Assembly: GCA_013696105.1 (NCBI GenBank)
Contig: JACCZE010000098.1
Span: 1 to 52,508 of the forward strand
DNA from: Planctomycetota bacterium
GTDB lineage: Bacteria; Planctomycetota; UBA11346
Direction: 5' to 3'
DNA: 52,508 nucleotides
Shown here in pieces: positions 1 to 52,508 of the stretch; position 1 is the first letter of the stretch; the number at the start of each line of letters is the position of its first letter. The notes below the pieces were generated by a model. That model had not been told where the DNA came from, did no database searches, and saw only the letters and a program-made list of their open reading frames with translations. The translations under genes were made by a program, and so were the position numbers.

Positions 1-3
1 GTC

Positions 4-126
4 TGAGGGGGCGTCTGTCCCCTCATGTAGAAAGTTGAGATCACGAAAACCCGGAAAATAGCGGCCGCATGTCGCGCCGGGGTTTCGTGATCGCTACCAG
101 GCTGCGTTTTTCCGCAGCCTGGTAGC
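4..126. other. Three consecutive inverted repeats downstream of the GH2 gene
   Basis: Three hairpins follow one another. The first has a 7-bp stem (TGAGGGG at 4-10 with CCCCTCA at 19-25). The second has a 16-bp stem with one mismatch (39-54 with 77-92) enclosing GCGGCCGC. The third has a perfect 14-bp stem (GCTACCAGGCTGCG at 93-106 with 113-126) and a T-rich loop. They lie past the 3' end of the minus-strand glycosidase gene. No long U tract follows the stems, so they may be a terminator, an mRNA-stabilising structure or a REP-like repeat. The window begins just to the left, so the neighbouring gene is unknown. Confidence 0.6.
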
Positions 127-155
127 GCTCGATGGTCACTCGCGCCTGAGTGCCA

Positions 156-2885
156 TCATCCGGGTCGCGGACCCTCCACGAGATGTGCGAACAACCGTTC
201 AGCGACGGGATCGTGCGTGGTCGCATCGGTCGGATCGAGACGGCTGACGAGCGGGATCTGGCAGGCGTAGGCGTCGCCCCGGCCGGCGCTGCGATGGGCG
301 AGCGCCCAATCCGGACTTTCGACTCCGCGCGTGTAGGCGACGATCAGCGGCTTCCACGGTGACTCCCCCGAGGTCGACGCTGCCACTGCGACGCCTGGCG
401 ATGACGCCACCACATGGTCGGGCTGTCCGGTGCCGATCGCGGTGCGCGCGAGCGCCGTGATCGCGGCCGGCGGTGCGATGCGCACGCGCAGCCCGACGCC
501 GTCCTCGCCCGTGAGTCGACGGTAGTCCTGCCAGGTCCCGATGCGCTCGGACGACCCGGGCAGCGGGTGCAGCGGCTCCACCGCGACCTGCAGCGACGAC
601 GATTCGAGTCCCGCGACCACGAGACCCGCCATGATCTGCGTGTTCCAGGCCCGCTGCTCGAGCACGATGAGTCGCGTGCCCGATTCGATGCGGCGCGCGA
701 GGCCGAAGCCATGCACGCGCATGCGCGCATCGACCAGCATGCCCTCGCCGACCACCACCGCGTGCGGCGGCTCGTCGCCGTACGGCAGCACCAGACGGTG
801 TCCGCGCGCGCGCAGCCACGCGGCGATCCGCCCATCCTGTTCGATCACGCCGATCGCGAGCGATCGCGTCTCGGGAAGCGGCGCGTACAGCCGCAGCGGA
901 CGGTGGCTCACCACTGCCGCGCGGCTATCGCGCCGCGGCAGCAGGGCGACGATGGCGTAGTCGCCGGCTTGAGCGGGGAGCCGCAAGCGCACCGTCGTAC
1001 GCACTGCTCCCCAAGGTTCGCACGCCACCTCGATCCGCGCGTGCGTCACCGCTCGGACCGTCGCCAGGTCACCGTTCCAAGCGAATCCGGGATCGCCGGC
1101 GACCACCGCCACATCGATGGTCACTGACCCGGCGGCGTCCGCGGCATCGCTCATCAACCAGATCGGCACGTCGATCTCGACGCCCGCGCGCGCATGCCGC
1201 CAACGCCAATCGATGCTGACCGCGAGAGGGGCGTAGGCGTTGCGCAGCGCATGCCACGCCGGCTCGACGTCCACGACGTTTCCGGTCTGATAGGCTTTGG
1301 CGACGGGATAGTTGAACGGCATCACCATGTCGAAGCGGTTCCGACGCAGGGCCTCCGACTGCTCGAGCGCGATGCGCGCCGCGTCCTGCAGCAGCTCGTC
1401 CGCGGTGGGCGTGCGTTCGCCGTACCAGACCGGGCCGCCCTGGTACTGGGCGAATTCCGAATTGCCGACCGGGCGGACTCCGCGGAAAGCCGTGGCGAGG
1501 GCCTCGGCGCCGCGTTCGAAATCACCCGCAGTGCCGTACCAGTTGCCCGAGAAGCTGTGCTGGTCGGCGAAGTCGGGGGTGATGTCGCCGGAGAACAGCA
1601 CCGGCCGGGTCGGGTCCTGCCCCTTCACGAAGGGGAACAGGTGCTGACGTTCCCAATCGCCGAAGCCGTTGCCCTCGTTGGAGGGCGTCCAAGCGATGAT
1701 GCACGGATGGTTGGCGCGCGCGGCGATCAGCGCTGCGATCTCGCGCCGCAGGTTCGTCCAGAACTCCTCGCGCTCATAGGGGCTCTCGAGCGACCACATC
1801 GGCAGACGCTGGACGTCGGGGAAGTTGGGCATCTCGCAGAACACCAGCATCCCGGTGCGATCGCAGGTCTCGAGCCACGCACCATAGATCGGATCCATGT
1901 GCGGCTGGCAGACGTTCGCGTTCATGCCCCTCAACCAGGTGCCGGCGTAGGCCGTAACCAACGCGCCGTCCGCCACCAGAGCCGGATCGCGGATGCGGAA
2001 CATGGTCGACGCGCCGAACAGACGCGTGCGCTTGCCATCGATGCACACGTGCCCGTGCGAGATGGCGATGACGCGCAGACCGAATTCTGTCTCGAGCGCA
2101 TGCGCGACGCCGCTGTCGTCGACCAGCCAGGCGACCACGCGCAGGAGATCCGGATCCTCGGGAGACCAGCGCGGGGCGCCGGGAAGCTCGAGTTCGACCA
2201 CCTCCTTCAGGGTCTGACCGGCAGCGATGGCCAGTGGGCGGGCTGGCATGCGCGCGAAGATCCTCCGTCCGTCCTCGGAGGTCACCGCTGCATACAGCAT
2301 GCAGTTCAACTGCTCTCCGCCGACGATCTCGATCGCCAGGTCGCACGACGCGTCTGGGTGCGGAGTCGCACGGATCGCGGCGATGCGCGCACCACGGTAG
2401 CGATAGAGCCGTACCCGACCGGGCAGGCCGCCGCTGGCGTCGTAGAACCAGTTCGCCGCGCTGCAGGGAATGGTCGGATCACCGGTGTCGAATCGCGGCA
2501 GCGACGGCCAGCCGCGCGCGGTGATGGCGATCGCATGCTCGCCCGGAGCCATCGCGCCCAGCTCGACGGTGACCGGCGCGAATCCGAGATCATGAGTGCC
2601 GACGACGCGCTCGTCGCAGCGCACCTCGCCGCCCCAGCGGATGGACTCGCAGGAGAGCGTCGCCCGTGTCGCTCCCGCGTTGGTGATCGTGCGCGTGAAC
2701 GTGCCGCTACGCCAGGCCTTGGCCGCGGCCTGGTCGCGCGCCTGCGGGGACGTCCTCCAGGTGCACGGCACCGTGACGTCCTGCGCGGGACCACCGTCAG
2801 GAGCGGTGAACCGCCACGCTCCGTCGAGCGCTTCGCACCATGCTGATGCGTCTGGGATGTCGGCAGCCGCTGGGGTAGTCGCCAT
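156..2885 (-). CDS. Glycoside hydrolase family 2 protein (beta-galactosidase/glucuronidase-like)
   Basis: The product has 909 residues with family 2 architecture: an N-terminal jelly-roll sugar-binding region (about 1-165), an Ig-like domain (about 180-275), a TIM barrel (about 275-600) and C-terminal beta domains. IIAWTPSNEG contains the likely acid/base Glu404, and VGNSEF contains the likely nucleophile Glu477. Both spacing and context fit a retaining exo-glycosidase acting on a beta-linked sugar; the exact substrate cannot be read. No signal peptide is visible, so it is probably cytoplasmic. The ATG at 2885 lies 41 bp after the manC stop on the same strand, suggesting co-transcription. A strong Shine-Dalgarno sequence is not apparent. 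The long plus-strand ORF opposite (1194-2846) is a shadow. Confidence 0.85.
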   Translation of the reverse strand: MATTPAAADIPDASAWCEALDGAWRFTAPDGGPAQDVTVPCTWRTSPQARDQAAAKAWRSGTFTRTITNAGATRATLSCESIRWGGEVRCDERVVGTHDLGFAPVTVELGAMAPGEHAIAITARGWPSLPRFDTGDPTIPCSAANWFYDASGGLPGRVRLYRYRGARIAAIRATPHPDASCDLAIEIVGGEQLNCMLYAAVTSEDGRRIFARMPARPLAIAAGQTLKEVVELELPGAPRWSPEDPDLLRVVAWLVDDSGVAHALETEFGLRVIAISHGHVCIDGKRTRLFGASTMFRIRDPALVADGALVTAYAGTWLRGMNANVCQPHMDPIYGAWLETCDRTGMLVFCEMPNFPDVQRLPMWSLESPYEREEFWTNLRREIAALIAARANHPCIIAWTPSNEGNGFGDWERQHLFPFVKGQDPTRPVLFSGDITPDFADQHSFSGNWYGTAGDFERGAEALATAFRGVRPVGNSEFAQYQGGPVWYGERTPTADELLQDAARIALEQSEALRRNRFDMVMPFNYPVAKAYQTGNVVDVEPAWHALRNAYAPLAVSIDWRWRHARAGVEIDVPIWLMSDAADAAGSVTIDVAVVAGDPGFAWNGDLATVRAVTHARIEVACEPWGAVRTTVRLRLPAQAGDYAIVALLPRRDSRAAVVSHRPLRLYAPLPETRSLAIGVIEQDGRIAAWLRARGHRLVLPYGDEPPHAVVVGEGMLVDARMRVHGFGLARRIESGTRLIVLEQRAWNTQIMAGLVVAGLESSSLQVAVEPLHPLPGSSERIGTWQDYRRLTGEDGVGLRVRIAPPAAITALARTAIGTGQPDHVVASSPGVAVAASTSGESPWKPLIVAYTRGVESPDWALAHRSAGRGDAYACQIPLVSRLDPTDATTHDPVAERLFAHLVEGPRPG

Positions 2886-2926
2886 GGGCGGACGCTACCG
2901 TGCCGCCCGGCGAGTCCACGGGACGA

Positions 2927-4012
2927 TCACAGCAGATCGGTGCGGCCCTCGGACTTCAATCGCTCGACGGCTTGCTTCACCTGCTGGCTCTTGCCCTTGG
3001 GAACGATCAGGATGGCATCGTCGGTCACGATCACGCTCATGCGCTCGACGCCGATCGCCGCGATCACCTGCTTGGTCTGGGACATGAACAGGCTGTCCGC
3101 GCAATCGATGGCGAGGACATCGCCGCGCGCGATGACCTTCTTCTCGTCTCCGGGCAGGTGGTCGTAGAGCGAATCCCAGCTGCCCACATCATCCCAGGCG
3201 AAACGGCCGGTGACGACGCAGATGTCCTTCGCGTGCTCCATGAGCGCGAAATCGATGCTGATCTTCTTCAGCGGCTGATAGATCTCGGCGAGCGCACGAT
3301 CGAAGCCGGGGGTTCCCCACACCGCCGTCAATGGCCGCAGCGCATTGGTCAGCCAGCTGCAGTGCTTTCCCAATTCGGACAGCACGACATCCGATCGCCA
3401 GGTGAAGATACCGGCGTTCCAGCGGTAGCTGCCGTCGTCGAGGTACGCGCGCGCGGTCGCCTCGTCCGGCTTCTCGACGAAGCGCTCGACGCGGTCCACC
3501 ACCACCCCGTCCACATCGCTCATGCGGCTGCCGACCTTGATGTAGCCGTAGCCGGTCGCGGGGAACCGGGGAGAAATACCGTACGTGACCAACGATCCAG
3601 CACGGGCGACATCGATGCCGGCGCAGAGCGCTTGCTGGAAGTGGTCGAGCGGAGTGATGGTCTGGTCCGCCGGCAGCAGGATCATCGTCGCGCCGGGGGC
3701 CATGTGCTCGACCACCAACGCGGCGAGCGCCACGCACGCGGCGGTGTCGCGGCCGACCGGTTCGGCGATGATGTGATCGGGCTTCAGCATCGGCAGCTGA
3801 CGCCGGGTTTCGACGGCGAGCGCTGCGGTGGTGATCACCAGCACGCGTTCAGCAGGGATCAGCGGCTGCAGGCGCGCGACCGTGGCCTGGATCATCGTCG
3901 TCTCGCCGATGATACGCACGAGCTGCTTGGGGAAGGCGTTGCGGCTGACGGGCCAGAAGCGGGTGCCGGAACCACCGGCCATGATCACCGCGTAGACGGG
4001 GGCATCGGGCAT
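2927..4012 (-). CDS. manC: Mannose-1-phosphate guanylyltransferase (GDP-mannose pyrophosphorylase)
   Basis: This enzyme makes GDP-mannose from mannose-1-phosphate and GTP in the cytoplasm, feeding mannose, fucose or rhamnose units into surface glycans. The N-terminal nucleotide-binding signature GGSGTRFWPVSR, followed by FPKQ, and the later FVEKP are characteristic. At 361 residues it is the short form, without the C-terminal isomerase domain of bifunctional ManC/AlgA. I chose the ATG at 4012 (MPDAPVYAV) because the family starts just before the glycine-rich loop; the ORF track's GTG at 4045 adds an unconserved tail. The GH2 gene follows 41 bp downstream. The polysaccharide cluster at 28-37 kb is a plausible consumer of the product, which is inference. 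Confidence 0.9.
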   Translation of the reverse strand: MPDAPVYAVIMAGGSGTRFWPVSRNAFPKQLVRIIGETTMIQATVARLQPLIPAERVLVITTAALAVETRRQLPMLKPDHIIAEPVGRDTAACVALAALVVEHMAPGATMILLPADQTITPLDHFQQALCAGIDVARAGSLVTYGISPRFPATGYGYIKVGSRMSDVDGVVVDRVERFVEKPDEATARAYLDDGSYRWNAGIFTWRSDVVLSELGKHCSWLTNALRPLTAVWGTPGFDRALAEIYQPLKKISIDFALMEHAKDICVVTGRFAWDDVGSWDSLYDHLPGDEKKVIARGDVLAIDCADSLFMSQTKQVIAAIGVERMSVIVTDDAILIVPKGKSQQVKQAVERLKSEGRTDLL

Positions 4013-4053
4013 GGCGGAAGTGTGGACCGAAGCGGCCGAGGGCACAACACTGA

Positions 4054-4190
4054 ACGTGCTACGTGCTACGTGCTACGTGCTACGTGCTACGTGCTCCGTC
4101 CTCCGTCGACGGCATCGAGATCAGGCGCCGCTCCGGAGGCGCGACGGGCTGTCCGACGGAGGACGGAGCGCGCTGGACGCAGCAAGTGGC
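4054..4190 (+). repeat. Heptad-hairpin element, copy A
   Basis: The left tract is six exact ACGTGCT heptamers (4054-4095) followed by CCGTCCTCC. The core at 4105-4157 starts GTCGACGGCATCG and ends GGGCTGTCCGAC. The right arm GGAGGACGGAGC (4158-4169) is the exact reverse complement of the left arm GCTCCGTCCTCC (4093-4104), so the whole folds into a long hairpin. Read outwards from the core, both sides step in 7-bp units such as GGAGGAC, GGAGCAC and GTAGCAC. To the right the units decay (GGAGCGC, GCTGGAC, GCAGCAA) before copy B begins. The element lies in the 274-bp spacer between the DUF58 gene and manC, both on the minus strand. Confidence 0.85.
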
Positions 4191-4286
4191 GTGCCGTCCT
4201 CAGTCAACGGCATCGCACAGGCGCCGCCTCCCCAGGCGACGGGCTGTCGACGGAGCACGAAGGACGGAGGACGGAGCACGTGGTGC
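4191..4286 (+). repeat. Heptad-hairpin element, copy B
   Basis: This second copy is in the same orientation as copy A. Its core at 4203-4251 starts GTCAACGGCATCG and ends GGGCTGTCGAC, sharing GGCATCG, CAGGCGCCGC and CGACGGGCTGTC with copy A. On the right there are five consecutive heptads: GGAGCAC, GAAGGAC, GGAGGAC, GGAGCAC and GTGGTGC. The last base abuts the TAG stop codon of the DUF58 gene (4287-4289, minus strand). The left arm has a TGAGGAC unit and then decays. Copies A and B form a tandem pair like C and D at 52 kb. Confidence 0.8.
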
Positions 4287-5192
4287 CTATCGCTTATCCG
4301 CGTGCAGCGCGACGAGCAGCCGATTCAGCGGCAGGTGGGCGGGCTCCGCGGTCGTGCATTCGACCAGGGCGCATGCGCGGCTGCGCGCGGCCTTCTGCAG
4401 TTCGAGCCGATGCTTGGCGACCTCTTCGACGTAGGCCGCACGCAATGCGCGCGGCTCGGTCGCGATGGTGTCGGTCCCTTCGAGGTCCTCGAAACGGCTC
4501 ACGGTTGCGACGCCGAGATCGGTCTCGTCCGGATCGAGCACCCACACCAGGGCGCAGTCGTGGCCGCGCCGGCGGACCCGATCGATCGCGCTGGTGATCG
4601 CCTGCGGGTCGGCGATGAGATCGGAGATCAGGATCACCAATCCCTTGCGCACCGACGGGGCGAGCAGGTGCTCGAGCCCCTTGACCGCATCCGTGCCGCC
4701 CTTGGGCACATGCGCCTCGAGCGCGCGGCAGATGCGTTCGAGCTGCGACTGATGCGCGGGCTTGTATTCGACCGACGCCTGCTCGTCGAACAGGATGAGC
4801 CCAGCTCGGTCCTGCTGGCCGAGGACGAGATACGCCAGGGAAGCAGCCAGGATCGATGCGTAGCGGTACTTGGTCAGCCCGGCGCGTTCGCCCTGGTAGG
4901 ACATGCTCGCCGACCCGTCCACCGCCAGAGTGCATCCGAGGTCGGTTTCCGCCTCGTAGCGTTTGAGCACCAGGCGATCGCTGCGGCCGAGCACCTTCCA
5001 ATCGAGGTGGCGGATATCGTCCCCCGCAACGTACTGCCGATGGTCGGCGAAGTCGACCGAGTGGCCCTTGTGGGGGCTGCGGTGCGCACCCGTCTGCAGA
5101 CCCTCGACCACCAGCCGCGCGGCGACCTCCAGACTGTGCAACCGCGCGAGATCGGCGGGCCTGATCAGCGGCGAGGCGGTGGCGTGCAGCAT
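4287..5192 (-). CDS. DUF58 / von Willebrand A-like domain protein
   Basis: The product has about 301 residues. The family block around GHSVDFADHRQYVAGDDIRH is the DUF58 signature, followed by HLDWKVLGRSD and a metal-site motif DGSAS (DxSxS) of a vWA fold. In related genomes DUF58 proteins accompany a MoxR AAA+ ATPase and other vWA proteins in membrane-associated maturation systems; no MoxR gene is in this window. No membrane segment or signal peptide is evident. I prefer the ATG at 5192 over the upstream GTG at 5201; neither has a good ribosome binding site. The gene is divergent from the polyamine operon, with 116 bp between the two starts. Its exact role is unknown. Confidence 0.85.
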   Translation of the reverse strand: MLHATASPLIRPADLARLHSLEVAARLVVEGLQTGAHRSPHKGHSVDFADHRQYVAGDDIRHLDWKVLGRSDRLVLKRYEAETDLGCTLAVDGSASMSYQGERAGLTKYRYASILAASLAYLVLGQQDRAGLILFDEQASVEYKPAHQSQLERICRALEAHVPKGGTDAVKGLEHLLAPSVRKGLVILISDLIADPQAITSAIDRVRRRGHDCALVWVLDPDETDLGVATVSRFEDLEGTDTIATEPRALRAAYVEEVAKHRLELQKAARSRACALVECTTAEPAHLPLNRLLVALHADKR

Positions 5193-5308
5193 GGCGCCCA
5201 CGGTAGGCGCCGGGCCTGGGCGGCAACCGGCCGGCCCCGACCCCCTCCCCGTAGCGATTGCGACCGCCCAACCCGGTCCTACAACGTCGCTCCACTCCGA
5301 GGAATTCC

Positions 5309-6250
5309 ATGTCCCGCTACATCACCGAGCGTCTCAACCCGAACTTCGGCTACTTCTACAAGCTCGGCAAGAGCCTGCATCAGGGCCAGACCGAATGGCA
5401 GAAGATGGAAATCGCGGAATCCGAGGAGTTCGGCAACGTCCTGCTGCTCGACGGCGTCACGCAGGTGACCAGCAAGAACGAGTTCCTCTACCACGAGCCG
5501 ATGGTCCACCCGGCGTTGACCAGCCACCCCAACCCCAAGGACGTGCTGATCATCGGCGCGGGCGACGGCGGGATCCTGCGCGAGGTACTGAAGCACCCGG
5601 TCAAGAAGGCGGTGATGGCCGAACTCGACGGCGGCGTCGTCGACTTCTGCGACAAGCTCATGCCCGAGATCAATGCCGGCGCGTTCAAGGACAAGCGCTA
5701 CCGCCTCGAGGTCGGCGACGGCCGCAAGTTCGTCGAGACCACGAAGGAGAAGTTCGACGCGGTGATCATGGACATGACGGACCCGTTCGGGCCGTCGGTG
5801 ATGCTCTACACCAAGGAGTTCTTCCAGAAGGTGAAGAAGACCTTCAAGGACAAGCGCGCGATCTTCGTGATGCATACCGAGAGCCCGGTCGCACGCCCCA
5901 ACACCTTCATGCAGTGCAACCGCACGCTGTCCGAGGTGTTCAAGTTCCGCCGCACCTTCTACCTGTACATCCACATGTACGCGGTGCTGTGGTCGATCAC
6001 CGTCTGCAGCGACGGCACCGACGTCGCCGACCTGTCGGTCAAGAAGCTCGCGAAGCGCCTGCAGAAGCGCAAGATCAAGGGCCTCCAGGCGTACACCCCC
6101 GAAACCCATCATTCGATGCTCGGCGAGTTCCCCTTCATCGGCAAGCTGCTCAAGGACATGAAGAAGGTGCCGGTCATCACCGACGCCAACCCCAAGGTCC
6201 TCGACGACATCGACATCAACCGCGGCTCCGTCGAGCTGCGCGAGGTCTGA
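5309..6250 (+). CDS. speE: Polyamine aminopropyltransferase (spermidine synthase family), paralogue 1
   Basis: This enzyme transfers an aminopropyl group from decarboxylated S-adenosylmethionine to a diamine. It has 313 residues. Visible motifs are the N-terminal LLLDGVTQ hairpin, the nucleotide-binding IIGAGDGG, a downstream AELDGGVVDFC, and the catalytic-loop MDMTDPFGP, which keeps the canonical Asp and the DPxGP gate. The start at 5309 is set by GAGGAATTCC just upstream and by family alignment; the ORF track's start is 17 codons too early. It heads a plus-strand operon with a decarboxylase and a second aminopropyltransferase. C-terminal KKLAKRLQKRKIKG is unusually basic. Which amine it uses cannot be told from sequence alone. 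Confidence 0.88.
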   Translation: MSRYITERLNPNFGYFYKLGKSLHQGQTEWQKMEIAESEEFGNVLLLDGVTQVTSKNEFLYHEPMVHPALTSHPNPKDVLIIGAGDGGILREVLKHPVKKAVMAELDGGVVDFCDKLMPEINAGAFKDKRYRLEVGDGRKFVETTKEKFDAVIMDMTDPFGPSVMLYTKEFFQKVKKTFKDKRAIFVMHTESPVARPNTFMQCNRTLSEVFKFRRTFYLYIHMYAVLWSITVCSDGTDVADLSVKKLAKRLQKRKIKGLQAYTPETHHSMLGEFPFIGKLLKDMKKVPVITDANPKVLDDIDINRGSVELREV

Positions 6251-6261
6251 TGCTTCCGCCT

Positions 6262-6296
6262 GTCCGACGTAGGACAGCGGACGGAGGACGGAGGAC
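6262..6296 (+). repeat. Heptad tract (half element) before the decarboxylase gene
   Basis: Exactly five 7-bp units are visible: GTCCGAC, GTAGGAC, AGCGGAC, GGAGGAC and GGAGGAC, then GTTTTC. This matches the right half of the larger hairpin elements, with no left arm. CTGTCC and GGACAG within it can pair around GACGTA. The tract starts 11 nt after the speE stop codon. The final GGAGG lies about 11 nt before the ATG at 6306 and may serve as the Shine-Dalgarno sequence of the decarboxylase. Confidence 0.75.
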
Positions 6297-6305
6297 GTTT
6301 TCTCG

Positions 6306-7439
6306 ATGACCCAGCCCCTGCTGCCCGACCCCGCCCGCATCCGCGCGCTCGCCGCGGAGCATGGCACGCCACTGCTGCTGCTGTCGACGCAGGTCATCCG
6401 GCAGCAGTACCGCATCCTGTCGCAGGCCCTGCCGGGCGTGCAGCTGCACTACGCGCTGAAGCCCCTGCCGCGGGCCGAGGTCGTGGCCGCGCTCAAGGAC
6501 GAGGGCGCGTACTTCGACCTCGCGTCCAATGGCGAGGTCGACGTCGTGCGCTCGGTGGGCATCGACGCGACGCGCTGCATCCAATCGCACCCGATCAAGC
6601 GCGACGAGGACATCCGCTACACCCTCGCCTACGGCACGCGCACCTTCGTCTTCGACAATCCCTACGAGTTGCCGAAGTTCCTGCCCTACAAGGATCAGGT
6701 CGAGCTGCTCATGCGCCTGAGCTTCCGCAACAAGGAAGCCCAGTGCGACCTGTCGGCGAAGTTCGGCGTGCAGCCGTCGGACGCGCACGAACTGCTGCGC
6801 AAGGCCATCGGCATGGGCCTGAAGGTGCGGGGCCTGAGCTTCCACGTCGGCAGCCAGATGCTCAACGCCTTCAAGTTCATCGAGGCGATCGGCTTCTGCC
6901 GCCAGCTCTTCAACCTCGCGGCGCTCGACGGCGTGCGCCTGGACACCCTGGATATCGGCGGCGGGTACCCGGTGCCATACATCGAACCGGTGATGCCGAT
7001 CACCTACTACTGCCACCCGATCGCGGCCGAGCTCGAACGCCAGTTCCCCGGAGTACGCCTCATCGCCGAGCCGGGCCGCTTCGTCGCCGCCCCGTCGATG
7101 ACGCTGGTATCATCGGTCATGGGCAAGGCCGAGCGCCAGGGCCTGATGTGGTACTACCTCGACGATGGGCTGTACGGCAGCTACTCGGGCAAGCTGTACG
7201 ACCACTGCGACTACCAGTTCATGCCGCTGTCCAAGCTCGAGGGCAAAGCCGGACCGGACCGTCTCAGCGTGGTCGCCGGCCCCACCTGCGATTCGATCGA
7301 CGTGGTCTACGACAACATCCTGCTGCCCGAGATGGAGTGCAACGACCTGGTGGTCAGCCCCATGATGGGCGCGTACACCTGGGCCTCGGCCACCGACTTC
7401 AACTTCTTCCCCAAGGCCAAGATCGTCGTCATCGATTGA
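6306..7439 (+). CDS. Ornithine/lysine decarboxylase, fold-type III PLP enzyme
   Basis: The 377-residue protein is of the alanine-racemase-fold Orn/Lys/DAP decarboxylase family. Lys52 in HYALKPLP should bind PLP. HVGSQ (about 180-184), GGGYP (218-222) and AEPGR (254-258) are family blocks, and GPTCDSID carries the catalytic Cys328 and the diamine-recognising Asp332, the latter typical of ornithine/lysine rather than diaminopimelate decarboxylases. The product would be putrescine and/or cadaverine. Its position between two aminopropyltransferase genes supports a dedicated polyamine operon. The gene starts shortly after a heptad repeat that seems to supply its ribosome binding site. The Orn versus Lys preference cannot be decided by eye. 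Confidence 0.9.
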   Translation: MTQPLLPDPARIRALAAEHGTPLLLLSTQVIRQQYRILSQALPGVQLHYALKPLPRAEVVAALKDEGAYFDLASNGEVDVVRSVGIDATRCIQSHPIKRDEDIRYTLAYGTRTFVFDNPYELPKFLPYKDQVELLMRLSFRNKEAQCDLSAKFGVQPSDAHELLRKAIGMGLKVRGLSFHVGSQMLNAFKFIEAIGFCRQLFNLAALDGVRLDTLDIGGGYPVPYIEPVMPITYYCHPIAAELERQFPGVRLIAEPGRFVAAPSMTLVSSVMGKAERQGLMWYYLDDGLYGSYSGKLYDHCDYQFMPLSKLEGKAGPDRLSVVAGPTCDSIDVVYDNILLPEMECNDLVVSPMMGAYTWASATDFNFFPKAKIVVID

Positions 7440-7463
7440 TCAGCCGCGACTGCAGGACGACCC

Positions 7464-8315
7464 ATGGCGACTGAGAACCTGAACCTCTGGCTCGAGGATC
7501 TGTATGGCGATCAGGCGGGCATCCGCCTGCGTCTGCGCGAGTGCCTCTACAGCGCGACCTCGCCGTTCCAGCGCATCGCGGTCTACGACAGCGTCGCCTT
7601 CGGCAAGGTGCTGACCCTCGGCGGCGCGATCGCGCTCACCGACTTCGACGAGGCGCTGTATTCCGAGTGCCTGGTGCATCCGGCGCTCAGCGTGGTGCCC
7701 ACGGCCAAGCGCGTGCTGATCCTGGGCGGCGGCGACGGCGGCGTCGCGCGCGAGGTTCTGCGCTATCCCGGCGTCGAGCGGGTCACCGTGGTCGAGATCG
7801 ACCGCCAGGTCGTCGATGTCTGCAAGCAGTACTTCCCGCGCGCCGCGGATGCGCTGGGCGACAAGCGCGTCGAGCTGGTGATCGACGATGCGCACCGGTT
7901 CCTGCGCGACGCCACCACCGCCTACGACGTGGTGATCGTCGACGCCTGCGAGCTGACCAGCACCGCGAGCGACGCCTTCCACGCCGTGGGTTTCGCGGAT
8001 CTGGTCTTCAAGCGCCTCGCCGACGGCGGGGTGCTCGTCGCCCCCCTCGGCTGTCCGACCTTCGATGCGGACCACTGCCGTGGCACGCTGCGCAAGCTGG
8101 GCGAGAAGTTCGCGCATCCGCACGTCTACCTGATGACCATCCCGAGCTTCCCCGGCGGCCAGTGGGCCGTGGCGTGGTGCAGCACCAAGCAGCCGCCCAC
8201 CGCGGTCGCGACCACCGCCATCGGCGGGGATCTGCGCTGCTGGCATCCCGGGCTGCAGGCCGGCATGTTCGCGCTGCCGCGCAACGTGCAGTCGCAGCTC
8301 GGTCTCAGCCGCTGA
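7464..8315 (+). CDS. Polyamine aminopropyltransferase, paralogue 2 (divergent gate loop)
   Basis: This is a second SpeE-family protein of 283 residues. It has the nucleotide site ILGGGDGGVAREV, VVEIDRQVVDVC, the substrate-site LTDFDEALYSECLVHP, and a catalytic-loop Asp in IVDACEL. Where canonical enzymes read D-x-T-D-P-x-G-P, this one has ELTSTAS, so the loop that closes over the amine differs. It probably accepts a different amine from paralogue 1, for example a longer polyamine or cadaverine derivative; that is inference. It follows the decarboxylase by 24 bp and is the last gene of the operon, meeting the LemA remnant tail to tail. Confidence 0.85.
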   Translation: MATENLNLWLEDLYGDQAGIRLRLRECLYSATSPFQRIAVYDSVAFGKVLTLGGAIALTDFDEALYSECLVHPALSVVPTAKRVLILGGGDGGVAREVLRYPGVERVTVVEIDRQVVDVCKQYFPRAADALGDKRVELVIDDAHRFLRDATTAYDVVIVDACELTSTASDAFHAVGFADLVFKRLADGGVLVAPLGCPTFDADHCRGTLRKLGEKFAHPHVYLMTIPSFPGGQWAVAWCSTKQPPTAVATTAIGGDLRCWHPGLQAGMFALPRNVQSQLGLSR

Positions 8316-8327
8316 GCGGACCCGGGG

Positions 8328-8708
8328 TCACGGAGCCGCGGTTGCGGGCTTCGCCGGCGCCTTGGTGCCGAAATCCACTTTCGGCACCTCCCGCGCGGCT
8401 TCGGAGGTCTGGAAGTATTCCCGCGCCTTGACGTGGGCGAACATGTTCGCGAAACCGCCCATCGGCGTGCGGATGTAGGTGTTCAGCGCACGGACCGCGT
8501 CGTTGTAGCGCAGACGCTCGACCGAGAGCCGGTTCTCGCTGCCTTCGAGCTGATCCTGCAGTTTGAGGAATCCCTCGTTCGCCTTCAGGTTGGGATACGC
8601 CTCGCTGATCATAAGCAGCCTGCTGAGCGCAGATTCGACCCGACCGGCGGCGCGCGCCTGATCGTCCGGTGATTTGGCCTGCATGTAGGCGCGTTGCGCC
8701 GGGTTTGC
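8328..8708 (-). pseudogene. 5'-truncated LemA family gene
   Basis: The open frame encodes the C-terminal two thirds of a LemA-type protein: SALSRLL, ISEAYPNLKANEGFLKLQDQ, LEGSENR, a helix like YNDAVRALNTYIR, and the family-like tail VPKVDF. A normal LemA protein is about 185-200 residues, starting with a membrane anchor, then LIPNLVETVKGY-like sequence. Here the frame runs upstream only to NPAQRAYMQ. The sequence then becomes the 3' end of the neighbouring barrel gene, whose stop is at 8710. The lost anchor and first helix, and the abrupt junction, suggest a deletion remnant. The ORF track's Met at 8684 would give 118 residues, possibly expressed but lacking the anchor. Confidence 0.7.
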
Positions 8709-8709
8709 A

Positions 8710-10002
8710 TCAATAGATGACCAATACCCCTACGGACACGACGTTGCGGTCGTACGAGAACACGTCGATGTTCGAGCGGTTGGCGTCGTGCTCGACGTTC
8801 ACCTGGACGATCAGCCAGTCCGTCAGTGGGCGCGATACGGTGGCATCGATGCCCACATGATGGTCCTGGCGGGACTCGCCGAACGCCGGGTGCGTCGCCG
8901 CGTAGAAGCGCGTGCGGTAACGCGCGCCGAGATCGACGCCCAGGCGCCACCCGGCTTCGATGTGCACCCCGGCCGCCAGGACTACCTCGTTCCAACCGAG
9001 GTACTCGTCGCGCGCCTGGAAGACGTCGCCTCCGAGCGCTGCGTATGCGCTGCGCAGATGCGTGCGATCCACGTACCGCGTCAGCCGCGTATCGACCCCA
9101 GCCACCCACCCGTCCTCGCCGGAGTAGTCGGCTGGATGGGTCTTGTAGGCGGCATAGGGCGTGACGTCGCTCTCGAATTCCTCGTTCCAGCGCCGGTTCC
9201 AGCGCAATGACAGGTCGTGCCTGGTCTCGTAGAACTCCTGCTCGAGCAGCAGCATCCGCACGGAGTAGCGCGGCACGTAGGAATCGCGTTCACCGACATA
9301 GAAAGCGCGATCGGCGAGCAGGCGCAGGCTGTCGGCATCGAGGCGATCGACCGTGAAATAGTCGACATGCGTGTACGAGGCGCGCAGATGGATGGGGCGG
9401 AAGCGCATGCCGATGGCGAAATATGCGAGGGCATAGGCGCTCGCGTCGGCCGTGCTGCCATCGGACTGGTCCGAGATGTCGTCGGGGTGGTCATCGTATC
9501 CGAGCAGACCAAGCGCTGCGAATTCGCCCGTGTGCGCAGCGATGCCTGTGGGCTCCTCGCGCTTGAGGGTCAAAGCGCCGGCTTCGCCGACTTTCCGTGC
9601 TTCCGGGGAGTCTTGGTGCCGCTCAACGAGGCGCGCGAATACGCGGTCGGCCTCGGCGCGATCCCCCAGATCCATCGCGGCCATGCCGAGATAATAGAGA
9701 GCACGCGCCTCGTAGCGTGTCCCCTTCGACAGCGCGCGCCGCAGCAGATCGCGGCTGTCTCCGGAGCGGCCTTGGTGGTAGAGCGAGATCGCGAGCAGCA
9801 CCTGGATGTCCGGGTCGTTGGGCCACACCACCAGGGCTTGCCGGAGGTGGTCCTCCGCTTCGCCCCATGCGCGTTCGCGCAGCGCCTGGGCTCCGGATTC
9901 GACCGGCAGCGTGGCATCCGATGCCCACGCTGCCGGTGCGACGGCGGAGAGGACCACCGTCAGCGCCAGCGTCATCCGCACCAGTCCGAGGCCGATATGC
10001 AC
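8710..10002 (-). CDS. Secreted TPR protein with C-terminal outer-membrane beta-barrel
   Basis: The 430-residue product starts with a signal peptide (hydrophobic MTLALTVVLSAVAPAAWA). Then come two to four TPR-like helices (about 35-145, including ALRERAWGEAEDHLRQAL and ALYYLGMAAMDLGDRAEADR). The rest (about 175-430) is rich in alternating aromatic strands and ends in an amphipathic strand with a terminal aromatic residue (VSVGVLVIY), typical of outer-membrane barrels. The plan resembles Slam-like (surface lipoprotein assembly modifier) proteins, but I cannot confirm that family. It follows the small secreted protein gene by about 100 bp on the same strand. Its 3' end abuts the LemA remnant. 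Confidence 0.7.
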   Translation of the reverse strand: MHIGLGLVRMTLALTVVLSAVAPAAWASDATLPVESGAQALRERAWGEAEDHLRQALVVWPNDPDIQVLLAISLYHQGRSGDSRDLLRRALSKGTRYEARALYYLGMAAMDLGDRAEADRVFARLVERHQDSPEARKVGEAGALTLKREEPTGIAAHTGEFAALGLLGYDDHPDDISDQSDGSTADASAYALAYFAIGMRFRPIHLRASYTHVDYFTVDRLDADSLRLLADRAFYVGERDSYVPRYSVRMLLLEQEFYETRHDLSLRWNRRWNEEFESDVTPYAAYKTHPADYSGEDGWVAGVDTRLTRYVDRTHLRSAYAALGGDVFQARDEYLGWNEVVLAAGVHIEAGWRLGVDLGARYRTRFYAATHPAFGESRQDHHVGIDATVSRPLTDWLIVQVNVEHDANRSNIDVFSYDRNVVSVGVLVIY

Positions 10003-10101
10003 GTCTCCTGGTTACCTCCTCGCACCCAGACAGCACGTACGCGGACCGATGGATTCCACAGGACCGTCAGTGGCGGTCCCGATCGCGGTCACGATCGCGG
10101 T

Positions 10102-10614
10102 CTATAGTGACCGGCAGCGTCGATCCGTGATCGTCATCATCATCGCGACCGCGCCGCTCGAGCCGGCCGCGTCACGGGCCTGCTTCGCGGCTTGCCGCGC
10201 ATCGGCGAGCTCCTGTTTGCGCAAGGCCTTGAGTTCGCCCCGGATCTTCTGGTATTCATGGCCGTGACGCGCATGCCGGGAGTCCCGGTGGCGTCCATGG
10301 CTGTCGTCGCTGATCGGAATCGGGTCGGCCTCGGTGGTGGCGACCGTGCCGGATTCCGATCCGGCGGTAGTGGTGCGAGCGGGAACGCCGGGGGTCGGCG
10401 GTTCGACGCTGGCTGCGCGGGCGTGATCACCGGCCCTCGAGTCCACCTCTCCCGTCCAGTCCGGGAGATCCGGGAGATCCGGAAGATCGACCTCCGGTGG
10501 TGCCGACGGCGTTACCGACGGCGGTGCGGGCTGGGCCGCTCCGTATCCGGACGCGGTGATGACCATCAGGGCCGTGGCGATGGCTCCTGGGATTGCGTAC
10601 CTGAATGACCTCAT
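10102..10614 (-). CDS. Small secreted proline-rich protein, unknown function
   Basis: I place the start at ATG 10614 (MRSFRYAIPG), preceded by a good ribosome binding site (AGGAGGGGTC on the minus strand); the ORF track's upstream extension is not supported. The 170-residue product has a signal peptide ending near GYGAAQ, then a proline-rich segment with three LPD repeats (DLPDLPDLPDW). A His/Arg-rich stretch (HGRHRDSRHARHGHEY) follows, then a charged helix (ELKALRKQELADARQ). No enzyme domain is visible. The His-rich block could bind metal, which is speculation. It may be co-transcribed with the barrel protein gene. Confidence 0.6.
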   Translation of the reverse strand: MRSFRYAIPGAIATALMVITASGYGAAQPAPPSVTPSAPPEVDLPDLPDLPDWTGEVDSRAGDHARAASVEPPTPGVPARTTTAGSESGTVATTEADPIPISDDSHGRHRDSRHARHGHEYQKIRGELKALRKQELADARQAAKQARDAAGSSGAVAMMMTITDRRCRSL

Positions 10615-10726
10615 GACCCCTCCTCGGCGAGACCTGCGGCCATCGCCCATCCCGCCATTGTCGGGGGAAAACCCAGACACCAACCGCGTCCCTCGGGATC
10701 TTGCACGATTCAGGAGGCGGCCTGTC

Positions 10727-10759
10727 TCCACCGGACCTCCACCGGACCTCCACCGGCAT
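10727..10759 (+). promoter_or_regulatory. 11-bp direct repeats upstream of the AraC-type regulator
   Basis: TCCACCGGACC occurs twice in a row (10727-10737, 10738-10748), followed by a third partial unit TCCACCGGCATCC. The 11-bp period places the copies on the same face of DNA. They lie 55-75 bp before the regulator's ATG and in the divergent promoter region of the small secreted protein. This is a plausible operator for the AraC family protein, but binding is inference. Confidence 0.4.
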
Positions 10760-10802
10760 CCATCCGACATTGGTAATCCCCTGTGCGCCCCGACCATACG
10801 GC

Positions 10803-11636
10803 ATGAAGCCGTTCCGGACCTTCTACGTCGAGCCGCCGATCGACACCGCGGAGCTGTCGATCCATGCCCTGGGCCTGCAGGAATGGATGAGCCCACGCCA
10901 CATCGATCGGCCTGCCGGGACGGGCGATCACCTGTTCATGCATTTCCACCAGGAGACGTTCATCGGATCCGACGCGCAGGCGCGCGTCTGGCCAGCGCAC
11001 ACCCTGATCGTGTGGCCTCCCGGTCATGGTCAGTTCTACGGATCGCTGACCGGCCGCTGGTGCCACTCGTGGATGCACTGCGATGGTGACGCCATCGCGC
11101 GGGCGCTGAGCGCGGCCGAGGTGCCGCTGTCGACGCCCATCGTCGGTGTGGATCCTGACATCCTCGAGACCGGCGTCCACGCGATGCACGAGGAGATCCG
11201 CGGTCATTCCCCTCCGGACGCGGTCATCGTCGACAGCTTCGTCCAGATCCTCGTCCGCGGACTCGGACGCGTCGCTCGCGCGCGCTCGCTTGGTCCATCC
11301 ATCCCGACGCGCTGGCTGGAGATGCGCCGCCACCTGGAAGCGCATTTCGCCGAACCGTTGCGTCTGGCCGATCTCGCCCAGCGCGCACGGTGCTCGGTGC
11401 CGCATTTCTGCAGCGAGTTCAAACGGCACTTCCGCATCTCGGCGATCGAATTCGCCATCCGCCTGCGCGTCCACCGCGCGACCATCCTGCTGCGCGATCG
11501 CAACCTGGATGTTGGTGAGATCGCGGCGTTGGTCGGCTACGAGGACGTCCACCATTTCTCGAAGCTGTTCAAGAAGCACACCGGGAGCTCGCCCATGCGC
11601 CTGCGCGAGCGCTGGGCGGACGAGTCGCAGCGCTGA
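10803..11636 (+). CDS. AraC family transcriptional regulator
   Basis: The 277-residue protein has an N-terminal cupin-like ligand domain (about 1-160; HFHQETF, VWPPGHGQFYG) and a C-terminal double helix-turn-helix (about 175-277). The second helix-turn-helix has the family signature: LDVGEIAALVGYEDVHHFSK followed by LFKKHTGSSPMRLRE. AraC proteins of this layout commonly respond to sugars. I chose ATG 10803 because the frame upstream begins with TTG and has no conserved sequence; the ribosome binding site is weak. The likely targets are itself and the divergent secreted-protein gene. The stop codon abuts that of the convergent SDR gene. Confidence 0.88.
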   Translation: MKPFRTFYVEPPIDTAELSIHALGLQEWMSPRHIDRPAGTGDHLFMHFHQETFIGSDAQARVWPAHTLIVWPPGHGQFYGSLTGRWCHSWMHCDGDAIARALSAAEVPLSTPIVGVDPDILETGVHAMHEEIRGHSPPDAVIVDSFVQILVRGLGRVARARSLGPSIPTRWLEMRRHLEAHFAEPLRLADLAQRARCSVPHFCSEFKRHFRISAIEFAIRLRVHRATILLRDRNLDVGEIAALVGYEDVHHFSKLFKKHTGSSPMRLRERWADESQR

Positions 11637-12410
11637 TCAGCCCGGATCGCGCCAGATGCGCGTCGGGCACATGGCATGGAGCCTGCCCGCGTCGATCCAC
11701 CGTGCGGGAGCCGGTGCACCATCACCGACCACGCCGGTTCCACCGATATCGGCACCGATGATCCCGTAGTAGTCGCGCACGCTCAGGCGCCGTGGCGAGG
11801 CAGCATTCAGCATGCCAGATCCGAATGCGCCGACGAGCGCATCGGCACACAGTTCCGCGCAGTCCTGCTCGTGCAGGAAGCTGAATGGCCGCTCCAGCGA
11901 TCCGCGCACCGAGGTCTCACCGCGCTCGAGGCGTTCGCGCGCATGCGAGCGCGTGGGCCCGACCAGCGCCGGACAGCGCAGCACCAGGGCGTCGCCGTGC
12001 GCGATCACCGCGCGCTCGATCGCGAGCAAGGCGACCGTCGCGGGATCGCCGAGGTCGACCGGTCCGTCCTCCTGGACGTCGGACCCGCCGGCGTCGGCGT
12101 AGACCGCGGTGGTGCCGGTGTAGATCAGCCGGACGTGCGGCAGGTGCCGATTCACCAGCGCCGCCCCGGCCGCGAGACGGTTGTCGCGCCCGCGTCGGAT
12201 CCCGGGATTCGCCGCGAGCAGCACGGCGTCGAATCGTTCGCTGGCGATATCCGCGTACAGCTCGGGAGCCGCGAGGTCCCCCATGATCACGCGATCGGCA
12301 CCGTGCGCACCTGGGCTCCGTCTCACGCCGACCACCCGGTGCCCGCGCTCGCGCAGGATCGCAGCAGTCAGCGTGCCGACGGTGCCGAATCCGAGGATGA
12401 GGATGTTCAT
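11637..12410 (-). CDS. NAD(P)-binding epimerase/dehydratase-like protein (extended SDR)
   Basis: The 257-residue protein begins with a Rossmann motif, ILILGFGTVGTLTAA, followed by VVGVRRSP and an SDR-like LIYTGTTAVYADAGG segment. The classical YxxxK pair is not clear. It resembles short nucleotide-sugar epimerase-like proteins of unknown substrate. I start it at ATG 12410 (MNILILGFG); the track's GTG at 12425 adds five residues. Only about 30 bp separate it from the HD-domain gene, so these two are probably an operon. At its 3' end the stop is the right half of a TGATCA palindrome, whose left half is the stop of the AraC gene. Confidence 0.75.
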   Translation of the reverse strand: MNILILGFGTVGTLTAAILRERGHRVVGVRRSPGAHGADRVIMGDLAAPELYADIASERFDAVLLAANPGIRRGRDNRLAAGAALVNRHLPHVRLIYTGTTAVYADAGGSDVQEDGPVDLGDPATVALLAIERAVIAHGDALVLRCPALVGPTRSHARERLERGETSVRGSLERPFSFLHEQDCAELCADALVGAFGSGMLNAASPRRLSVRDYYGIIGADIGGTGVVGDGAPAPARWIDAGRLHAMCPTRIWRDPG

Positions 12411-12441
12411 GCGGCCGGGCGGCACGGCGGCATCTGCACGA

Positions 12442-13767
12442 TCACCACGCCTGCAGCTTCTCCATCACCGTGCGTGCACGATCGGCATCGCCGCGCAGGA
12501 CGTAGGTGTGGCGCAGATCGATCGGGCGGTTGAAGCTCGCCAGCAATTCGGAATGGGCGGTCACCGACTCGACGATCTGCCGACCCAGCACCCGGCGCTC
12601 GCACAGCAGGCGGGTGCCGGCTTCGGCAGCGCCGGCTCCGACCAGGTTTGTGAAGGTCTGACGCGAGTGCCGCTGGAAGACGTGGCAGCTCGCTTCGTTG
12701 AGCGCACCGACCAGTTCCTGGGCGAGGAAGTTCTCCTGTGCGTCCGCACCCACGCGCTCGCGCAGCACCAGCTTCGCGGGTTCGCGGTCAAGGATGCGCC
12801 GACTCCACGGCAGGCCCTTCGCCCGCGCCGCGTACAGACGGGTGAGAATCGAGTCGTCGCGCAGATCGACCAGGTCCTCGAGCCCGCGCGCGAGCGAGAA
12901 GTCGACCTCGCCCTCGGCGATGGCCCGATCGAGGTAGTACTCGAACGCCGGCGGCGTCTTGTGGAAATAGACCTGGAGAAACATGTGGTAACGCGCGAGC
13001 AGCAGCCCTTCGAGCGCGTGCACGCCGTGCACGTCCATTCCCAGCTCCGGTCCATCGGGGCCCACGAGCACGGTCTCGGTCGCGATCAGGCGCTGCAGAT
13101 CGTAGATCCCGTAGGTGACGCCAGAGAAGTGGCTGTCGCGCAGCAGGTAGTCGCAGCGATCGGCATCGAGTTCGCCGCTGACCAGCGCGCGCAGGATCCC
13201 GACCAGATTGCCGAGCGCGTTCAGGCGACGGCTGCGGCGGATGGACTTGGACAGCACCGCCGCCACGTCGCGCGCCAGGTCTTCGGGAAGCGTGCCGTCG
13301 GCCGCCAGGCCCTGGATCAGGGCGAGCGAGAAATCCTCGTGCGTCGCCTGTCGACCGGTCGGGCGCATTCCCTCGCGGTACCAGGACTCGGGCAGCGCGA
13401 CGCGCTCGACCTCGGGCAGGTAGGGTTCGGCGGTATGGCTGAACGGCGGATGCCCGGCGTCATGCAGCAGGCCGGCGAAGCGCAGCACCAGGTAGGCGTA
13501 TTCCAGATCGCTGCGATCGTACCCGGCGAGGGCGGGCGGAGCCGCGTCGATCAGGTGCCGGAATCGCACCCCGGCCAGGTGCATGACGCCGAGCGAATGC
13601 TGGAAGCGGTCGTGGACCGCGCCGGGGTAGACCATGCTGACGAAGCCGAGCTGACGGATGTGGCGCAGCCGCTGGACCCAGGGGTGGTCGACGACCGGCC
13701 GCTCATCCTCGGTGATGACGATGGTGCGGTGGATCGGATCCCGGATCTCGTAGGTCATGGGGCCCAT
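12442..13767 (-). CDS. HD-domain phosphohydrolase (dGTPase/SAMHD1-like)
   Basis: The 441-residue product belongs to the HD superfamily group that includes SAMHD1-like dNTP triphosphohydrolases. It shows an N-terminal PIHRTIVI block, the metal-binding His57 in RFQHSLG, the HD pair His102-Asp103 in LLHDAGHPPFSH, and the later Asp in LDADRCDYLLRD that completes the site. The length fits the family. It would hydrolyse deoxynucleoside triphosphates or related phosphoesters in the cytoplasm. ATG 13767 is used, preceded by a modest AGTAGG; ATG 13758 is an alternative. It is divergent from serA across 180 bp. Confidence 0.85.
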   Translation of the reverse strand: MGPMTYEIRDPIHRTIVITEDERPVVDHPWVQRLRHIRQLGFVSMVYPGAVHDRFQHSLGVMHLAGVRFRHLIDAAPPALAGYDRSDLEYAYLVLRFAGLLHDAGHPPFSHTAEPYLPEVERVALPESWYREGMRPTGRQATHEDFSLALIQGLAADGTLPEDLARDVAAVLSKSIRRSRRLNALGNLVGILRALVSGELDADRCDYLLRDSHFSGVTYGIYDLQRLIATETVLVGPDGPELGMDVHGVHALEGLLLARYHMFLQVYFHKTPPAFEYYLDRAIAEGEVDFSLARGLEDLVDLRDDSILTRLYAARAKGLPWSRRILDREPAKLVLRERVGADAQENFLAQELVGALNEASCHVFQRHSRQTFTNLVGAGAAEAGTRLLCERRVLGRQIVESVTAHSELLASFNRPIDLRHTYVLRGDADRARTVMEKLQAW

Positions 13768-13825
13768 ATCGACCTACTCTCGCGTTCCAGACGGTGGATA
13801 CCCGTCTCCTGCGTCCACGACCAGC

Positions 13826-13846
13826 CATGCATTCTGCCAGTGCATG
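13826..13846. promoter_or_regulatory. CATGCA-N9-TGCATG inverted repeat between HD gene and serA
   Basis: A perfect 6-bp inverted repeat with a 9-bp spacer lies in the 180-bp divergent region. It could be an operator controlling either gene. A further TGCA occurs at about 13862. No convincing -10 box accompanies the TTGACA at 13896. Confidence 0.3.
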
Positions 13847-13947
13847 AAGTTTGCGCCATCGATGCACAGGGCGGAGGTAAAGGTGGGGTCCACGTTTGAC
13901 ATCATCATGCCTCGACCGACACCCTGGAGGCAAAGAGGGGCAACGAC

Positions 13948-15519
13948 ATGGCAAAGATTCTGGTCGCCGACGGCATGGCGCCCGAGGGCCTCGAGATCCT
14001 GAAACAGGGCGGCCATACCGTCGACAACCGCAAGCTCGGCGTCGACGAGCTGATGCGCATCATCGGCGAGTACGATGGCCTGGTCATCCGCTCCGCCACC
14101 CAGGTCACCGAGAAGGTGATCCGCGCCGGAGCCCCCAATCTCAAGGTCGTCGGCCGCGCGGGAGTGGGCGTCGACAACGTCGACCTGCCCTCGGCGACCG
14201 TGACCGGCGTCATCGTCATGAACGCTCCCATGGGCAACATCGTGTCCGCCGCCGAGCATACCATCGGCATGGTCTTCGCCGTGGCGCGCATGATCCCCCA
14301 GGCGCACGCCAAGCTGGCGAAGGGCGACTGGGACAAGAAGAGCTTCACCGGTATTGAACTCGACGGCAAGACCCTGGGCATCATCGGTCTGGGGAAGATT
14401 GGCAAGCACGTCGCCCTGGTGCTGCAGGCCGCGGGCATGAACGTCATCGCGAGCGATCCGTTCCTCAGCCCCGAAGTGGCGAAGGAATTGCGCATCGAAT
14501 CGGTGACCCTCGACCAGCTGCTGCCGCGCGCGGACATCATCACCGTGCACACGCCGCTGACCGAACAGACCCGCAACATGATCAACGCGGCTCGCTTCAA
14601 ACAGATGAAGAAGTCCGCGCGCATCGTCAACGTCGCCCGCGGCGGGATCATCGACGAGGCTGACCTCGCCGAAGCCCTGAAGTCGGGGACCATCGCCGGC
14701 GCAGCGCTCGACGTGTTCGCAGAGGAGCCGCTGCCCGCATCCAGCCCGCTGTTCGGCCTGCCGAACATGATCCTCACGCCCCACCTGGGAGCGAGCACCG
14801 AGGAGGCGCAAGTCAAGGTATCGGTCGACATCGCCAACCAGTTCAATGCGTATTTCGCCAGTGGGAAGATCATCAACGCGGTCAACGTGCAATTGCGCGT
14901 GGATCCGGCGATCGACGGCTACCTGTACGCGGCCGAGGCGCTGGGCGCCGCGGTGGTGCAGACGCTCGACGAGCCGCTGATGGGTCTCGAGGTGATCGCG
15001 CGCGGCGATCTCGCGCGCTACGACACCAAGCCCCTGGCGACCGCCGCGCTCAAGGGCGCGCTCGCCAAGATCAGCGCCCAGGTGGTGAACTTCGTCACCG
15101 TCAGCCAGATCGCCAAGGACCGCGGCATCACCATCACGAGCTCGTCGAGCGAGCAGGGCAGCGCCGAGGGCGGCGAGCTCACCGTCAAGGCGACCACCGC
15201 GAACGGCATGCACCTGATCGGGGGAGGCCTGGTCCACGGCCAGCTGCGCGTGCTGCGTTACAACGAGTGGCCGATCGATCTGCCGATCGGCGGACACCTG
15301 CTGGTCATGGAATACCCGGATCGGCCGGGCATGGTCGGCAAGTACGGCTCCATCCTGGGCGCCAACAACATCAACATCGCGCGCATGGAAGTCAGCCGTA
15401 TCGACGGCCGCGGCGACGCGTTGGTGATCCTCACGCTCGACGATCCCATCCCCGTGACGGTGTTCGACGAACTCGTGAGCCTGGTGAAGCCGAACAAGGC
15501 CTACAAGGTTTCGCTGTAG
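13948..15519 (+). CDS. serA: D-3-phosphoglycerate dehydrogenase
   Basis: This catalyses the first step of serine synthesis, oxidising 3-phosphoglycerate to 3-phosphohydroxypyruvate with NAD. The 523-residue length is that of type I enzymes. The domains are a substrate domain, a Rossmann fold with IGLGKIGKH (147-154), VNVARGGIIDE, the catalytic His in LTPHLGAST, an allosteric substrate-binding (ASB) domain (about 315-450), and a C-terminal ACT domain with DRPGMVGKYGSILG. A GGAGGCAAAGAGG tract precedes ATG 13948. The ACT domain suggests feedback by serine. A heptad repeat begins immediately after the TAG stop. Confidence 0.95.
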   Translation: MAKILVADGMAPEGLEILKQGGHTVDNRKLGVDELMRIIGEYDGLVIRSATQVTEKVIRAGAPNLKVVGRAGVGVDNVDLPSATVTGVIVMNAPMGNIVSAAEHTIGMVFAVARMIPQAHAKLAKGDWDKKSFTGIELDGKTLGIIGLGKIGKHVALVLQAAGMNVIASDPFLSPEVAKELRIESVTLDQLLPRADIITVHTPLTEQTRNMINAARFKQMKKSARIVNVARGGIIDEADLAEALKSGTIAGAALDVFAEEPLPASSPLFGLPNMILTPHLGASTEEAQVKVSVDIANQFNAYFASGKIINAVNVQLRVDPAIDGYLYAAEALGAAVVQTLDEPLMGLEVIARGDLARYDTKPLATAALKGALAKISAQVVNFVTVSQIAKDRGITITSSSSEQGSAEGGELTVKATTANGMHLIGGGLVHGQLRVLRYNEWPIDLPIGGHLLVMEYPDRPGMVGKYGSILGANNINIARMEVSRIDGRGDALVILTLDDPIPVTVFDELVSLVKPNKAYKVSL

Positions 15520-15554
15520 ACGTCCGACGTCCGAGGTCCGACGTCCGAGGTCGG
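15520..15554 (+). repeat. GTCCGAC/GTCCGAG heptad tract after serA
   Basis: Directly after the TAG stop codon of serA the sequence reads ACGTCCGACGTC and resolves into GTCCGAC, GTCCGAG, GTCCGAC, GTCCGAG and GTCGG. This is a 14-bp unit repeated twice plus a remainder, with the same 7-bp step as the larger elements but no core. ACGTCCGACGTC also follows the stops of the EboF and rhomboid genes. The tract ends about 14 bp before the next ATG. Confidence 0.75.
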
Positions 15555-15568
15555 GAGAGGAAGGCGGG

Positions 15569-16111
15569 ATGCAGACGGAGCGAGGGAAGCTGATCGAGCT
15601 GCTGCGGCTGGCTCATGCGGGGGAGCGGGCGGCGGCGTTCGCGTATGCGGGGCATTGGCGGTCGGTCCGGGACCCGGATGAGCGCGCGGCCATTCGGGCG
15701 ATCGAGGACGAGGAGTGGGCGCATCGTCGCTGCCTGGCGGGAATGCTCGCGGGATTGGGATCGCGGCCGGCGCTGGTGCGCGAGCCGATCATGGCGACGA
15801 TCGGGCGGCTCCTGGGTCTGGGCTGCTTCGTCAGTGGCTGGTTCCTGCCGATGTACGGGGCGGGGTGGATCGAGCGGCGCAACGTCTGGGAAAACGTGAC
15901 CGCTGCCCGGTACGCCGCCGCGGCCGGCGAAGACTCCCTGGTCGAGCCGCTCCTGCGCATGGCCGAAGTCGAATGGGACCATGAGCAGTACTTCCGCACG
16001 CGCGTGCGCGCCTCGTGGCAGGTACGCCGACTGCGCATCCCGCTGTGGCGCGGGCTCCCCCCACGAGACGAGCTGCGGAGCGGGTTTATACCCCTGAAGG
16101 CCGCCTCCTGA
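15569..16111 (+). CDS. COQ7-like ferritin-fold di-iron protein
   Basis: The 180-residue protein carries a ligand pattern like the di-iron hydroxylase COQ7: Glu19 in AHAGERAA, Glu49/His52 in EDEEWAHRR, a possible Glu108 in NVWENV, and Glu135/His138 in EVEWDHEQYF. A hydrophobic central helix (GRLLGLGCFVSGWFLPMYGAGW) may be membrane-embedded. In other bacteria COQ7 hydroxylates demethoxyubiquinone, but no quinone genes are nearby, so the substrate is uncertain. GAGAGGAAGG lies upstream of ATG 15569. It sits 49 bp after serA, from which it is separated by the heptad tract. Confidence 0.65.
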   Translation: MQTERGKLIELLRLAHAGERAAAFAYAGHWRSVRDPDERAAIRAIEDEEWAHRRCLAGMLAGLGSRPALVREPIMATIGRLLGLGCFVSGWFLPMYGAGWIERRNVWENVTAARYAAAAGEDSLVEPLLRMAEVEWDHEQYFRTRVRASWQVRRLRIPLWRGLPPRDELRSGFIPLKAAS

Positions 16112-16231
16112 TCCGGATCCCGCCTGGGGCGCCGACCCGCTGCGCAGTGCGATCCACGGCTGCTCGCCCAAGCGGCATTCGCGCATGAATCACCCCCTCC
16201 TGCTCGGCATGCTTCCCACTGTGTACCTGGC

Positions 16232-17476
16232 ATGACCGACCCCCTCGCACATCACGACGCAGCCCTGCGGACCCCGGATACGGTCGCTCGCTACGGCTTC
16301 AGCGTGCCCTTCGAGCTGGTGGTCCATTCGACCCGCGACGCCTTCGCGCCGGACAACGATTGCCTGACGCGGGTGATGACCGCTCCGTCCGGCAAACCGG
16401 CGCGCGCCCTGGTCTACCTCGACGAAGGCGTGGTGCGGTCGATCCCGGATCTGCCGCGCCGGATCCACGCCTGGTTCGCCGCGAACGAGGCGCGCGGCGT
16501 GCAGCTCGCCGCGGTGCCCGACATCGTCAGCGGCGGCGAGGTCGCCAAAGGCGATCTCGCGATCCTCGACCGCGTCGGGCGGGCGGCATTCGACCACAAG
16601 ATCTGCCGCCATTCCTACGTGGTGATCGTCGGCGGCGGCGCGGTCCTGGATGCGGTCGGTTGCGCGGCTTCCCTCGTGCACCGCGGTCTGCGCCAGATCC
16701 GCCTGCCCACGACCGTGCTCGGCCAGTGCGATGCAGGCCTCGGGGTGAAGAACGGCCTCAACCGTTTCGGAGCGAAGAACTTCTTCGGTACGTTCACGCC
16801 ACCGGCGGCGATCATCAATGACGCGCGCTTCCTCGAAAGCCTCGACGAGCGGTCGTGGCGCGCCGGCATCAGCGAGGCGGTGAAGGTGGCGATCATCAAG
16901 GACGCGCCGTTCCTGGATGAACTGATCCAATCCGCGCCGGCACTGGCCGCGCGCGACATGCCGGCGATGGAGCGCCTGATCGCGCGCTGTGCGACCCTGC
17001 ACCTCGAGCACATCACCCAGGGCGGTGACCCGTTCGAACACGGCAGCTCGCGGCCCTTGGATTTCGGGCATTGGTCGGCGCATCGCCTGGAAGTCATCAC
17101 CAATCACAAGCTCATGCACGGCGAAGCGGTCGCGATCGGCGTCGCGATCGATTCGCTCTACGCGGTCGAGATCGGACGGCTCACCCGTGACGAGGTGGAC
17201 GGCATCCTGGGTTGCCTGCATACCTGCGGATTCCGCCTATGGCACGAAGCCTTGGACCTCAAGGACGTATCCGGGCGACGCAGCGTGCTCACCGGACTCG
17301 AGCAGTTCCGCGAGCATCTCGGCGGCGAATTGACCTTGGCCATGCCCGATGGACTGGGACGCCGTCGCGACATCACCAGCTTCGACGAAGCCGCGTTCGA
17401 ACGCGCGTTGGCCGCTCTGCGTCGTTGGCGCCGGCGCGCCTCGACCGAGCATCCGCAGAGCTCCCGCCAGTCCTGA
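16232..17476 (+). CDS. eboD: EboD-type sugar-phosphate cyclase (3-dehydroquinate synthase-like)
   Basis: The 414-residue protein is of the AroB fold family. The dinucleotide site VIVGGGAVLDAVG, LPTTVLGQCDAGLGVKNG, KNFFGTFTPPAAIIND and GISEAVKVAIIKD are clear. The spacing and the extra N-terminal 60 residues match EboD proteins of the ebo/edb gene clusters better than housekeeping AroB. EboD's substrate is not established; the clusters help export certain precursors in cyanobacteria and are found in many phyla. EboF is also in this window, 26 kb away, rather than adjacent. The start at ATG 16232 has no strong ribosome binding site. A role in the shikimate pathway cannot be excluded. Confidence 0.75.
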   Translation: MTDPLAHHDAALRTPDTVARYGFSVPFELVVHSTRDAFAPDNDCLTRVMTAPSGKPARALVYLDEGVVRSIPDLPRRIHAWFAANEARGVQLAAVPDIVSGGEVAKGDLAILDRVGRAAFDHKICRHSYVVIVGGGAVLDAVGCAASLVHRGLRQIRLPTTVLGQCDAGLGVKNGLNRFGAKNFFGTFTPPAAIINDARFLESLDERSWRAGISEAVKVAIIKDAPFLDELIQSAPALAARDMPAMERLIARCATLHLEHITQGGDPFEHGSSRPLDFGHWSAHRLEVITNHKLMHGEAVAIGVAIDSLYAVEIGRLTRDEVDGILGCLHTCGFRLWHEALDLKDVSGRRSVLTGLEQFREHLGGELTLAMPDGLGRRRDITSFDEAAFERALAALRRWRRRASTEHPQSSRQS

Positions 17477-17522
17477 GCGTGCAGCGCTTGCCGCCACGTG
17501 CGCGACCTGAGACTCGGCGCCC

Positions 17523-19010
17523 ATGCGCTCTCCACTGATCGTCGCGCTCGTCCTGATGGCTGCTCTCCGGCTGGAAGCGGCGCAAGCCCTCGGCGAACAG
17601 GTGAACGCTCGGGCGAGCGACTACGAGCGACGCCTCCACCGCGCATTCGCGGGCGTAGTCGTTGGCCTGGACCAATGGGTGGAGCAACAGAAGCGCGCAG
17701 CGATCAGTGGCCTCGCGAGCCTGATGGCATCCTGCCAGGGTCTCGATCGCCGCTTCGTCGCTCACCACCTGCTGCGACTCGATCCAGCGCACGCGCTGGC
17801 GCGCGCCGAGTTCGATGGCCATCCGCAGGGGGCGCCGTTCGACACCGCCGGCCGCGAACTCAGTGGATGGTCGCTCGGCGGGGTCGTTGCCGACCCGGAG
17901 CTCGCTGCGCGCGTGGCTGCGCTCATCCATCCCCCGTTCGACGTCGTGCGCGACGTGGTCGCGGTCACATCTCCCGTGGTCGCGTCGTACTGGGACGCGC
18001 AGCGCAGCGAATTACAGGCGCTCAAGACCGATCTGCTCGCGCTCAAGCAGGATCCTCAGGCCGATCTCGTGTTCCAGATGCTCGCCTATTATTATCCGCA
18101 GTCGAAGGATGTGGTCGCATATTACCGTTCGAGGAACCGCCGCGTGCCCACCAGCCGCTGGTGGATCGACCACATCGACCAGTACCTGCTCGACCACGAA
18201 CTCGCCGGCGTGGATTGCCTGGCCTGGAAACCGAAGGTCGGCTCGGCTCCGTCGAAATCCAAGGACGGGTTCTGGACCCTGGGATCGTCGAGCTGGAGCT
18301 TCCCCTCGTGCGTGCGGGCGCTGCGTGTCGAAGCGATCCTCTCGTGTTCCGGGGTCAGCACGCCGATCATCACCCTCACCGATGGCAAGGCGCGCGGGGT
18401 CTCGGTCATGCTGTCCAAGACCGCCATCACCGCGCTCGAGCTGCCCACGCGCAAGGCGATCGCCGAGGTCCCCGCCCCGGCCGTCGTCTCGACCGCGCAG
18501 ACGCCGCTGGATGTCGAGATACGTGACCGACGCCTGCGGATCTCGGTGGGCGGCCTCGTGGTCATCGACCAGGAGGTCTCATCCGCGCACGCATATACCA
18601 CCATCGCGATCGACGGTCGCAGCGCGCCCGCCAGACAGATGCGCGTGCGCTTCATCGGCGCCGGACGGCCGCAGATCCAGGCTCCGCCGGCGGCATCCGC
18701 TCCCCCGGCCGAGAAGCCAGTGGATGGGCCCGTCGCCGAACCGTGGGTCGCAGATCGGGCCAAGGATCTCGACCGGGTTGTGAGCGCCGCCTTCAACGAC
18801 ACGCCAGTGGACGAGGTGGTGGCGTTCCTCGCCAAGGTCAGCGGCACGCAACTGAGCCTCGACGAGTCTGGCGCGCTGCTCAAGGAGCTGCCGGTGACGC
18901 TCACCGCCAACGATATGCGCCTGGGCAGCGTCCTGGATTGCCTCGAACGGCTGGCCGATCTCGCGGCCACGCCGACGGCGACCGGCTTCACCCTCAGCTG
19001 GAAGCATTAG
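17523..19010 (+). CDS. Secreted protein with C-terminal STN/secretin-N0-like domain
   Basis: The 495-residue product has a signal peptide (MRSPLIVALVLMAALRLEAA). The N-terminal half is helical and unrecognised. A middle beta-rich part (about 245-390) looks like a lectin or LamG-type jelly roll (DVEIRDRRLRISVGGLVVID). After a proline-rich linker (about 393-410), the last 75 residues (SAAFNDTPVDEVVAFLAKVS, then LPVTLTANDMRLGSVLDCL) match the short domain at the N terminus of secretins and TonB-dependent receptors. No barrel follows. It is in line with eboD, 46 bp downstream. A periplasmic scaffold role is possible but inferred. Confidence 0.6.
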   Translation: MRSPLIVALVLMAALRLEAAQALGEQVNARASDYERRLHRAFAGVVVGLDQWVEQQKRAAISGLASLMASCQGLDRRFVAHHLLRLDPAHALARAEFDGHPQGAPFDTAGRELSGWSLGGVVADPELAARVAALIHPPFDVVRDVVAVTSPVVASYWDAQRSELQALKTDLLALKQDPQADLVFQMLAYYYPQSKDVVAYYRSRNRRVPTSRWWIDHIDQYLLDHELAGVDCLAWKPKVGSAPSKSKDGFWTLGSSSWSFPSCVRALRVEAILSCSGVSTPIITLTDGKARGVSVMLSKTAITALELPTRKAIAEVPAPAVVSTAQTPLDVEIRDRRLRISVGGLVVIDQEVSSAHAYTTIAIDGRSAPARQMRVRFIGAGRPQIQAPPAASAPPAEKPVDGPVAEPWVADRAKDLDRVVSAAFNDTPVDEVVAFLAKVSGTQLSLDESGALLKELPVTLTANDMRLGSVLDCLERLADLAATPTATGFTLSWKH

Positions 19011-19027
19011 CGCTCGTGGAGCCGTCC

Positions 19028-19063
19028 GTCTCGGCTGCGCCGTAGGACGATGCGGGCCGAGAC
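19028..19063. terminator. Hairpin between convergent genes
   Basis: GTCTCGGC (19028-19035) pairs with GCCGAGAC (19056-19063) across a 20-nt loop. It lies in the 80-bp space between the convergent STN-protein and kinase genes, where a bidirectional terminator is expected. There is no U tract. Confidence 0.4.
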
Positions 19064-19090
19064 CCCCGCTACGCGGCGCAATCGGGCAGA

Positions 19091-20320
19091 CTACCCGCGA
19101 TACCTGCGGCGGCGGCGGATGCGCTTGGCCGGAACCGTCCGCGCCGAACGCGTCTTCGACATGATGATCATCTCGAGCTTCTGCGACACCTCGCCGGCAT
19201 TCGCGGGGCGCTTCTCCGGCGTCTTCTCGAGCATCGACAGGATCAGCGCGACCGCGCCATGCGACAATTTCGGCGCGAGCTTGCGCAGGTCCGGCAGTGG
19301 CTCGTTCATGTGCGCCGCGATGATCTGCCGGCTGGTGCCGCTGAACACCGGTTCGCCCGTCGACAGGTGCCACGCGGTGGCCCCCAACGCATAGATGTCC
19401 GCCCGGCCGTCGATCGAACTGCCCCGCGCCTGTTCGGGAGCGACGTAGTGCGGGCTGCCGTAGATGCGCTCCTGCTTGGCCTGACCGTTCTCGGCCATCG
19501 GAGTGGCGATGCCCAGGTCGGCGAGCTTGTAGACGCCTTCGTCGTTCACCAGGATGTTGTCCGGCTTGACGTCGCGATGGACCAGCCGCTGGCTCTCGGC
19601 GTAGGCGAGGGCCTTGGCGGTGTCCTTCATCAGCTTGAGCAGATCGTCCTCGTCGAACGGACCCTCTTCGCGCAGCAGGTCACCCGCGCTCTGGTTCATC
19701 ATCTCCATGATCAGCAGATACTGGTCGTCGATCTGGCAGACGTCGTGGACCTGGACCAGATTGGGATGGTTCAGGCGGCCGGCGCGCCGCGCCTCGGTGA
19801 GGAAGGCCTGCACGCGTTCGGGATCCTTGCGGCACTCCTCGGACAGGACCTTGACGGCGACGGGTCGGCTGAGCGCGATCTGCATGCCGCGGTAGACCGT
19901 CCCGTAGGTGCCTTTGCCCAGCGCCTCCTGCAGTTCGAAACCGCCGATGCGCTTGCCTTCGAGCGGCCCCGGTTCGCCCGCCTCGGCTTCCTCGAGCATG
20001 ATCTGGCTGGTGCCGATGCGCAGGACGTCGCCCGGTTTGAACACGCCCTTGGAGATGCGCTGACCATTGAGCCAGGTGCCGTTGCGGCTGGCGAGGTCCT
20101 CGATCGAGAAGCCCCCCTCGGCATCGGCGAGCTTGGCGTGGGCGCGGCTGATCTGCGAATCCGGAACGACGATCTGCGAGAATTCGGAGTCACGACCGAT
20201 GACCGCCGGCATCTTGATCGCCTTGAGATCGACCTCGGTCGGCTTGCCGTCGGATGTTCTGATGGTCAGGTAGAAGGGCACGGTCGGACCTGGCTCCACC
20301 GTAGTGCCGAGCCAGGGCAT
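19091..20320 (-). CDS. FHA-domain serine/threonine protein kinase
   Basis: The 409-residue protein has an FHA domain first (about 15-105; VIGRDSEF, ISRAHAKL, RNGTWLNG) and a Hanks-type kinase after it (about 120-390; GKGTYGTVYRG, AVKVLSE, VHRDVKPDN, KLADLGIAT, GSPHYVAPEQARG). The catalytic Asp of HRD and the metal Asp of DLG are present, so it should be active. The C terminus is strongly basic (RIRRRRRYRG), and there is no transmembrane segment, so it is a soluble kinase. I chose ATG 20320, which has GGAG eight bases upstream. It follows two unknown genes, possibly its targets or partners. Confidence 0.9.
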   Translation of the reverse strand: MPWLGTTVEPGPTVPFYLTIRTSDGKPTEVDLKAIKMPAVIGRDSEFSQIVVPDSQISRAHAKLADAEGGFSIEDLASRNGTWLNGQRISKGVFKPGDVLRIGTSQIMLEEAEAGEPGPLEGKRIGGFELQEALGKGTYGTVYRGMQIALSRPVAVKVLSEECRKDPERVQAFLTEARRAGRLNHPNLVQVHDVCQIDDQYLLIMEMMNQSAGDLLREEGPFDEDDLLKLMKDTAKALAYAESQRLVHRDVKPDNILVNDEGVYKLADLGIATPMAENGQAKQERIYGSPHYVAPEQARGSSIDGRADIYALGATAWHLSTGEPVFSGTSRQIIAAHMNEPLPDLRKLAPKLSHGAVALILSMLEKTPEKRPANAGEVSQKLEMIIMSKTRSARTVPAKRIRRRRRYRG

Positions 20321-20349
20321 TGCCAGGGCTCCGGAAGCCCTTTTCCGGT

Positions 20350-21018
20350 TCACATCGGTCGGCAGGTCACGCGCATCGATAGCTGTCCCCTGGCTGGCAA
20401 CGCGAAGCGCAGCAGCAGCACGGCGTTCTCGATTCCCAGCCCGGTCCGGCCCGGAAGGCGGACATTGACCGGCTCGATCGGCCACCGGTACGCGCAAGGG
20501 CTGGCGCATCGCACCTCGATGCGGTAACCACCGTCGCGACCGGCTCCCTCGATGTCGCAGCCACCCGCGAACATCCCGGTGACGGGTGCCGCGTCAAAGC
20601 GGCTGATGACGTGGCCGTCCGCGAGCAGGCGCGTCCGGGTGCCCAGCAGGCAGAGGTCGAGCTGGAACCAGGCGGACGCCTCGGTGGCATCGAGCACATC
20701 GACGGTGATCGACGCCTCTTCGTCCGAGAGCGCGCGCTGTGCGACGGCGATGCGCCAGCCGCTGTTGGACAGTTCCAACCGCTGGCGGTCCTCCTGGCTG
20801 TCGGTGATCGTGACCGCATCGCACAGGTGCGATCCGCCGACCACCAGGGTCGAGAATTCCTCCTGGGCGAGCGCGTTGCCCCCACCGAAGACGATCCCGG
20901 CATTGCGATGATGCAACGACGCATGTTGCTGCAGCTCACGATGCCACATGCCCTGGGGATCGAGCGGGCCAGTGCGGAAGGCATGGCCGGCGATCAGCCA
21001 GGGCTCACGCACGCTCAC
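20350..21018 (-). CDS. Hypothetical protein in the kinase operon
   Basis: The 222-residue product is not recognised. It is beta-rich, with TLVVGGSHLCDAVTITD and a C-terminal VLLLRFALPARGQLSM. There is no signal peptide or membrane segment. Its start overlaps the stop of the upstream small ORF by four bases (ATGA type), and the FHA kinase starts 29 bp after its stop, so three genes form one transcription unit. Regulation by, or of, the kinase is possible. Confidence 0.6.
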   Translation of the reverse strand: MSVREPWLIAGHAFRTGPLDPQGMWHRELQQHASLHHRNAGIVFGGGNALAQEEFSTLVVGGSHLCDAVTITDSQEDRQRLELSNSGWRIAVAQRALSDEEASITVDVLDATEASAWFQLDLCLLGTRTRLLADGHVISRFDAAPVTGMFAGGCDIEGAGRDGGYRIEVRCASPCAYRWPIEPVNVRLPGRTGLGIENAVLLLRFALPARGQLSMRVTCRPM

Positions 21019-21278
21019 CGCCGAATTCCGTCCGGCGTGATGGAAACGCGGGTCGGCGGTGGACGCTCCGGCCGGCGCGCGAGCCGATCGTGCACGGCGA
21101 GCAGCTGCTTGATCCGGTAGGTCGACCCGAACACGCCAGGCCAGGTGCCCACCAGCGACGCGTCGATCGGGGGCGGTTTCCAGTCCGGTGCCGCGAGTTC
21201 GCCCAACGCTGCGCGCGCGGTGGCACCGAACGCCTCATCCAGGTGCGCCTTGATACGTGCGGCCTCGATCGCGCTCAT
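21015..21278 (-). CDS. Small hypothetical protein, first gene of the kinase operon
   Basis: About 87 residues from ATG 21278 (MSAIEAARIKAHLDEAF). The N-terminal half is helical and the C-terminal half rich in Pro and Arg. The track's longer form (117 residues) starts further upstream inside the divergent thrC promoter region and is less likely. The four-base overlap with the next gene supports its reality. No function is recognised. A short GTCGACGGAGGC at 21298, just upstream, may be a remnant of the heptad element. Confidence 0.5.
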   Translation of the reverse strand: MSAIEAARIKAHLDEAFGATARAALGELAAPDWKPPPIDASLVGTWPGVFGSTYRIKQLLAVHDRLARRPERPPPTRVSITPDGIRR

Positions 21279-21382
21279 ACCCGACCATCGCCCGGGAGTC
21301 GACGGAGGCAATCGGGGCAGTTCTTGCAACTTTCCCCATCGGTCCGGCGCATATCGTCTGCACTCCACGCCGAGGATGCGCT

Positions 21383-22720
21383 ATGAGATACGATGCCTGG
21401 TTCCGAGATGCCGACACCGGGAACGGGCGCTGGGAGCTCGACGAGATCATCTACCGCTCGCCCACCGGCGCGTTGCTGGAAGTCGCCCATGACATGGAGG
21501 CGTTGAAGCACCGCTCCGCCGCTGGCTGGATGAAACTGTGGGATTCGCGCTACAAGCGCACGCAGTGGCCCTTTTCCAGCGGGGTCTGGGGCAAGAAGGA
21601 GATGGTGCTGCCCAACATCCCTGACGAGGACATCGTCAGCCTGGACGAAGGCGGCACCAACCTGTTCTGGGCCGAGCGCTTCGGCAAGGAGATCGGCGTT
21701 CCCGAACTGTGGGTGAAGCAGTGCGGCGTCTCGCACACCGGATCCTTCAAGGATCTGGGCATGACCGTCCTGGTCAGCCAGGTCAACCACATCATGAAGC
21801 GCAAGAAGCACGATATCATCGGCGTGGCGTGCGCGTCGACCGGCGACACCTCCGCGGCGCTGTCCGCATACTGCGCCGCCGCCGGCATCACCAGCGTGGT
21901 GCTGCTGCCGCGCGGCAAGATCTCGCCGACGCAGCTGATCCAACCACTCGCCAACAACAGCCTGACGCTGGCGCTGGACACCGACTTCGACGGCTGCATG
22001 GACCTCGTGCAGCAGCTGACCGAGGACAAGAAGCTCTACCTCGCCAACTCGATGAACTCCCTGCGCGTCGAAGGCCAGAAGACCGTGGCCATCGAGATCG
22101 TCCAACAGTTCGATTGGGAGATCCCCGACTGGATCTTCATCCCGGGCGGAAACCTCGGCAACGTGTCGGCGCTCTACAAGGGTTTCGAGGAGATCCGCGA
22201 ACTCGGCATCATCACGCGCATCCCCAAGATCGTCTGCTGCCAGGCCGAGGCCGCCAATCCGCTGTACCTCGCCTACAAGAGCGGCTGGAAGGAGTTCCAC
22301 GCGGTGCTCGCCGGCGACACCCAGGCCAGCGCGATCCGCATCGGCAATCCCGTGAGCCGCTCCAAAGCGATCAAGGCGATCATGCGCCACGACGGCAAGG
22401 TCGAGCAGGCCAGCGAACAGGAGCTCGCTGACGCGGTCGCCCGCGCCGACCGCACCGGGCTATTCAACTGTCCGCACACCGGCGTCGCGCTGGCTTCGCT
22501 GCTGAAGTTCATCAAGCGCGGCGAGATCAAGCCCAATGAGCGCGTGGTCGTGGTCTCGACCGCCCACGGCCTCAAGTTCGGCAACATCAAGGCAGACTAT
22601 CATACCGGCAAGATCCCGGGCATCACCCCGACCTACGCGAATCCCCCGGTCGAACTCGCGCCGCAGCGCCAAGCGGTTTACGACGCGGTCATGCGCCACA
22701 TGGAGAAGAGCCTCGGATGA
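21383..22720 (+). CDS. thrC: Threonine synthase
   Basis: This PLP enzyme converts O-phosphohomoserine to threonine. The 445-residue protein shows Lys123 in SHTGSFKD (PLP Schiff base), the phosphate-binding ACASTGDTSAAL, IPGGNLGNVSA, and ANPLYLAYKSG. The N-terminal extension before LDEGGTN is typical of bacterial ThrC with an embedded cap. ATG 21383 is preceded by GAGG. It is the first gene of an apparently coupled series: the next gene starts in its stop codon (ATGATGA). Asd, which acts earlier in the same pathway, is at 46.9 kb. Confidence 0.92.
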   Translation: MRYDAWFRDADTGNGRWELDEIIYRSPTGALLEVAHDMEALKHRSAAGWMKLWDSRYKRTQWPFSSGVWGKKEMVLPNIPDEDIVSLDEGGTNLFWAERFGKEIGVPELWVKQCGVSHTGSFKDLGMTVLVSQVNHIMKRKKHDIIGVACASTGDTSAALSAYCAAAGITSVVLLPRGKISPTQLIQPLANNSLTLALDTDFDGCMDLVQQLTEDKKLYLANSMNSLRVEGQKTVAIEIVQQFDWEIPDWIFIPGGNLGNVSALYKGFEEIRELGIITRIPKIVCCQAEAANPLYLAYKSGWKEFHAVLAGDTQASAIRIGNPVSRSKAIKAIMRHDGKVEQASEQELADAVARADRTGLFNCPHTGVALASLLKFIKRGEIKPNERVVVVSTAHGLKFGNIKADYHTGKIPGITPTYANPPVELAPQRQAVYDAVMRHMEKSLG

Positions 22721-23928
22721 TGATGCGGATGCGGATGCGGTGTCTGGCCCGCCGTCATCCCCCGACCGCAGCGCGACCCGACGTGTGCGGGCAGCACCGA
22801 CGGAGGTCTCAGCACCGAGCACCCCGCTCGCGATCGTTACCCGCGGTCCTTGTCGCATGCCTGTTCCTGTCTCCCGTCAGCGCCGCCGCAGAGGCGCCTG
22901 GCACGGTAACCTTCACCGCGATCGACGCCGCTGCCGCCGATGTGCTCGGCGCGATGGTGGAGCTATCGCACATGCCCCAGCACCTGGACACCCGCTCCAT
23001 CGGGCGGGTACCGCGGGTATCCCTCAGCCTGATCGCCGCGACTCCCGCTGCGATGCGGCAGGCCTTCGCATTCTCGACCGGCTGCTGGTGGGCGCGCGCT
23101 GCCGACGGTCCTGAGGTCGTCTACACCACCGATACTCACCTGCCATCCGGACCGCAGAGCGTACGCTGGGTGACCAGTGGCTTGGTCGACCAGCCCGCGC
23201 TCGAACCGCTGGTGGCGGGATTGATGCTGCCCTGGCTCGGCGGTGATGCCGGCCTGTCGTACCAGAGCGACATAGGCCGCTGGCCCGCCACGCTCGATCG
23301 CGCGGGCCACGCCCAGCTCACCGAGATCCTGACCCTGCTCGAGCGACCGCGACCGCACGCACCGTCGTGGCTGCCCGATCCCGATTGCCCGGATCTGGAG
23401 ATCCGCATCGCAGCACCGTTGCGTGCGGCTGTCTGGGGTGGCATGGCGCGGGCGATCAGCCAGGCGACCGGGATCAGCGTCGCCCTCGCGCCGGATCTAC
23501 CGGCGCGGGACGCAGCCGACACCATAGACGTGCCTCCTGGCTCCGTCTCCACGCTCATCGCCGGTTTGAATCGCCAGGGCGTTTCCGCACGCTGCATCCG
23601 CGGCGTCCTGTGCCTGGGCCGCGCGGCGGTGTCCGATCTCGAGCATCCCGGGTCGGCACGCCGCACCGCAGTACTGCCGATCGGGCAGCTGGTGCGCAGC
23701 GACGTGGATGGAGAGCTGATCACCGCGGTGCTCACCCGGCGGGTGTCGACGAACTCCTGGAAACGTCCGGGGTACTGCCTGTCGTACCTCCCGCAGCACC
23801 GGTCCCTGTTGATCGCCGCGGATGTACCGGCCATCCATGCCGTGATGGAGGCCATCGAACGGTTGGATCGGCTCGGCATCGACGATGGGCTCGCCTCGCT
23901 CGATGCTTCCACGTCGGCGGCCCCGTGA
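22717..23928 (+). CDS. Secreted protein with two STN/N0-like modules
   Basis: The 403-residue frame starts within the thrC stop and opens with a simple GATGCG-type repeat encoding MMMRMRMR. The likely signal peptide is residues 39-62 (SLPAVLVACLFLSPVSAAAEA), so the true start may be later than 22717. The first STN-like module is at about 65-140 (TFTAIDAAAADVLGAMVEL). A second (about 230-300; IRIAAPLRAAVWGGMARAIS, VALAPDLP) is followed by a part (VLPIGQLV, LTRRVSTNSWKRPG) that looks like a secretin N-domain repeat. There is no secretin ring domain. It ends in a GTGA overlap with the TonB-like gene. I infer a periplasmic partner of TonB. Confidence 0.55.
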   Translation: MMMRMRMRCLARRHPPTAARPDVCGQHRRRSQHRAPRSRSLPAVLVACLFLSPVSAAAEAPGTVTFTAIDAAAADVLGAMVELSHMPQHLDTRSIGRVPRVSLSLIAATPAAMRQAFAFSTGCWWARAADGPEVVYTTDTHLPSGPQSVRWVTSGLVDQPALEPLVAGLMLPWLGGDAGLSYQSDIGRWPATLDRAGHAQLTEILTLLERPRPHAPSWLPDPDCPDLEIRIAAPLRAAVWGGMARAISQATGISVALAPDLPARDAADTIDVPPGSVSTLIAGLNRQGVSARCIRGVLCLGRAAVSDLEHPGSARRTAVLPIGQLVRSDVDGELITAVLTRRVSTNSWKRPGYCLSYLPQHRSLLIAADVPAIHAVMEAIERLDRLGIDDGLASLDASTSAAP

Positions 23929-24644
23929 CCGATCGCATCGCTCGCCGCTCGGCGACCGTGTCGCTGGTCTTCCATGGGATCCTGTGCGCGTTAGCGCTCG
24001 TGCCCGCGGTGCTGTTCGTCCCGGTCGATGATCCCGAATCCCCCGCAGCGCCGGCGGAACCACCACAACCGCAGCGTCTGGTGCTCGCACCGCTGCCCAA
24101 GCCGCCTCCGCCACCGCCGCTGCCGTCGCTCGGGGCTTCGGCGATGCCCGGCGCTGCGGACCAGGGAGGAGCACCGCTACCGGTGGACATCACCGTGCCC
24201 CGCAACACCGATAAGCCCGCGCGCAAACGCGATCGCGGCGGCGAGGGGCAGGACGTCGCCGAGGTCGAACTGCCGACCCTCGCCCAGGATGCTGCAACCA
24301 TGGCGGGGCGGCTCAACGGCAAGCGCTGGACCAACCTGGAGCTGACGGTCGAGCAGAAACGCCTCACCGATGCCACCAACCTGCTCGAATTCTTCATCCG
24401 CCGGGAATACCGCGTGGCGTGGTTCCGCCTCAAGACCCCGTCCACGCGCCCCCGGCTGTATCTGCGCGTGGCGGTCGATGAACGCGGAGTCGTGATCGAT
24501 GCCCAGCGTGGCAATTCGACAGGTTCCACAGAGCTGGACGAAGCCGTCGATCGCTGGCTGCGTCAGAGCGAGCCGCCGGTAAGCTTGCCGTCGATCTCAC
24601 CCAGGGTCCCCCACTTCCTGGCGGTGACCTTGTACGATCAGTGA
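23925..24644 (+). CDS. TonB-like energy-transducer protein
   Basis: Start at GTG 23925, overlapping the upstream TGA (GTGA); the ORF track's frame begins too early. The 239-residue protein has a short cytoplasmic N terminus, one transmembrane helix (about residues 10-32, VSLVFHGILCALALVPAVLF) and a proline-rich periplasmic spacer (PLPKPPPPPPLPSLG). A C-terminal domain with LYLRVAVDERGVVIDAQRG and ELDEAVDRWL resembles TonB. ExbB/ExbD are not nearby. With the STN proteins it suggests a TonB-linked outer-membrane system, although no TonB-dependent receptor is in this window. Confidence 0.65.
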   Translation: MTDRIARRSATVSLVFHGILCALALVPAVLFVPVDDPESPAAPAEPPQPQRLVLAPLPKPPPPPPLPSLGASAMPGAADQGGAPLPVDITVPRNTDKPARKRDRGGEGQDVAEVELPTLAQDAATMAGRLNGKRWTNLELTVEQKRLTDATNLLEFFIRREYRVAWFRLKTPSTRPRLYLRVAVDERGVVIDAQRGNSTGSTELDEAVDRWLRQSEPPVSLPSISPRVPHFLAVTLYDQ

Positions 24645-25630
24645 TGGAGACAATGTCCTTCTTCGGCTGGTCTTTTCCGCTCGCGCGCATCTTCGGCATT
24701 TCGGTGCGGATCAACTGGACCCTGCTCGTCATCATGGTCTTCGATGTCGTGATCTTCGCGCGCGGAGGGCGACCGGACCTGCTGTGGTTCGCGCTGGTCG
24801 TGCCCCCGATCGCGGTGGGGCTGCACGCCTTCGCGCACGTGATGATGGCGCGCATCACCGGCGGGCGCGCCGATACCACCACCCTGTGGGCTCTGGGCGA
24901 TTCGACATCTTTTGATCTGCCCTTCCGTGCCGGCAATCATTTCGCCGTCGGAATCGCCGGTCCCTTCGCGAGCATGGTGCTGTGGCTGATCTGCGAGCTC
25001 ATCGCCCGCTCGACCATCCCCGCGTGGAGCGCGTGGATGTGGCTCCTCGGGCCCGCAGGCGTGCGAGTGTTCGATCCTGCGGTGCCGATGGGCGCTCTGC
25101 TCGCCGGATACGCTGCGATCTTCAACCTCCAGGTCATGGTCCTGAACCTGATTCCGAGCATCCTGCTCGATGGCGGGCGCATCTGGCGTGCGCTCCTGTG
25201 GCCAATGCTGGGCCTGCGGCGCGCGGTGAAGACCACGATCATCATGGGCTTCGTGGCGTCGTTCGCGATCACCGGCTTCGCGGTCTACCACACCAGCTTC
25301 TCGCTGCTGATCTTCGGCATCTGCCTGCTCATGGCGTCGTTCAGCGAACACCGTTCGTTCGCCACCGGATACGATGTGGTCTTCGAAGCCGAACCGGGAT
25401 TCGCATCGCATCGTCCCGCGAAAACCTCCTGGCTGTCGCGCTGGCGCGAACGGCGTCGCCAGGCGCGGGATGATCACGAAGCCCAGGAGCAGGCGCGCGA
25501 GCAGGAGATCCTCGATCGTCTGCTCTCCAAGGTCGGCGAGCACGGGTTGCCGTCGCTCTCGCCACAGGAACGCGACACGCTCCAGGCGATCTCGCGTCGG
25601 CAGAAGGAACGTGTCGCAGATCGCGCCTGA
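24644..25630 (+). CDS. Site-2 protease family membrane protein lacking the catalytic Glu
   Basis: The 328-residue protein has five to six hydrophobic segments (residues 23-270) arranged like S2P/M50 peptidases. The zinc motif that should read HExxH is HAFAH here: His61 and His65 are kept and Glu62 is replaced by Ala. The distal motif is NLIPSILLDGGR, with Asp176 kept. It could still bind zinc but should not hydrolyse peptides, so it is a likely pseudoprotease. The C-terminal 65 residues are a charged cytoplasmic tail (WRERRRQARDDHEAQEQARE). The start overlaps the TonB-like gene stop (GTGATG). Confidence 0.75.
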   Translation: METMSFFGWSFPLARIFGISVRINWTLLVIMVFDVVIFARGGRPDLLWFALVVPPIAVGLHAFAHVMMARITGGRADTTTLWALGDSTSFDLPFRAGNHFAVGIAGPFASMVLWLICELIARSTIPAWSAWMWLLGPAGVRVFDPAVPMGALLAGYAAIFNLQVMVLNLIPSILLDGGRIWRALLWPMLGLRRAVKTTIIMGFVASFAITGFAVYHTSFSLLIFGICLLMASFSEHRSFATGYDVVFEAEPGFASHRPAKTSWLSRWRERRRQARDDHEAQEQAREQEILDRLLSKVGEHGLPSLSPQERDTLQAISRRQKERVADRA

Positions 25631-25721
25631 GCGGCTGATTCCGCCGCCCTGTGCTGCGATCCAGCGCCCGGGGGCATCGATGTGCCGCTTGGCTGCTGTT
25701 GCGTGCTGGTAGACTCGAGCG

Positions 25722-27665
25722 ATGTCCGCCCCGCTCACATACGTACCCCATCGTCTCGGGTATCGCCGCCGCCTCAGCCGCGCGGTCATGGTCGGTTCGG
25801 TCCAGGTCGGCGGCGCGGCCCCCATCGCACTGCAGAGCATGTGCACGACCAAGACCACCGATGTCGATGCCACCGTGCGCCAGAGCTGCCTGCTCGCGGA
25901 TGCCGGGTGCCAGATCGTGCGCATCACCGCACCGGGCGTGAAGGACGCGCAGGCGCTCAAGGCGATCCGGGCCGGATTCTCTGCCGCTGGATTCGCCCGC
26001 ATTCCGCTGGTCGCCGACATCCACTTCATGCCGCCCGCGGCGATGGAGGCGATCGAGCACGTCGAGAAGGTGCGCATCAATCCGGGCAACTTCGCCGACA
26101 AGAAGCGTTTTGCGGTCAAGGACTACACCGACGCGCAATACGCCGAGGAGCTCGAGCACGTCGCCGAACGATTCCTGCCCCTGGTGCGGCGGGCGAAGAC
26201 CCTCGGCCGCGCCCTGCGCATCGGCACCAATCACGGCTCGCTGTCCGACCGCATCATGAATCGCTGGGGCGATTCGCCCGCGGGCATGGTCGAGTCGGCG
26301 CTCGAATTCATCCGCATCGCCGAATCCGAAGGCTACCGCGACCTGATCATCTCGATGAAATCGTCGAATCCGAAGGTCATGGTCCAGGCCTACCGTCTGC
26401 TGGTCGCCCGGCTGGATCAGCATGGTGACGCCTATCCGCTGCACCTGGGTGTCACCGAGGCGGGCGACGGCGAGGATGGACGCATCAAGAGCGCATCCGG
26501 TATCGGCGCGCTGCTCGAGGACGGCATCGGCGACACCATCCGCGTCAGCCTGACCGAGCCACCCGAGTTCGAGATTCCGGTCGCACGCGCCCTGGTGGCG
26601 CGGTACACGACCTGGAATGCCATCGCGCCTCCTCCATCCTCGCCGGTGGAAGCGATCGATCCCTTCCGCTTCACCAAGCGCATCGCCGAGATCGTGCGCA
26701 TCGGCGCGGACCTGCCGATCGGCGGCGGGCTCACCCCCCGCGTGCTGGTCCCCTCCGGGGCGCCAGGGCCGCGCGGCGCAGAACCCTTCGCCGATGCGAT
26801 GGTCGACGATCAGCAGCTCTGGTTCCTGCAGGCGCACAGCATTCCAGGCGCCGAACGGTGCCAGAACAAGACGACCGCCGCCGCCCGTGCAGCTGCCCCG
26901 CGGTCATCCGCGCTGCCGCTGGTGCACCTGCGGACCGGCGCCTGCGCCGCGGAAGCCGCGATCGCCTCGGGCTCGCTCGTGCTGCTGCGCCTGGGCGATG
27001 ACGATCCCGCATCCGCTTTGCGCACCACCATTCCCGCCATCCCCGATGGCTGCGTGGTCGGCATCGCCGAACCCGGCATCATCGGCGAGACCCGCGCGTA
27101 TCGCCTCCTGGCCGCGGTGATCGAAGAATCCTTTCGTTCACACGAGGCCGGTTCGCCCGGAAGCGGACGCCGCCTGCCGATCTGCATCGCGCTGCCATTC
27201 CAACGCGACGAACTGGGGATCGCGGCCATCGCCGGCGGACTGCTGGTGGATGGCATCGGTGATTGCGTGTATCTGCCCGCCTGCGCGGATCCGCGCCGCC
27301 TGTCCTTCACCCTCCTGCAGGCGGTCAAGGCGCGCATCACGCGCGCGGACTTCGTCGCCTGCCCGAGCTGTGGACGCACCCAGTTCGACCTGATGGAGGT
27401 CACCGCGCACATCAAGGAGGTCACCGCGCATCTCGACGGCGTGACCATCGCGATCATGGGCTGCATCGTCAACGGGCCCGGAGAGATGGCCGATGCCGAT
27501 TTCGGCTACGTCGGCTCGGGACCCGGCAAGATCGATCTCTACCGCGGCAAGGACGTGGTGCGGAAGAACCTGCCGTTCTCGCAGGCGCGTGACGAGCTCG
27601 TCGCTTTGATCAAGGAATCCGGAAAGTGGAAGGAACCGGCTCCGGCTCCGGCACTGACGCACTGA
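25722..27665 (+). CDS. ispG: 4-hydroxy-3-methylbut-2-enyl diphosphate synthase, large form
   Basis: This [4Fe-4S] enzyme makes HMBPP from MEcPP in the non-mevalonate isoprenoid pathway. At 647 residues it is the large, three-domain form seen in plants, chlamydiae and Bacteroidetes, versus about 370 in E. coli. The TIM-barrel domain is at 1-290 (QSMCTTKTTDVDAT, RINPGNFADK, LGVTEAGDGEDG), an inserted domain at about 300-540, and the iron-sulfur domain is C-terminal (FVACPSCGRTQF and AIMGCIVNGPGE, giving three Cys ligands). ATG 25722 follows the S2P homologue by 91 bp. It is a housekeeping gene apparently joined to the thrC series. Confidence 0.93.
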   Translation: MSAPLTYVPHRLGYRRRLSRAVMVGSVQVGGAAPIALQSMCTTKTTDVDATVRQSCLLADAGCQIVRITAPGVKDAQALKAIRAGFSAAGFARIPLVADIHFMPPAAMEAIEHVEKVRINPGNFADKKRFAVKDYTDAQYAEELEHVAERFLPLVRRAKTLGRALRIGTNHGSLSDRIMNRWGDSPAGMVESALEFIRIAESEGYRDLIISMKSSNPKVMVQAYRLLVARLDQHGDAYPLHLGVTEAGDGEDGRIKSASGIGALLEDGIGDTIRVSLTEPPEFEIPVARALVARYTTWNAIAPPPSSPVEAIDPFRFTKRIAEIVRIGADLPIGGGLTPRVLVPSGAPGPRGAEPFADAMVDDQQLWFLQAHSIPGAERCQNKTTAAARAAAPRSSALPLVHLRTGACAAEAAIASGSLVLLRLGDDDPASALRTTIPAIPDGCVVGIAEPGIIGETRAYRLLAAVIEESFRSHEAGSPGSGRRLPICIALPFQRDELGIAAIAGGLLVDGIGDCVYLPACADPRRLSFTLLQAVKARITRADFVACPSCGRTQFDLMEVTAHIKEVTAHLDGVTIAIMGCIVNGPGEMADADFGYVGSGPGKIDLYRGKDVVRKNLPFSQARDELVALIKESGKWKEPAPAPALTH

Positions 27666-27695
27666 TGCATTGCCACCTCCGCGCGCCCGCCCATC

Positions 27696-28604
27696 TCATC
27701 GGGTGATCGCGATCGCCATCATGCCGACCCAGCCCACCGCCGCGCACAGCATCCAGCGATCGCGGCCGAGCAGCCGTTCGGGTTCTCCGCCATCTCCACG
27801 GCGCGTGACCAGCCAGACGTAACGCCAGATGCCCAGAGCGACCGGAGCGACGGTGATCGCCAGCAGCGGATGCGTCGCTGCGGTCGGCGATCGAGTCGCA
27901 GCCAGGGCGTAGCACGCGATCGTCGCCAGCGCGATCGCCACCAGCACGCGCCGCCATGCCACCGCCTGATAGCTGCGCAGCACCACGCGATGCACCTGGT
28001 TGGTCGTGGACAGCAGCTCCGCCTCGCTCAGCCGCTTGCCCAGAGCCAGCAGCAGCGCGAGGAAGCCGACGCTGGCGAGGAAGAGGGTCGAGATGTCCGC
28101 TTCGATCGCGATCACCCCCGCGACGGCCCGCATCACGAACACCAGGGCGATGACCAGGATGTCGAGCGCGACCACGTGCTTGAAGACCAGCGAATAGCCG
28201 AGCGCGATCGCGAGATAGGCCCCCAGGAGCACGGCGAGCGCCGGTGAGATGATGTGGGCGAGCACGATGCCCGATCCTCCGAGCAGCGCCGCCGCCACTC
28301 CCGCGCTCGAGCGGCTGATCGCCCCGGAAGCGATGGCCCTCTGCCGCTTGCGCGGGTGCAGCTGGTCGCGTCTGACGTCCAGGATGTCGTTCACCAGGTA
28401 ACCGCTGGCAGCGGCCATATGGAACAGCACCGCGGCCGCACAAGCGATCAGCACCGGGCCCGGATGCAGGAATTGCCCGGTCGGCAGCAATCCGACCAGC
28501 ACGACCGCCCCCTTGGGCCATTGTCGCAGCCGCAGTGCCGAGCCCCAATGCGCGACGCTGGTCCACCTCGAAGGAGCGGCAGGTTCTCCGACAGGTGCCG
28601 ACAT
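27696..28604 (-). CDS. UbiA-family prenyl-phosphate phosphoribosyltransferase-like membrane protein
   Basis: The product of about 302 residues has eight or nine transmembrane helices. The prenyl-diphosphate motif region is YLVNDILDVRRDQLHPRKRQ, with the second region around LALGKRLSE. LRLRQWPKGAVVLVG near the N terminus and RKRQRAIASG match decaprenyl-phosphate phosphoribosyltransferases, which transfer PRPP-derived ribose-5-phosphate to a polyprenyl phosphate for lipid-linked pentose donors. This fits its place beside a polysaccharide cluster. It is not typical EboC. ATG 28604 is my choice (MSAPVGEPAAPS); a longer form to 28682 is possible. It is divergent from the methyltransferase gene across 167 bp. 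Confidence 0.75.
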   Translation of the reverse strand: MSAPVGEPAAPSRWTSVAHWGSALRLRQWPKGAVVLVGLLPTGQFLHPGPVLIACAAAVLFHMAAASGYLVNDILDVRRDQLHPRKRQRAIASGAISRSSAGVAAALLGGSGIVLAHIISPALAVLLGAYLAIALGYSLVFKHVVALDILVIALVFVMRAVAGVIAIEADISTLFLASVGFLALLLALGKRLSEAELLSTTNQVHRVVLRSYQAVAWRRVLVAIALATIACYALAATRSPTAATHPLLAITVAPVALGIWRYVWLVTRRGDGGEPERLLGRDRWMLCAAVGWVGMMAIAITR

Positions 28605-28771
28605 CCCCGGATGGTGATGCGCAGCGGTCGAAGACAAGTCGGCTTCGAAGCGCTCCTCCCGGCGACGTTGCCGACCCCACAACCGTCAAATCGGGCTTCG
28701 CGGCCCCGGATACGAGATGCGTGTGGTCACCCTTGCTCGTTCGGTGGCATCACGTACCACCCGATGTGCCG

Positions 28772-29893
28772 ATGATCAGATCGCAGCTGTGCCATGAGCG
28801 CGACTTCCAACAACCGTGGTATCGCGGCTGGGTCGAGGCGATGCGACAACAGGTCAGGCTTCACCGTAAGCAATGGGAGCATGTCGTCATCGCCCAGGCT
28901 CTGTCGGAGCGTGGAATGCTCGCGCCCATGATGCGTGGACTCGGCTTCGGGGTCGGGCTGGAGCCCCTCCCGGCGCTCTTCGCCAGCAAAGGATGCACGA
29001 TCGTCGCGACCGACCAGTCGTCCGAACGCGCGCAGGCGGGTTCATGGGCGAGCACGGATGAGCACTGCTCCAGTTCCGCCCGACTGAACACCGCTGGGAT
29101 CTGCCCTGATGATCTGTTCTCCAGCCGGGTTTCGTTCCGCGCCGAGGATATGAACGCGATCTCCGACGACCTCACGGATTTCGATTTCACCTGGTCCTCA
29201 TGCGCATTCGAGCACCTGGGATCGCTCGAGGCCGGGCTGCGGTTCCTGCTCCGCCAGAGCGAATGCCTCAAGCCCGGCGGTTGGGCGGTGCACACCACCG
29301 AATTCAACGTTTTCTCAGATGCGAAGACCTGGACGTCGGGATCCACGGTGCTCTATCGCCGTAGGGATCTCGACGCCCTTCGCCGGGCAGTGGGCTCGTC
29401 CGGCCTCGAGATCGAAGCCTTCGACTTTTCGCTCGGCGATCTGCCAAACGACTGGTTCATCGACCATTGGCCCTACCATGACGAACCGCACCTGAAGCTG
29501 CTCGTCGCCGATGAACTCGTCACCACGTCGATCGTGCTCGTGTTGCGCAAGGTGGGCGGAACCTCGGCACCACGCGAGCCGATCCTGGATGTCCGGGATG
29601 GTATCACCGCTCCGGTCGTGGACGGCATCCCCACCAAGGCCACACCCAGTGACGAGACGGCTGTCTCAACCGAGCGCCTCATCGCCGATCGGGACGCGTG
29701 GCGTCGGCGCTATGAACAGATCTTCGGCACCGATGATGCACAACGGTCGCTCGAGATCCTCCGTCTCGAGCAGACGTGCCGCCATTGGCGCAACCAGTAT
29801 GAGCGAATAGCGCGGGTCTTCCCGATCAAACAGGCGCTGTGGCTGCGACGCCGCATCCTGGGACTGCCCGACCCGTCGACGACCTCGGAATGA
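28772..29893 (+). CDS. SAM-dependent methyltransferase, surface-glycan type
   Basis: The 374-residue protein has a class I methyltransferase core. RGLGFGVGLEPLPALFASKG and TIVATDQSS give the SAM site, DFTWSSCAFEHLGSLEAGLR the post-motif region, and LKPGGWAVHTTEFN the conserved strand. The C-terminal part (about 300-374) is helical and may be coiled coil (LIADRDAWRRRYEQIFG, LEILRLEQTCRHWRNQ), ending with a basic region. Such proteins with C-terminal coiled coils often modify or cap polysaccharides. ATG 28772 is chosen; upstream sequence in the frame overlaps the divergent gene. It heads the plus-strand glycan cluster. Confidence 0.75.
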   Translation: MIRSQLCHERDFQQPWYRGWVEAMRQQVRLHRKQWEHVVIAQALSERGMLAPMMRGLGFGVGLEPLPALFASKGCTIVATDQSSERAQAGSWASTDEHCSSSARLNTAGICPDDLFSSRVSFRAEDMNAISDDLTDFDFTWSSCAFEHLGSLEAGLRFLLRQSECLKPGGWAVHTTEFNVFSDAKTWTSGSTVLYRRRDLDALRRAVGSSGLEIEAFDFSLGDLPNDWFIDHWPYHDEPHLKLLVADELVTTSIVLVLRKVGGTSAPREPILDVRDGITAPVVDGIPTKATPSDETAVSTERLIADRDAWRRRYEQIFGTDDAQRSLEILRLEQTCRHWRNQYERIARVFPIKQALWLRRRILGLPDPSTTSE

Positions 29894-29959
29894 CCCATAC
29901 GCTGTTTGGATGAACCCTCGCAACGGCAGAGCATCGGAGCCGATGGATGGGGTCCGGGC

Positions 29960-31024
29960 GTGAGCATTGCCCTCGATGTCAGTCCTGCTTGTGGCCAATG
30001 GACCGGAGTCGGTCGGTATGTCATCGATCTGGCTCGTGGCCTCGCGGACGCGGACAAACCTGTCGCCGGTGTCTATCAGGGTCACCATGGTCCACCCGAT
30101 GGCGTCCTAGCGCACAGCTGCACGGCGCTACGTCGCTATGACCTGCTCGGCGGCCGTCCCGGTCTGTGGCTGCGGCTACCCCGTCACCTGCGAGCGCTCG
30201 GGGCGGATGTCTACCATGCGCCAACCACTATCGGAGTTCCCGGACGCTCGTGGTCCGGGCGCATCGTCGCCACCGTCCAGGATTGCTATCCACTGATTCC
30301 TGGATCGCAGGTGACCCCCCGCAGCCGACGGCTGTTCACCCGACTTCTGGGAGCCATCTGCAGCCGCGCTGCGGCGATCATTTGTCCGAGCCGCATGAGC
30401 GCCGACGCGGTGCGGTGCTTCGGATGGTCCGGACCGATCGAGATCATCCACTACGGAATCGCCTCGGTGAAGGTTGGCCCGCGGCCAGCCACCGCGGTCG
30501 ACCGTCCATACCTGCTGACCATCGGAGCGATCGAGCCCCGCAAGGGCCTGGACGTGATCGCCCGCGCCATCGCCAGAATGGGCGCTTCCGCGCCACCATG
30601 GGTTCACATCGGGCCGGACCGCCACGACCCGGGCGGCGCCATCCGAGCGGCGATGCGGGCGAGCGGATGCCGGATGCTCGGCTACGTGCCCGATGGTGAA
30701 CGCATGGCCTGGCTGGCCCATGCCGCGCTACTCGCGCAGCCAAGCTCGCTCGAAGGCTTCGGCTATCCGCCGCTCGAAGCGATGCATGCCGGGGTGCCGG
30801 TGGTGGCACGGTCGATCGACGTGATGCGCGAGGTCCTGGCCGACGCGGCGCAGTGGGTGGAAACTGCTGAGCCCGAGGCATGGGCATCGGCGATCGCAGA
30901 AGTGATGAGGGACGAGCGGGCACGCCGCGATCTGGCTGCGCGCGGTCGAGAACGCGCCGCACGCTTCACGCTGGCGCGCATGGCCTCCGAACACCTCGCC
31001 GTCTACCACGGTCGGAGCACGTGA
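29960..31024 (+). CDS. Glycosyltransferase family 4
   Basis: The 354-residue GT-B protein starts at GTG 29960 (VSIALDVSPACGQWTGVGRY), with GGGG ten bases upstream; the track's TTG at 29906 adds an unconserved stretch. The N-terminal half is the acceptor domain. The C-terminal half has LLTIGAIEPRKGLDVIARAI and the donor-site block SSLEGFGYPPLEAMHAGVPV, typical of GT4 retaining enzymes using NDP-sugars (mannosyltransferase-like). Its stop overlaps the next start (TGATG), implying coupled expression. It is probably cytoplasmic, acting on lipid-linked glycan. Confidence 0.82.
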   Translation: MSIALDVSPACGQWTGVGRYVIDLARGLADADKPVAGVYQGHHGPPDGVLAHSCTALRRYDLLGGRPGLWLRLPRHLRALGADVYHAPTTIGVPGRSWSGRIVATVQDCYPLIPGSQVTPRSRRLFTRLLGAICSRAAAIICPSRMSADAVRCFGWSGPIEIIHYGIASVKVGPRPATAVDRPYLLTIGAIEPRKGLDVIARAIARMGASAPPWVHIGPDRHDPGGAIRAAMRASGCRMLGYVPDGERMAWLAHAALLAQPSSLEGFGYPPLEAMHAGVPVVARSIDVMREVLADAAQWVETAEPEAWASAIAEVMRDERARRDLAARGRERAARFTLARMASEHLAVYHGRST

Positions 31025-32109
31025 TGCGCGTCGCGCTCGTCACTCCCGAATTTCCCGGCTGCGGACCGAGTTACGGAGTCGGCCAGTACGGGTCGGCTCT
31101 CGCGCGCGGCTTGGCCGAGCGCGGCGCCGAGGTGCTGGTGCTGACCGCCGACGGCGGCGGTGGCCATGCCATCGCGCCAGGCGAGCCGCCTCGGCGCGAT
31201 GCGACCTGGAGCTGTCCCGCAGTGCTCACACCCTTGCGCGCTGCGCCCTGGTTGACCTCGTCTCTCGAACGCTGGCAGCCAGAAGTCGTCGAATTCGCCA
31301 ACTGGGGCGGCCTCGGCGCATGGGTGAGAGGGCCATGGACGACGGTGGTGCGGTTGTCGACCTCTGTACACGCGATCCGTCCCGGGTCGCCATTGCGCCG
31401 CGCGGCGCAGCAGCTGCACTTTGCGTCGGAAGCGCGCACCGTCGCGAAGGCGCGCCGGCTGATCGCGCACAGCGGCGCGATGGCCGTGCTCGGGCAGCGG
31501 CTCTATCGGCGCCGAACGGACTATGTCATCCCACTTCCCTGGTCCGGGCAGCGTCTCGTCGCCGATGTGCTGAGCGACGATGTCCTGTTCGTCGGCAGGC
31601 TGGAGCATCGGAAGGGGATCGATGTACTGCTGGCGGCGTGGCGCCTGGTGCGACGGCAAGATCGGCGAGCGCAGCTTCATCTCGTGGGAGCCGACCACGA
31701 CGGGTTCGGCGCGCGCGCGCTGAGTATCTGGGGAAGCGATGGTGTCGTCGTCCATGGCCGCCTCGAGGAACCCGACCTGATGGCGCTGCGCGCGCGCTGC
31801 CGCATCCAGGTGGTGCCATCGCGCTACGAGAGCTTCGGCCTGACGGCACTCGAAGCGTGGGGAGCGGGGTTGGCGGTGGTCGCCAGCGATACCGGCGGAT
31901 TGTCCGAAGTGGTCGACGACGCGGGCCTGCTGGTTCCTCCCGGCGATGCGCGGGCCTTGAGCACGGCGATCCTGCGGCTGCTCGCGGATCGGCGGCTGTG
32001 CGCCAAGCTCGCGGAGCAGGGAGTCGAGCGGTTGCCGCTGCACACCGTACAACGCTGCGCCGAGCTGACCCTCGCCGCTTACGCCTCGGCCCGCACGAGG
32101 GGCATATGA
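31024..32109 (+). CDS. Glycosyltransferase family 4
   Basis: The protein has 361 residues, from ATG 31024 inside the previous stop. It opens MRVALVTPEFPGCGPSYGVG, the GT4 N-terminal loop. The donor domain has DVLFVGRLEHRKGIDVLLAA and SRYESFGLTALEAWGAGLAV, the E-x7-E region of GT4. ATG 32106 of the next gene overlaps its stop by four bases. The sugar transferred is unknown. Confidence 0.82.
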   Translation: MRVALVTPEFPGCGPSYGVGQYGSALARGLAERGAEVLVLTADGGGGHAIAPGEPPRRDATWSCPAVLTPLRAAPWLTSSLERWQPEVVEFANWGGLGAWVRGPWTTVVRLSTSVHAIRPGSPLRRAAQQLHFASEARTVAKARRLIAHSGAMAVLGQRLYRRRTDYVIPLPWSGQRLVADVLSDDVLFVGRLEHRKGIDVLLAAWRLVRRQDRRAQLHLVGADHDGFGARALSIWGSDGVVVHGRLEEPDLMALRARCRIQVVPSRYESFGLTALEAWGAGLAVVASDTGGLSEVVDDAGLLVPPGDARALSTAILRLLADRRLCAKLAEQGVERLPLHTVQRCAELTLAAYASARTRGI

Positions 32110-32915
32110 AGCTGGATTTCCTCATTCCAACCAAGGATCGGCACGTTTGCCTCGCCCGCACGCTGACTAGCGTCCGCCGCGCCGCAGCCGCTTGCAAGGC
32201 GGGGATCCTGGTCTGCGACCAATCAGCTGCGGCATATCCGAGCGACGTCGCGGTGACTGTGCTGCACCGCCCGGACATTCGCGGCCTTCCCGCGGCGCGC
32301 AACGCGCTTCTCTCACAAACGCGCGCGGATATCGTCTGTTTCCTCGACGACGACGTGGATGTCGGTGGAGATCTGGGCGCCGAACTTCTGCGATTGGCCC
32401 AGTCGGAAACGGGAATGATGGGTTGGGGTCCTGTGGTCGAAACTCGGGCGAGCCAAATCCGCCGACTCCATCGTCTATCCCAACACGGTGTATTCCGTGA
32501 TCCTCGTCGCCTTCAAGCTCGTCGAAATGATAGGATGACCCCATTCTTGTACGGATGCTGCTTCGCCATCCGTCGACGGCAGGCGCATGCGACCGGATTC
32601 GACGAAAGGCGAGTCGGTTACGCACTGGGAGAAGATCTGGATTTTTTCAGACGCTTGAACCTGCCTCTGCGATTTGACTCGAAGCTGCGGGTCATTCATC
32701 GTCGCGATGGTGGCGGCCGCAGTGATGCCCGCGCGCGCGGTCGGAAGAAAGGGGAATTCCTCGTGTGGTTGGCCCATCGTCATGGTCGACAAAATCCCGT
32801 GACTCCAATCCACCTCGTCCTCGCGGTCGTCGCGGCCATGAGCGGAAGAGGCGATGAACCGGCCGCACCGATTTCCGTGATGACAGCAGCTGCCCGGGCA
32901 TGGTTACGAACATGA
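32106..32915 (+). CDS. Glycosyltransferase family 2 (GT-A)
   Basis: The 269-residue protein begins MKLDFLIPTKDRHVCLARTL and has FLDDDVDV, the DxD-like metal site of GT-A enzymes. GYALGEDLDFFRRL then gives the ED-type catalytic motif. These are inverting GT2 features. It shares four-base overlaps with the genes on both sides (ATGA at each junction), so the glycosyltransferases at 30-34 kb form one tightly coupled unit. The C-terminal third is basic. Base composition becomes less GC-rich from here onwards. Confidence 0.78.
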   Translation: MKLDFLIPTKDRHVCLARTLTSVRRAAAACKAGILVCDQSAAAYPSDVAVTVLHRPDIRGLPAARNALLSQTRADIVCFLDDDVDVGGDLGAELLRLAQSETGMMGWGPVVETRASQIRRLHRLSQHGVFRDPRRLQARRNDRMTPFLYGCCFAIRRRQAHATGFDERRVGYALGEDLDFFRRLNLPLRFDSKLRVIHRRDGGGRSDARARGRKKGEFLVWLAHRHGRQNPVTPIHLVLAVVAAMSGRGDEPAAPISVMTAAARAWLRT

Positions 32916-34255
32916 CCATAGGTGACGCGCGTCTCCATCCGCCATCACCGCACGAGCCATACGCCCGTCAGCGATTGAAGATCCTCTATGACGCATCCAC
33001 CTTCGGATCCGGCATCGGATCCACCCTGCGAGGAGGGATCTTCCGCGTGGTCGACCGCATCGTTGCCGAAGCGATCGATGACCCTGACGTCGATGCGCTC
33101 ATCACCGCCCTATCCTCCGAATGGGCATCCATCAGCACGACCCTCTATTGCAATCAGGTAGGCGAGCCTCTCAAGAGCCGCTTCCGGCGCGGATGGAGGT
33201 CTCTCGCACTTCCCATGTCCGTTCACATCCGGGTGCGCGAGCACCTCTACGCGTGGGAGCAGGCGGGCAGGCCGCGCAGCCTCTCGGCATTTTTCGTGCG
33301 TGCAGCCTGGTTCGCAGCCAAACACACGATCATCCGTTCACCCATTGCCGGCTCATTCGATATCTTCCACTCGCTGTTCCATGCGCTGCCGCCTCATCCT
33401 CACCTGGACTGCAGGGCGAGAGTGATCACCATCTACGATCTCATTCCGATGCTGAATCCTGAATATTTCACGCCGGATATGGTCGCCTATTTCAAGCAGA
33501 TCCTGAAATCGATCGATCCGCTCAGTGACTGGGTCGTTTGCGATTCGGCTTCGACCAAGAGGGATCTGCTTCGCTATGTGGACATCCGGCCAGAACGCGT
33601 CGAAGTCATCCACCTGGCCGCTGACCCGACATTTAGGCGTGTGGATGATGAACAGCGCATCTCCGATGTGCGCGCCCGATACGGCATTCCCGATGGCCGC
33701 TACCTGCTGAGCGTCTCGACGCTCGAGCCGCGCAAAAATCTACCGTTCCTGTTGCGATGCTTCGCACGGCTCCTGGAGTCCGACGCCTTGGCGGGCGTGA
33801 ATCTTGTACTCGCCGGGCCGAAGGGCTGGATGTCCGACCCTATCTATGCCTCCCTGTCGGACCAACGGCTGAAGGGTCGGGTGCATGCGACTGGATTCGT
33901 CGCCGATGAGCATCTCCCAGCTCTGTACACGGGGGCGCTGGCCTTTGTCTATCCTTCGCTCTATGAAGGTTTCGGCCTCCCTCCGCTTGAAGCCATGAGC
34001 TGCGGAACCCCGGTGATAACATCGAACACGAGTTCGCTGCCGGAGGTCGTCGGCGATGCCGGACTGATGGTCGATCCGACCGATGAGTCAGCCCTATGCG
34101 CAGCAATGCGATCCGTGGTCGATGATTGCCACCTGCGCTCGGCATTGTCTGAAAGAGCGCTGGCTCGGGCAAAACGATTCACTTGGCGCTCATGCATGCA
34201 AGATCATGTCACATTCTACCGTCGGATTCTCGACTCCACACAAAAGAATGCATGA
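32912..34255 (+). CDS. Glycosyltransferase family 4 with long N-terminal domain
   Basis: The 447-residue protein starts at ATG 32912 in an ATGA overlap (alternative ATG 32900). A longer N-terminal domain (about 1-240) includes KILYDASTFGSG and VITIYDLIPMLNPEYFTPD. The donor domain reads YLLSVSTLEPRKNLPFLLRC and PSLYEGFGLPPLEAMSCGTP. The YDLIP and STLEPRKN blocks are typical of GT4 mannosyl- or rhamnosyltransferases in O-antigen clusters. Confidence 0.82.
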   Translation: MTIGDARLHPPSPHEPYARQRLKILYDASTFGSGIGSTLRGGIFRVVDRIVAEAIDDPDVDALITALSSEWASISTTLYCNQVGEPLKSRFRRGWRSLALPMSVHIRVREHLYAWEQAGRPRSLSAFFVRAAWFAAKHTIIRSPIAGSFDIFHSLFHALPPHPHLDCRARVITIYDLIPMLNPEYFTPDMVAYFKQILKSIDPLSDWVVCDSASTKRDLLRYVDIRPERVEVIHLAADPTFRRVDDEQRISDVRARYGIPDGRYLLSVSTLEPRKNLPFLLRCFARLLESDALAGVNLVLAGPKGWMSDPIYASLSDQRLKGRVHATGFVADEHLPALYTGALAFVYPSLYEGFGLPPLEAMSCGTPVITSNTSSLPEVVGDAGLMVDPTDESALCAAMRSVVDDCHLRSALSERALARAKRFTWRSCMQDHVTFYRRILDSTQKNA

Positions 34256-34316
34256 TCCAGCAACCGATGACTCCAGCTGAATCCGCACTCTGCCCCGCCA
34301 TCAGCAGCACAGGCCG

Positions 34317-35165
34317 ATGGACGTGAACCAGGACCGGAGGCCAAGCCCACGCATCACCATCCTGCGGAGCCAGCAGTCGACCGGGGAGTATCTGCGGGAA
34401 TGCTGGCAGCGCCGCGAGATCCTGCTGTTTCTCTCACGGCGCGACTTCGTCGTTCGATATCGGCAAACCCTTCTCGGTATCGGGTGGGTGGTGGTCAAGC
34501 CGCTCGCTGCGATGGCGATCTTCACCATCATCTTCAGTAAGATCGCCGGATTACCGAGCCATGGGACTCCATACCCGCTGCTGGTCTTGATCGGGATGAT
34601 CGCGTGGCAACTCTTCGCCACGGTCGTCAACGAATGTTCCATCAGCATCGTCAACAATCCGAGCCTGGTGACGAAAGTCTATTTTCCGCGTATCCTGATG
34701 CCTGTAAGCACGCTTCCGCCCAATCTCGTGGACTTGATCGTCAATACGGCGCTTCTCGCCTTGGTCATGTGCTGGTATGGCATCGTTCCCCCGCAACAGG
34801 TTCTCCTGGCGCCCGTGGCGGTCATGCTCGTAGCCCTGTGTTCGCTCGGCGTAGGATTATGGGCCTCTGCGCTAATGGTGCGGTATCGGGATTTCAAGAA
34901 CATCATTCCAGTGGTCCTGCAATTCGGAATGCTGGTGACCCCTGTGGCATACGCCACCACCGCGGCCCCACCAATATATCAACACTGGCTATGGGTGAAC
35001 CCGTTGTGCGGCTCGATCGACGTCTTGCGTTGGTGTTTGATCCCGGAATCCCAGCCTCCCAGCGCTGAGGCCGTCTTCATCTCGATCTCTGTTTCTCTTG
35101 TGCTCCTTGGGAGCGGCTTTTGGTATTTCAAGAATGCTGAAGCAGGTTTCGCCGATGTCATCTGA
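34317..35165 (+). CDS. wzm: ABC-2 type polysaccharide exporter permease
   Basis: The 282-residue inner-membrane protein has a cytoplasmic amphipathic N terminus (REILLFLSRRDFVVRYRQTL) and about six transmembrane helices, including the GIGWVVVKPLAAMAIFTIIF helix. It ends with the family-like FWYFKNAEAGFADVI. This is Wzm/KpsM/TagG architecture: with Wzt it moves a finished, undecaprenyl-linked polysaccharide across the inner membrane. The ATPase gene overlaps its 3' end by about 11 bp. Pathway type therefore looks ABC-transporter dependent. Confidence 0.88.
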   Translation: MDVNQDRRPSPRITILRSQQSTGEYLRECWQRREILLFLSRRDFVVRYRQTLLGIGWVVVKPLAAMAIFTIIFSKIAGLPSHGTPYPLLVLIGMIAWQLFATVVNECSISIVNNPSLVTKVYFPRILMPVSTLPPNLVDLIVNTALLALVMCWYGIVPPQQVLLAPVAVMLVALCSLGVGLWASALMVRYRDFKNIIPVVLQFGMLVTPVAYATTAAPPIYQHWLWVNPLCGSIDVLRWCLIPESQPPSAEAVFISISVSLVLLGSGFWYFKNAEAGFADVI

Positions 35166-35934
35166 CGAAGATGCAATCCCTTCGCAGATCGCAGTGCGCG
35201 TGCGCGGCGTGAGCAAGTTATACCATCGTGAAGCGGATAAACCGGAGCGGTCCACCCTCCGTGACGACTTGGCCGACATGTTGCGATTCGGATGGCTGCG
35301 CCGCGGCGATCGCCGCAAGCCATTCCTCGCGCTCGACCAGTTGTCATTCGATGTCGCTCGGGGGGAGCGTATCGGAATCATCGGGCGCAATGGGGCGGGA
35401 AAATCCACATTGCTCAAGGTCCTCTGCCGCATCAGCCAGCCATCCTCGGGATGGGTGGCGATGCGCGGTCGGGTTGCATGCCTGCTGGAAGTCGGAACCG
35501 GTTTTCATCCAGAATTGAGTGGCCTCGAAAATATCCATCTCAATGGCGCGATCTTGGGACTGTCTCGCGATGAAATCATCCAGCGACTTCCTCAGATCAT
35601 CTCATTCGCAGACATTGGGCCATTCCTGAGCTCACCTGTGAAGCACTACTCTTCCGGGATGTATGTCCGACTCGCCTTCGCGATAGCAGCACACCTCGAT
35701 CCCGACATCCTCATCATCGACGAGGTCCTGGCCGTAGGGGATGTGCAGTTCCGAGAAAAATGCATTGGAACCATGCGGGCGACAACCCATCAATCCAGAT
35801 CTGTCATTTTCGTGAGCCATGATGTGGCCGCAGTGCGAGAAGTCTGTTCCCGGGTTATTCTCATCGAGGATGGCAAGGTCGCATTCGACGGTGCGGTGGA
35901 AGATGGAATTGCGCGTTATGTCGCCAGTGAGTGA
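35155..35934 (+). CDS. wzt: ABC polysaccharide exporter ATPase, short form
   Basis: The 259-residue ATP-binding subunit has Walker A GRNGAGKSTLL, the family-specific ACLLEVGTGFHPELSG, signature SSGM in KHYSSGMYVRLAFA, Walker B DILIIDEVLAVGD, and an H-loop FVSHD. It ends just after the nucleotide domain, so the C-terminal carbohydrate-binding domain found in Wzt proteins that recognise a capped glycan is absent. ATG 35155 lies inside the wzm 3' end; ATG at 35134 is an alternative. It pairs with the permease immediately upstream. Confidence 0.9.
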   Translation: MSSDEDAIPSQIAVRVRGVSKLYHREADKPERSTLRDDLADMLRFGWLRRGDRRKPFLALDQLSFDVARGERIGIIGRNGAGKSTLLKVLCRISQPSSGWVAMRGRVACLLEVGTGFHPELSGLENIHLNGAILGLSRDEIIQRLPQIISFADIGPFLSSPVKHYSSGMYVRLAFAIAAHLDPDILIIDEVLAVGDVQFREKCIGTMRATTHQSRSVIFVSHDVAAVREVCSRVILIEDGKVAFDGAVEDGIARYVASE

Positions 35935-35952
35935 AGGCTCCTCGCTTTCCTT

Positions 35953-36966
35953 ATGACCAATGTGATCGCGCTTTCCATTTGCATCCCCACCTATCGCATG
36001 GGGGCCTTCCTGCCAAAGCTGCTCGATTCGATCCTGACGCAGCTCGAGGACGACGTGGAGATATGCATCAGCAATAATGGATCGGATGATGACACCGACT
36101 TGGTGATAGGCCGATATGCCACCAGATTCAGAAATTGGAGGTATTTCCGCTGGCCGCAAAACATGGGCATCGATCTCAATATCGAGAAGAGCGTAGAACT
36201 GGCAACCGGACCCTGGTGCTGGTTGATGGGCAGCGACGATGTAATCGCCCCGAATTCCCTACGCCTGGTCAAGGAGCGGCTGCAGTCGGCAACGCCGGAT
36301 TGCGACATAATCCTCGCCAATCGACGAAAGATCTCGGTAGATGCCCATCCCATTGAATCCGAGGACGAGCAGTGGTTTCCGTCATACGCGGATGGAGACA
36401 TCGTATCGCTGCGCGGTTCCTTGTCGGGAGATTACTACTCGCGCAGCCCGAGCCTTGGATGCGTATTCAGCTACCTGAGCACCATCGTGCTGCGGAAGAG
36501 TGCATGGATGGCTGCGGAGGGTTTCCGGCGCTTCCAGGGAAACCAATACATGCACACGGCTAGATTGGTTGCAATCGTAGAAGGAGGCTCACGCCTCATG
36601 ATCTGCAAGCACACGATCGTTCACTGCCGTTACTGCGCGATTCCCCTCGATCGCACGCTCGATCGACTGCTTGTGGATTTCCGAGGCTTTCACGAGATCG
36701 GCGAGGCGTTGGTCCCTGACCCGACGAATCGGAAGCTCCTATGGTCGATCCTCGTACGTGAGCATCCCTTCCGATCCTTCATACGCCTGCGCGAACTCGC
36801 AACGGATGATCAATGGAAGGAGATCCGCCGCCTACTGCGTTCGCTCTGCTTCTCGCGGTGGCGAATCCTGGGGATCGTGGTCGGGGCGCGATGGGTCCGT
36901 GTGCGGTCACGCTATTACCTGATCAAGCACCACATCAAAATGAAGCTCAGGGGTCTGGTGGTCTGA
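35953..36966 (+). CDS. Glycosyltransferase family 2
   Basis: The 337-residue GT-A protein has an N-terminal ALSICIPTYRMGAFLPKLLD, ICISNNGSDDDT, and the metal-binding WLMGSDDVI (DD motif). These match WcaA-like enzymes that add a sugar to glycan repeats. It follows wzt by 18 bp and ends the polysaccharide cluster. Visible AT-rich runs make it less GC-rich than neighbouring core genes. C-terminal residues are very basic (WVRVRSRYYLIKHHIKMK), consistent with membrane association. Confidence 0.8.
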   Translation: MTNVIALSICIPTYRMGAFLPKLLDSILTQLEDDVEICISNNGSDDDTDLVIGRYATRFRNWRYFRWPQNMGIDLNIEKSVELATGPWCWLMGSDDVIAPNSLRLVKERLQSATPDCDIILANRRKISVDAHPIESEDEQWFPSYADGDIVSLRGSLSGDYYSRSPSLGCVFSYLSTIVLRKSAWMAAEGFRRFQGNQYMHTARLVAIVEGGSRLMICKHTIVHCRYCAIPLDRTLDRLLVDFRGFHEIGEALVPDPTNRKLLWSILVREHPFRSFIRLRELATDDQWKEIRRLLRSLCFSRWRILGIVVGARWVRVRSRYYLIKHHIKMKLRGLVV

Positions 36967-36983
36967 CGACCCGCCAATCGCCA

Positions 36984-37550
36984 TCAACGGTCAGCCAGCT
37001 CGACCGGCCGGCTCTTCCTCCACAGCGACTCGAACGAGCCGACCATGCGCTTCGCGAGGTCCGGGTCTTCAAGCAGGACGCTCTGCTCGCGGTTCTTGCG
37101 CAGGGCGGAATACGACCAGTTGGTCGAGCCGATGAGGCACCAGCGCCCATCGACGACCATGGATTTTGTGTGGGTCGTGCGGTCGTCCTCGTCCCAGCGC
37201 ACATTCACGCCTTTCGAAGCCAGGTATTCGCCCGCCAGGGCGCTCGGCCACTTGGCGCCGTCCTCCGGCGTACCGGCGTCCAGGACGACCTTCACGGCGA
37301 TGCCGGCCTTCGACCTCGCCACCAGCCGGTCGAGCATCTTGCGCACCGGGTGACGGTCATCGGCGTTGTCGGGCAGGTTCGCCTGGTACATGGTCAGTTC
37401 GATCGATCGTTGCGCACCGTCGATGAGGGCTGCGACGCGGGCCTCGTAGCGCTCCGTCAACAATTCCACCCGGGGTGGTGCCTCGGCAGCAGGGACCGCC
37501 CCGGGGACGAGCCAGGCCAGGAATGCGCCGATCAGGAGGGTCTTTGGCAT
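36984..37550 (-). CDS. Secreted phospholipase D-like protein (single HKD)
   Basis: The 188-residue protein has a signal peptide (KTLLIGAFLAWLVPGAVPAAEA) and one PLD motif: His127, Lys129 and Asp134 in HTKSMVVDGRW, followed by LIGSTNWS. A single HKD motif of this size matches Nuc/BfiL-type nucleases that dimerise, so its substrate could be nucleic acid or phospholipid. It is convergent with the last glycosyltransferase and divergent from pgi. Confidence 0.85.
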   Translation of the reverse strand: MPKTLLIGAFLAWLVPGAVPAAEAPPRVELLTERYEARVAALIDGAQRSIELTMYQANLPDNADDRHPVRKMLDRLVARSKAGIAVKVVLDAGTPEDGAKWPSALAGEYLASKGVNVRWDEDDRTTHTKSMVVDGRWCLIGSTNWSYSALRKNREQSVLLEDPDLAKRMVGSFESLWRKSRPVELADR

Positions 37551-37608
37551 CGCGAGACCCTGCCGGAGCGATGGTCGGCGGCAAGGCGCTGGCGCCCGGA
37601 TGCCCCTT

Positions 37609-37681
37609 GGAGGCCCTGCAGCCTCCTTAAACCCTTGAACAATAAATGGCTGAGACGGCCCTCAAGCGAAAACCGGCTTGA
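37609..37681. other. Two short inverted repeats upstream of pgi
   Basis: GGAGGC-CCTGCA-GCCTCC at 37609-37626 and TCAAGC-GAAAACCG-GCTTGA at 37662-37681 lie in the 279-bp divergent space between the PLD-like gene and pgi. The first is followed by TTAA. They could be leader hairpins or protein sites. The rest of this spacer shows nothing I can identify, and no riboswitch was recognised. Confidence 0.35.
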
Positions 37682-37829
37682 AAACAGGTGGTGGCACTTC
37701 TATGCTCGCAGCCCACCAAAATCACCTCGGTGCGGCGGCCTCGCCGGGTCGGGAGCGCGGGAATTTCAGCGGCCAGCCGCTCATTCCCACGGCCCCCGGA
37801 CGCGACGACCGCCGGCACGTGGAGCAGGA

Positions 37830-39224
37830 ATGAGCCTCACTCTCGATTTCACCAACTGCCTTGCCGAGGCGATCGGCGCGACCCATGGGCTGACCAAGTC
37901 CGAGGTCGATACCTTGGTGGCGAAATTCCCCAAGCACCACGAGAACATCGAGGAGCTGCGGTCCACCGGCGAGAGCTCGTTCTTCGACCTCCCCTACCAG
38001 AGCCCGGCGGAGCTCAAGGCGCTGATCAAGAAGCACCAGGGTGCCTGGGAGAACCTGGTCGTCATCGGCACCGGCGGCAGCATCAGCGCGCCGCGCAGCC
38101 TGTTCATCACCCTGGGACACGGCGAATTCAACCAGCTCGACCCCAAGGTCCGCAAGGGCGCCCCGCGGGTGTTCTTCCTAGCCAATCCGGATCCCAAAGG
38201 GCTGAACGACCTCTTCGACGTGATCGACATCAAGAAGACCCTGTTCCAGGTCGTCAGCAAATCGGGCACCACCGTCGAGACGCTCGCCGCATTCATGTGG
38301 CTGCAGGACGCGCTCAAGAAGAAGTCCGGCAAGGGAGCGCTCTCGGCCCAGGTGGTCATCACCACCGACCGTGAAAAGAGCCCCTTCGCCGAGATCGCCA
38401 AGCTCGAGAAGATCGACACCCTCAACATCCCCAACAACCTCGGCGGCCGCTTCGGGGTACTGGGGAACGCCGGCCTCTTCCTGGTCGGCATGTGCGGGTT
38501 CAACGTCGACCAGCTGCTCAAGGGCGGCGCCGACATGGACAAGCGCTGCCGCCACGGCGATCCGCACAAGAACCCGGCGTACATGCATTCGCTGGTCCAC
38601 TACCTGCTGACCCGCAAACGCCGCAAGACCATCCACGTGATGTTCCCGTTCAACAACCGGCTCTACGGCCTCGCCGAGTGGTATTCGCACCTCTGCGCGG
38701 TCAGCCTCGGCAAGATGCTCAATCGCAAGGGCAAGGCCGTGCACGTCGGGCCCTCGCCCGCGGCGGCGCTCGGATCGTTCGATCAGCACGGCCAGCAGCA
38801 GCTGTACGCCGAAGGCCCGTTCGACAAGGTCGTGACCTTCCTGACGGTCAAGGATTCCGGCGCCAAGGCGACGGTACCCGCCGTCTATCCCAAGATCGAG
38901 GCCGCCGCCTACCTGGCTGGCGCGGAATTCTCGACCATCCTCGACCACGGATACCTGGGCGCCGAGCAGCACATCACCGCGAGCGGACGGCCGAACATGG
39001 CCATCCACCTCGACACCGTCGATGAATCCCATGTCGGCGGCCTGTACTTCATGCTCCAGCTCTCGACGACCATGAGCGCCGAACTCTACGGCATCGACCC
39101 GTTCGACCAGCCCGGCGTCGAGCATGGCAAGCAGGCGACGTTCGCCCAGTTCGGACGAGCGGGGTTCGAGGATTTGGCCAAGAAGCTCAAGGACTATCGC
39201 ACCAAACCGCGCAAGACCTGCTGA
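37830..39224 (+). CDS. pgi: Glucose-6-phosphate isomerase
   Basis: This interconverts glucose-6-phosphate and fructose-6-phosphate. The 464-residue enzyme has the phosphate-binding VIGTGGSISAPRS, VSKSGTTVETLAAF, and GGRFGVLGNAGLF. These are the usual SIS-fold PGI motifs, with Ile-Ser-Ala-Pro where many have LGP. The length is that of the short bacterial class (Bacillus-type, about 450). The start is ATG 37830 with GGAGCAGGA before it; the ORF track extends 339 codons too far upstream, through a region antisense to the PLD-like gene. Confidence 0.92.
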   Translation: MSLTLDFTNCLAEAIGATHGLTKSEVDTLVAKFPKHHENIEELRSTGESSFFDLPYQSPAELKALIKKHQGAWENLVVIGTGGSISAPRSLFITLGHGEFNQLDPKVRKGAPRVFFLANPDPKGLNDLFDVIDIKKTLFQVVSKSGTTVETLAAFMWLQDALKKKSGKGALSAQVVITTDREKSPFAEIAKLEKIDTLNIPNNLGGRFGVLGNAGLFLVGMCGFNVDQLLKGGADMDKRCRHGDPHKNPAYMHSLVHYLLTRKRRKTIHVMFPFNNRLYGLAEWYSHLCAVSLGKMLNRKGKAVHVGPSPAAALGSFDQHGQQQLYAEGPFDKVVTFLTVKDSGAKATVPAVYPKIEAAAYLAGAEFSTILDHGYLGAEQHITASGRPNMAIHLDTVDESHVGGLYFMLQLSTTMSAELYGIDPFDQPGVEHGKQATFAQFGRAGFEDLAKKLKDYRTKPRKTC

Positions 39225-39262
39225 CATCGAGCCGATAGCCTTCGCGGCCACCGGGTGAAAGC

Positions 39263-39277
39263 CGCGGCCAGGCCGCG
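39263..39277. other. Short palindrome after pgi
   Basis: CGCGGCC-A-GGCCGCG is a perfect palindrome in the 128-bp gap after pgi. Its stem could be shorter with a CCAGG loop. No U tract follows, so it is only a possible terminator. Confidence 0.3.
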
Positions 39278-39352
39278 AGGACACGGCCTGACAGACCCTT
39301 GCGCTGCCACCGTCCGTTCGGGATAGTGGCCGCGAGCCGAGGCGGAGGATCC

Positions 39353-40309
39353 GTGATCGACACCTTACACGAGTATCGCTGGGTCATCCTGGTCGTCGAC
39401 ATCCTCGCGTGGGTGTGGCTGTTCTGGGCCCTCAACCGCAGCCCGACGTTGCCGGCGACCGCGCTCGCATCCGGACCGTCGAGCAAGCCGCTGGGACGCA
39501 AACCAGGCGACATCGTCCCCCAGCACCGCACCACCACCGGCCCCCTCGCCCCGTCGATCGAGGCCGGCAAGGCCGAGCACCACCTGCGCAGCGCCGCGGC
39601 CACCGCCAAGCTGCAGCCGATCACCGACGGGGGAGCCAAGGCCAAACCGACCGAGTCGCTCAAGGCCGTCCCGCCACCGCCGCCGACGCCCGAGCAGCTG
39701 AAGCTCGCCGAACAGAAGCTGCCGAGCTCGCCGCGTCCGACCACGACCAGCGGCGACGACAACGATGCGATGGAAGGGCTCTTCGCCAGCCTCAAGCCGA
39801 CGCCCGAAGCCAGCACGAACCCCGGCACCGGCGTGATCAAGAAGGCGAATCGCCTCGAAGAGCTCGGCTTCCACCACGAGATCCAGAGCGATCGCCTTCC
39901 GGCGAGTCCGGCAGAACCACCCAAGCCCCGATCGCAGACCGCCGAACTCGACGACATCCTCAAACGCATAGATCAGGTGCTCGCGGACAATCCCGCGCCG
40001 GCAGCACCGGCAGCACCGGCAGCGCGCACACCCGATCCGGTGACTCCCAAATCGCCCGCAGCGATCGCTCCGGCATCGCCCTCGGCTCCCGCCCAGATCC
40101 CACCGGCTGCGCCGGTCGCGAAGAAGACCCCGTCGTGGGCCCGCGCGGACATCCAAGACGAGGATCTCGAGCCCAATGCGCAGCGGAATGCGCCGACCGA
40201 GGATCTCAGCGTCACCCCGGATCCGCCTAAGCCGCCGCCGAAGCGGGACGACAACACCGGCGACGGTGAGGCCAAGAAGCCGGACGACACCCAGCAGAAG
40301 CTGTTCTGA
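39353..40309 (+). CDS. Membrane-anchored proline/alanine-rich protein
   Basis: The 318-residue protein starts at GTG 39353 with a strong GGCGGAGGATCC ribosome binding site. It has one N-terminal transmembrane helix (residues 9-25, WVILVVDILAWVWLFWAL), followed by a long low-complexity Pro/Ala/Lys region. APA repeats (PAPAAPAAPAART) come from a 9-bp CCGGCAGCA repeat at about 40000-40024. No enzymatic domain is visible. The part at about 130-215 has short helices (GVIKKANRLEELGFHHEI, AELDDILKRIDQVLADN). It could be an envelope spacer or division-associated protein; I cannot assign it. Confidence 0.6.
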   Translation: MIDTLHEYRWVILVVDILAWVWLFWALNRSPTLPATALASGPSSKPLGRKPGDIVPQHRTTTGPLAPSIEAGKAEHHLRSAAATAKLQPITDGGAKAKPTESLKAVPPPPPTPEQLKLAEQKLPSSPRPTTTSGDDNDAMEGLFASLKPTPEASTNPGTGVIKKANRLEELGFHHEIQSDRLPASPAEPPKPRSQTAELDDILKRIDQVLADNPAPAAPAAPAARTPDPVTPKSPAAIAPASPSAPAQIPPAAPVAKKTPSWARADIQDEDLEPNAQRNAPTEDLSVTPDPPKPPPKRDDNTGDGEAKKPDDTQQKLF

Positions 40310-40387
40310 GGTCCAGGCTGCCGCGAGCAGCCATCAGCTCGGATTCAACGACTCGTCAGGCCCCTCATCCGTCTCGGATGACCGAGC

Positions 40388-41758
40388 TCAGAAGCTCAGA
40401 CCATACGCGACGTTGACCGCGAATTGCTCGCGTGACCAGCCGAGATCGCAACGGAACACCGCGGTGCGTTCGAGTTCGGCGCGCAAGCCGACACCGAAGC
40501 TCTCGTGCACGCGACTGTCGCGCAGACGAGCAACCGCGGATGCGACCGATCCCAGCTCGTAGAACGGCGCCAGGCCGAGGCGTTCGATGCGGATGGTATC
40601 CGAGATCGCGAAGCCGCGCGGCATCACCCACATGCGGTATTCGATACCGGCATGCCAGGCCGCGCGGTCGGTGAAGCGATCGCCGATGTAGCCGCGCAGC
40701 GTATCGGACCCGCCCAGGCTCGGCAGGTGGTAGAACGGGACGTCGCCCATCGTCCACTGCACGAATGCTCCGATCGCGATGACGTCCGTGGGAGGATTCT
40801 CCTCGTCGCTGCTGCCGCCGTCGTGGAAGAGGCCGGGAACGGTGATCACCCCGACCGTCCTCACCTCGCCGATCGCGCCCGACTGCTCGCCGGTCTGCAG
40901 CGGAGCGGCGTCGACGAGCGCGGACAGCATCCAGCCGCGGTAAGGATTGTGCTGGCTGTCGCGCGTGTCGTAGCGCAGGCCTGCAGTCAGCCACAGGCTG
41001 TCGATGCTGTCTCCGTCAGCTACCAGCTGCGGATAGACGGTCTCGGTGCTGGGCCGGCCGCTGATGCGCCCGCGGGCGAGGTTGTGGTGCTCGCCCCGCA
41101 CGCCGAACGATCCCACCACGTCGTCGCCCGGATGCGGCAACGAGACCTGGTACATGGTCTGCAGGTAGGCGCTCTCGTCGGTGTAGCTGGTCTCGTCGCG
41201 TTCATGCGTGTCCGGCCCGATGCCGAAGAAGCGACGCGTGAGCGTGCGGTTGTAGCCGAGCACCCCGCGCAGCCACGTGCGCTCCTCCTGGATGACGCCG
41301 CCGCCGGCGAGATCGCGGTGCGCCAACCAGCGCTGCCAGACCAGCGAGTAGCGCTCCTGGCCCTCGGTCGAGTGCGCCGCGAAGATGCCGGCGAATTCGC
41401 GCCGGCGCTGTTCGCGGAAGTCGATGTCGGTGATCGACACTCCGCCCCCGGCGCCGATCGCCTCCTCGAAATAGAAGATGGGCGTGATGAAGGACGACAC
41501 CATGAAGCGCTGGAGGATGTTGCCGGGCTTGATGCGTCCTTCCGGGATGTAGCGCCAGCGCTCGGGATGCGCGACATCCGCGGGCAGCCGCACCTTGGGG
41601 ATACGTCCGTCGCGGTCCATGCCGCGGAACGGATCGAATTGCGGGATCTGGGCGGCTTCCGGCCCGGCTTCGCTGACCGGTGGATCCTCGGCGCCGACGG
41701 CGCAGCCGACCCACGCTCCGAAGCACCAGCTCGCCAACGCGCACGACGTACGCCGCAC
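40388..41758 (-). CDS. BamA/TamA-type outer-membrane barrel protein (surface antigen D15 family)
   Basis: The 456-residue protein has a signal-like N terminus (VRRTSCALASWCFGAWVGCA) and a barrel from about 120 onwards. The late GGSDTLRGYIGDRF is the conserved VRGF-like motif of D15 barrels, and the final strand ends VNVAYGLSF. There are no POTRA domains, so it resembles POTRA-less TamA-like or patatin-linked barrels. GTG 41758 is the best start (30 bp after the AmaP-like stop). The track ORF runs upstream through that gene and must be truncated. Substrate is unknown; it may insert or transport lipids or proteins. Confidence 0.75.
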   Translation of the reverse strand: MRRTSCALASWCFGAWVGCAVGAEDPPVSEAGPEAAQIPQFDPFRGMDRDGRIPKVRLPADVAHPERWRYIPEGRIKPGNILQRFMVSSFITPIFYFEEAIGAGGGVSITDIDFREQRRREFAGIFAAHSTEGQERYSLVWQRWLAHRDLAGGGVIQEERTWLRGVLGYNRTLTRRFFGIGPDTHERDETSYTDESAYLQTMYQVSLPHPGDDVVGSFGVRGEHHNLARGRISGRPSTETVYPQLVADGDSIDSLWLTAGLRYDTRDSQHNPYRGWMLSALVDAAPLQTGEQSGAIGEVRTVGVITVPGLFHDGGSSDEENPPTDVIAIGAFVQWTMGDVPFYHLPSLGGSDTLRGYIGDRFTDRAAWHAGIEYRMWVMPRGFAISDTIRIERLGLAPFYELGSVASAVARLRDSRVHESFGVGLRAELERTAVFRCDLGWSREQFAVNVAYGLSF

Positions 41759-41787
41759 GCGGGTCGCCCGGGCCGGATCGCGGTGGC

Positions 41788-42585
41788 TCAACCCTTCTTG
41801 ACCTTGCCCGGCTTCTTGTCGGGAGCGGGACGGGCGAAGTACGCCTGCGTATTCTCGTCCTCGTCCTCTTTCACGACCGGATAGGTCGGACCGACGTAGA
41901 GGTCCTCCTCGTTGGTCGGCGTACCGAGCGCACTGCTGTCGCTGTCCAGCAGCGGATCGCGGTAGAGGGCTTCGTCGCCGTCGCGCGCGCGCTTCTCGAG
42001 CGCTGTGGTCGACGCCGCCGTCGAGGGCGCATTGCTCTGCGGCGTCAGCACGGTCTGGTGGGAATCTGCGCGGCGCGTGGTCAGTCGATGCACGCTGAGG
42101 TTCACCTGCACGGCGGTCTGCTCGGGCATCAGCTCCGCGAAGCGCCGACGCAGCAGGCGTTGGCAGAAGCGGTTGCGGTCGGTGACGTTGGGGACCTCCC
42201 ACAGGGTCATCACCGATTCGATGATGATCGTGCGCTTGACCCGGTCCTCGTACACGCGGACGTGCGCCTTCTTGACCTCGGGCTCGCCCTCGATGGCGCG
42301 GGTCAGCGCTTCCTCGACTGCGATCAGGTTGACCGAGATGCGCCCGTTCTCGGTCTGGTAGCTGATCTCGCGCGCGCGCCGCATGACCTGCATCCAGCGC
42401 AGGAATATCGCCATCGGGCTGAGCATCAGGATCACGGCGATCCCGGAGGCCACCAGGCGGCCCTCTTCGGTCTTCAGGAACGTCACGATCACGTCGGCCA
42501 CGCCAGGGCGGAAATTGTTCGCCACCAGCAGCGTGCCGATCGCCATGGCGGCGATGTACATCATCATGCGCAAGGCGGCTCGCAT
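41788..42585 (-). CDS. AmaP-like alkaline-shock membrane anchor protein (Asp23 type)
   Basis: The 265-residue protein has two N-terminal transmembrane helices (MMMYIAAMAIGTLLVANN and LVASGIAVILMLSPMAIFLR). An Asp23/AmaP domain follows (about 75-180; ISYQTENGRISVNLIAVEEA, EPEVKKAHVRVYED, VQVNLSVHRL). The tail (180-265) is disordered. AmaP anchors Asp23 in Gram-positive bacteria; here it precedes an outer-membrane barrel gene, perhaps in one unit. ATG 42585 (MRAALRMMM) is preferred to the track's 42687, which would reach into the purM start. Confidence 0.75.
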   Translation of the reverse strand: MRAALRMMMYIAAMAIGTLLVANNFRPGVADVIVTFLKTEEGRLVASGIAVILMLSPMAIFLRWMQVMRRAREISYQTENGRISVNLIAVEEALTRAIEGEPEVKKAHVRVYEDRVKRTIIIESVMTLWEVPNVTDRNRFCQRLLRRRFAELMPEQTAVQVNLSVHRLTTRRADSHQTVLTPQSNAPSTAASTTALEKRARDGDEALYRDPLLDSDSSALGTPTNEEDLYVGPTYPVVKEDEDENTQAYFARPAPDKKPGKVKKG

Positions 42586-42685
42586 GCTGGGATTGTGCCT
42601 CGGAGCCGGGCGCGCGCAATCGCTCGGCCCGGGCATGGACCATGGCTGTGCTTGCATGCATCCGGGTTGGTCCAGAGTCCGCACC

Positions 42686-43894
42686 ATGTCATCGGATCAG
42701 CGCCACGACGAGCGCTACCGCGCGCGCGGAGTCTCGGCCAGCAAGGCCGAGGTCCACGCCGCGATCGCGACCCAGGATCCCGGGCTCTTTCCGGGCGCGT
42801 TCTGCAAGATCGTCGACGACGCCCTGACCGGCAGCGCCGAGCATTGCCTGGTCATCCACGCCGATGGCGCCGGAACCAAATCGAGCCTCGCCTACCTGGC
42901 CTGGATGGAGGGGTTAGGCGACCAGGTCTGGGCGGGGATCGCGCAGGACAGCCTGGCGATGAACCTCGACGACTGCGCCTGCGTCGGCGCCCTCGGCCCC
43001 TACCTGGTGTCCAACACCATCGGCCGCAACGCCAAGCGCGTCCCGGGCACGGTCATCGCCGGGATCGTCAACGGCTATCAGCGCATGTGCGACCTGCTCA
43101 GCGACCACGGCATCGACTGCCGCATGACCGGCGGAGAAACCGCCGACGTCGGCGATCTGGTGCGCACGGTCATCGTCGACAGCACGGTCACCACCCGGCT
43201 GCGCCGCGACCGCGTCATCGACGCGGCGCGCATGGCCCCGGGCGATGTGATCGTCGGCTTCAGCTCGACCGGCTTGGCCGCCTGGGAGGACCTGCCGAAC
43301 TCGGGCATCGGATCCAATGGCTTGACGGGTGCCCGGCACGAGCTGCTGGGCGCCGTCTACCGCGATCGTTATCCCGAATCCTACGCGCCTGAGATCGACC
43401 GCGCGCTGGTGTACAGCGGCACCCACTCGCTGCACGATCTCCTCCCCGGCGACGTGGTGACGGTCGGGGCCGCGCTGCTGTCGCCGACCAGGACCTACCT
43501 GCCGCTGGTGAAGCGCCTGCTCGACGAAATCCCCGCAGCGGATCTGCACGGCCTGATCCACTGCTCCGGAGGCGGCCAGAGCAAAATCGTGAAGTTCGGT
43601 GCCCTCGGACGCGCCACCGGCAATCGCTACGTCAAGGATGGCCTGTTCCCCATCCCACCCTTGTTCCAGGCGATCCAGAGCGCATCCCAGCAGGGCTGGG
43701 CGGGCATGTACGCGGTCTACAACATGGGCCACCGGCTCGAGGCAGTGGTGCCGCCGAGCCGAGCGGACGCGTGCCTCGCGGTCGCCGCTTCGTGCCGGAT
43801 CGACGCGCGCATCGTCGGCCGGGTCGAGGACCGCGGCCTGCCTGGAAACGAGGTCGTAGTCCGCACCTCTCACGGCGAATTCCGTTACACCTGA
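42686..43894 (+). CDS. purM: Phosphoribosylformylglycinamidine cyclo-ligase (AIR synthase)
   Basis: This ATP-dependent enzyme makes aminoimidazole ribotide in purine synthesis. The 402-residue protein matches the longer Bacteroidetes/PVC-type PurM: HADGAGTKSSLAYLAW, GIAQDSLAMNLDDCACVGA, GGETADVGDLV, VIVGFSSTGLA, and the C-terminal NMGHRLEAVV. The usual E. coli enzyme is about 345 residues. ATG 42686 is set by the start of conserved sequence. Its stop TGA overlaps the EboF ATG (TGATG), so the two are coupled. Confidence 0.9.
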   Translation: MSSDQRHDERYRARGVSASKAEVHAAIATQDPGLFPGAFCKIVDDALTGSAEHCLVIHADGAGTKSSLAYLAWMEGLGDQVWAGIAQDSLAMNLDDCACVGALGPYLVSNTIGRNAKRVPGTVIAGIVNGYQRMCDLLSDHGIDCRMTGGETADVGDLVRTVIVDSTVTTRLRRDRVIDAARMAPGDVIVGFSSTGLAAWEDLPNSGIGSNGLTGARHELLGAVYRDRYPESYAPEIDRALVYSGTHSLHDLLPGDVVTVGAALLSPTRTYLPLVKRLLDEIPAADLHGLIHCSGGGQSKIVKFGALGRATGNRYVKDGLFPIPPLFQAIQSASQQGWAGMYAVYNMGHRLEAVVPPSRADACLAVAASCRIDARIVGRVEDRGLPGNEVVVRTSHGEFRYT

Positions 43895-45261
43895 TGGCGC
43901 GGCCGCTCGTCGTCCTCTGCTGCGTCGGGATCACCCCCGCCCACCTCGGTTCCGACACGCCGCACTTGACCGCGCTGGCATCCGAGGGCTTCGCCGCGCC
44001 GATGACCGGCGTCACCCCGGCGGTGACCACCACCGCGCAGACCACCATGCTCACCGGCACCCTGCCGCAGGCGCACGGCATCGTCGCCAACGGCTGGTAT
44101 TTCCGCGAGCTCGGCGAGGTCTGGCTGTGGCGCCAGAGCCAGGGCCTGGTCCAGGCGCCGCACGCCTGGCAGACCGCGCGCCGACAGCGTCCCGCTCTGA
44201 AGGTGCTGAAGCACTTCTGGTGGTACGCCATGAACACCGACGCCACCGCATCGGTGACGCCGCGACCGGCCTATCACCAGGATGGCGCGAAATCCCCCGA
44301 CTTCTACGCCGCGCCGGCGGGACTGAAGGACCACCTGATCTCGAGCCACGGCGAATTCCCGCTGTTCTCGTTCTGGGGCCCCAAGACCTCGATCGCGGCC
44401 ACGCGCTGGATCGCCGAGAGCTTCCGCACCGCCTTCGATCACGTCGAGCCGGATCTCGCGCTGTGCTACCTGCCCCACCTCGACTACGACCTGCAACGCT
44501 TCGGACCGACCGGTGCCCACCTGTCGCGCAACCTGCGCGAGCTCGACGCCGAAGCCGGCAAGGTCATAGCCCATGCACGCGCACGCGGAGCGGCGGTGCT
44601 GGTAGTCAGCGAATACGGCATCGAGCGCGTCGACCGCGCGGTGTTCATCAACCGTGCGTTGCGCGAGGCGCGCCTGCTGTCGGTGACCCGCAACGCCACC
44701 GGCGAGCTGCTCGATCCGGGCACCAGCCGCGCGTTCGCCGTGGTCGACCACCAGCTCGCGCACGTATACTGCCGCGACGCTGCCGCCGCGACCGAAGCCG
44801 CGGCGATCCTCGCGCGCCTGGACGGCATCGAGCGCGTGCATGCCGGCGCCGAGCGCGCGACGATCGGACTCGACCACGCGCGCTCGGGCGAGCTGGTCGC
44901 GCTCGCCTCCCCCGGCGCCTGGTTCGCGCACGACTACTGGCTCGATCCGGCCATGGCTCCCGATTTCGCGCGCTGCGTCGAGATCCACAAGAAGCCGGGC
45001 TACGATCCGCGCGAGCTGCTGTTCGATCCGCACGGCGGCAAACTGCGCGCCGCGCGCGGTCTCCTGCGCAAGAAGCTGGGGCTGCGCTACGTGATGGACG
45101 CCATCACCCTCGATGCATCGCTGATCCGAGGCAGCCATGGCCGCGCGCCGACGCGCCCGGAAGACGGCCCGATCGTCATCGCCTCGGACAAGGCCTGGGC
45201 CCGCGACGCCTGGTCGATGCTCGACATCGCGCCGCTTATCGTGAACGAGATGGTGAAGTAG
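43894..45261 (+). CDS. eboF: EboF-type alkaline phosphatase-fold protein
   Basis: The 455-residue protein is of the phosphodiesterase/nucleotide pyrophosphatase (alkaline phosphatase) fold. A nucleophile-like Thr lies in TTTAQTTMLTG; later LCYLPHLDYDLQRFGP, VVSEYGIER, AVVDHQLAHVYC and IHKKPGYDPRELLFDPHGG supply the metal-site His/Asp set. The overall sequence, including LLRKKLGLRYVMDAI, matches EboF proteins of ebo clusters. No signal peptide is seen, so it appears cytoplasmic. It starts in the purM stop codon, and EboD is 26 kb away. A heptad-hairpin element starts right after its TAG. Confidence 0.8.
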   Translation: MARPLVVLCCVGITPAHLGSDTPHLTALASEGFAAPMTGVTPAVTTTAQTTMLTGTLPQAHGIVANGWYFRELGEVWLWRQSQGLVQAPHAWQTARRQRPALKVLKHFWWYAMNTDATASVTPRPAYHQDGAKSPDFYAAPAGLKDHLISSHGEFPLFSFWGPKTSIAATRWIAESFRTAFDHVEPDLALCYLPHLDYDLQRFGPTGAHLSRNLRELDAEAGKVIAHARARGAAVLVVSEYGIERVDRAVFINRALREARLLSVTRNATGELLDPGTSRAFAVVDHQLAHVYCRDAAAATEAAAILARLDGIERVHAGAERATIGLDHARSGELVALASPGAWFAHDYWLDPAMAPDFARCVEIHKKPGYDPRELLFDPHGGKLRAARGLLRKKLGLRYVMDAITLDASLIRGSHGRAPTRPEDGPIVIASDKAWARDAWSMLDIAPLIVNEMVK

Positions 45262-45372
45262 CACGTCCGACGTCGACAGCAGCCCCACGACACGCACTCA
45301 CTGTTTACCCGCCTGACCCGACATCGGAGGCGCGCCGTGGCTCGGATGCGCGGCTGTCCCGACGTCGGACGT
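45262..45372 (+). repeat. Heptad-hairpin element, copy E, filling a convergent gap
   Basis: The whole 111-bp gap between two convergent stop codons is one element. The left arm ACGTCCGACGTCGACAGC (45263-45280) pairs with GCTGTCCCGACGTCGGACGT (45353-45372), with a 2-nt bulge. The core is about 90 bp and differs internally from copies A-D, but keeps GTCGACAGCA at one end and CGGCTGTC at the other. Both genes have ACGTCCGACGTC within 1 nt after their stop. It could act as a bidirectional terminator. Confidence 0.8.
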
Positions 45373-46878
45373 TCACCTCCGCCCCACTCCCGCAGCCAGC
45401 AACGCTCCCGCGCCGAGGCCGACCAGATGCGCCGTCCCACTCACCTGCGGGTGCGTGAGATCGAAGGCGATCTGCAGGATGACCATCACCACCACCACCT
45501 CGACCTGGCGACGAGATCCCACGCCGGCGCGCCAATCGCGCAGCGCGAGGATGCCGAGCGCGCCGACCAGTCCCATGACCGAGCCCGATGCGCCGACCAG
45601 CAGCTCGAGCCGCCCCGGCTCGGCCAGGTAGAGGACGTAGGCCATCCAGGTACCCGCGAGTCCGCATGCGCCATAGAGCGCCGCATACCGGGCCCGACCG
45701 AGCCGCGGTTCGATTCCTCGGCCGAGCAGGTACAGACCGAGCATATTCATCAGCAGGTGGAGGCTGTTCGCGTGCAGGAACAGGCATGAACCGAGGCGCC
45801 ACCACTCTCCGCGATTGACCGCCGACGGTTCGAACACGCCCAGCGTGAACAGCATCTGCGCACGCTCGTGGTCCCACCCCATGGTGATCAGGAACACGAT
45901 CAGGTTGGTGGCGATCAGGCCCAGGGTCACCCACGGGCGACCATGCACCGGAGGCATGGCGGCGACGACACGCTCCATGCGGCCCGCGAGCTCGTGCAAT
46001 GGTCCCTCGGTCGCTGCGACCGACAGATGCGCGAGGCGGTTGACGATGGCTGCGCGGATCGCCGGACCGGCCTCTGCATCGAGCGCGGCGAGTTCCGCTC
46101 GTGCGCCATCGGCGTCGCCGGCGGCCCAGCTCGCGGTGGCGAGCCAGAACGCCGCACGATCCGCGTGCGCGGTCGACGGATGCCGCAGCATCAGCTTCGC
46201 CAGCGCCGCGCGACGCCCACCGAAGGCGAGCACGCTGACCCACACCAGATGGCGGACGCGCGGATGGGCCAGGGCTCCGCTCGCCTCGAGGACGCCATAC
46301 TCGCGGACGAGGTCGTCTGGGCGCCCCATCTCGCCCAAGGCGCGGATGCGGTACATGGACAGCACCGGCTCGGCGATCCGATCGCCAGCGTCCACCGCAT
46401 CGACGAAGGACAGCAGCTCCTCCCACCGCTGGGTCAGGTGCAGCCGCCAGACCTCGGTCGCGCGATTGCCCGCGGTCGGGGCGTTGGGAGCGGCGCGCAG
46501 CAGTCGCTCGGCCCCAGTGAGGTCTCCGACCTCGGCGCGCGCGGTCGCCAGGCCCATGCCGGTGAACAGGCGCATCGCGGCGGTCGGGCGCACCAGCCGC
46601 AGGAGGATGGCGACGAGCCGGACGGTCCTCCAGCGGCGGCGATCGATCGCGCTCTGGAAGGCCGCAGCGAGCACTCCCGGCAGCAGGATCACCACGCCGT
46701 AGAGCGCGAAGGCGACATACCCGGCGACGCCCGGCGCGATCAGGTAGCACGTCGCCGAGGCGATGGCGATCCCGACCGCCATCGCGATCAGCTCGCTGCC
46801 CTGCGAGCGCGATGCCTGCAACGCCGTCAGGATCAGCGAGATCCCCGCGACCCACAGCAGGACCTCGTTCGCGTCCAT
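45373..46878 (-). CDS. Rhomboid-family intramembrane serine protease with N-terminal TPR-like domain
   Basis: The 501-residue protein has three N-terminal transmembrane helices (1-70), then a helical repeat domain (about 85-290) reminiscent of TPR. The rhomboid core (about 305-501) follows: GEWWRLGSCLFLHANSLHLL, MNMLGLYLLGRGIE, the catalytic Ser431 in GASGSVMG, and His484 in GTAHLVGLG. All active-site residues are present. Substrate is unknown; the soluble helical domain may recruit partners. It ends against element E, convergent with eboF. The gene is about 38 bp downstream of asd's 3' end in the reverse orientation. Confidence 0.88.
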   Translation of the reverse strand: MDANEVLLWVAGISLILTALQASRSQGSELIAMAVGIAIASATCYLIAPGVAGYVAFALYGVVILLPGVLAAAFQSAIDRRRWRTVRLVAILLRLVRPTAAMRLFTGMGLATARAEVGDLTGAERLLRAAPNAPTAGNRATEVWRLHLTQRWEELLSFVDAVDAGDRIAEPVLSMYRIRALGEMGRPDDLVREYGVLEASGALAHPRVRHLVWVSVLAFGGRRAALAKLMLRHPSTAHADRAAFWLATASWAAGDADGARAELAALDAEAGPAIRAAIVNRLAHLSVAATEGPLHELAGRMERVVAAMPPVHGRPWVTLGLIATNLIVFLITMGWDHERAQMLFTLGVFEPSAVNRGEWWRLGSCLFLHANSLHLLMNMLGLYLLGRGIEPRLGRARYAALYGACGLAGTWMAYVLYLAEPGRLELLVGASGSVMGLVGALGILALRDWRAGVGSRRQVEVVVVMVILQIAFDLTHPQVSGTAHLVGLGAGALLAAGVGRR

Positions 46879-46916
46879 GCCCTGGTCAACCGGCGGGTCG
46901 TGCGGACGGCATCATC

Positions 46917-47936
46917 CTAGCCCGCGGCCGCGAGCTTCCCGAGCATCGCGACCTCGGCGCACTGCACGGCGTTCAGCGCCGCGCCCTTGAGCAGCTGGTC
47001 GCCCACCACCCAGATGTCCAGGGTGTTGTCCTGGCTGAGGTCCTTGCGGATGCGCCCGACGTACACGTCGTCCTTGCCGGCCACGTCGGTGGGCATGGGC
47101 CAGCGGTTCTTGGCGCGATCCTCGAGCACAGTGACGCCGGGAGCCGAGCGCAGGATCTCGTACGCGCGCTCGACGCTCATCGGCTTGGTGAATTCCACGT
47201 TCAACGCCTCGGCGTGGGTGCGCAGCACCGGGACGCGCACGCAGGTGCCGGTGATGCGGATCGTATCATCGGCAAGGATCTTGCGTGACTCCTTCAGCAG
47301 TTTGATCTCTTCTTCGCAATACCCGTTATCGGTCATCGGCGAATTGTGCGGGAAGAGGTTGAATGCGTACGGATGCGGCAGGACCTTGGGCGTGAACTCC
47401 TTCCCTTCGAGGTAGGCCTTGGTGCCGTCCTTGAGCTCCTCCATCGCCGCGTGCCCGGCCCCTGAGGCGGCCTGGTAGGTCGCCGCGACCAGACGCCTGA
47501 TCGGCACCACGCGATGCAGCGGCGCGAGCGCCATCAGCGCGATGATGGTGGTGCAGTTGGGATTGGCGATCACGCCCTTGTGGGCGCGCGCGGCATCGGG
47601 GTTGATCTCGGGCACCACCAGGGGGACGCCGTCCTCCATGCGGAAGGCCGAGCTGTTGTCGACCATCAGGCAGCCAGCCTTCACGCACGACGCGCGGTAC
47701 TCGCGCGAGATCTTCGCCCCGGCGCTGAACAAGGCGAGGTGGCAGCCGGCGAAGCTGTCGTGGTTCAACTCGGTGACGGTGATGTCCTTCCCCTTGAAGG
47801 CGAGCTTGGTGCCGGCGCTGCGCTTGGACGCCAGCAGCACGAGCTTGTCGACGGGGAAATTGCGGCGTTCGAGCACGCGCATGAACTCGACGCCCACGGC
47901 GCCGGTCGCGCCGACGATGGCAACGGTGTAACCCAT
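46917..47936 (-). CDS. asd: Aspartate-semialdehyde dehydrogenase
   Basis: This makes aspartate semialdehyde for lysine/DAP, threonine and methionine synthesis. The 339-residue protein has GATGAVGVEFMRVL at the N terminus, the catalytic Cys128 in NPNCTT, and His241 in VLRTHAEA. ATG 47936 is preceded by AAGGATCGGATCAC; the track's 23 extra residues are not conserved. The DsbD-like gene lies upstream on the same strand (139 bp), and a hairpin is between them. Confidence 0.93.
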   Translation of the reverse strand: MGYTVAIVGATGAVGVEFMRVLERRNFPVDKLVLLASKRSAGTKLAFKGKDITVTELNHDSFAGCHLALFSAGAKISREYRASCVKAGCLMVDNSSAFRMEDGVPLVVPEINPDAARAHKGVIANPNCTTIIALMALAPLHRVVPIRRLVAATYQAASGAGHAAMEELKDGTKAYLEGKEFTPKVLPHPYAFNLFPHNSPMTDNGYCEEEIKLLKESRKILADDTIRITGTCVRVPVLRTHAEALNVEFTKPMSVERAYEILRSAPGVTVLEDRAKNRWPMPTDVAGKDDVYVGRIRKDLSQDNTLDIWVVGDQLLKGAALNAVQCAEVAMLGKLAAAG

Positions 47937-48022
47937 GTGATCCGATCCTTCAGCCGCGGGAAAACCAGGTCCGCGAGCGGCGCACATGGTGCTCGACCGG
48001 TGCACGCGGGCAAGCGCCCAAG

Positions 48023-48050
48023 AGCGGTCGCAGGGGGCGTTTCGACCGCT
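48023..48050. other. Hairpin between the DsbD-like gene and asd
   Basis: AGCGGTCG (48023-48030) pairs with CGACCGCT (48043-48050) over a 12-nt loop. It lies after the DsbD-like stop and before asd on the minus strand. No U tract follows, so termination is only possible. Confidence 0.35.
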
Positions 48051-48075
48051 GACTGCGAGCGACGCGGCGAGAAAC

Positions 48076-49986
48076 TCAGGGCGCCGGGTCGCCGGGGAAG
48101 AACGACTCGATGGTGCCCAGGTTGTTGCCGCACAGGCCCGATCCCATCCACAGCGCCAGGACTAGGAACGACAGCGAGACCAGCACCCGGCCGGTGCTCA
48201 TCTGGTCGATCGCGCGGTCGCCGGGCCAGCGGATCAGTCCGAGCAGGTAGATGGCGATGACCAGCGCGCAGGCTGACCAGCTGGCGAGGGTGAACGAGCG
48301 GCCGATGATCCCCCAGCCCCAGGCGTAATCGCAGATGGCCAGGAACTTCAGCGCCGCCGCCAGCTCGACCAGACCCCCCACCACCTTGAACTCGTTCATC
48401 CAGGCGCCGGCGCGCGGCAGGCGCTGCAGCACCGACGGGCTCATGGCCAGGACGAAGAACGGGATGGCGATGGTGCCGCCGTACACCGCCATGCCTTCGA
48501 CCGCGCGGATCCACTTGCCGGAGGCGACCGCCTCGGCGAGCACGGTGCCGGCGAAGGGCGCAGCACAGCTGAACGCGGTGATCGCGAAGGTCAGGCCCAT
48601 GACCAGCGCACCGACGTAGCCCGCCTTGCCGCCGCCGACCTTGGATTCGATATTCCCCGGGAGCCGCAGCAGGAAGGCGCCGAGTAGGCTGAGCCCGAGC
48701 ACGACGAACAGCAGCGCGATCACCAGGTTCGTGATCGGATGCCCCGCGATGGTCGACAGCGACTGCCCGAAGATGCCGGTGATCAGCACGCCCAGGCCGA
48801 CGAAGCACAGGACGATGCCGGCGGCATAGAACGCGGCCAAGGGCAGCACGCTCCTGCCGGTAGCCGCCTGCTTGGCGAAGAAGTTCAGTGAGAAGGGGAT
48901 CATCGGATAGGTGCAGGGCATGAGCAGGGTGATCAGGCCCCCGAACACCGCGAGCAGCCAGAATCCGGCGCCGCCGCCGGTGCCCGCATCGGAACCCGTG
49001 CCACCGGCGAGGAACTCGTGGAAGCGCGCGAGCGTCGCGGTGTCGTCGGGCGAGAACACCTCGCTCCAGCGCATCTCGGGCGCGCCGGCTTCGATGCGCA
49101 CGTAGAGCGGACGGTTCTGCGACTGGAAACGCTCCTGCTGCCAGTTCGCGAGGTCGTCGTGCGGCGGATCGGTGTCGATGGCGATCGGCGCGACCGATGC
49201 GAAGGCCTTCACCACCGACGGCACGCGGAACACCGTCTTCTCCATCTTCTGGCAGTTCACGCACGAGGGTCCGGTGAAGTCCAGCAGAGCGGCCTTGCCC
49301 GCGGCATGCGCCTCTGCGATCGCCGCCCCGGCCTCGGCGACGGTCTTCGGTCGCACCCAACGGATGGATCCGCGATCCGTCTCGCCGCGCGCGAGCTCCT
49401 CGCGCACGATGGCGCGGATCGATGCCAGATCCGCACGCTCCGGAGCGACCACGGCGGCGGTCGCCGACGCGGTCGTCGACGCCGGCGGCGCCGCTCCGGC
49501 CACGACCGGCAGGACGATGGACAACCGCTCCGAGATCACCGGGATGCGGCAATTGGTCTTGGTGCAGGCCATGTAGCTGACCAGCACCGCAGTAGTCACC
49601 GACCCGGCCCGGTCGGCGGTCGGCAAGGTGATCGGCAGGCGCACGGTCACGGGACCTTCGGGATAGACCGGCAGACCGGCCAGCTGGTGCGATGTCCGGT
49701 CGGCGGTGAGCGGACCACGGGCGGCGGCGGGGCTGCCGGGGGCGAGTGCGAGCCGGGTCGCCACGCCGCCATCGGCGTCGTCGGATAGCGCGATGTCGTA
49801 GATGTGCAGGTCACGGGCGTCGGGCGTGAACACGCCGACCAGGGTGGCATCGCTTCCCGCGCCGCGCTCGAGAGAGATCTCCACGTGGACGTTGTTCTTG
49901 GTCGCCTCGACCAGCGGCTCGGCGGCCTGGGCGGCCGGCAGCCAGATGATCGACGATAGCAGGACCAGCGACAGCAGCGTGCGCAT
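48076..49986 (-). CDS. DsbD-like thiol:disulfide reductase with rearranged domain order
   Basis: The 636-residue protein starts at ATG 49986 with a good GGAGAGCCT. It has a signal peptide (LLSLVLLSSIIWLPAAQAAE), then an N-terminal nDsbD-like domain with Cys141 and Cys146 in MACTKTNCRIPV. Next is a thioredoxin domain (about 205-330) with SCVNC (Cys242, Cys245), and last the membrane domain (about 340-636) with MPCTYPMIP (Cys358) and a second Cys in ITAFSCAAPF. In E. coli DsbD the order is N-domain, membrane, thioredoxin; here thioredoxin precedes the membrane part. It should carry electrons from the cytoplasm to periplasmic thiols. The track's 1287-residue frame is antisense to aspS beyond 49986. 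Confidence 0.82.
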   Translation of the reverse strand: MRTLLSLVLLSSIIWLPAAQAAEPLVEATKNNVHVEISLERGAGSDATLVGVFTPDARDLHIYDIALSDDADGGVATRLALAPGSPAAARGPLTADRTSHQLAGLPVYPEGPVTVRLPITLPTADRAGSVTTAVLVSYMACTKTNCRIPVISERLSIVLPVVAGAAPPASTTASATAAVVAPERADLASIRAIVREELARGETDRGSIRWVRPKTVAEAGAAIAEAHAAGKAALLDFTGPSCVNCQKMEKTVFRVPSVVKAFASVAPIAIDTDPPHDDLANWQQERFQSQNRPLYVRIEAGAPEMRWSEVFSPDDTATLARFHEFLAGGTGSDAGTGGGAGFWLLAVFGGLITLLMPCTYPMIPFSLNFFAKQAATGRSVLPLAAFYAAGIVLCFVGLGVLITGIFGQSLSTIAGHPITNLVIALLFVVLGLSLLGAFLLRLPGNIESKVGGGKAGYVGALVMGLTFAITAFSCAAPFAGTVLAEAVASGKWIRAVEGMAVYGGTIAIPFFVLAMSPSVLQRLPRAGAWMNEFKVVGGLVELAAALKFLAICDYAWGWGIIGRSFTLASWSACALVIAIYLLGLIRWPGDRAIDQMSTGRVLVSLSFLVLALWMGSGLCGNNLGTIESFFPGDPAP

Positions 49987-50115
49987 AGGCTCTCCGACCC
50001 GATCGTTCACCGTCCGGTACGGGCACAAGATGCGAACGGATGCACCGGGCCCAGGGTATCCGGGGTTGCCGCTCCTGGGCGTGGGTCTAGCATGCGCCTC
50101 CCCCACGGAATCGCC

Positions 50116-51891
50116 ATGAAACGCACCCATACCTGCGGCCAACTGCGCGCCGCGCACATCGACAAGACGGTCACGCTCTGCGGCTGGGTGCAGAACTACC
50201 GCGACCACGGCGGCATCATCTTCCTCGACCTGCGCGACCGCGACGGCATCACCCAGCTGACCTTCGACCCGGATCTCTGCGGCAAGCCGGCGCACGAAGC
50301 CGCGAGCCGCGCGCGTTCGGAATGGGTGCTGCAGGTCAGCGGCACGGTCAAGAGCCGGGGCGATCGCAAGAACCCCAACCTCGACACCGGCGAGATCGAG
50401 GTCTTCGCGCAGGAGATCACCGTCCTCAACAAGGCCGAGACCCCGCCGTTCGAGATCGACGCGCACGCCCAGGTCGGCGAGGAAGTGCGCCTGAAGTACC
50501 GCTTCATCGATCTGCGTCGTCCGCAGATGCAGAAGAACCTGATCACCCGCCACCGCGCGGTGAAGCTGGTGCGCGACTACTTCGACGCCCACCGCTTCCT
50601 CGAGATCGAGACCCCGATCCTCTGCAAGTCCACCCCGGGCGGCGCGCGCAACTACCTGGTCCCCTCGCGCGTGCATCCCGGTTCGTTCTACGCGCTCGCC
50701 GAGAGCCCGCAGCTGTTCAAGCAGCTGCTGATGGTCGGGGGATACGACCGCTACATGCAGGTCGCGCGCTGCTTCCGCGACGAGGACCTGCGCGTCGACC
50801 GCCAGCCGGAATTCACGCAGATCGACATCGAGATGAGCTTCATCGACATGGACGACATCATGGCCATCGGCGAAGGCATGGTCTCGAAGCTGTGGAAGGA
50901 GCTGCTCGGCGTCGAGCTGCCGATGCCGAGCAGGCGCATGACCTGGACCGAGGCGATGCTGACCTACGGGTCCGACAAGCCCGACCTGCGTTTCGCCCTG
51001 CCGATCGTCGACCTCACCGACTGGGCGCCGTCGAGCGGCTTCACCGTCTTCCAGAACGCGGTCGCGGCCGGCGGCGTGGTGCGGGCGCTCAACGCCAAGA
51101 AGGCCTTCGAGACGCTGTCGCGCCGCACTCTCGACCAGCTGACCGAGTTCGTGAAGGGTCACGGAGCCAAGGGCCTGGCCTGGATCAAGGTCCAGAACGG
51201 CGAATGGCAGGGTCCCGCGGCCAAGAACATCACCGAGGCCGCGCGTGCGGAGCTCGCCAAGCGCCTGGACGTGGGCGACGGCGACGTGCTGTTCTTCGGA
51301 GCCGACACCGTGAAGACCGTGTGCGCGGCGCTCGGCGCCCTGCGCGTCGAGCTCGGCGTCAACAAGCTCGGGCTGGCCAAGCCCGGGGATTGGCAGTTCC
51401 TGTGGGTGCACAGCGCGCCGTTGTTCGAGTGGTCGGACGAGGCCAAGGCCTTCGTCGCAGTCCACCATCCGTTCACCGCCCCGTACGACGAGGACGTCGA
51501 CCGCATCTCGACCGACCGCGCGAACGCGCGTTCGAAGTCGTACGATATGGTGCTCAACGGCATCGAGATCGGCGGCGGCTCCATCCGAATCCACGACAGC
51601 CCGACCCAAGGCAAGGTCTTCGCCGCGCTGGGGATCAGCGAAGAGGACGCGCAGCAGAAGTTCGGCTTCCTGCTGCACGCGCTCTCCTTCGGCGCGCCTC
51701 CGCACGGCGGCATGGCCTTCGGCCTCGACCGGCTGATGATGCTCATGGCCGGCGCCGAATCGATCCGCGAGATCGTCGCCTTCCCCAAGACCCAGAAGGC
51801 GCGCGACGAGATGGTCGACGCCCCGAACGCGGTCACAGAGCGGCAGCTGAAAGAGCTGCACATCGTGACCTCGGCGGCGGCGAAGGCGTAG
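50116..51891 (+). CDS. aspS: Aspartyl-tRNA synthetase
   Basis: The 591-residue class II synthetase has an N-terminal OB-fold anticodon domain (TVTLCGWVQNYRDHGGIIFL), motif 1/2 with VARCFRDEDLRVDRQPEFTQ, a bacterial GAD-type insertion (about 290-420), and motif 3 GMAFGLDRLMML. The segment after the first substrate site reads GARNYLVPSRVHPGSFYALA, where most bacterial enzymes have GARDFLVP. ATG 50116 (MKRTHTCGQL) is preferred to ATG 50092. The stop is followed at once by the C/D heptad-hairpin pair. Confidence 0.94.
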   Translation: MKRTHTCGQLRAAHIDKTVTLCGWVQNYRDHGGIIFLDLRDRDGITQLTFDPDLCGKPAHEAASRARSEWVLQVSGTVKSRGDRKNPNLDTGEIEVFAQEITVLNKAETPPFEIDAHAQVGEEVRLKYRFIDLRRPQMQKNLITRHRAVKLVRDYFDAHRFLEIETPILCKSTPGGARNYLVPSRVHPGSFYALAESPQLFKQLLMVGGYDRYMQVARCFRDEDLRVDRQPEFTQIDIEMSFIDMDDIMAIGEGMVSKLWKELLGVELPMPSRRMTWTEAMLTYGSDKPDLRFALPIVDLTDWAPSSGFTVFQNAVAAGGVVRALNAKKAFETLSRRTLDQLTEFVKGHGAKGLAWIKVQNGEWQGPAAKNITEAARAELAKRLDVGDGDVLFFGADTVKTVCAALGALRVELGVNKLGLAKPGDWQFLWVHSAPLFEWSDEAKAFVAVHHPFTAPYDEDVDRISTDRANARSKSYDMVLNGIEIGGGSIRIHDSPTQGKVFAALGISEEDAQQKFGFLLHALSFGAPPHGGMAFGLDRLMMLMAGAESIREIVAFPKTQKARDEMVDAPNAVTERQLKELHIVTSAAAKA

Positions 51892-51900
51892 GAAGACACC

Positions 51901-51994
51901 GTCCTCAGTGCTCCGTCCTCCGTCCTCTGTCGACAGCATGACAGCCGCCTACCTCCGGCTGTCGACGGAGAACCGAGGACGGAGCACGGAGCAC
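51901..51994 (+). repeat. Heptad-hairpin element, copy C
   Basis: The left tract is four clean heptads (GTCCTCA, GTGCTCC, GTCCTCC, GTCCTCT at 51901-51928). The 38-bp core at 51929-51966 begins GTCGACAGCATGAC and ends CTCCGGCTGTCGAC. The right tract is GGAGAAC, CGAGGAC, GGAGCAC and GGAGCAC (51967-51994). The two tracts are inverted with respect to each other. It starts about 9 nt after the aspS stop. Core C matches core D at 34 of 38 positions. Confidence 0.88.
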
Positions 51995-52006
51995 AGAGAC
52001 GTGAAG

Positions 52007-52112
52007 AAAAACGTTCTTCGTTCTCAGTCCTCGTCCTCCGTCGACAGCATGACCGCCGCGTGTCTCCGGCTGTCGACGGAGCACCGAGGACGAAGCACGT
52101 AGCACGTTTTTT
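52007..52112 (+). repeat. Heptad-hairpin element, copy D, with A- and T-runs at its ends
   Basis: Left: AAAAAC, then GTTCTTC, GTTCTCA, GTCCTC and GTCCTCC (52013-52039). Core: 52040-52077 (GTCGACAGCATGAC... CTCCGGCTGTCGAC). Right: GGAGCAC, CGAGGAC, GAAGCAC, GTAGCAC and GTTTTTT (52078-52112). The A5 on one side and T6 on the other, around a long stem, resemble a bidirectional intrinsic terminator. The next gene's ribosome binding site (AAAGGA) follows directly. Confidence 0.88.
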
Positions 52113-52124
52113 CGAAAGGATCCC

Positions 52125-52508
52125 ATGCCCGACATCGAGCTTCCTGGCGCGTTCTACCTCGGGCGCGTGCGCGACGTCGCCTCCGGAGCCACCTCCGCCG
52201 AGCCGGTGCTCCTGGATGCGCGCGATCTGACCACGCATGCGGTGTGCATCGGCATGACCGGCAGCGGCAAGACCGGGCTATGCCTGGGGCTGATCGAGGA
52301 GGCGACGATCGACGGTGTGCCGGTGATCGCCATCGATCCCAAGGGCGACATCGCCAACCTCGCGCTCGCCTTTCCCGGGCTCACGGCTGGCGAATTCCGC
52401 CCGTGGATCGACGAGGACGAAGCCAGGCGCAAGAGCCTGACGCCCGATGCGCATGCGGCCGCGGTCGCCCAACGCTGGAGCGCGGGCATCGCGTCCTGGG
52501 GCCAGGAC
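52125..52508 (+). CDS. HerA/DUF853-like ATPase, 5' part
   Basis: The first 128 codons are visible; the gene runs off the window. After GAFYLGRVRD and VLLDARDLTTHAVC, Walker A reads GMTGSGKTG (about residues 46-54), and a later IAIDPKGDIANLAL resembles the HerA/FtsK-like Walker B region. This is the N terminus of the DUF87/DUF853 family of large ATPases, often around 500-800 residues, of uncertain cellular function. ATG 52125 has AAAGGA nearby. Confidence 0.8.
   Translation, partial: MPDIELPGAFYLGRVRDVASGATSAEPVLLDARDLTTHAVCIGMTGSGKTGLCLGLIEEATIDGVPVIAIDPKGDIANLALAFPGLTAGEFRPWIDEDEARRKSLTPDAHAAAVAQRWSAGIASWGQD

Follow-up and report, generated by a model that had tools for sequence, protein, structure and literature searches.

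Heptamer elements in the window

The window, by which we mean the whole stretch of 52,508 nt analysed here, belongs to a Planctomycetota MAG (G000; 4.33 Mb in 481 contigs, 79% complete; its nearest named relatives by EboF are likewise Planctomycetota MAGs) and carries five elements built of 7-nt units, which lie past the stop codons of six genes (Table 1). Pfam confirms the gene names proposed in the initial annotation: DUF58, spermidine synthase (SpeE), PGDH (SerA), phosphodiesterase (EboF-like), rhomboid and a class II tRNA synthetase with a GAD domain (AspS). The annotation had placed the elements directly past stops, and in the window this holds, but the "five sites" that it listed with six stops are properly five elements at six stops; the convergent eboF and rhomboid genes share a single one, whose 111 nt are, as had been claimed, exactly the space between both stops. 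The distances of 11 nt for SpeE and about 9 nt for AspS are correct, while the 0 nt given for DUF58 has to be amended, the first heptamer starting about 6 nt past the stop (TAG followed by GCACCACGTGCTCC). The word ACGTCCGACGTC does directly follow the stops of serA (0 nt; stop ending at 15519), eboF (1 nt; 45261) and, on the minus strand, the rhomboid gene (0 nt; 45373-45375), its three exact occurrences in the window being at 15520-15531 (+), 45263-45274 (+) and 45361-45372 (-).

Table 1. Heptamer elements of the window (positions without prefix) and arrays lying inside genes (positions with contig handle)
Element	Position	Strand	Context and composition
Two tandem heptamer-armed palindromes	4051..4286	.	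Between the DUF58 gene stop (4287-4289, minus) and the nucleotidyltransferase gene 5' end
Short element	6262..6298	.	One GTCCGAC unit, then GGACGGA heptamers
Single arm after serA	15520..15552	+	4-5 heptamers GTCCGAC/GTCCGAG immediately past the stop
Palindrome between eboF and rhomboid gene	45262..45372	.	Arms ACGTCCGACGTCGACAGC / GCTGTCCCGACGTCGGACGT, centre unconserved
Two tandem palindromes	about 51900-51999 and 52010-52107 (51900..52107)	.	aspS stop (51891) to next start (52125)
uvrA in-frame element	L142:2546-2655
mfd in-frame element	L248:7779-7875
hrpA in-frame element	L142:9132-9245
dnaE-like in-frame copy	L150:16525-16562
In-gene copies of G001	L224, L225, L287, L291

As RNA and as DNA alike, the window's palindromes fold well. 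The tandem pair past aspS reaches RNA fold z-scores of -7.3 and -6.1, and the element shared by the convergent genes reaches -2.4 on the plus and -3.8 on the minus strand; the pair at DUF58, in which an outer left array of 6-7 ACGTGCT units precedes inner arms of the form GTXCTCC, has a z-score of -4.9 as DNA. A search for an opposite arm at the serA site found none, and this single arm folds no better than shuffles. The short element, which begins 11 nt past the spermidine synthase stop (6250), ends 7 nt ahead of the next start codon (6306). Its surroundings (5309-8315) hold a pyridoxal-dependent decarboxylase gene between two spermidine synthase genes, all on one strand, with the element lying between the first two genes. 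Rfam families gave no match above the gathering score in the window, and tRNA-associated integration was rejected, the window having no tRNA.

Anatomy of the heptamer arms

Reading of 67 hairpins yields a common plan of two inverted arms, each usually of four 7-nt units, around an unconserved centre. The units come in three types: the main one, GT-X-CTC-Y (type A), and GTCCGAC and GTGCTAC. In the 54 main-type hairpins of G000, exactly four heptamers make up 41 of the left arms and 34 of the right arms; X is C, T or G, with A in 3 of 432 positions, and Y is mostly C. This degeneracy of X, with A nearly absent, holds in both arms in the inverted sense. Type A arms are mixed at X and Y, although their number of units is fixed at four; the GTGCTAC and GTCCGAC arrays are homogeneous and variable in length, and arm types may differ within one element (L149, L261). 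Weakly conserved AA/TT lies outside the arms. The centres measure 13-105 nt and are mostly unrelated among elements; CGACAGC is often their beginning, and CGACAGC..GCTGTCG recurs as a core. Among the tandem repeats of G000, 7 nt is the dominant period, with 96 arrays against at most 18 for any other period.

Placement across the genome

We examined 1.03 Mb of G000, 226 kb of G001 (a genome of the same genus) and 171 kb of G022 (same family), in contigs chosen mostly by the presence of a match, which selects for presence of the element and not for its distance from stops. Genes were called with a purpose-written codon-usage script, and hence their stops are reliable and their starts less so. 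The 111 clusters of the G000 sample comprise 62 in codirectional, 21 in convergent and 4 in divergent spacers, 5 at contig edges and 19 in called genes, many of the last lying at miscalled gene starts. Under a null model of random point insertion into the same spacers (1000 simulations), 9.4 of the 87 intergenic copies are expected within 20 nt of a stop (sd 2.9, simulated maximum 22), and 69 are observed there; divergent spacers are avoided, with 4 copies for 24.4 expected (simulated minimum 12). For stops, this answers the refuting condition set by the initial annotation, a random genome-wide distribution of copies, and the placement first seen in the window extends to the genome at large. 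The first heptamer of the G000 copies begins at a median of 8 nt past the stop, and at 2-14 nt in 68 of 79 cases. Genes abutting an element end more commonly in TAG (28/86) than others (118/655; P=0.002). Convergent gene pairs with an element are a fraction only of such pairs in G000.

A stop bias of this kind might follow simply from avoidance of coding sequence and 5' regions. Of 13 copies in codirectional spacers of G000 longer than 150 nt, 9 are no farther than 20 nt from the stop, and for 19 codirectional copies the bias survives exclusion of the 80 nt ahead of the start codon (68% no farther than 20 nt from the stop vs 25% expected, P<0.0003). Hence, the 3'-end placement goes beyond a mere shunning of coding sequence and 5' regions. 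The overall bias is also present in G001 (14 of 23 copies vs 2.1 expected), where it is weaker than in G000 and is gone once 60 nt ahead of the start codon are excluded; in G022 the within-spacer test, on few copies, was not significant.

The spacing peak at 2-14 nt and the stop preference in long spacers would both fit a machinery that itself targets gene 3' ends, for instance via terminated transcripts, R-loops or convergent-transcription supercoils. Against it stand the weaker bias in G001 and its non-significance in G022, the in-frame copies described below, which indicate that other sites are usable, and the failure of a check of Y1 transposase loci and counts to identify any machinery; we consider such targeting improbable. 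The four Y1_Tnp matches of G000 have no heptamer array in their loci, in a genome that, being 79% complete, could hold an unseen RAYT, and the number of Y1 transposases per genome of the family is unrelated to the element (0 in G001, 13 in G010). We accordingly rejected a RAYT as the mobiliser, its genes being present, not flanked by the element and uncorrelated with it. The comparison with MITEs rests on the inverted arms and one dispersed pair of copies; neither a parent transposon nor a target duplication was identified. A plasmid or phage vehicle was likewise set aside: the element is unmatched in plasmids, and its arm matches one Agrobacterium plasmid only and no phage.

Copies inside genes

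A minority of copies lie in frame within coding sequence, namely in the genes for UvrA, Mfd, HrpA, a DnaE-like protein and LarC, and reading of proteins reveals further in-frame arrays in mutL and aroC of G001. The in-gene arrays and full elements sit in housekeeping genes, many of them for DNA repair, and add peptides such as SSVLRPASSV and TSDVRRPTSDV. The uvrA copy occupies the same position in G000 and G001, in register and in frame, built of GTXCTCC heptamers in one genome and of GTCCGAC heptamers in its relative; the mfd copy behaves like it, at the same position in both species with different heptamers. Both species have a further period-7 array past the stop of mfd, made of GCGGAGG in one (from L248:10219 onwards) and of GCGGATG in the other (from L225:5774 onwards).

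Possible roles at the mRNA level

The initial annotation had read the placement as a sign of a 3'-end function such as termination or mRNA protection, or of insertion targeted to 3' ends, and this is supported in part. The 3'-end placement itself is real and exceeds mere avoidance, as set out above, but the canonical form of termination is not supported. Of 122 flanks, 6 have TTTT no more than 12 nt from an arm; individual sites, aspS among them (ACGTTTTTTCG), do possess a T-run. For about 16 copies, the distance from their end to a downstream start codon is 10 nt or less; since no promoter fits into that space, these must lie inside transcription units. The in-frame copies in uvrA, mfd and hrpA likewise speak against canonical termination. 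A canonical intrinsic (Rho-independent) terminator was rejected, the rarity of T-runs and the copies abutting start codons making a standard terminator unlikely. We also dismissed a ribosome-binding role of the right arm, the frequency of SD-like motifs past elements (52% vs 41% generally) being unconvincing.

The arms pair at about 23.5 of 30 positions, and it is because they fold strongly that mRNA protection is conceivable; the element possibly acts as a hairpin on the mRNA past stops. The X positions match between arms more often than by permutation (0.495 vs 0.367), but shifted pairs of units inside one element match too (0.42 vs 0.33), and the Y positions show no covariation between arms. 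The covariation of X is thus mainly at the level of the element, selection for pairing is not proven, and we discarded the argument that compensatory base pairing proves an RNA hairpin.

A stronger version of the hairpin idea holds that these are selected RNA elements, one kept per such stop, which define or protect mRNA 3' ends, in the manner of a terminator or an RNase block, or tune the termination of translation. The placement near stops, the stable folds and the retention of positions over about 20% nucleotide divergence argue for it, as does the report that ribosomes stall at REPs of E. coli that are no more than 15 nt from a stop (PMC12306157). We nevertheless regard it as rather unlikely: besides the pattern of X and Y, the scarcity of T-runs and the copies that abut start codons, the serA copy lacks a better fold than its shuffles, no more than a fraction of convergent pairs carry an element, and some copies lie inside genes.

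Dispersal and change between species

A 120-nt element occurs at L250:3772-3884 and at L141:12910-13029 with 91% identity overall and 96% in the centres, between flanks that are unrelated; hence copies disperse. This pair bears on a model in which simple heptanucleotide arrays grow at random by polymerase slippage and acquire inverted arms by quasi-palindrome template switching, with dispersal unneeded. Such a model would account for the dominance of period 7, for the homogeneous arrays of variable length and for the mixed arm types within one element. The presence of a full element, centre included, at two unrelated places speaks against it, as does the heterogeneity at X and Y of type A arms that are fixed at four units, and slippage by itself yields no stop preference; we judge it very unlikely.

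G000 has 361 exact type A pairs (GTXCTCC) and G001 has 2, with GTTCTGN in their stead; GTCCGAC is common to both. Beyond this genus, GTCCGAY arrays occur in G016 and G022, of a second genus of the family, and are absent from the other 19 genomes of the family; of 392 genomes of the phylum, 3 have perfect GTCCGAC arrays, and two of those belong to this genus. G016 has 165 GTCCGAY arrays and 17 matches to the reversed control pattern, and may hold another type of heptamer array. None of 80 EboF-bearing loci from other taxa has such an array.

Orthologous places mostly carry heptamers in both G000 and G001, but different ones, some of these site pairings having been made by eye under the threshold of the script. 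Positions are kept across about 20% nucleotide divergence, with one empty site in G001 (L266/L283). The heptamers have changed at aspS, DUF58, L149/L230, L244/L228, L247/L234, L265/L235 and past the mfd stop. Several G001 contigs were picked for their GTCCGAC content, which favours a difference in heptamer type; the aspS and DUF58 sites were not so picked. At the aspS stop, G001 has the identical two-hairpin layout built of GTTCTGN heptamers, and at the DUF58 stop it retains an element with heptamers of the GTTCTNN type. The centres at orthologous sites have a suggestive similarity (P about 0.02-0.03), which led us to reject homology of these centres as a finding. Shared sites such as the one in uvrA may stem from replacement in place or from two separate insertions at a single spot. 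One reading of such sites, which we hold to be doubtful, is that arms are rewritten in place, so that site (past a stop or within uvrA and mfd), 7-nt period and inverted layout persist while the sequence of both arms and the genome-wide consensus change between species. If so, there would be a trans-acting system that recognises, copies or corrects dispersed heptamer arms, shared in kind with the heptamer repeats of Xanthomonas and Nostoc.

The genome-wide shift of the species consensus also counts for the idea that a protein binds the heptamers in DNA, in which case the sites would serve at gene ends as roadblocks, insulators or nucleoid sites; the near-absence of A from X on both arms in the inverted sense would fit recognition of DNA by a protein. 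Set against this are the several unrelated-looking heptamer types within one genome and the fact that no candidate protein was identified, and we give the idea very little credence. A parallel is plasmid pSM19035, whose omega protein binds arrays of heptads; these are plasmid centromere and operator sites. The planctomycete arrays resemble them in being contiguous 7-nt repeats in direct and inverted order and differ in being dispersed at chromosomal gene ends, with no such protein identified; the lead to the omega heptads came from PMC9499535.

The reading that we lean towards is that of a REP-like family of non-coding palindromic repeats, dispersed through this planctomycete genus and persisting mostly just past stop codons. 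Copies would arise via some trans-acting process acting on the palindrome, and insertions into coding sequence and promoters would mostly be lost. The survivors would remain just past stops, where a strong 3'-UTR hairpin may be harmless, or else useful by holding up 3'-5' RNases or delaying the terminating ribosome, effects described for the REPs of E. coli. The heptamers may later be altered in place by tandem slippage and by copying from arm to arm. The placement, the long-spacer bias, the four-unit arms, the copy pair, the in-frame copies, the TAG excess, the kept positions and the ratio of 361 to 2 in type A pairs all count for it. Counting against it are the failure to find a mobilising enzyme among the Y1 transposases, the single clear recent copy pair and the single empty site, together with the spacing of 2-14 nt from the stop, which is narrower than simple tolerance predicts.

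Relationship to known repeats

In anatomy, the closest parallel is with the GGGAATC repeats of Xanthomonas (Rehm et al. 2015, PMC4692102, which also covers the GGGGA(T/C)T repeats of Nostoc). In both, the unit is of 7 nt, two of them degenerate, and occurs most often four times and often in close inverted pairs; both are mainly intergenic, few between divergent genes and nearer to the preceding stop; and in both, related species retain the loci although sequence and length have changed, 83% of the positions in Xanthomonas being shared by two species and the repeats lying nearer to the preceding ORF stop than to the next gene (PMC4692102). The planctomycete copies lie closer to stops, share the CGACAGC..GCTGTCG core and include in-frame members within repair genes. 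The Xanthomonas heptamers are G-rich and were studied as G-quadruplex formers, whereas GTXCTCC, GTCCGAC, GTGCTAC and their complements have no GGG. Quadruplex formation is thus unlikely as the general reason for heptamer anatomy, since heptamers free of G-tracts are here arranged and placed much like those of Xanthomonas.

In habit, the family resembles REPs, which lie less than 20 bp from the 3' ends of convergent or codirectional ORFs, are enriched at TAG and occur within uvrA and dnaE2 (Di Nocera et al. 2013, PMC3733652). Like the REPs and BIMEs of the GTAG and CGTC superfamilies, the elements are palindromic, dispersed, near stops and associated with a TAG excess, with copies in uvrA and dnaE-type genes (PMC3733652), and they share the intergenic position near codirectional and convergent 3' ends and the rarity between divergent genes. 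However, REPs are units of 20-40 bp with one stem of 5-13 bp and a GTAG or CGTC tag, whereas each planctomycete arm consists of some 30 nt of heptamers, and no RAYT is adjacent. The GTAG tag is in none of the 67 hairpins read, which separates them from the GTAG superfamily; and in place of the 8-9 bp stem, 4-5 nt loop and CCA tail of the CGTC class, they have unconserved centres of 13-105 nt with no short stem-loop. CGTC does terminate many left arms (CTCCGTC, followed by GACAGC).

Two further groups share single traits. Rickettsia palindromic elements (RPE, as summarised in PMC3733652) are palindromes in frame within protein-coding genes; their sequence is unrelated, and most planctomycete copies lie outside genes. 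The TAACTGA repeats of Beggiatoaceae (MacGregor 2015, PMC4679880) are also short intergenic heptamer arrays at many loci, but are direct repeats just upstream of start codons, in contrast to inverted arms downstream of stops.

We found no prior description of this heptamer-palindrome family in the open-access literature, elsewhere than which one may exist, and our best reading is that the heptamer-armed palindromes are a new family, REP-like and retained at 3' ends. The family joins two literatures, that of the bacterial heptamer repeats by its anatomy and that of the REP palindromes by its habit of lying at stop codons and in repair genes. Because place is kept while sequence changes, this genus can serve as a natural test case for the gathering of palindromes directly past stops.

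Other repeats and matches

GTNCTCC arrays, with units such as GTACTCC, are found in IMG/VR at L319:4319-4417, at L330:12245-12387 and in 16 further unrelated contigs, as inverted pairs in two cases; these sequences hint that the kind of repeat is wider than this planctomycete family. In the record of an Agrobacterium pusense plasmid, 34 nt (CP135083.1:46223-46256) are 97% identical to a type A arm. Other repeated words in contigs L140-L179 of G000 include GCCGTAGGGGCGACAGCCC, GCCCGGGGGTAGGC and TTTTTCAACAGCCTG, with about 10 copies each in these 580 kb; the first of these contains GTAG and, judged by that motif, may be a true REP.
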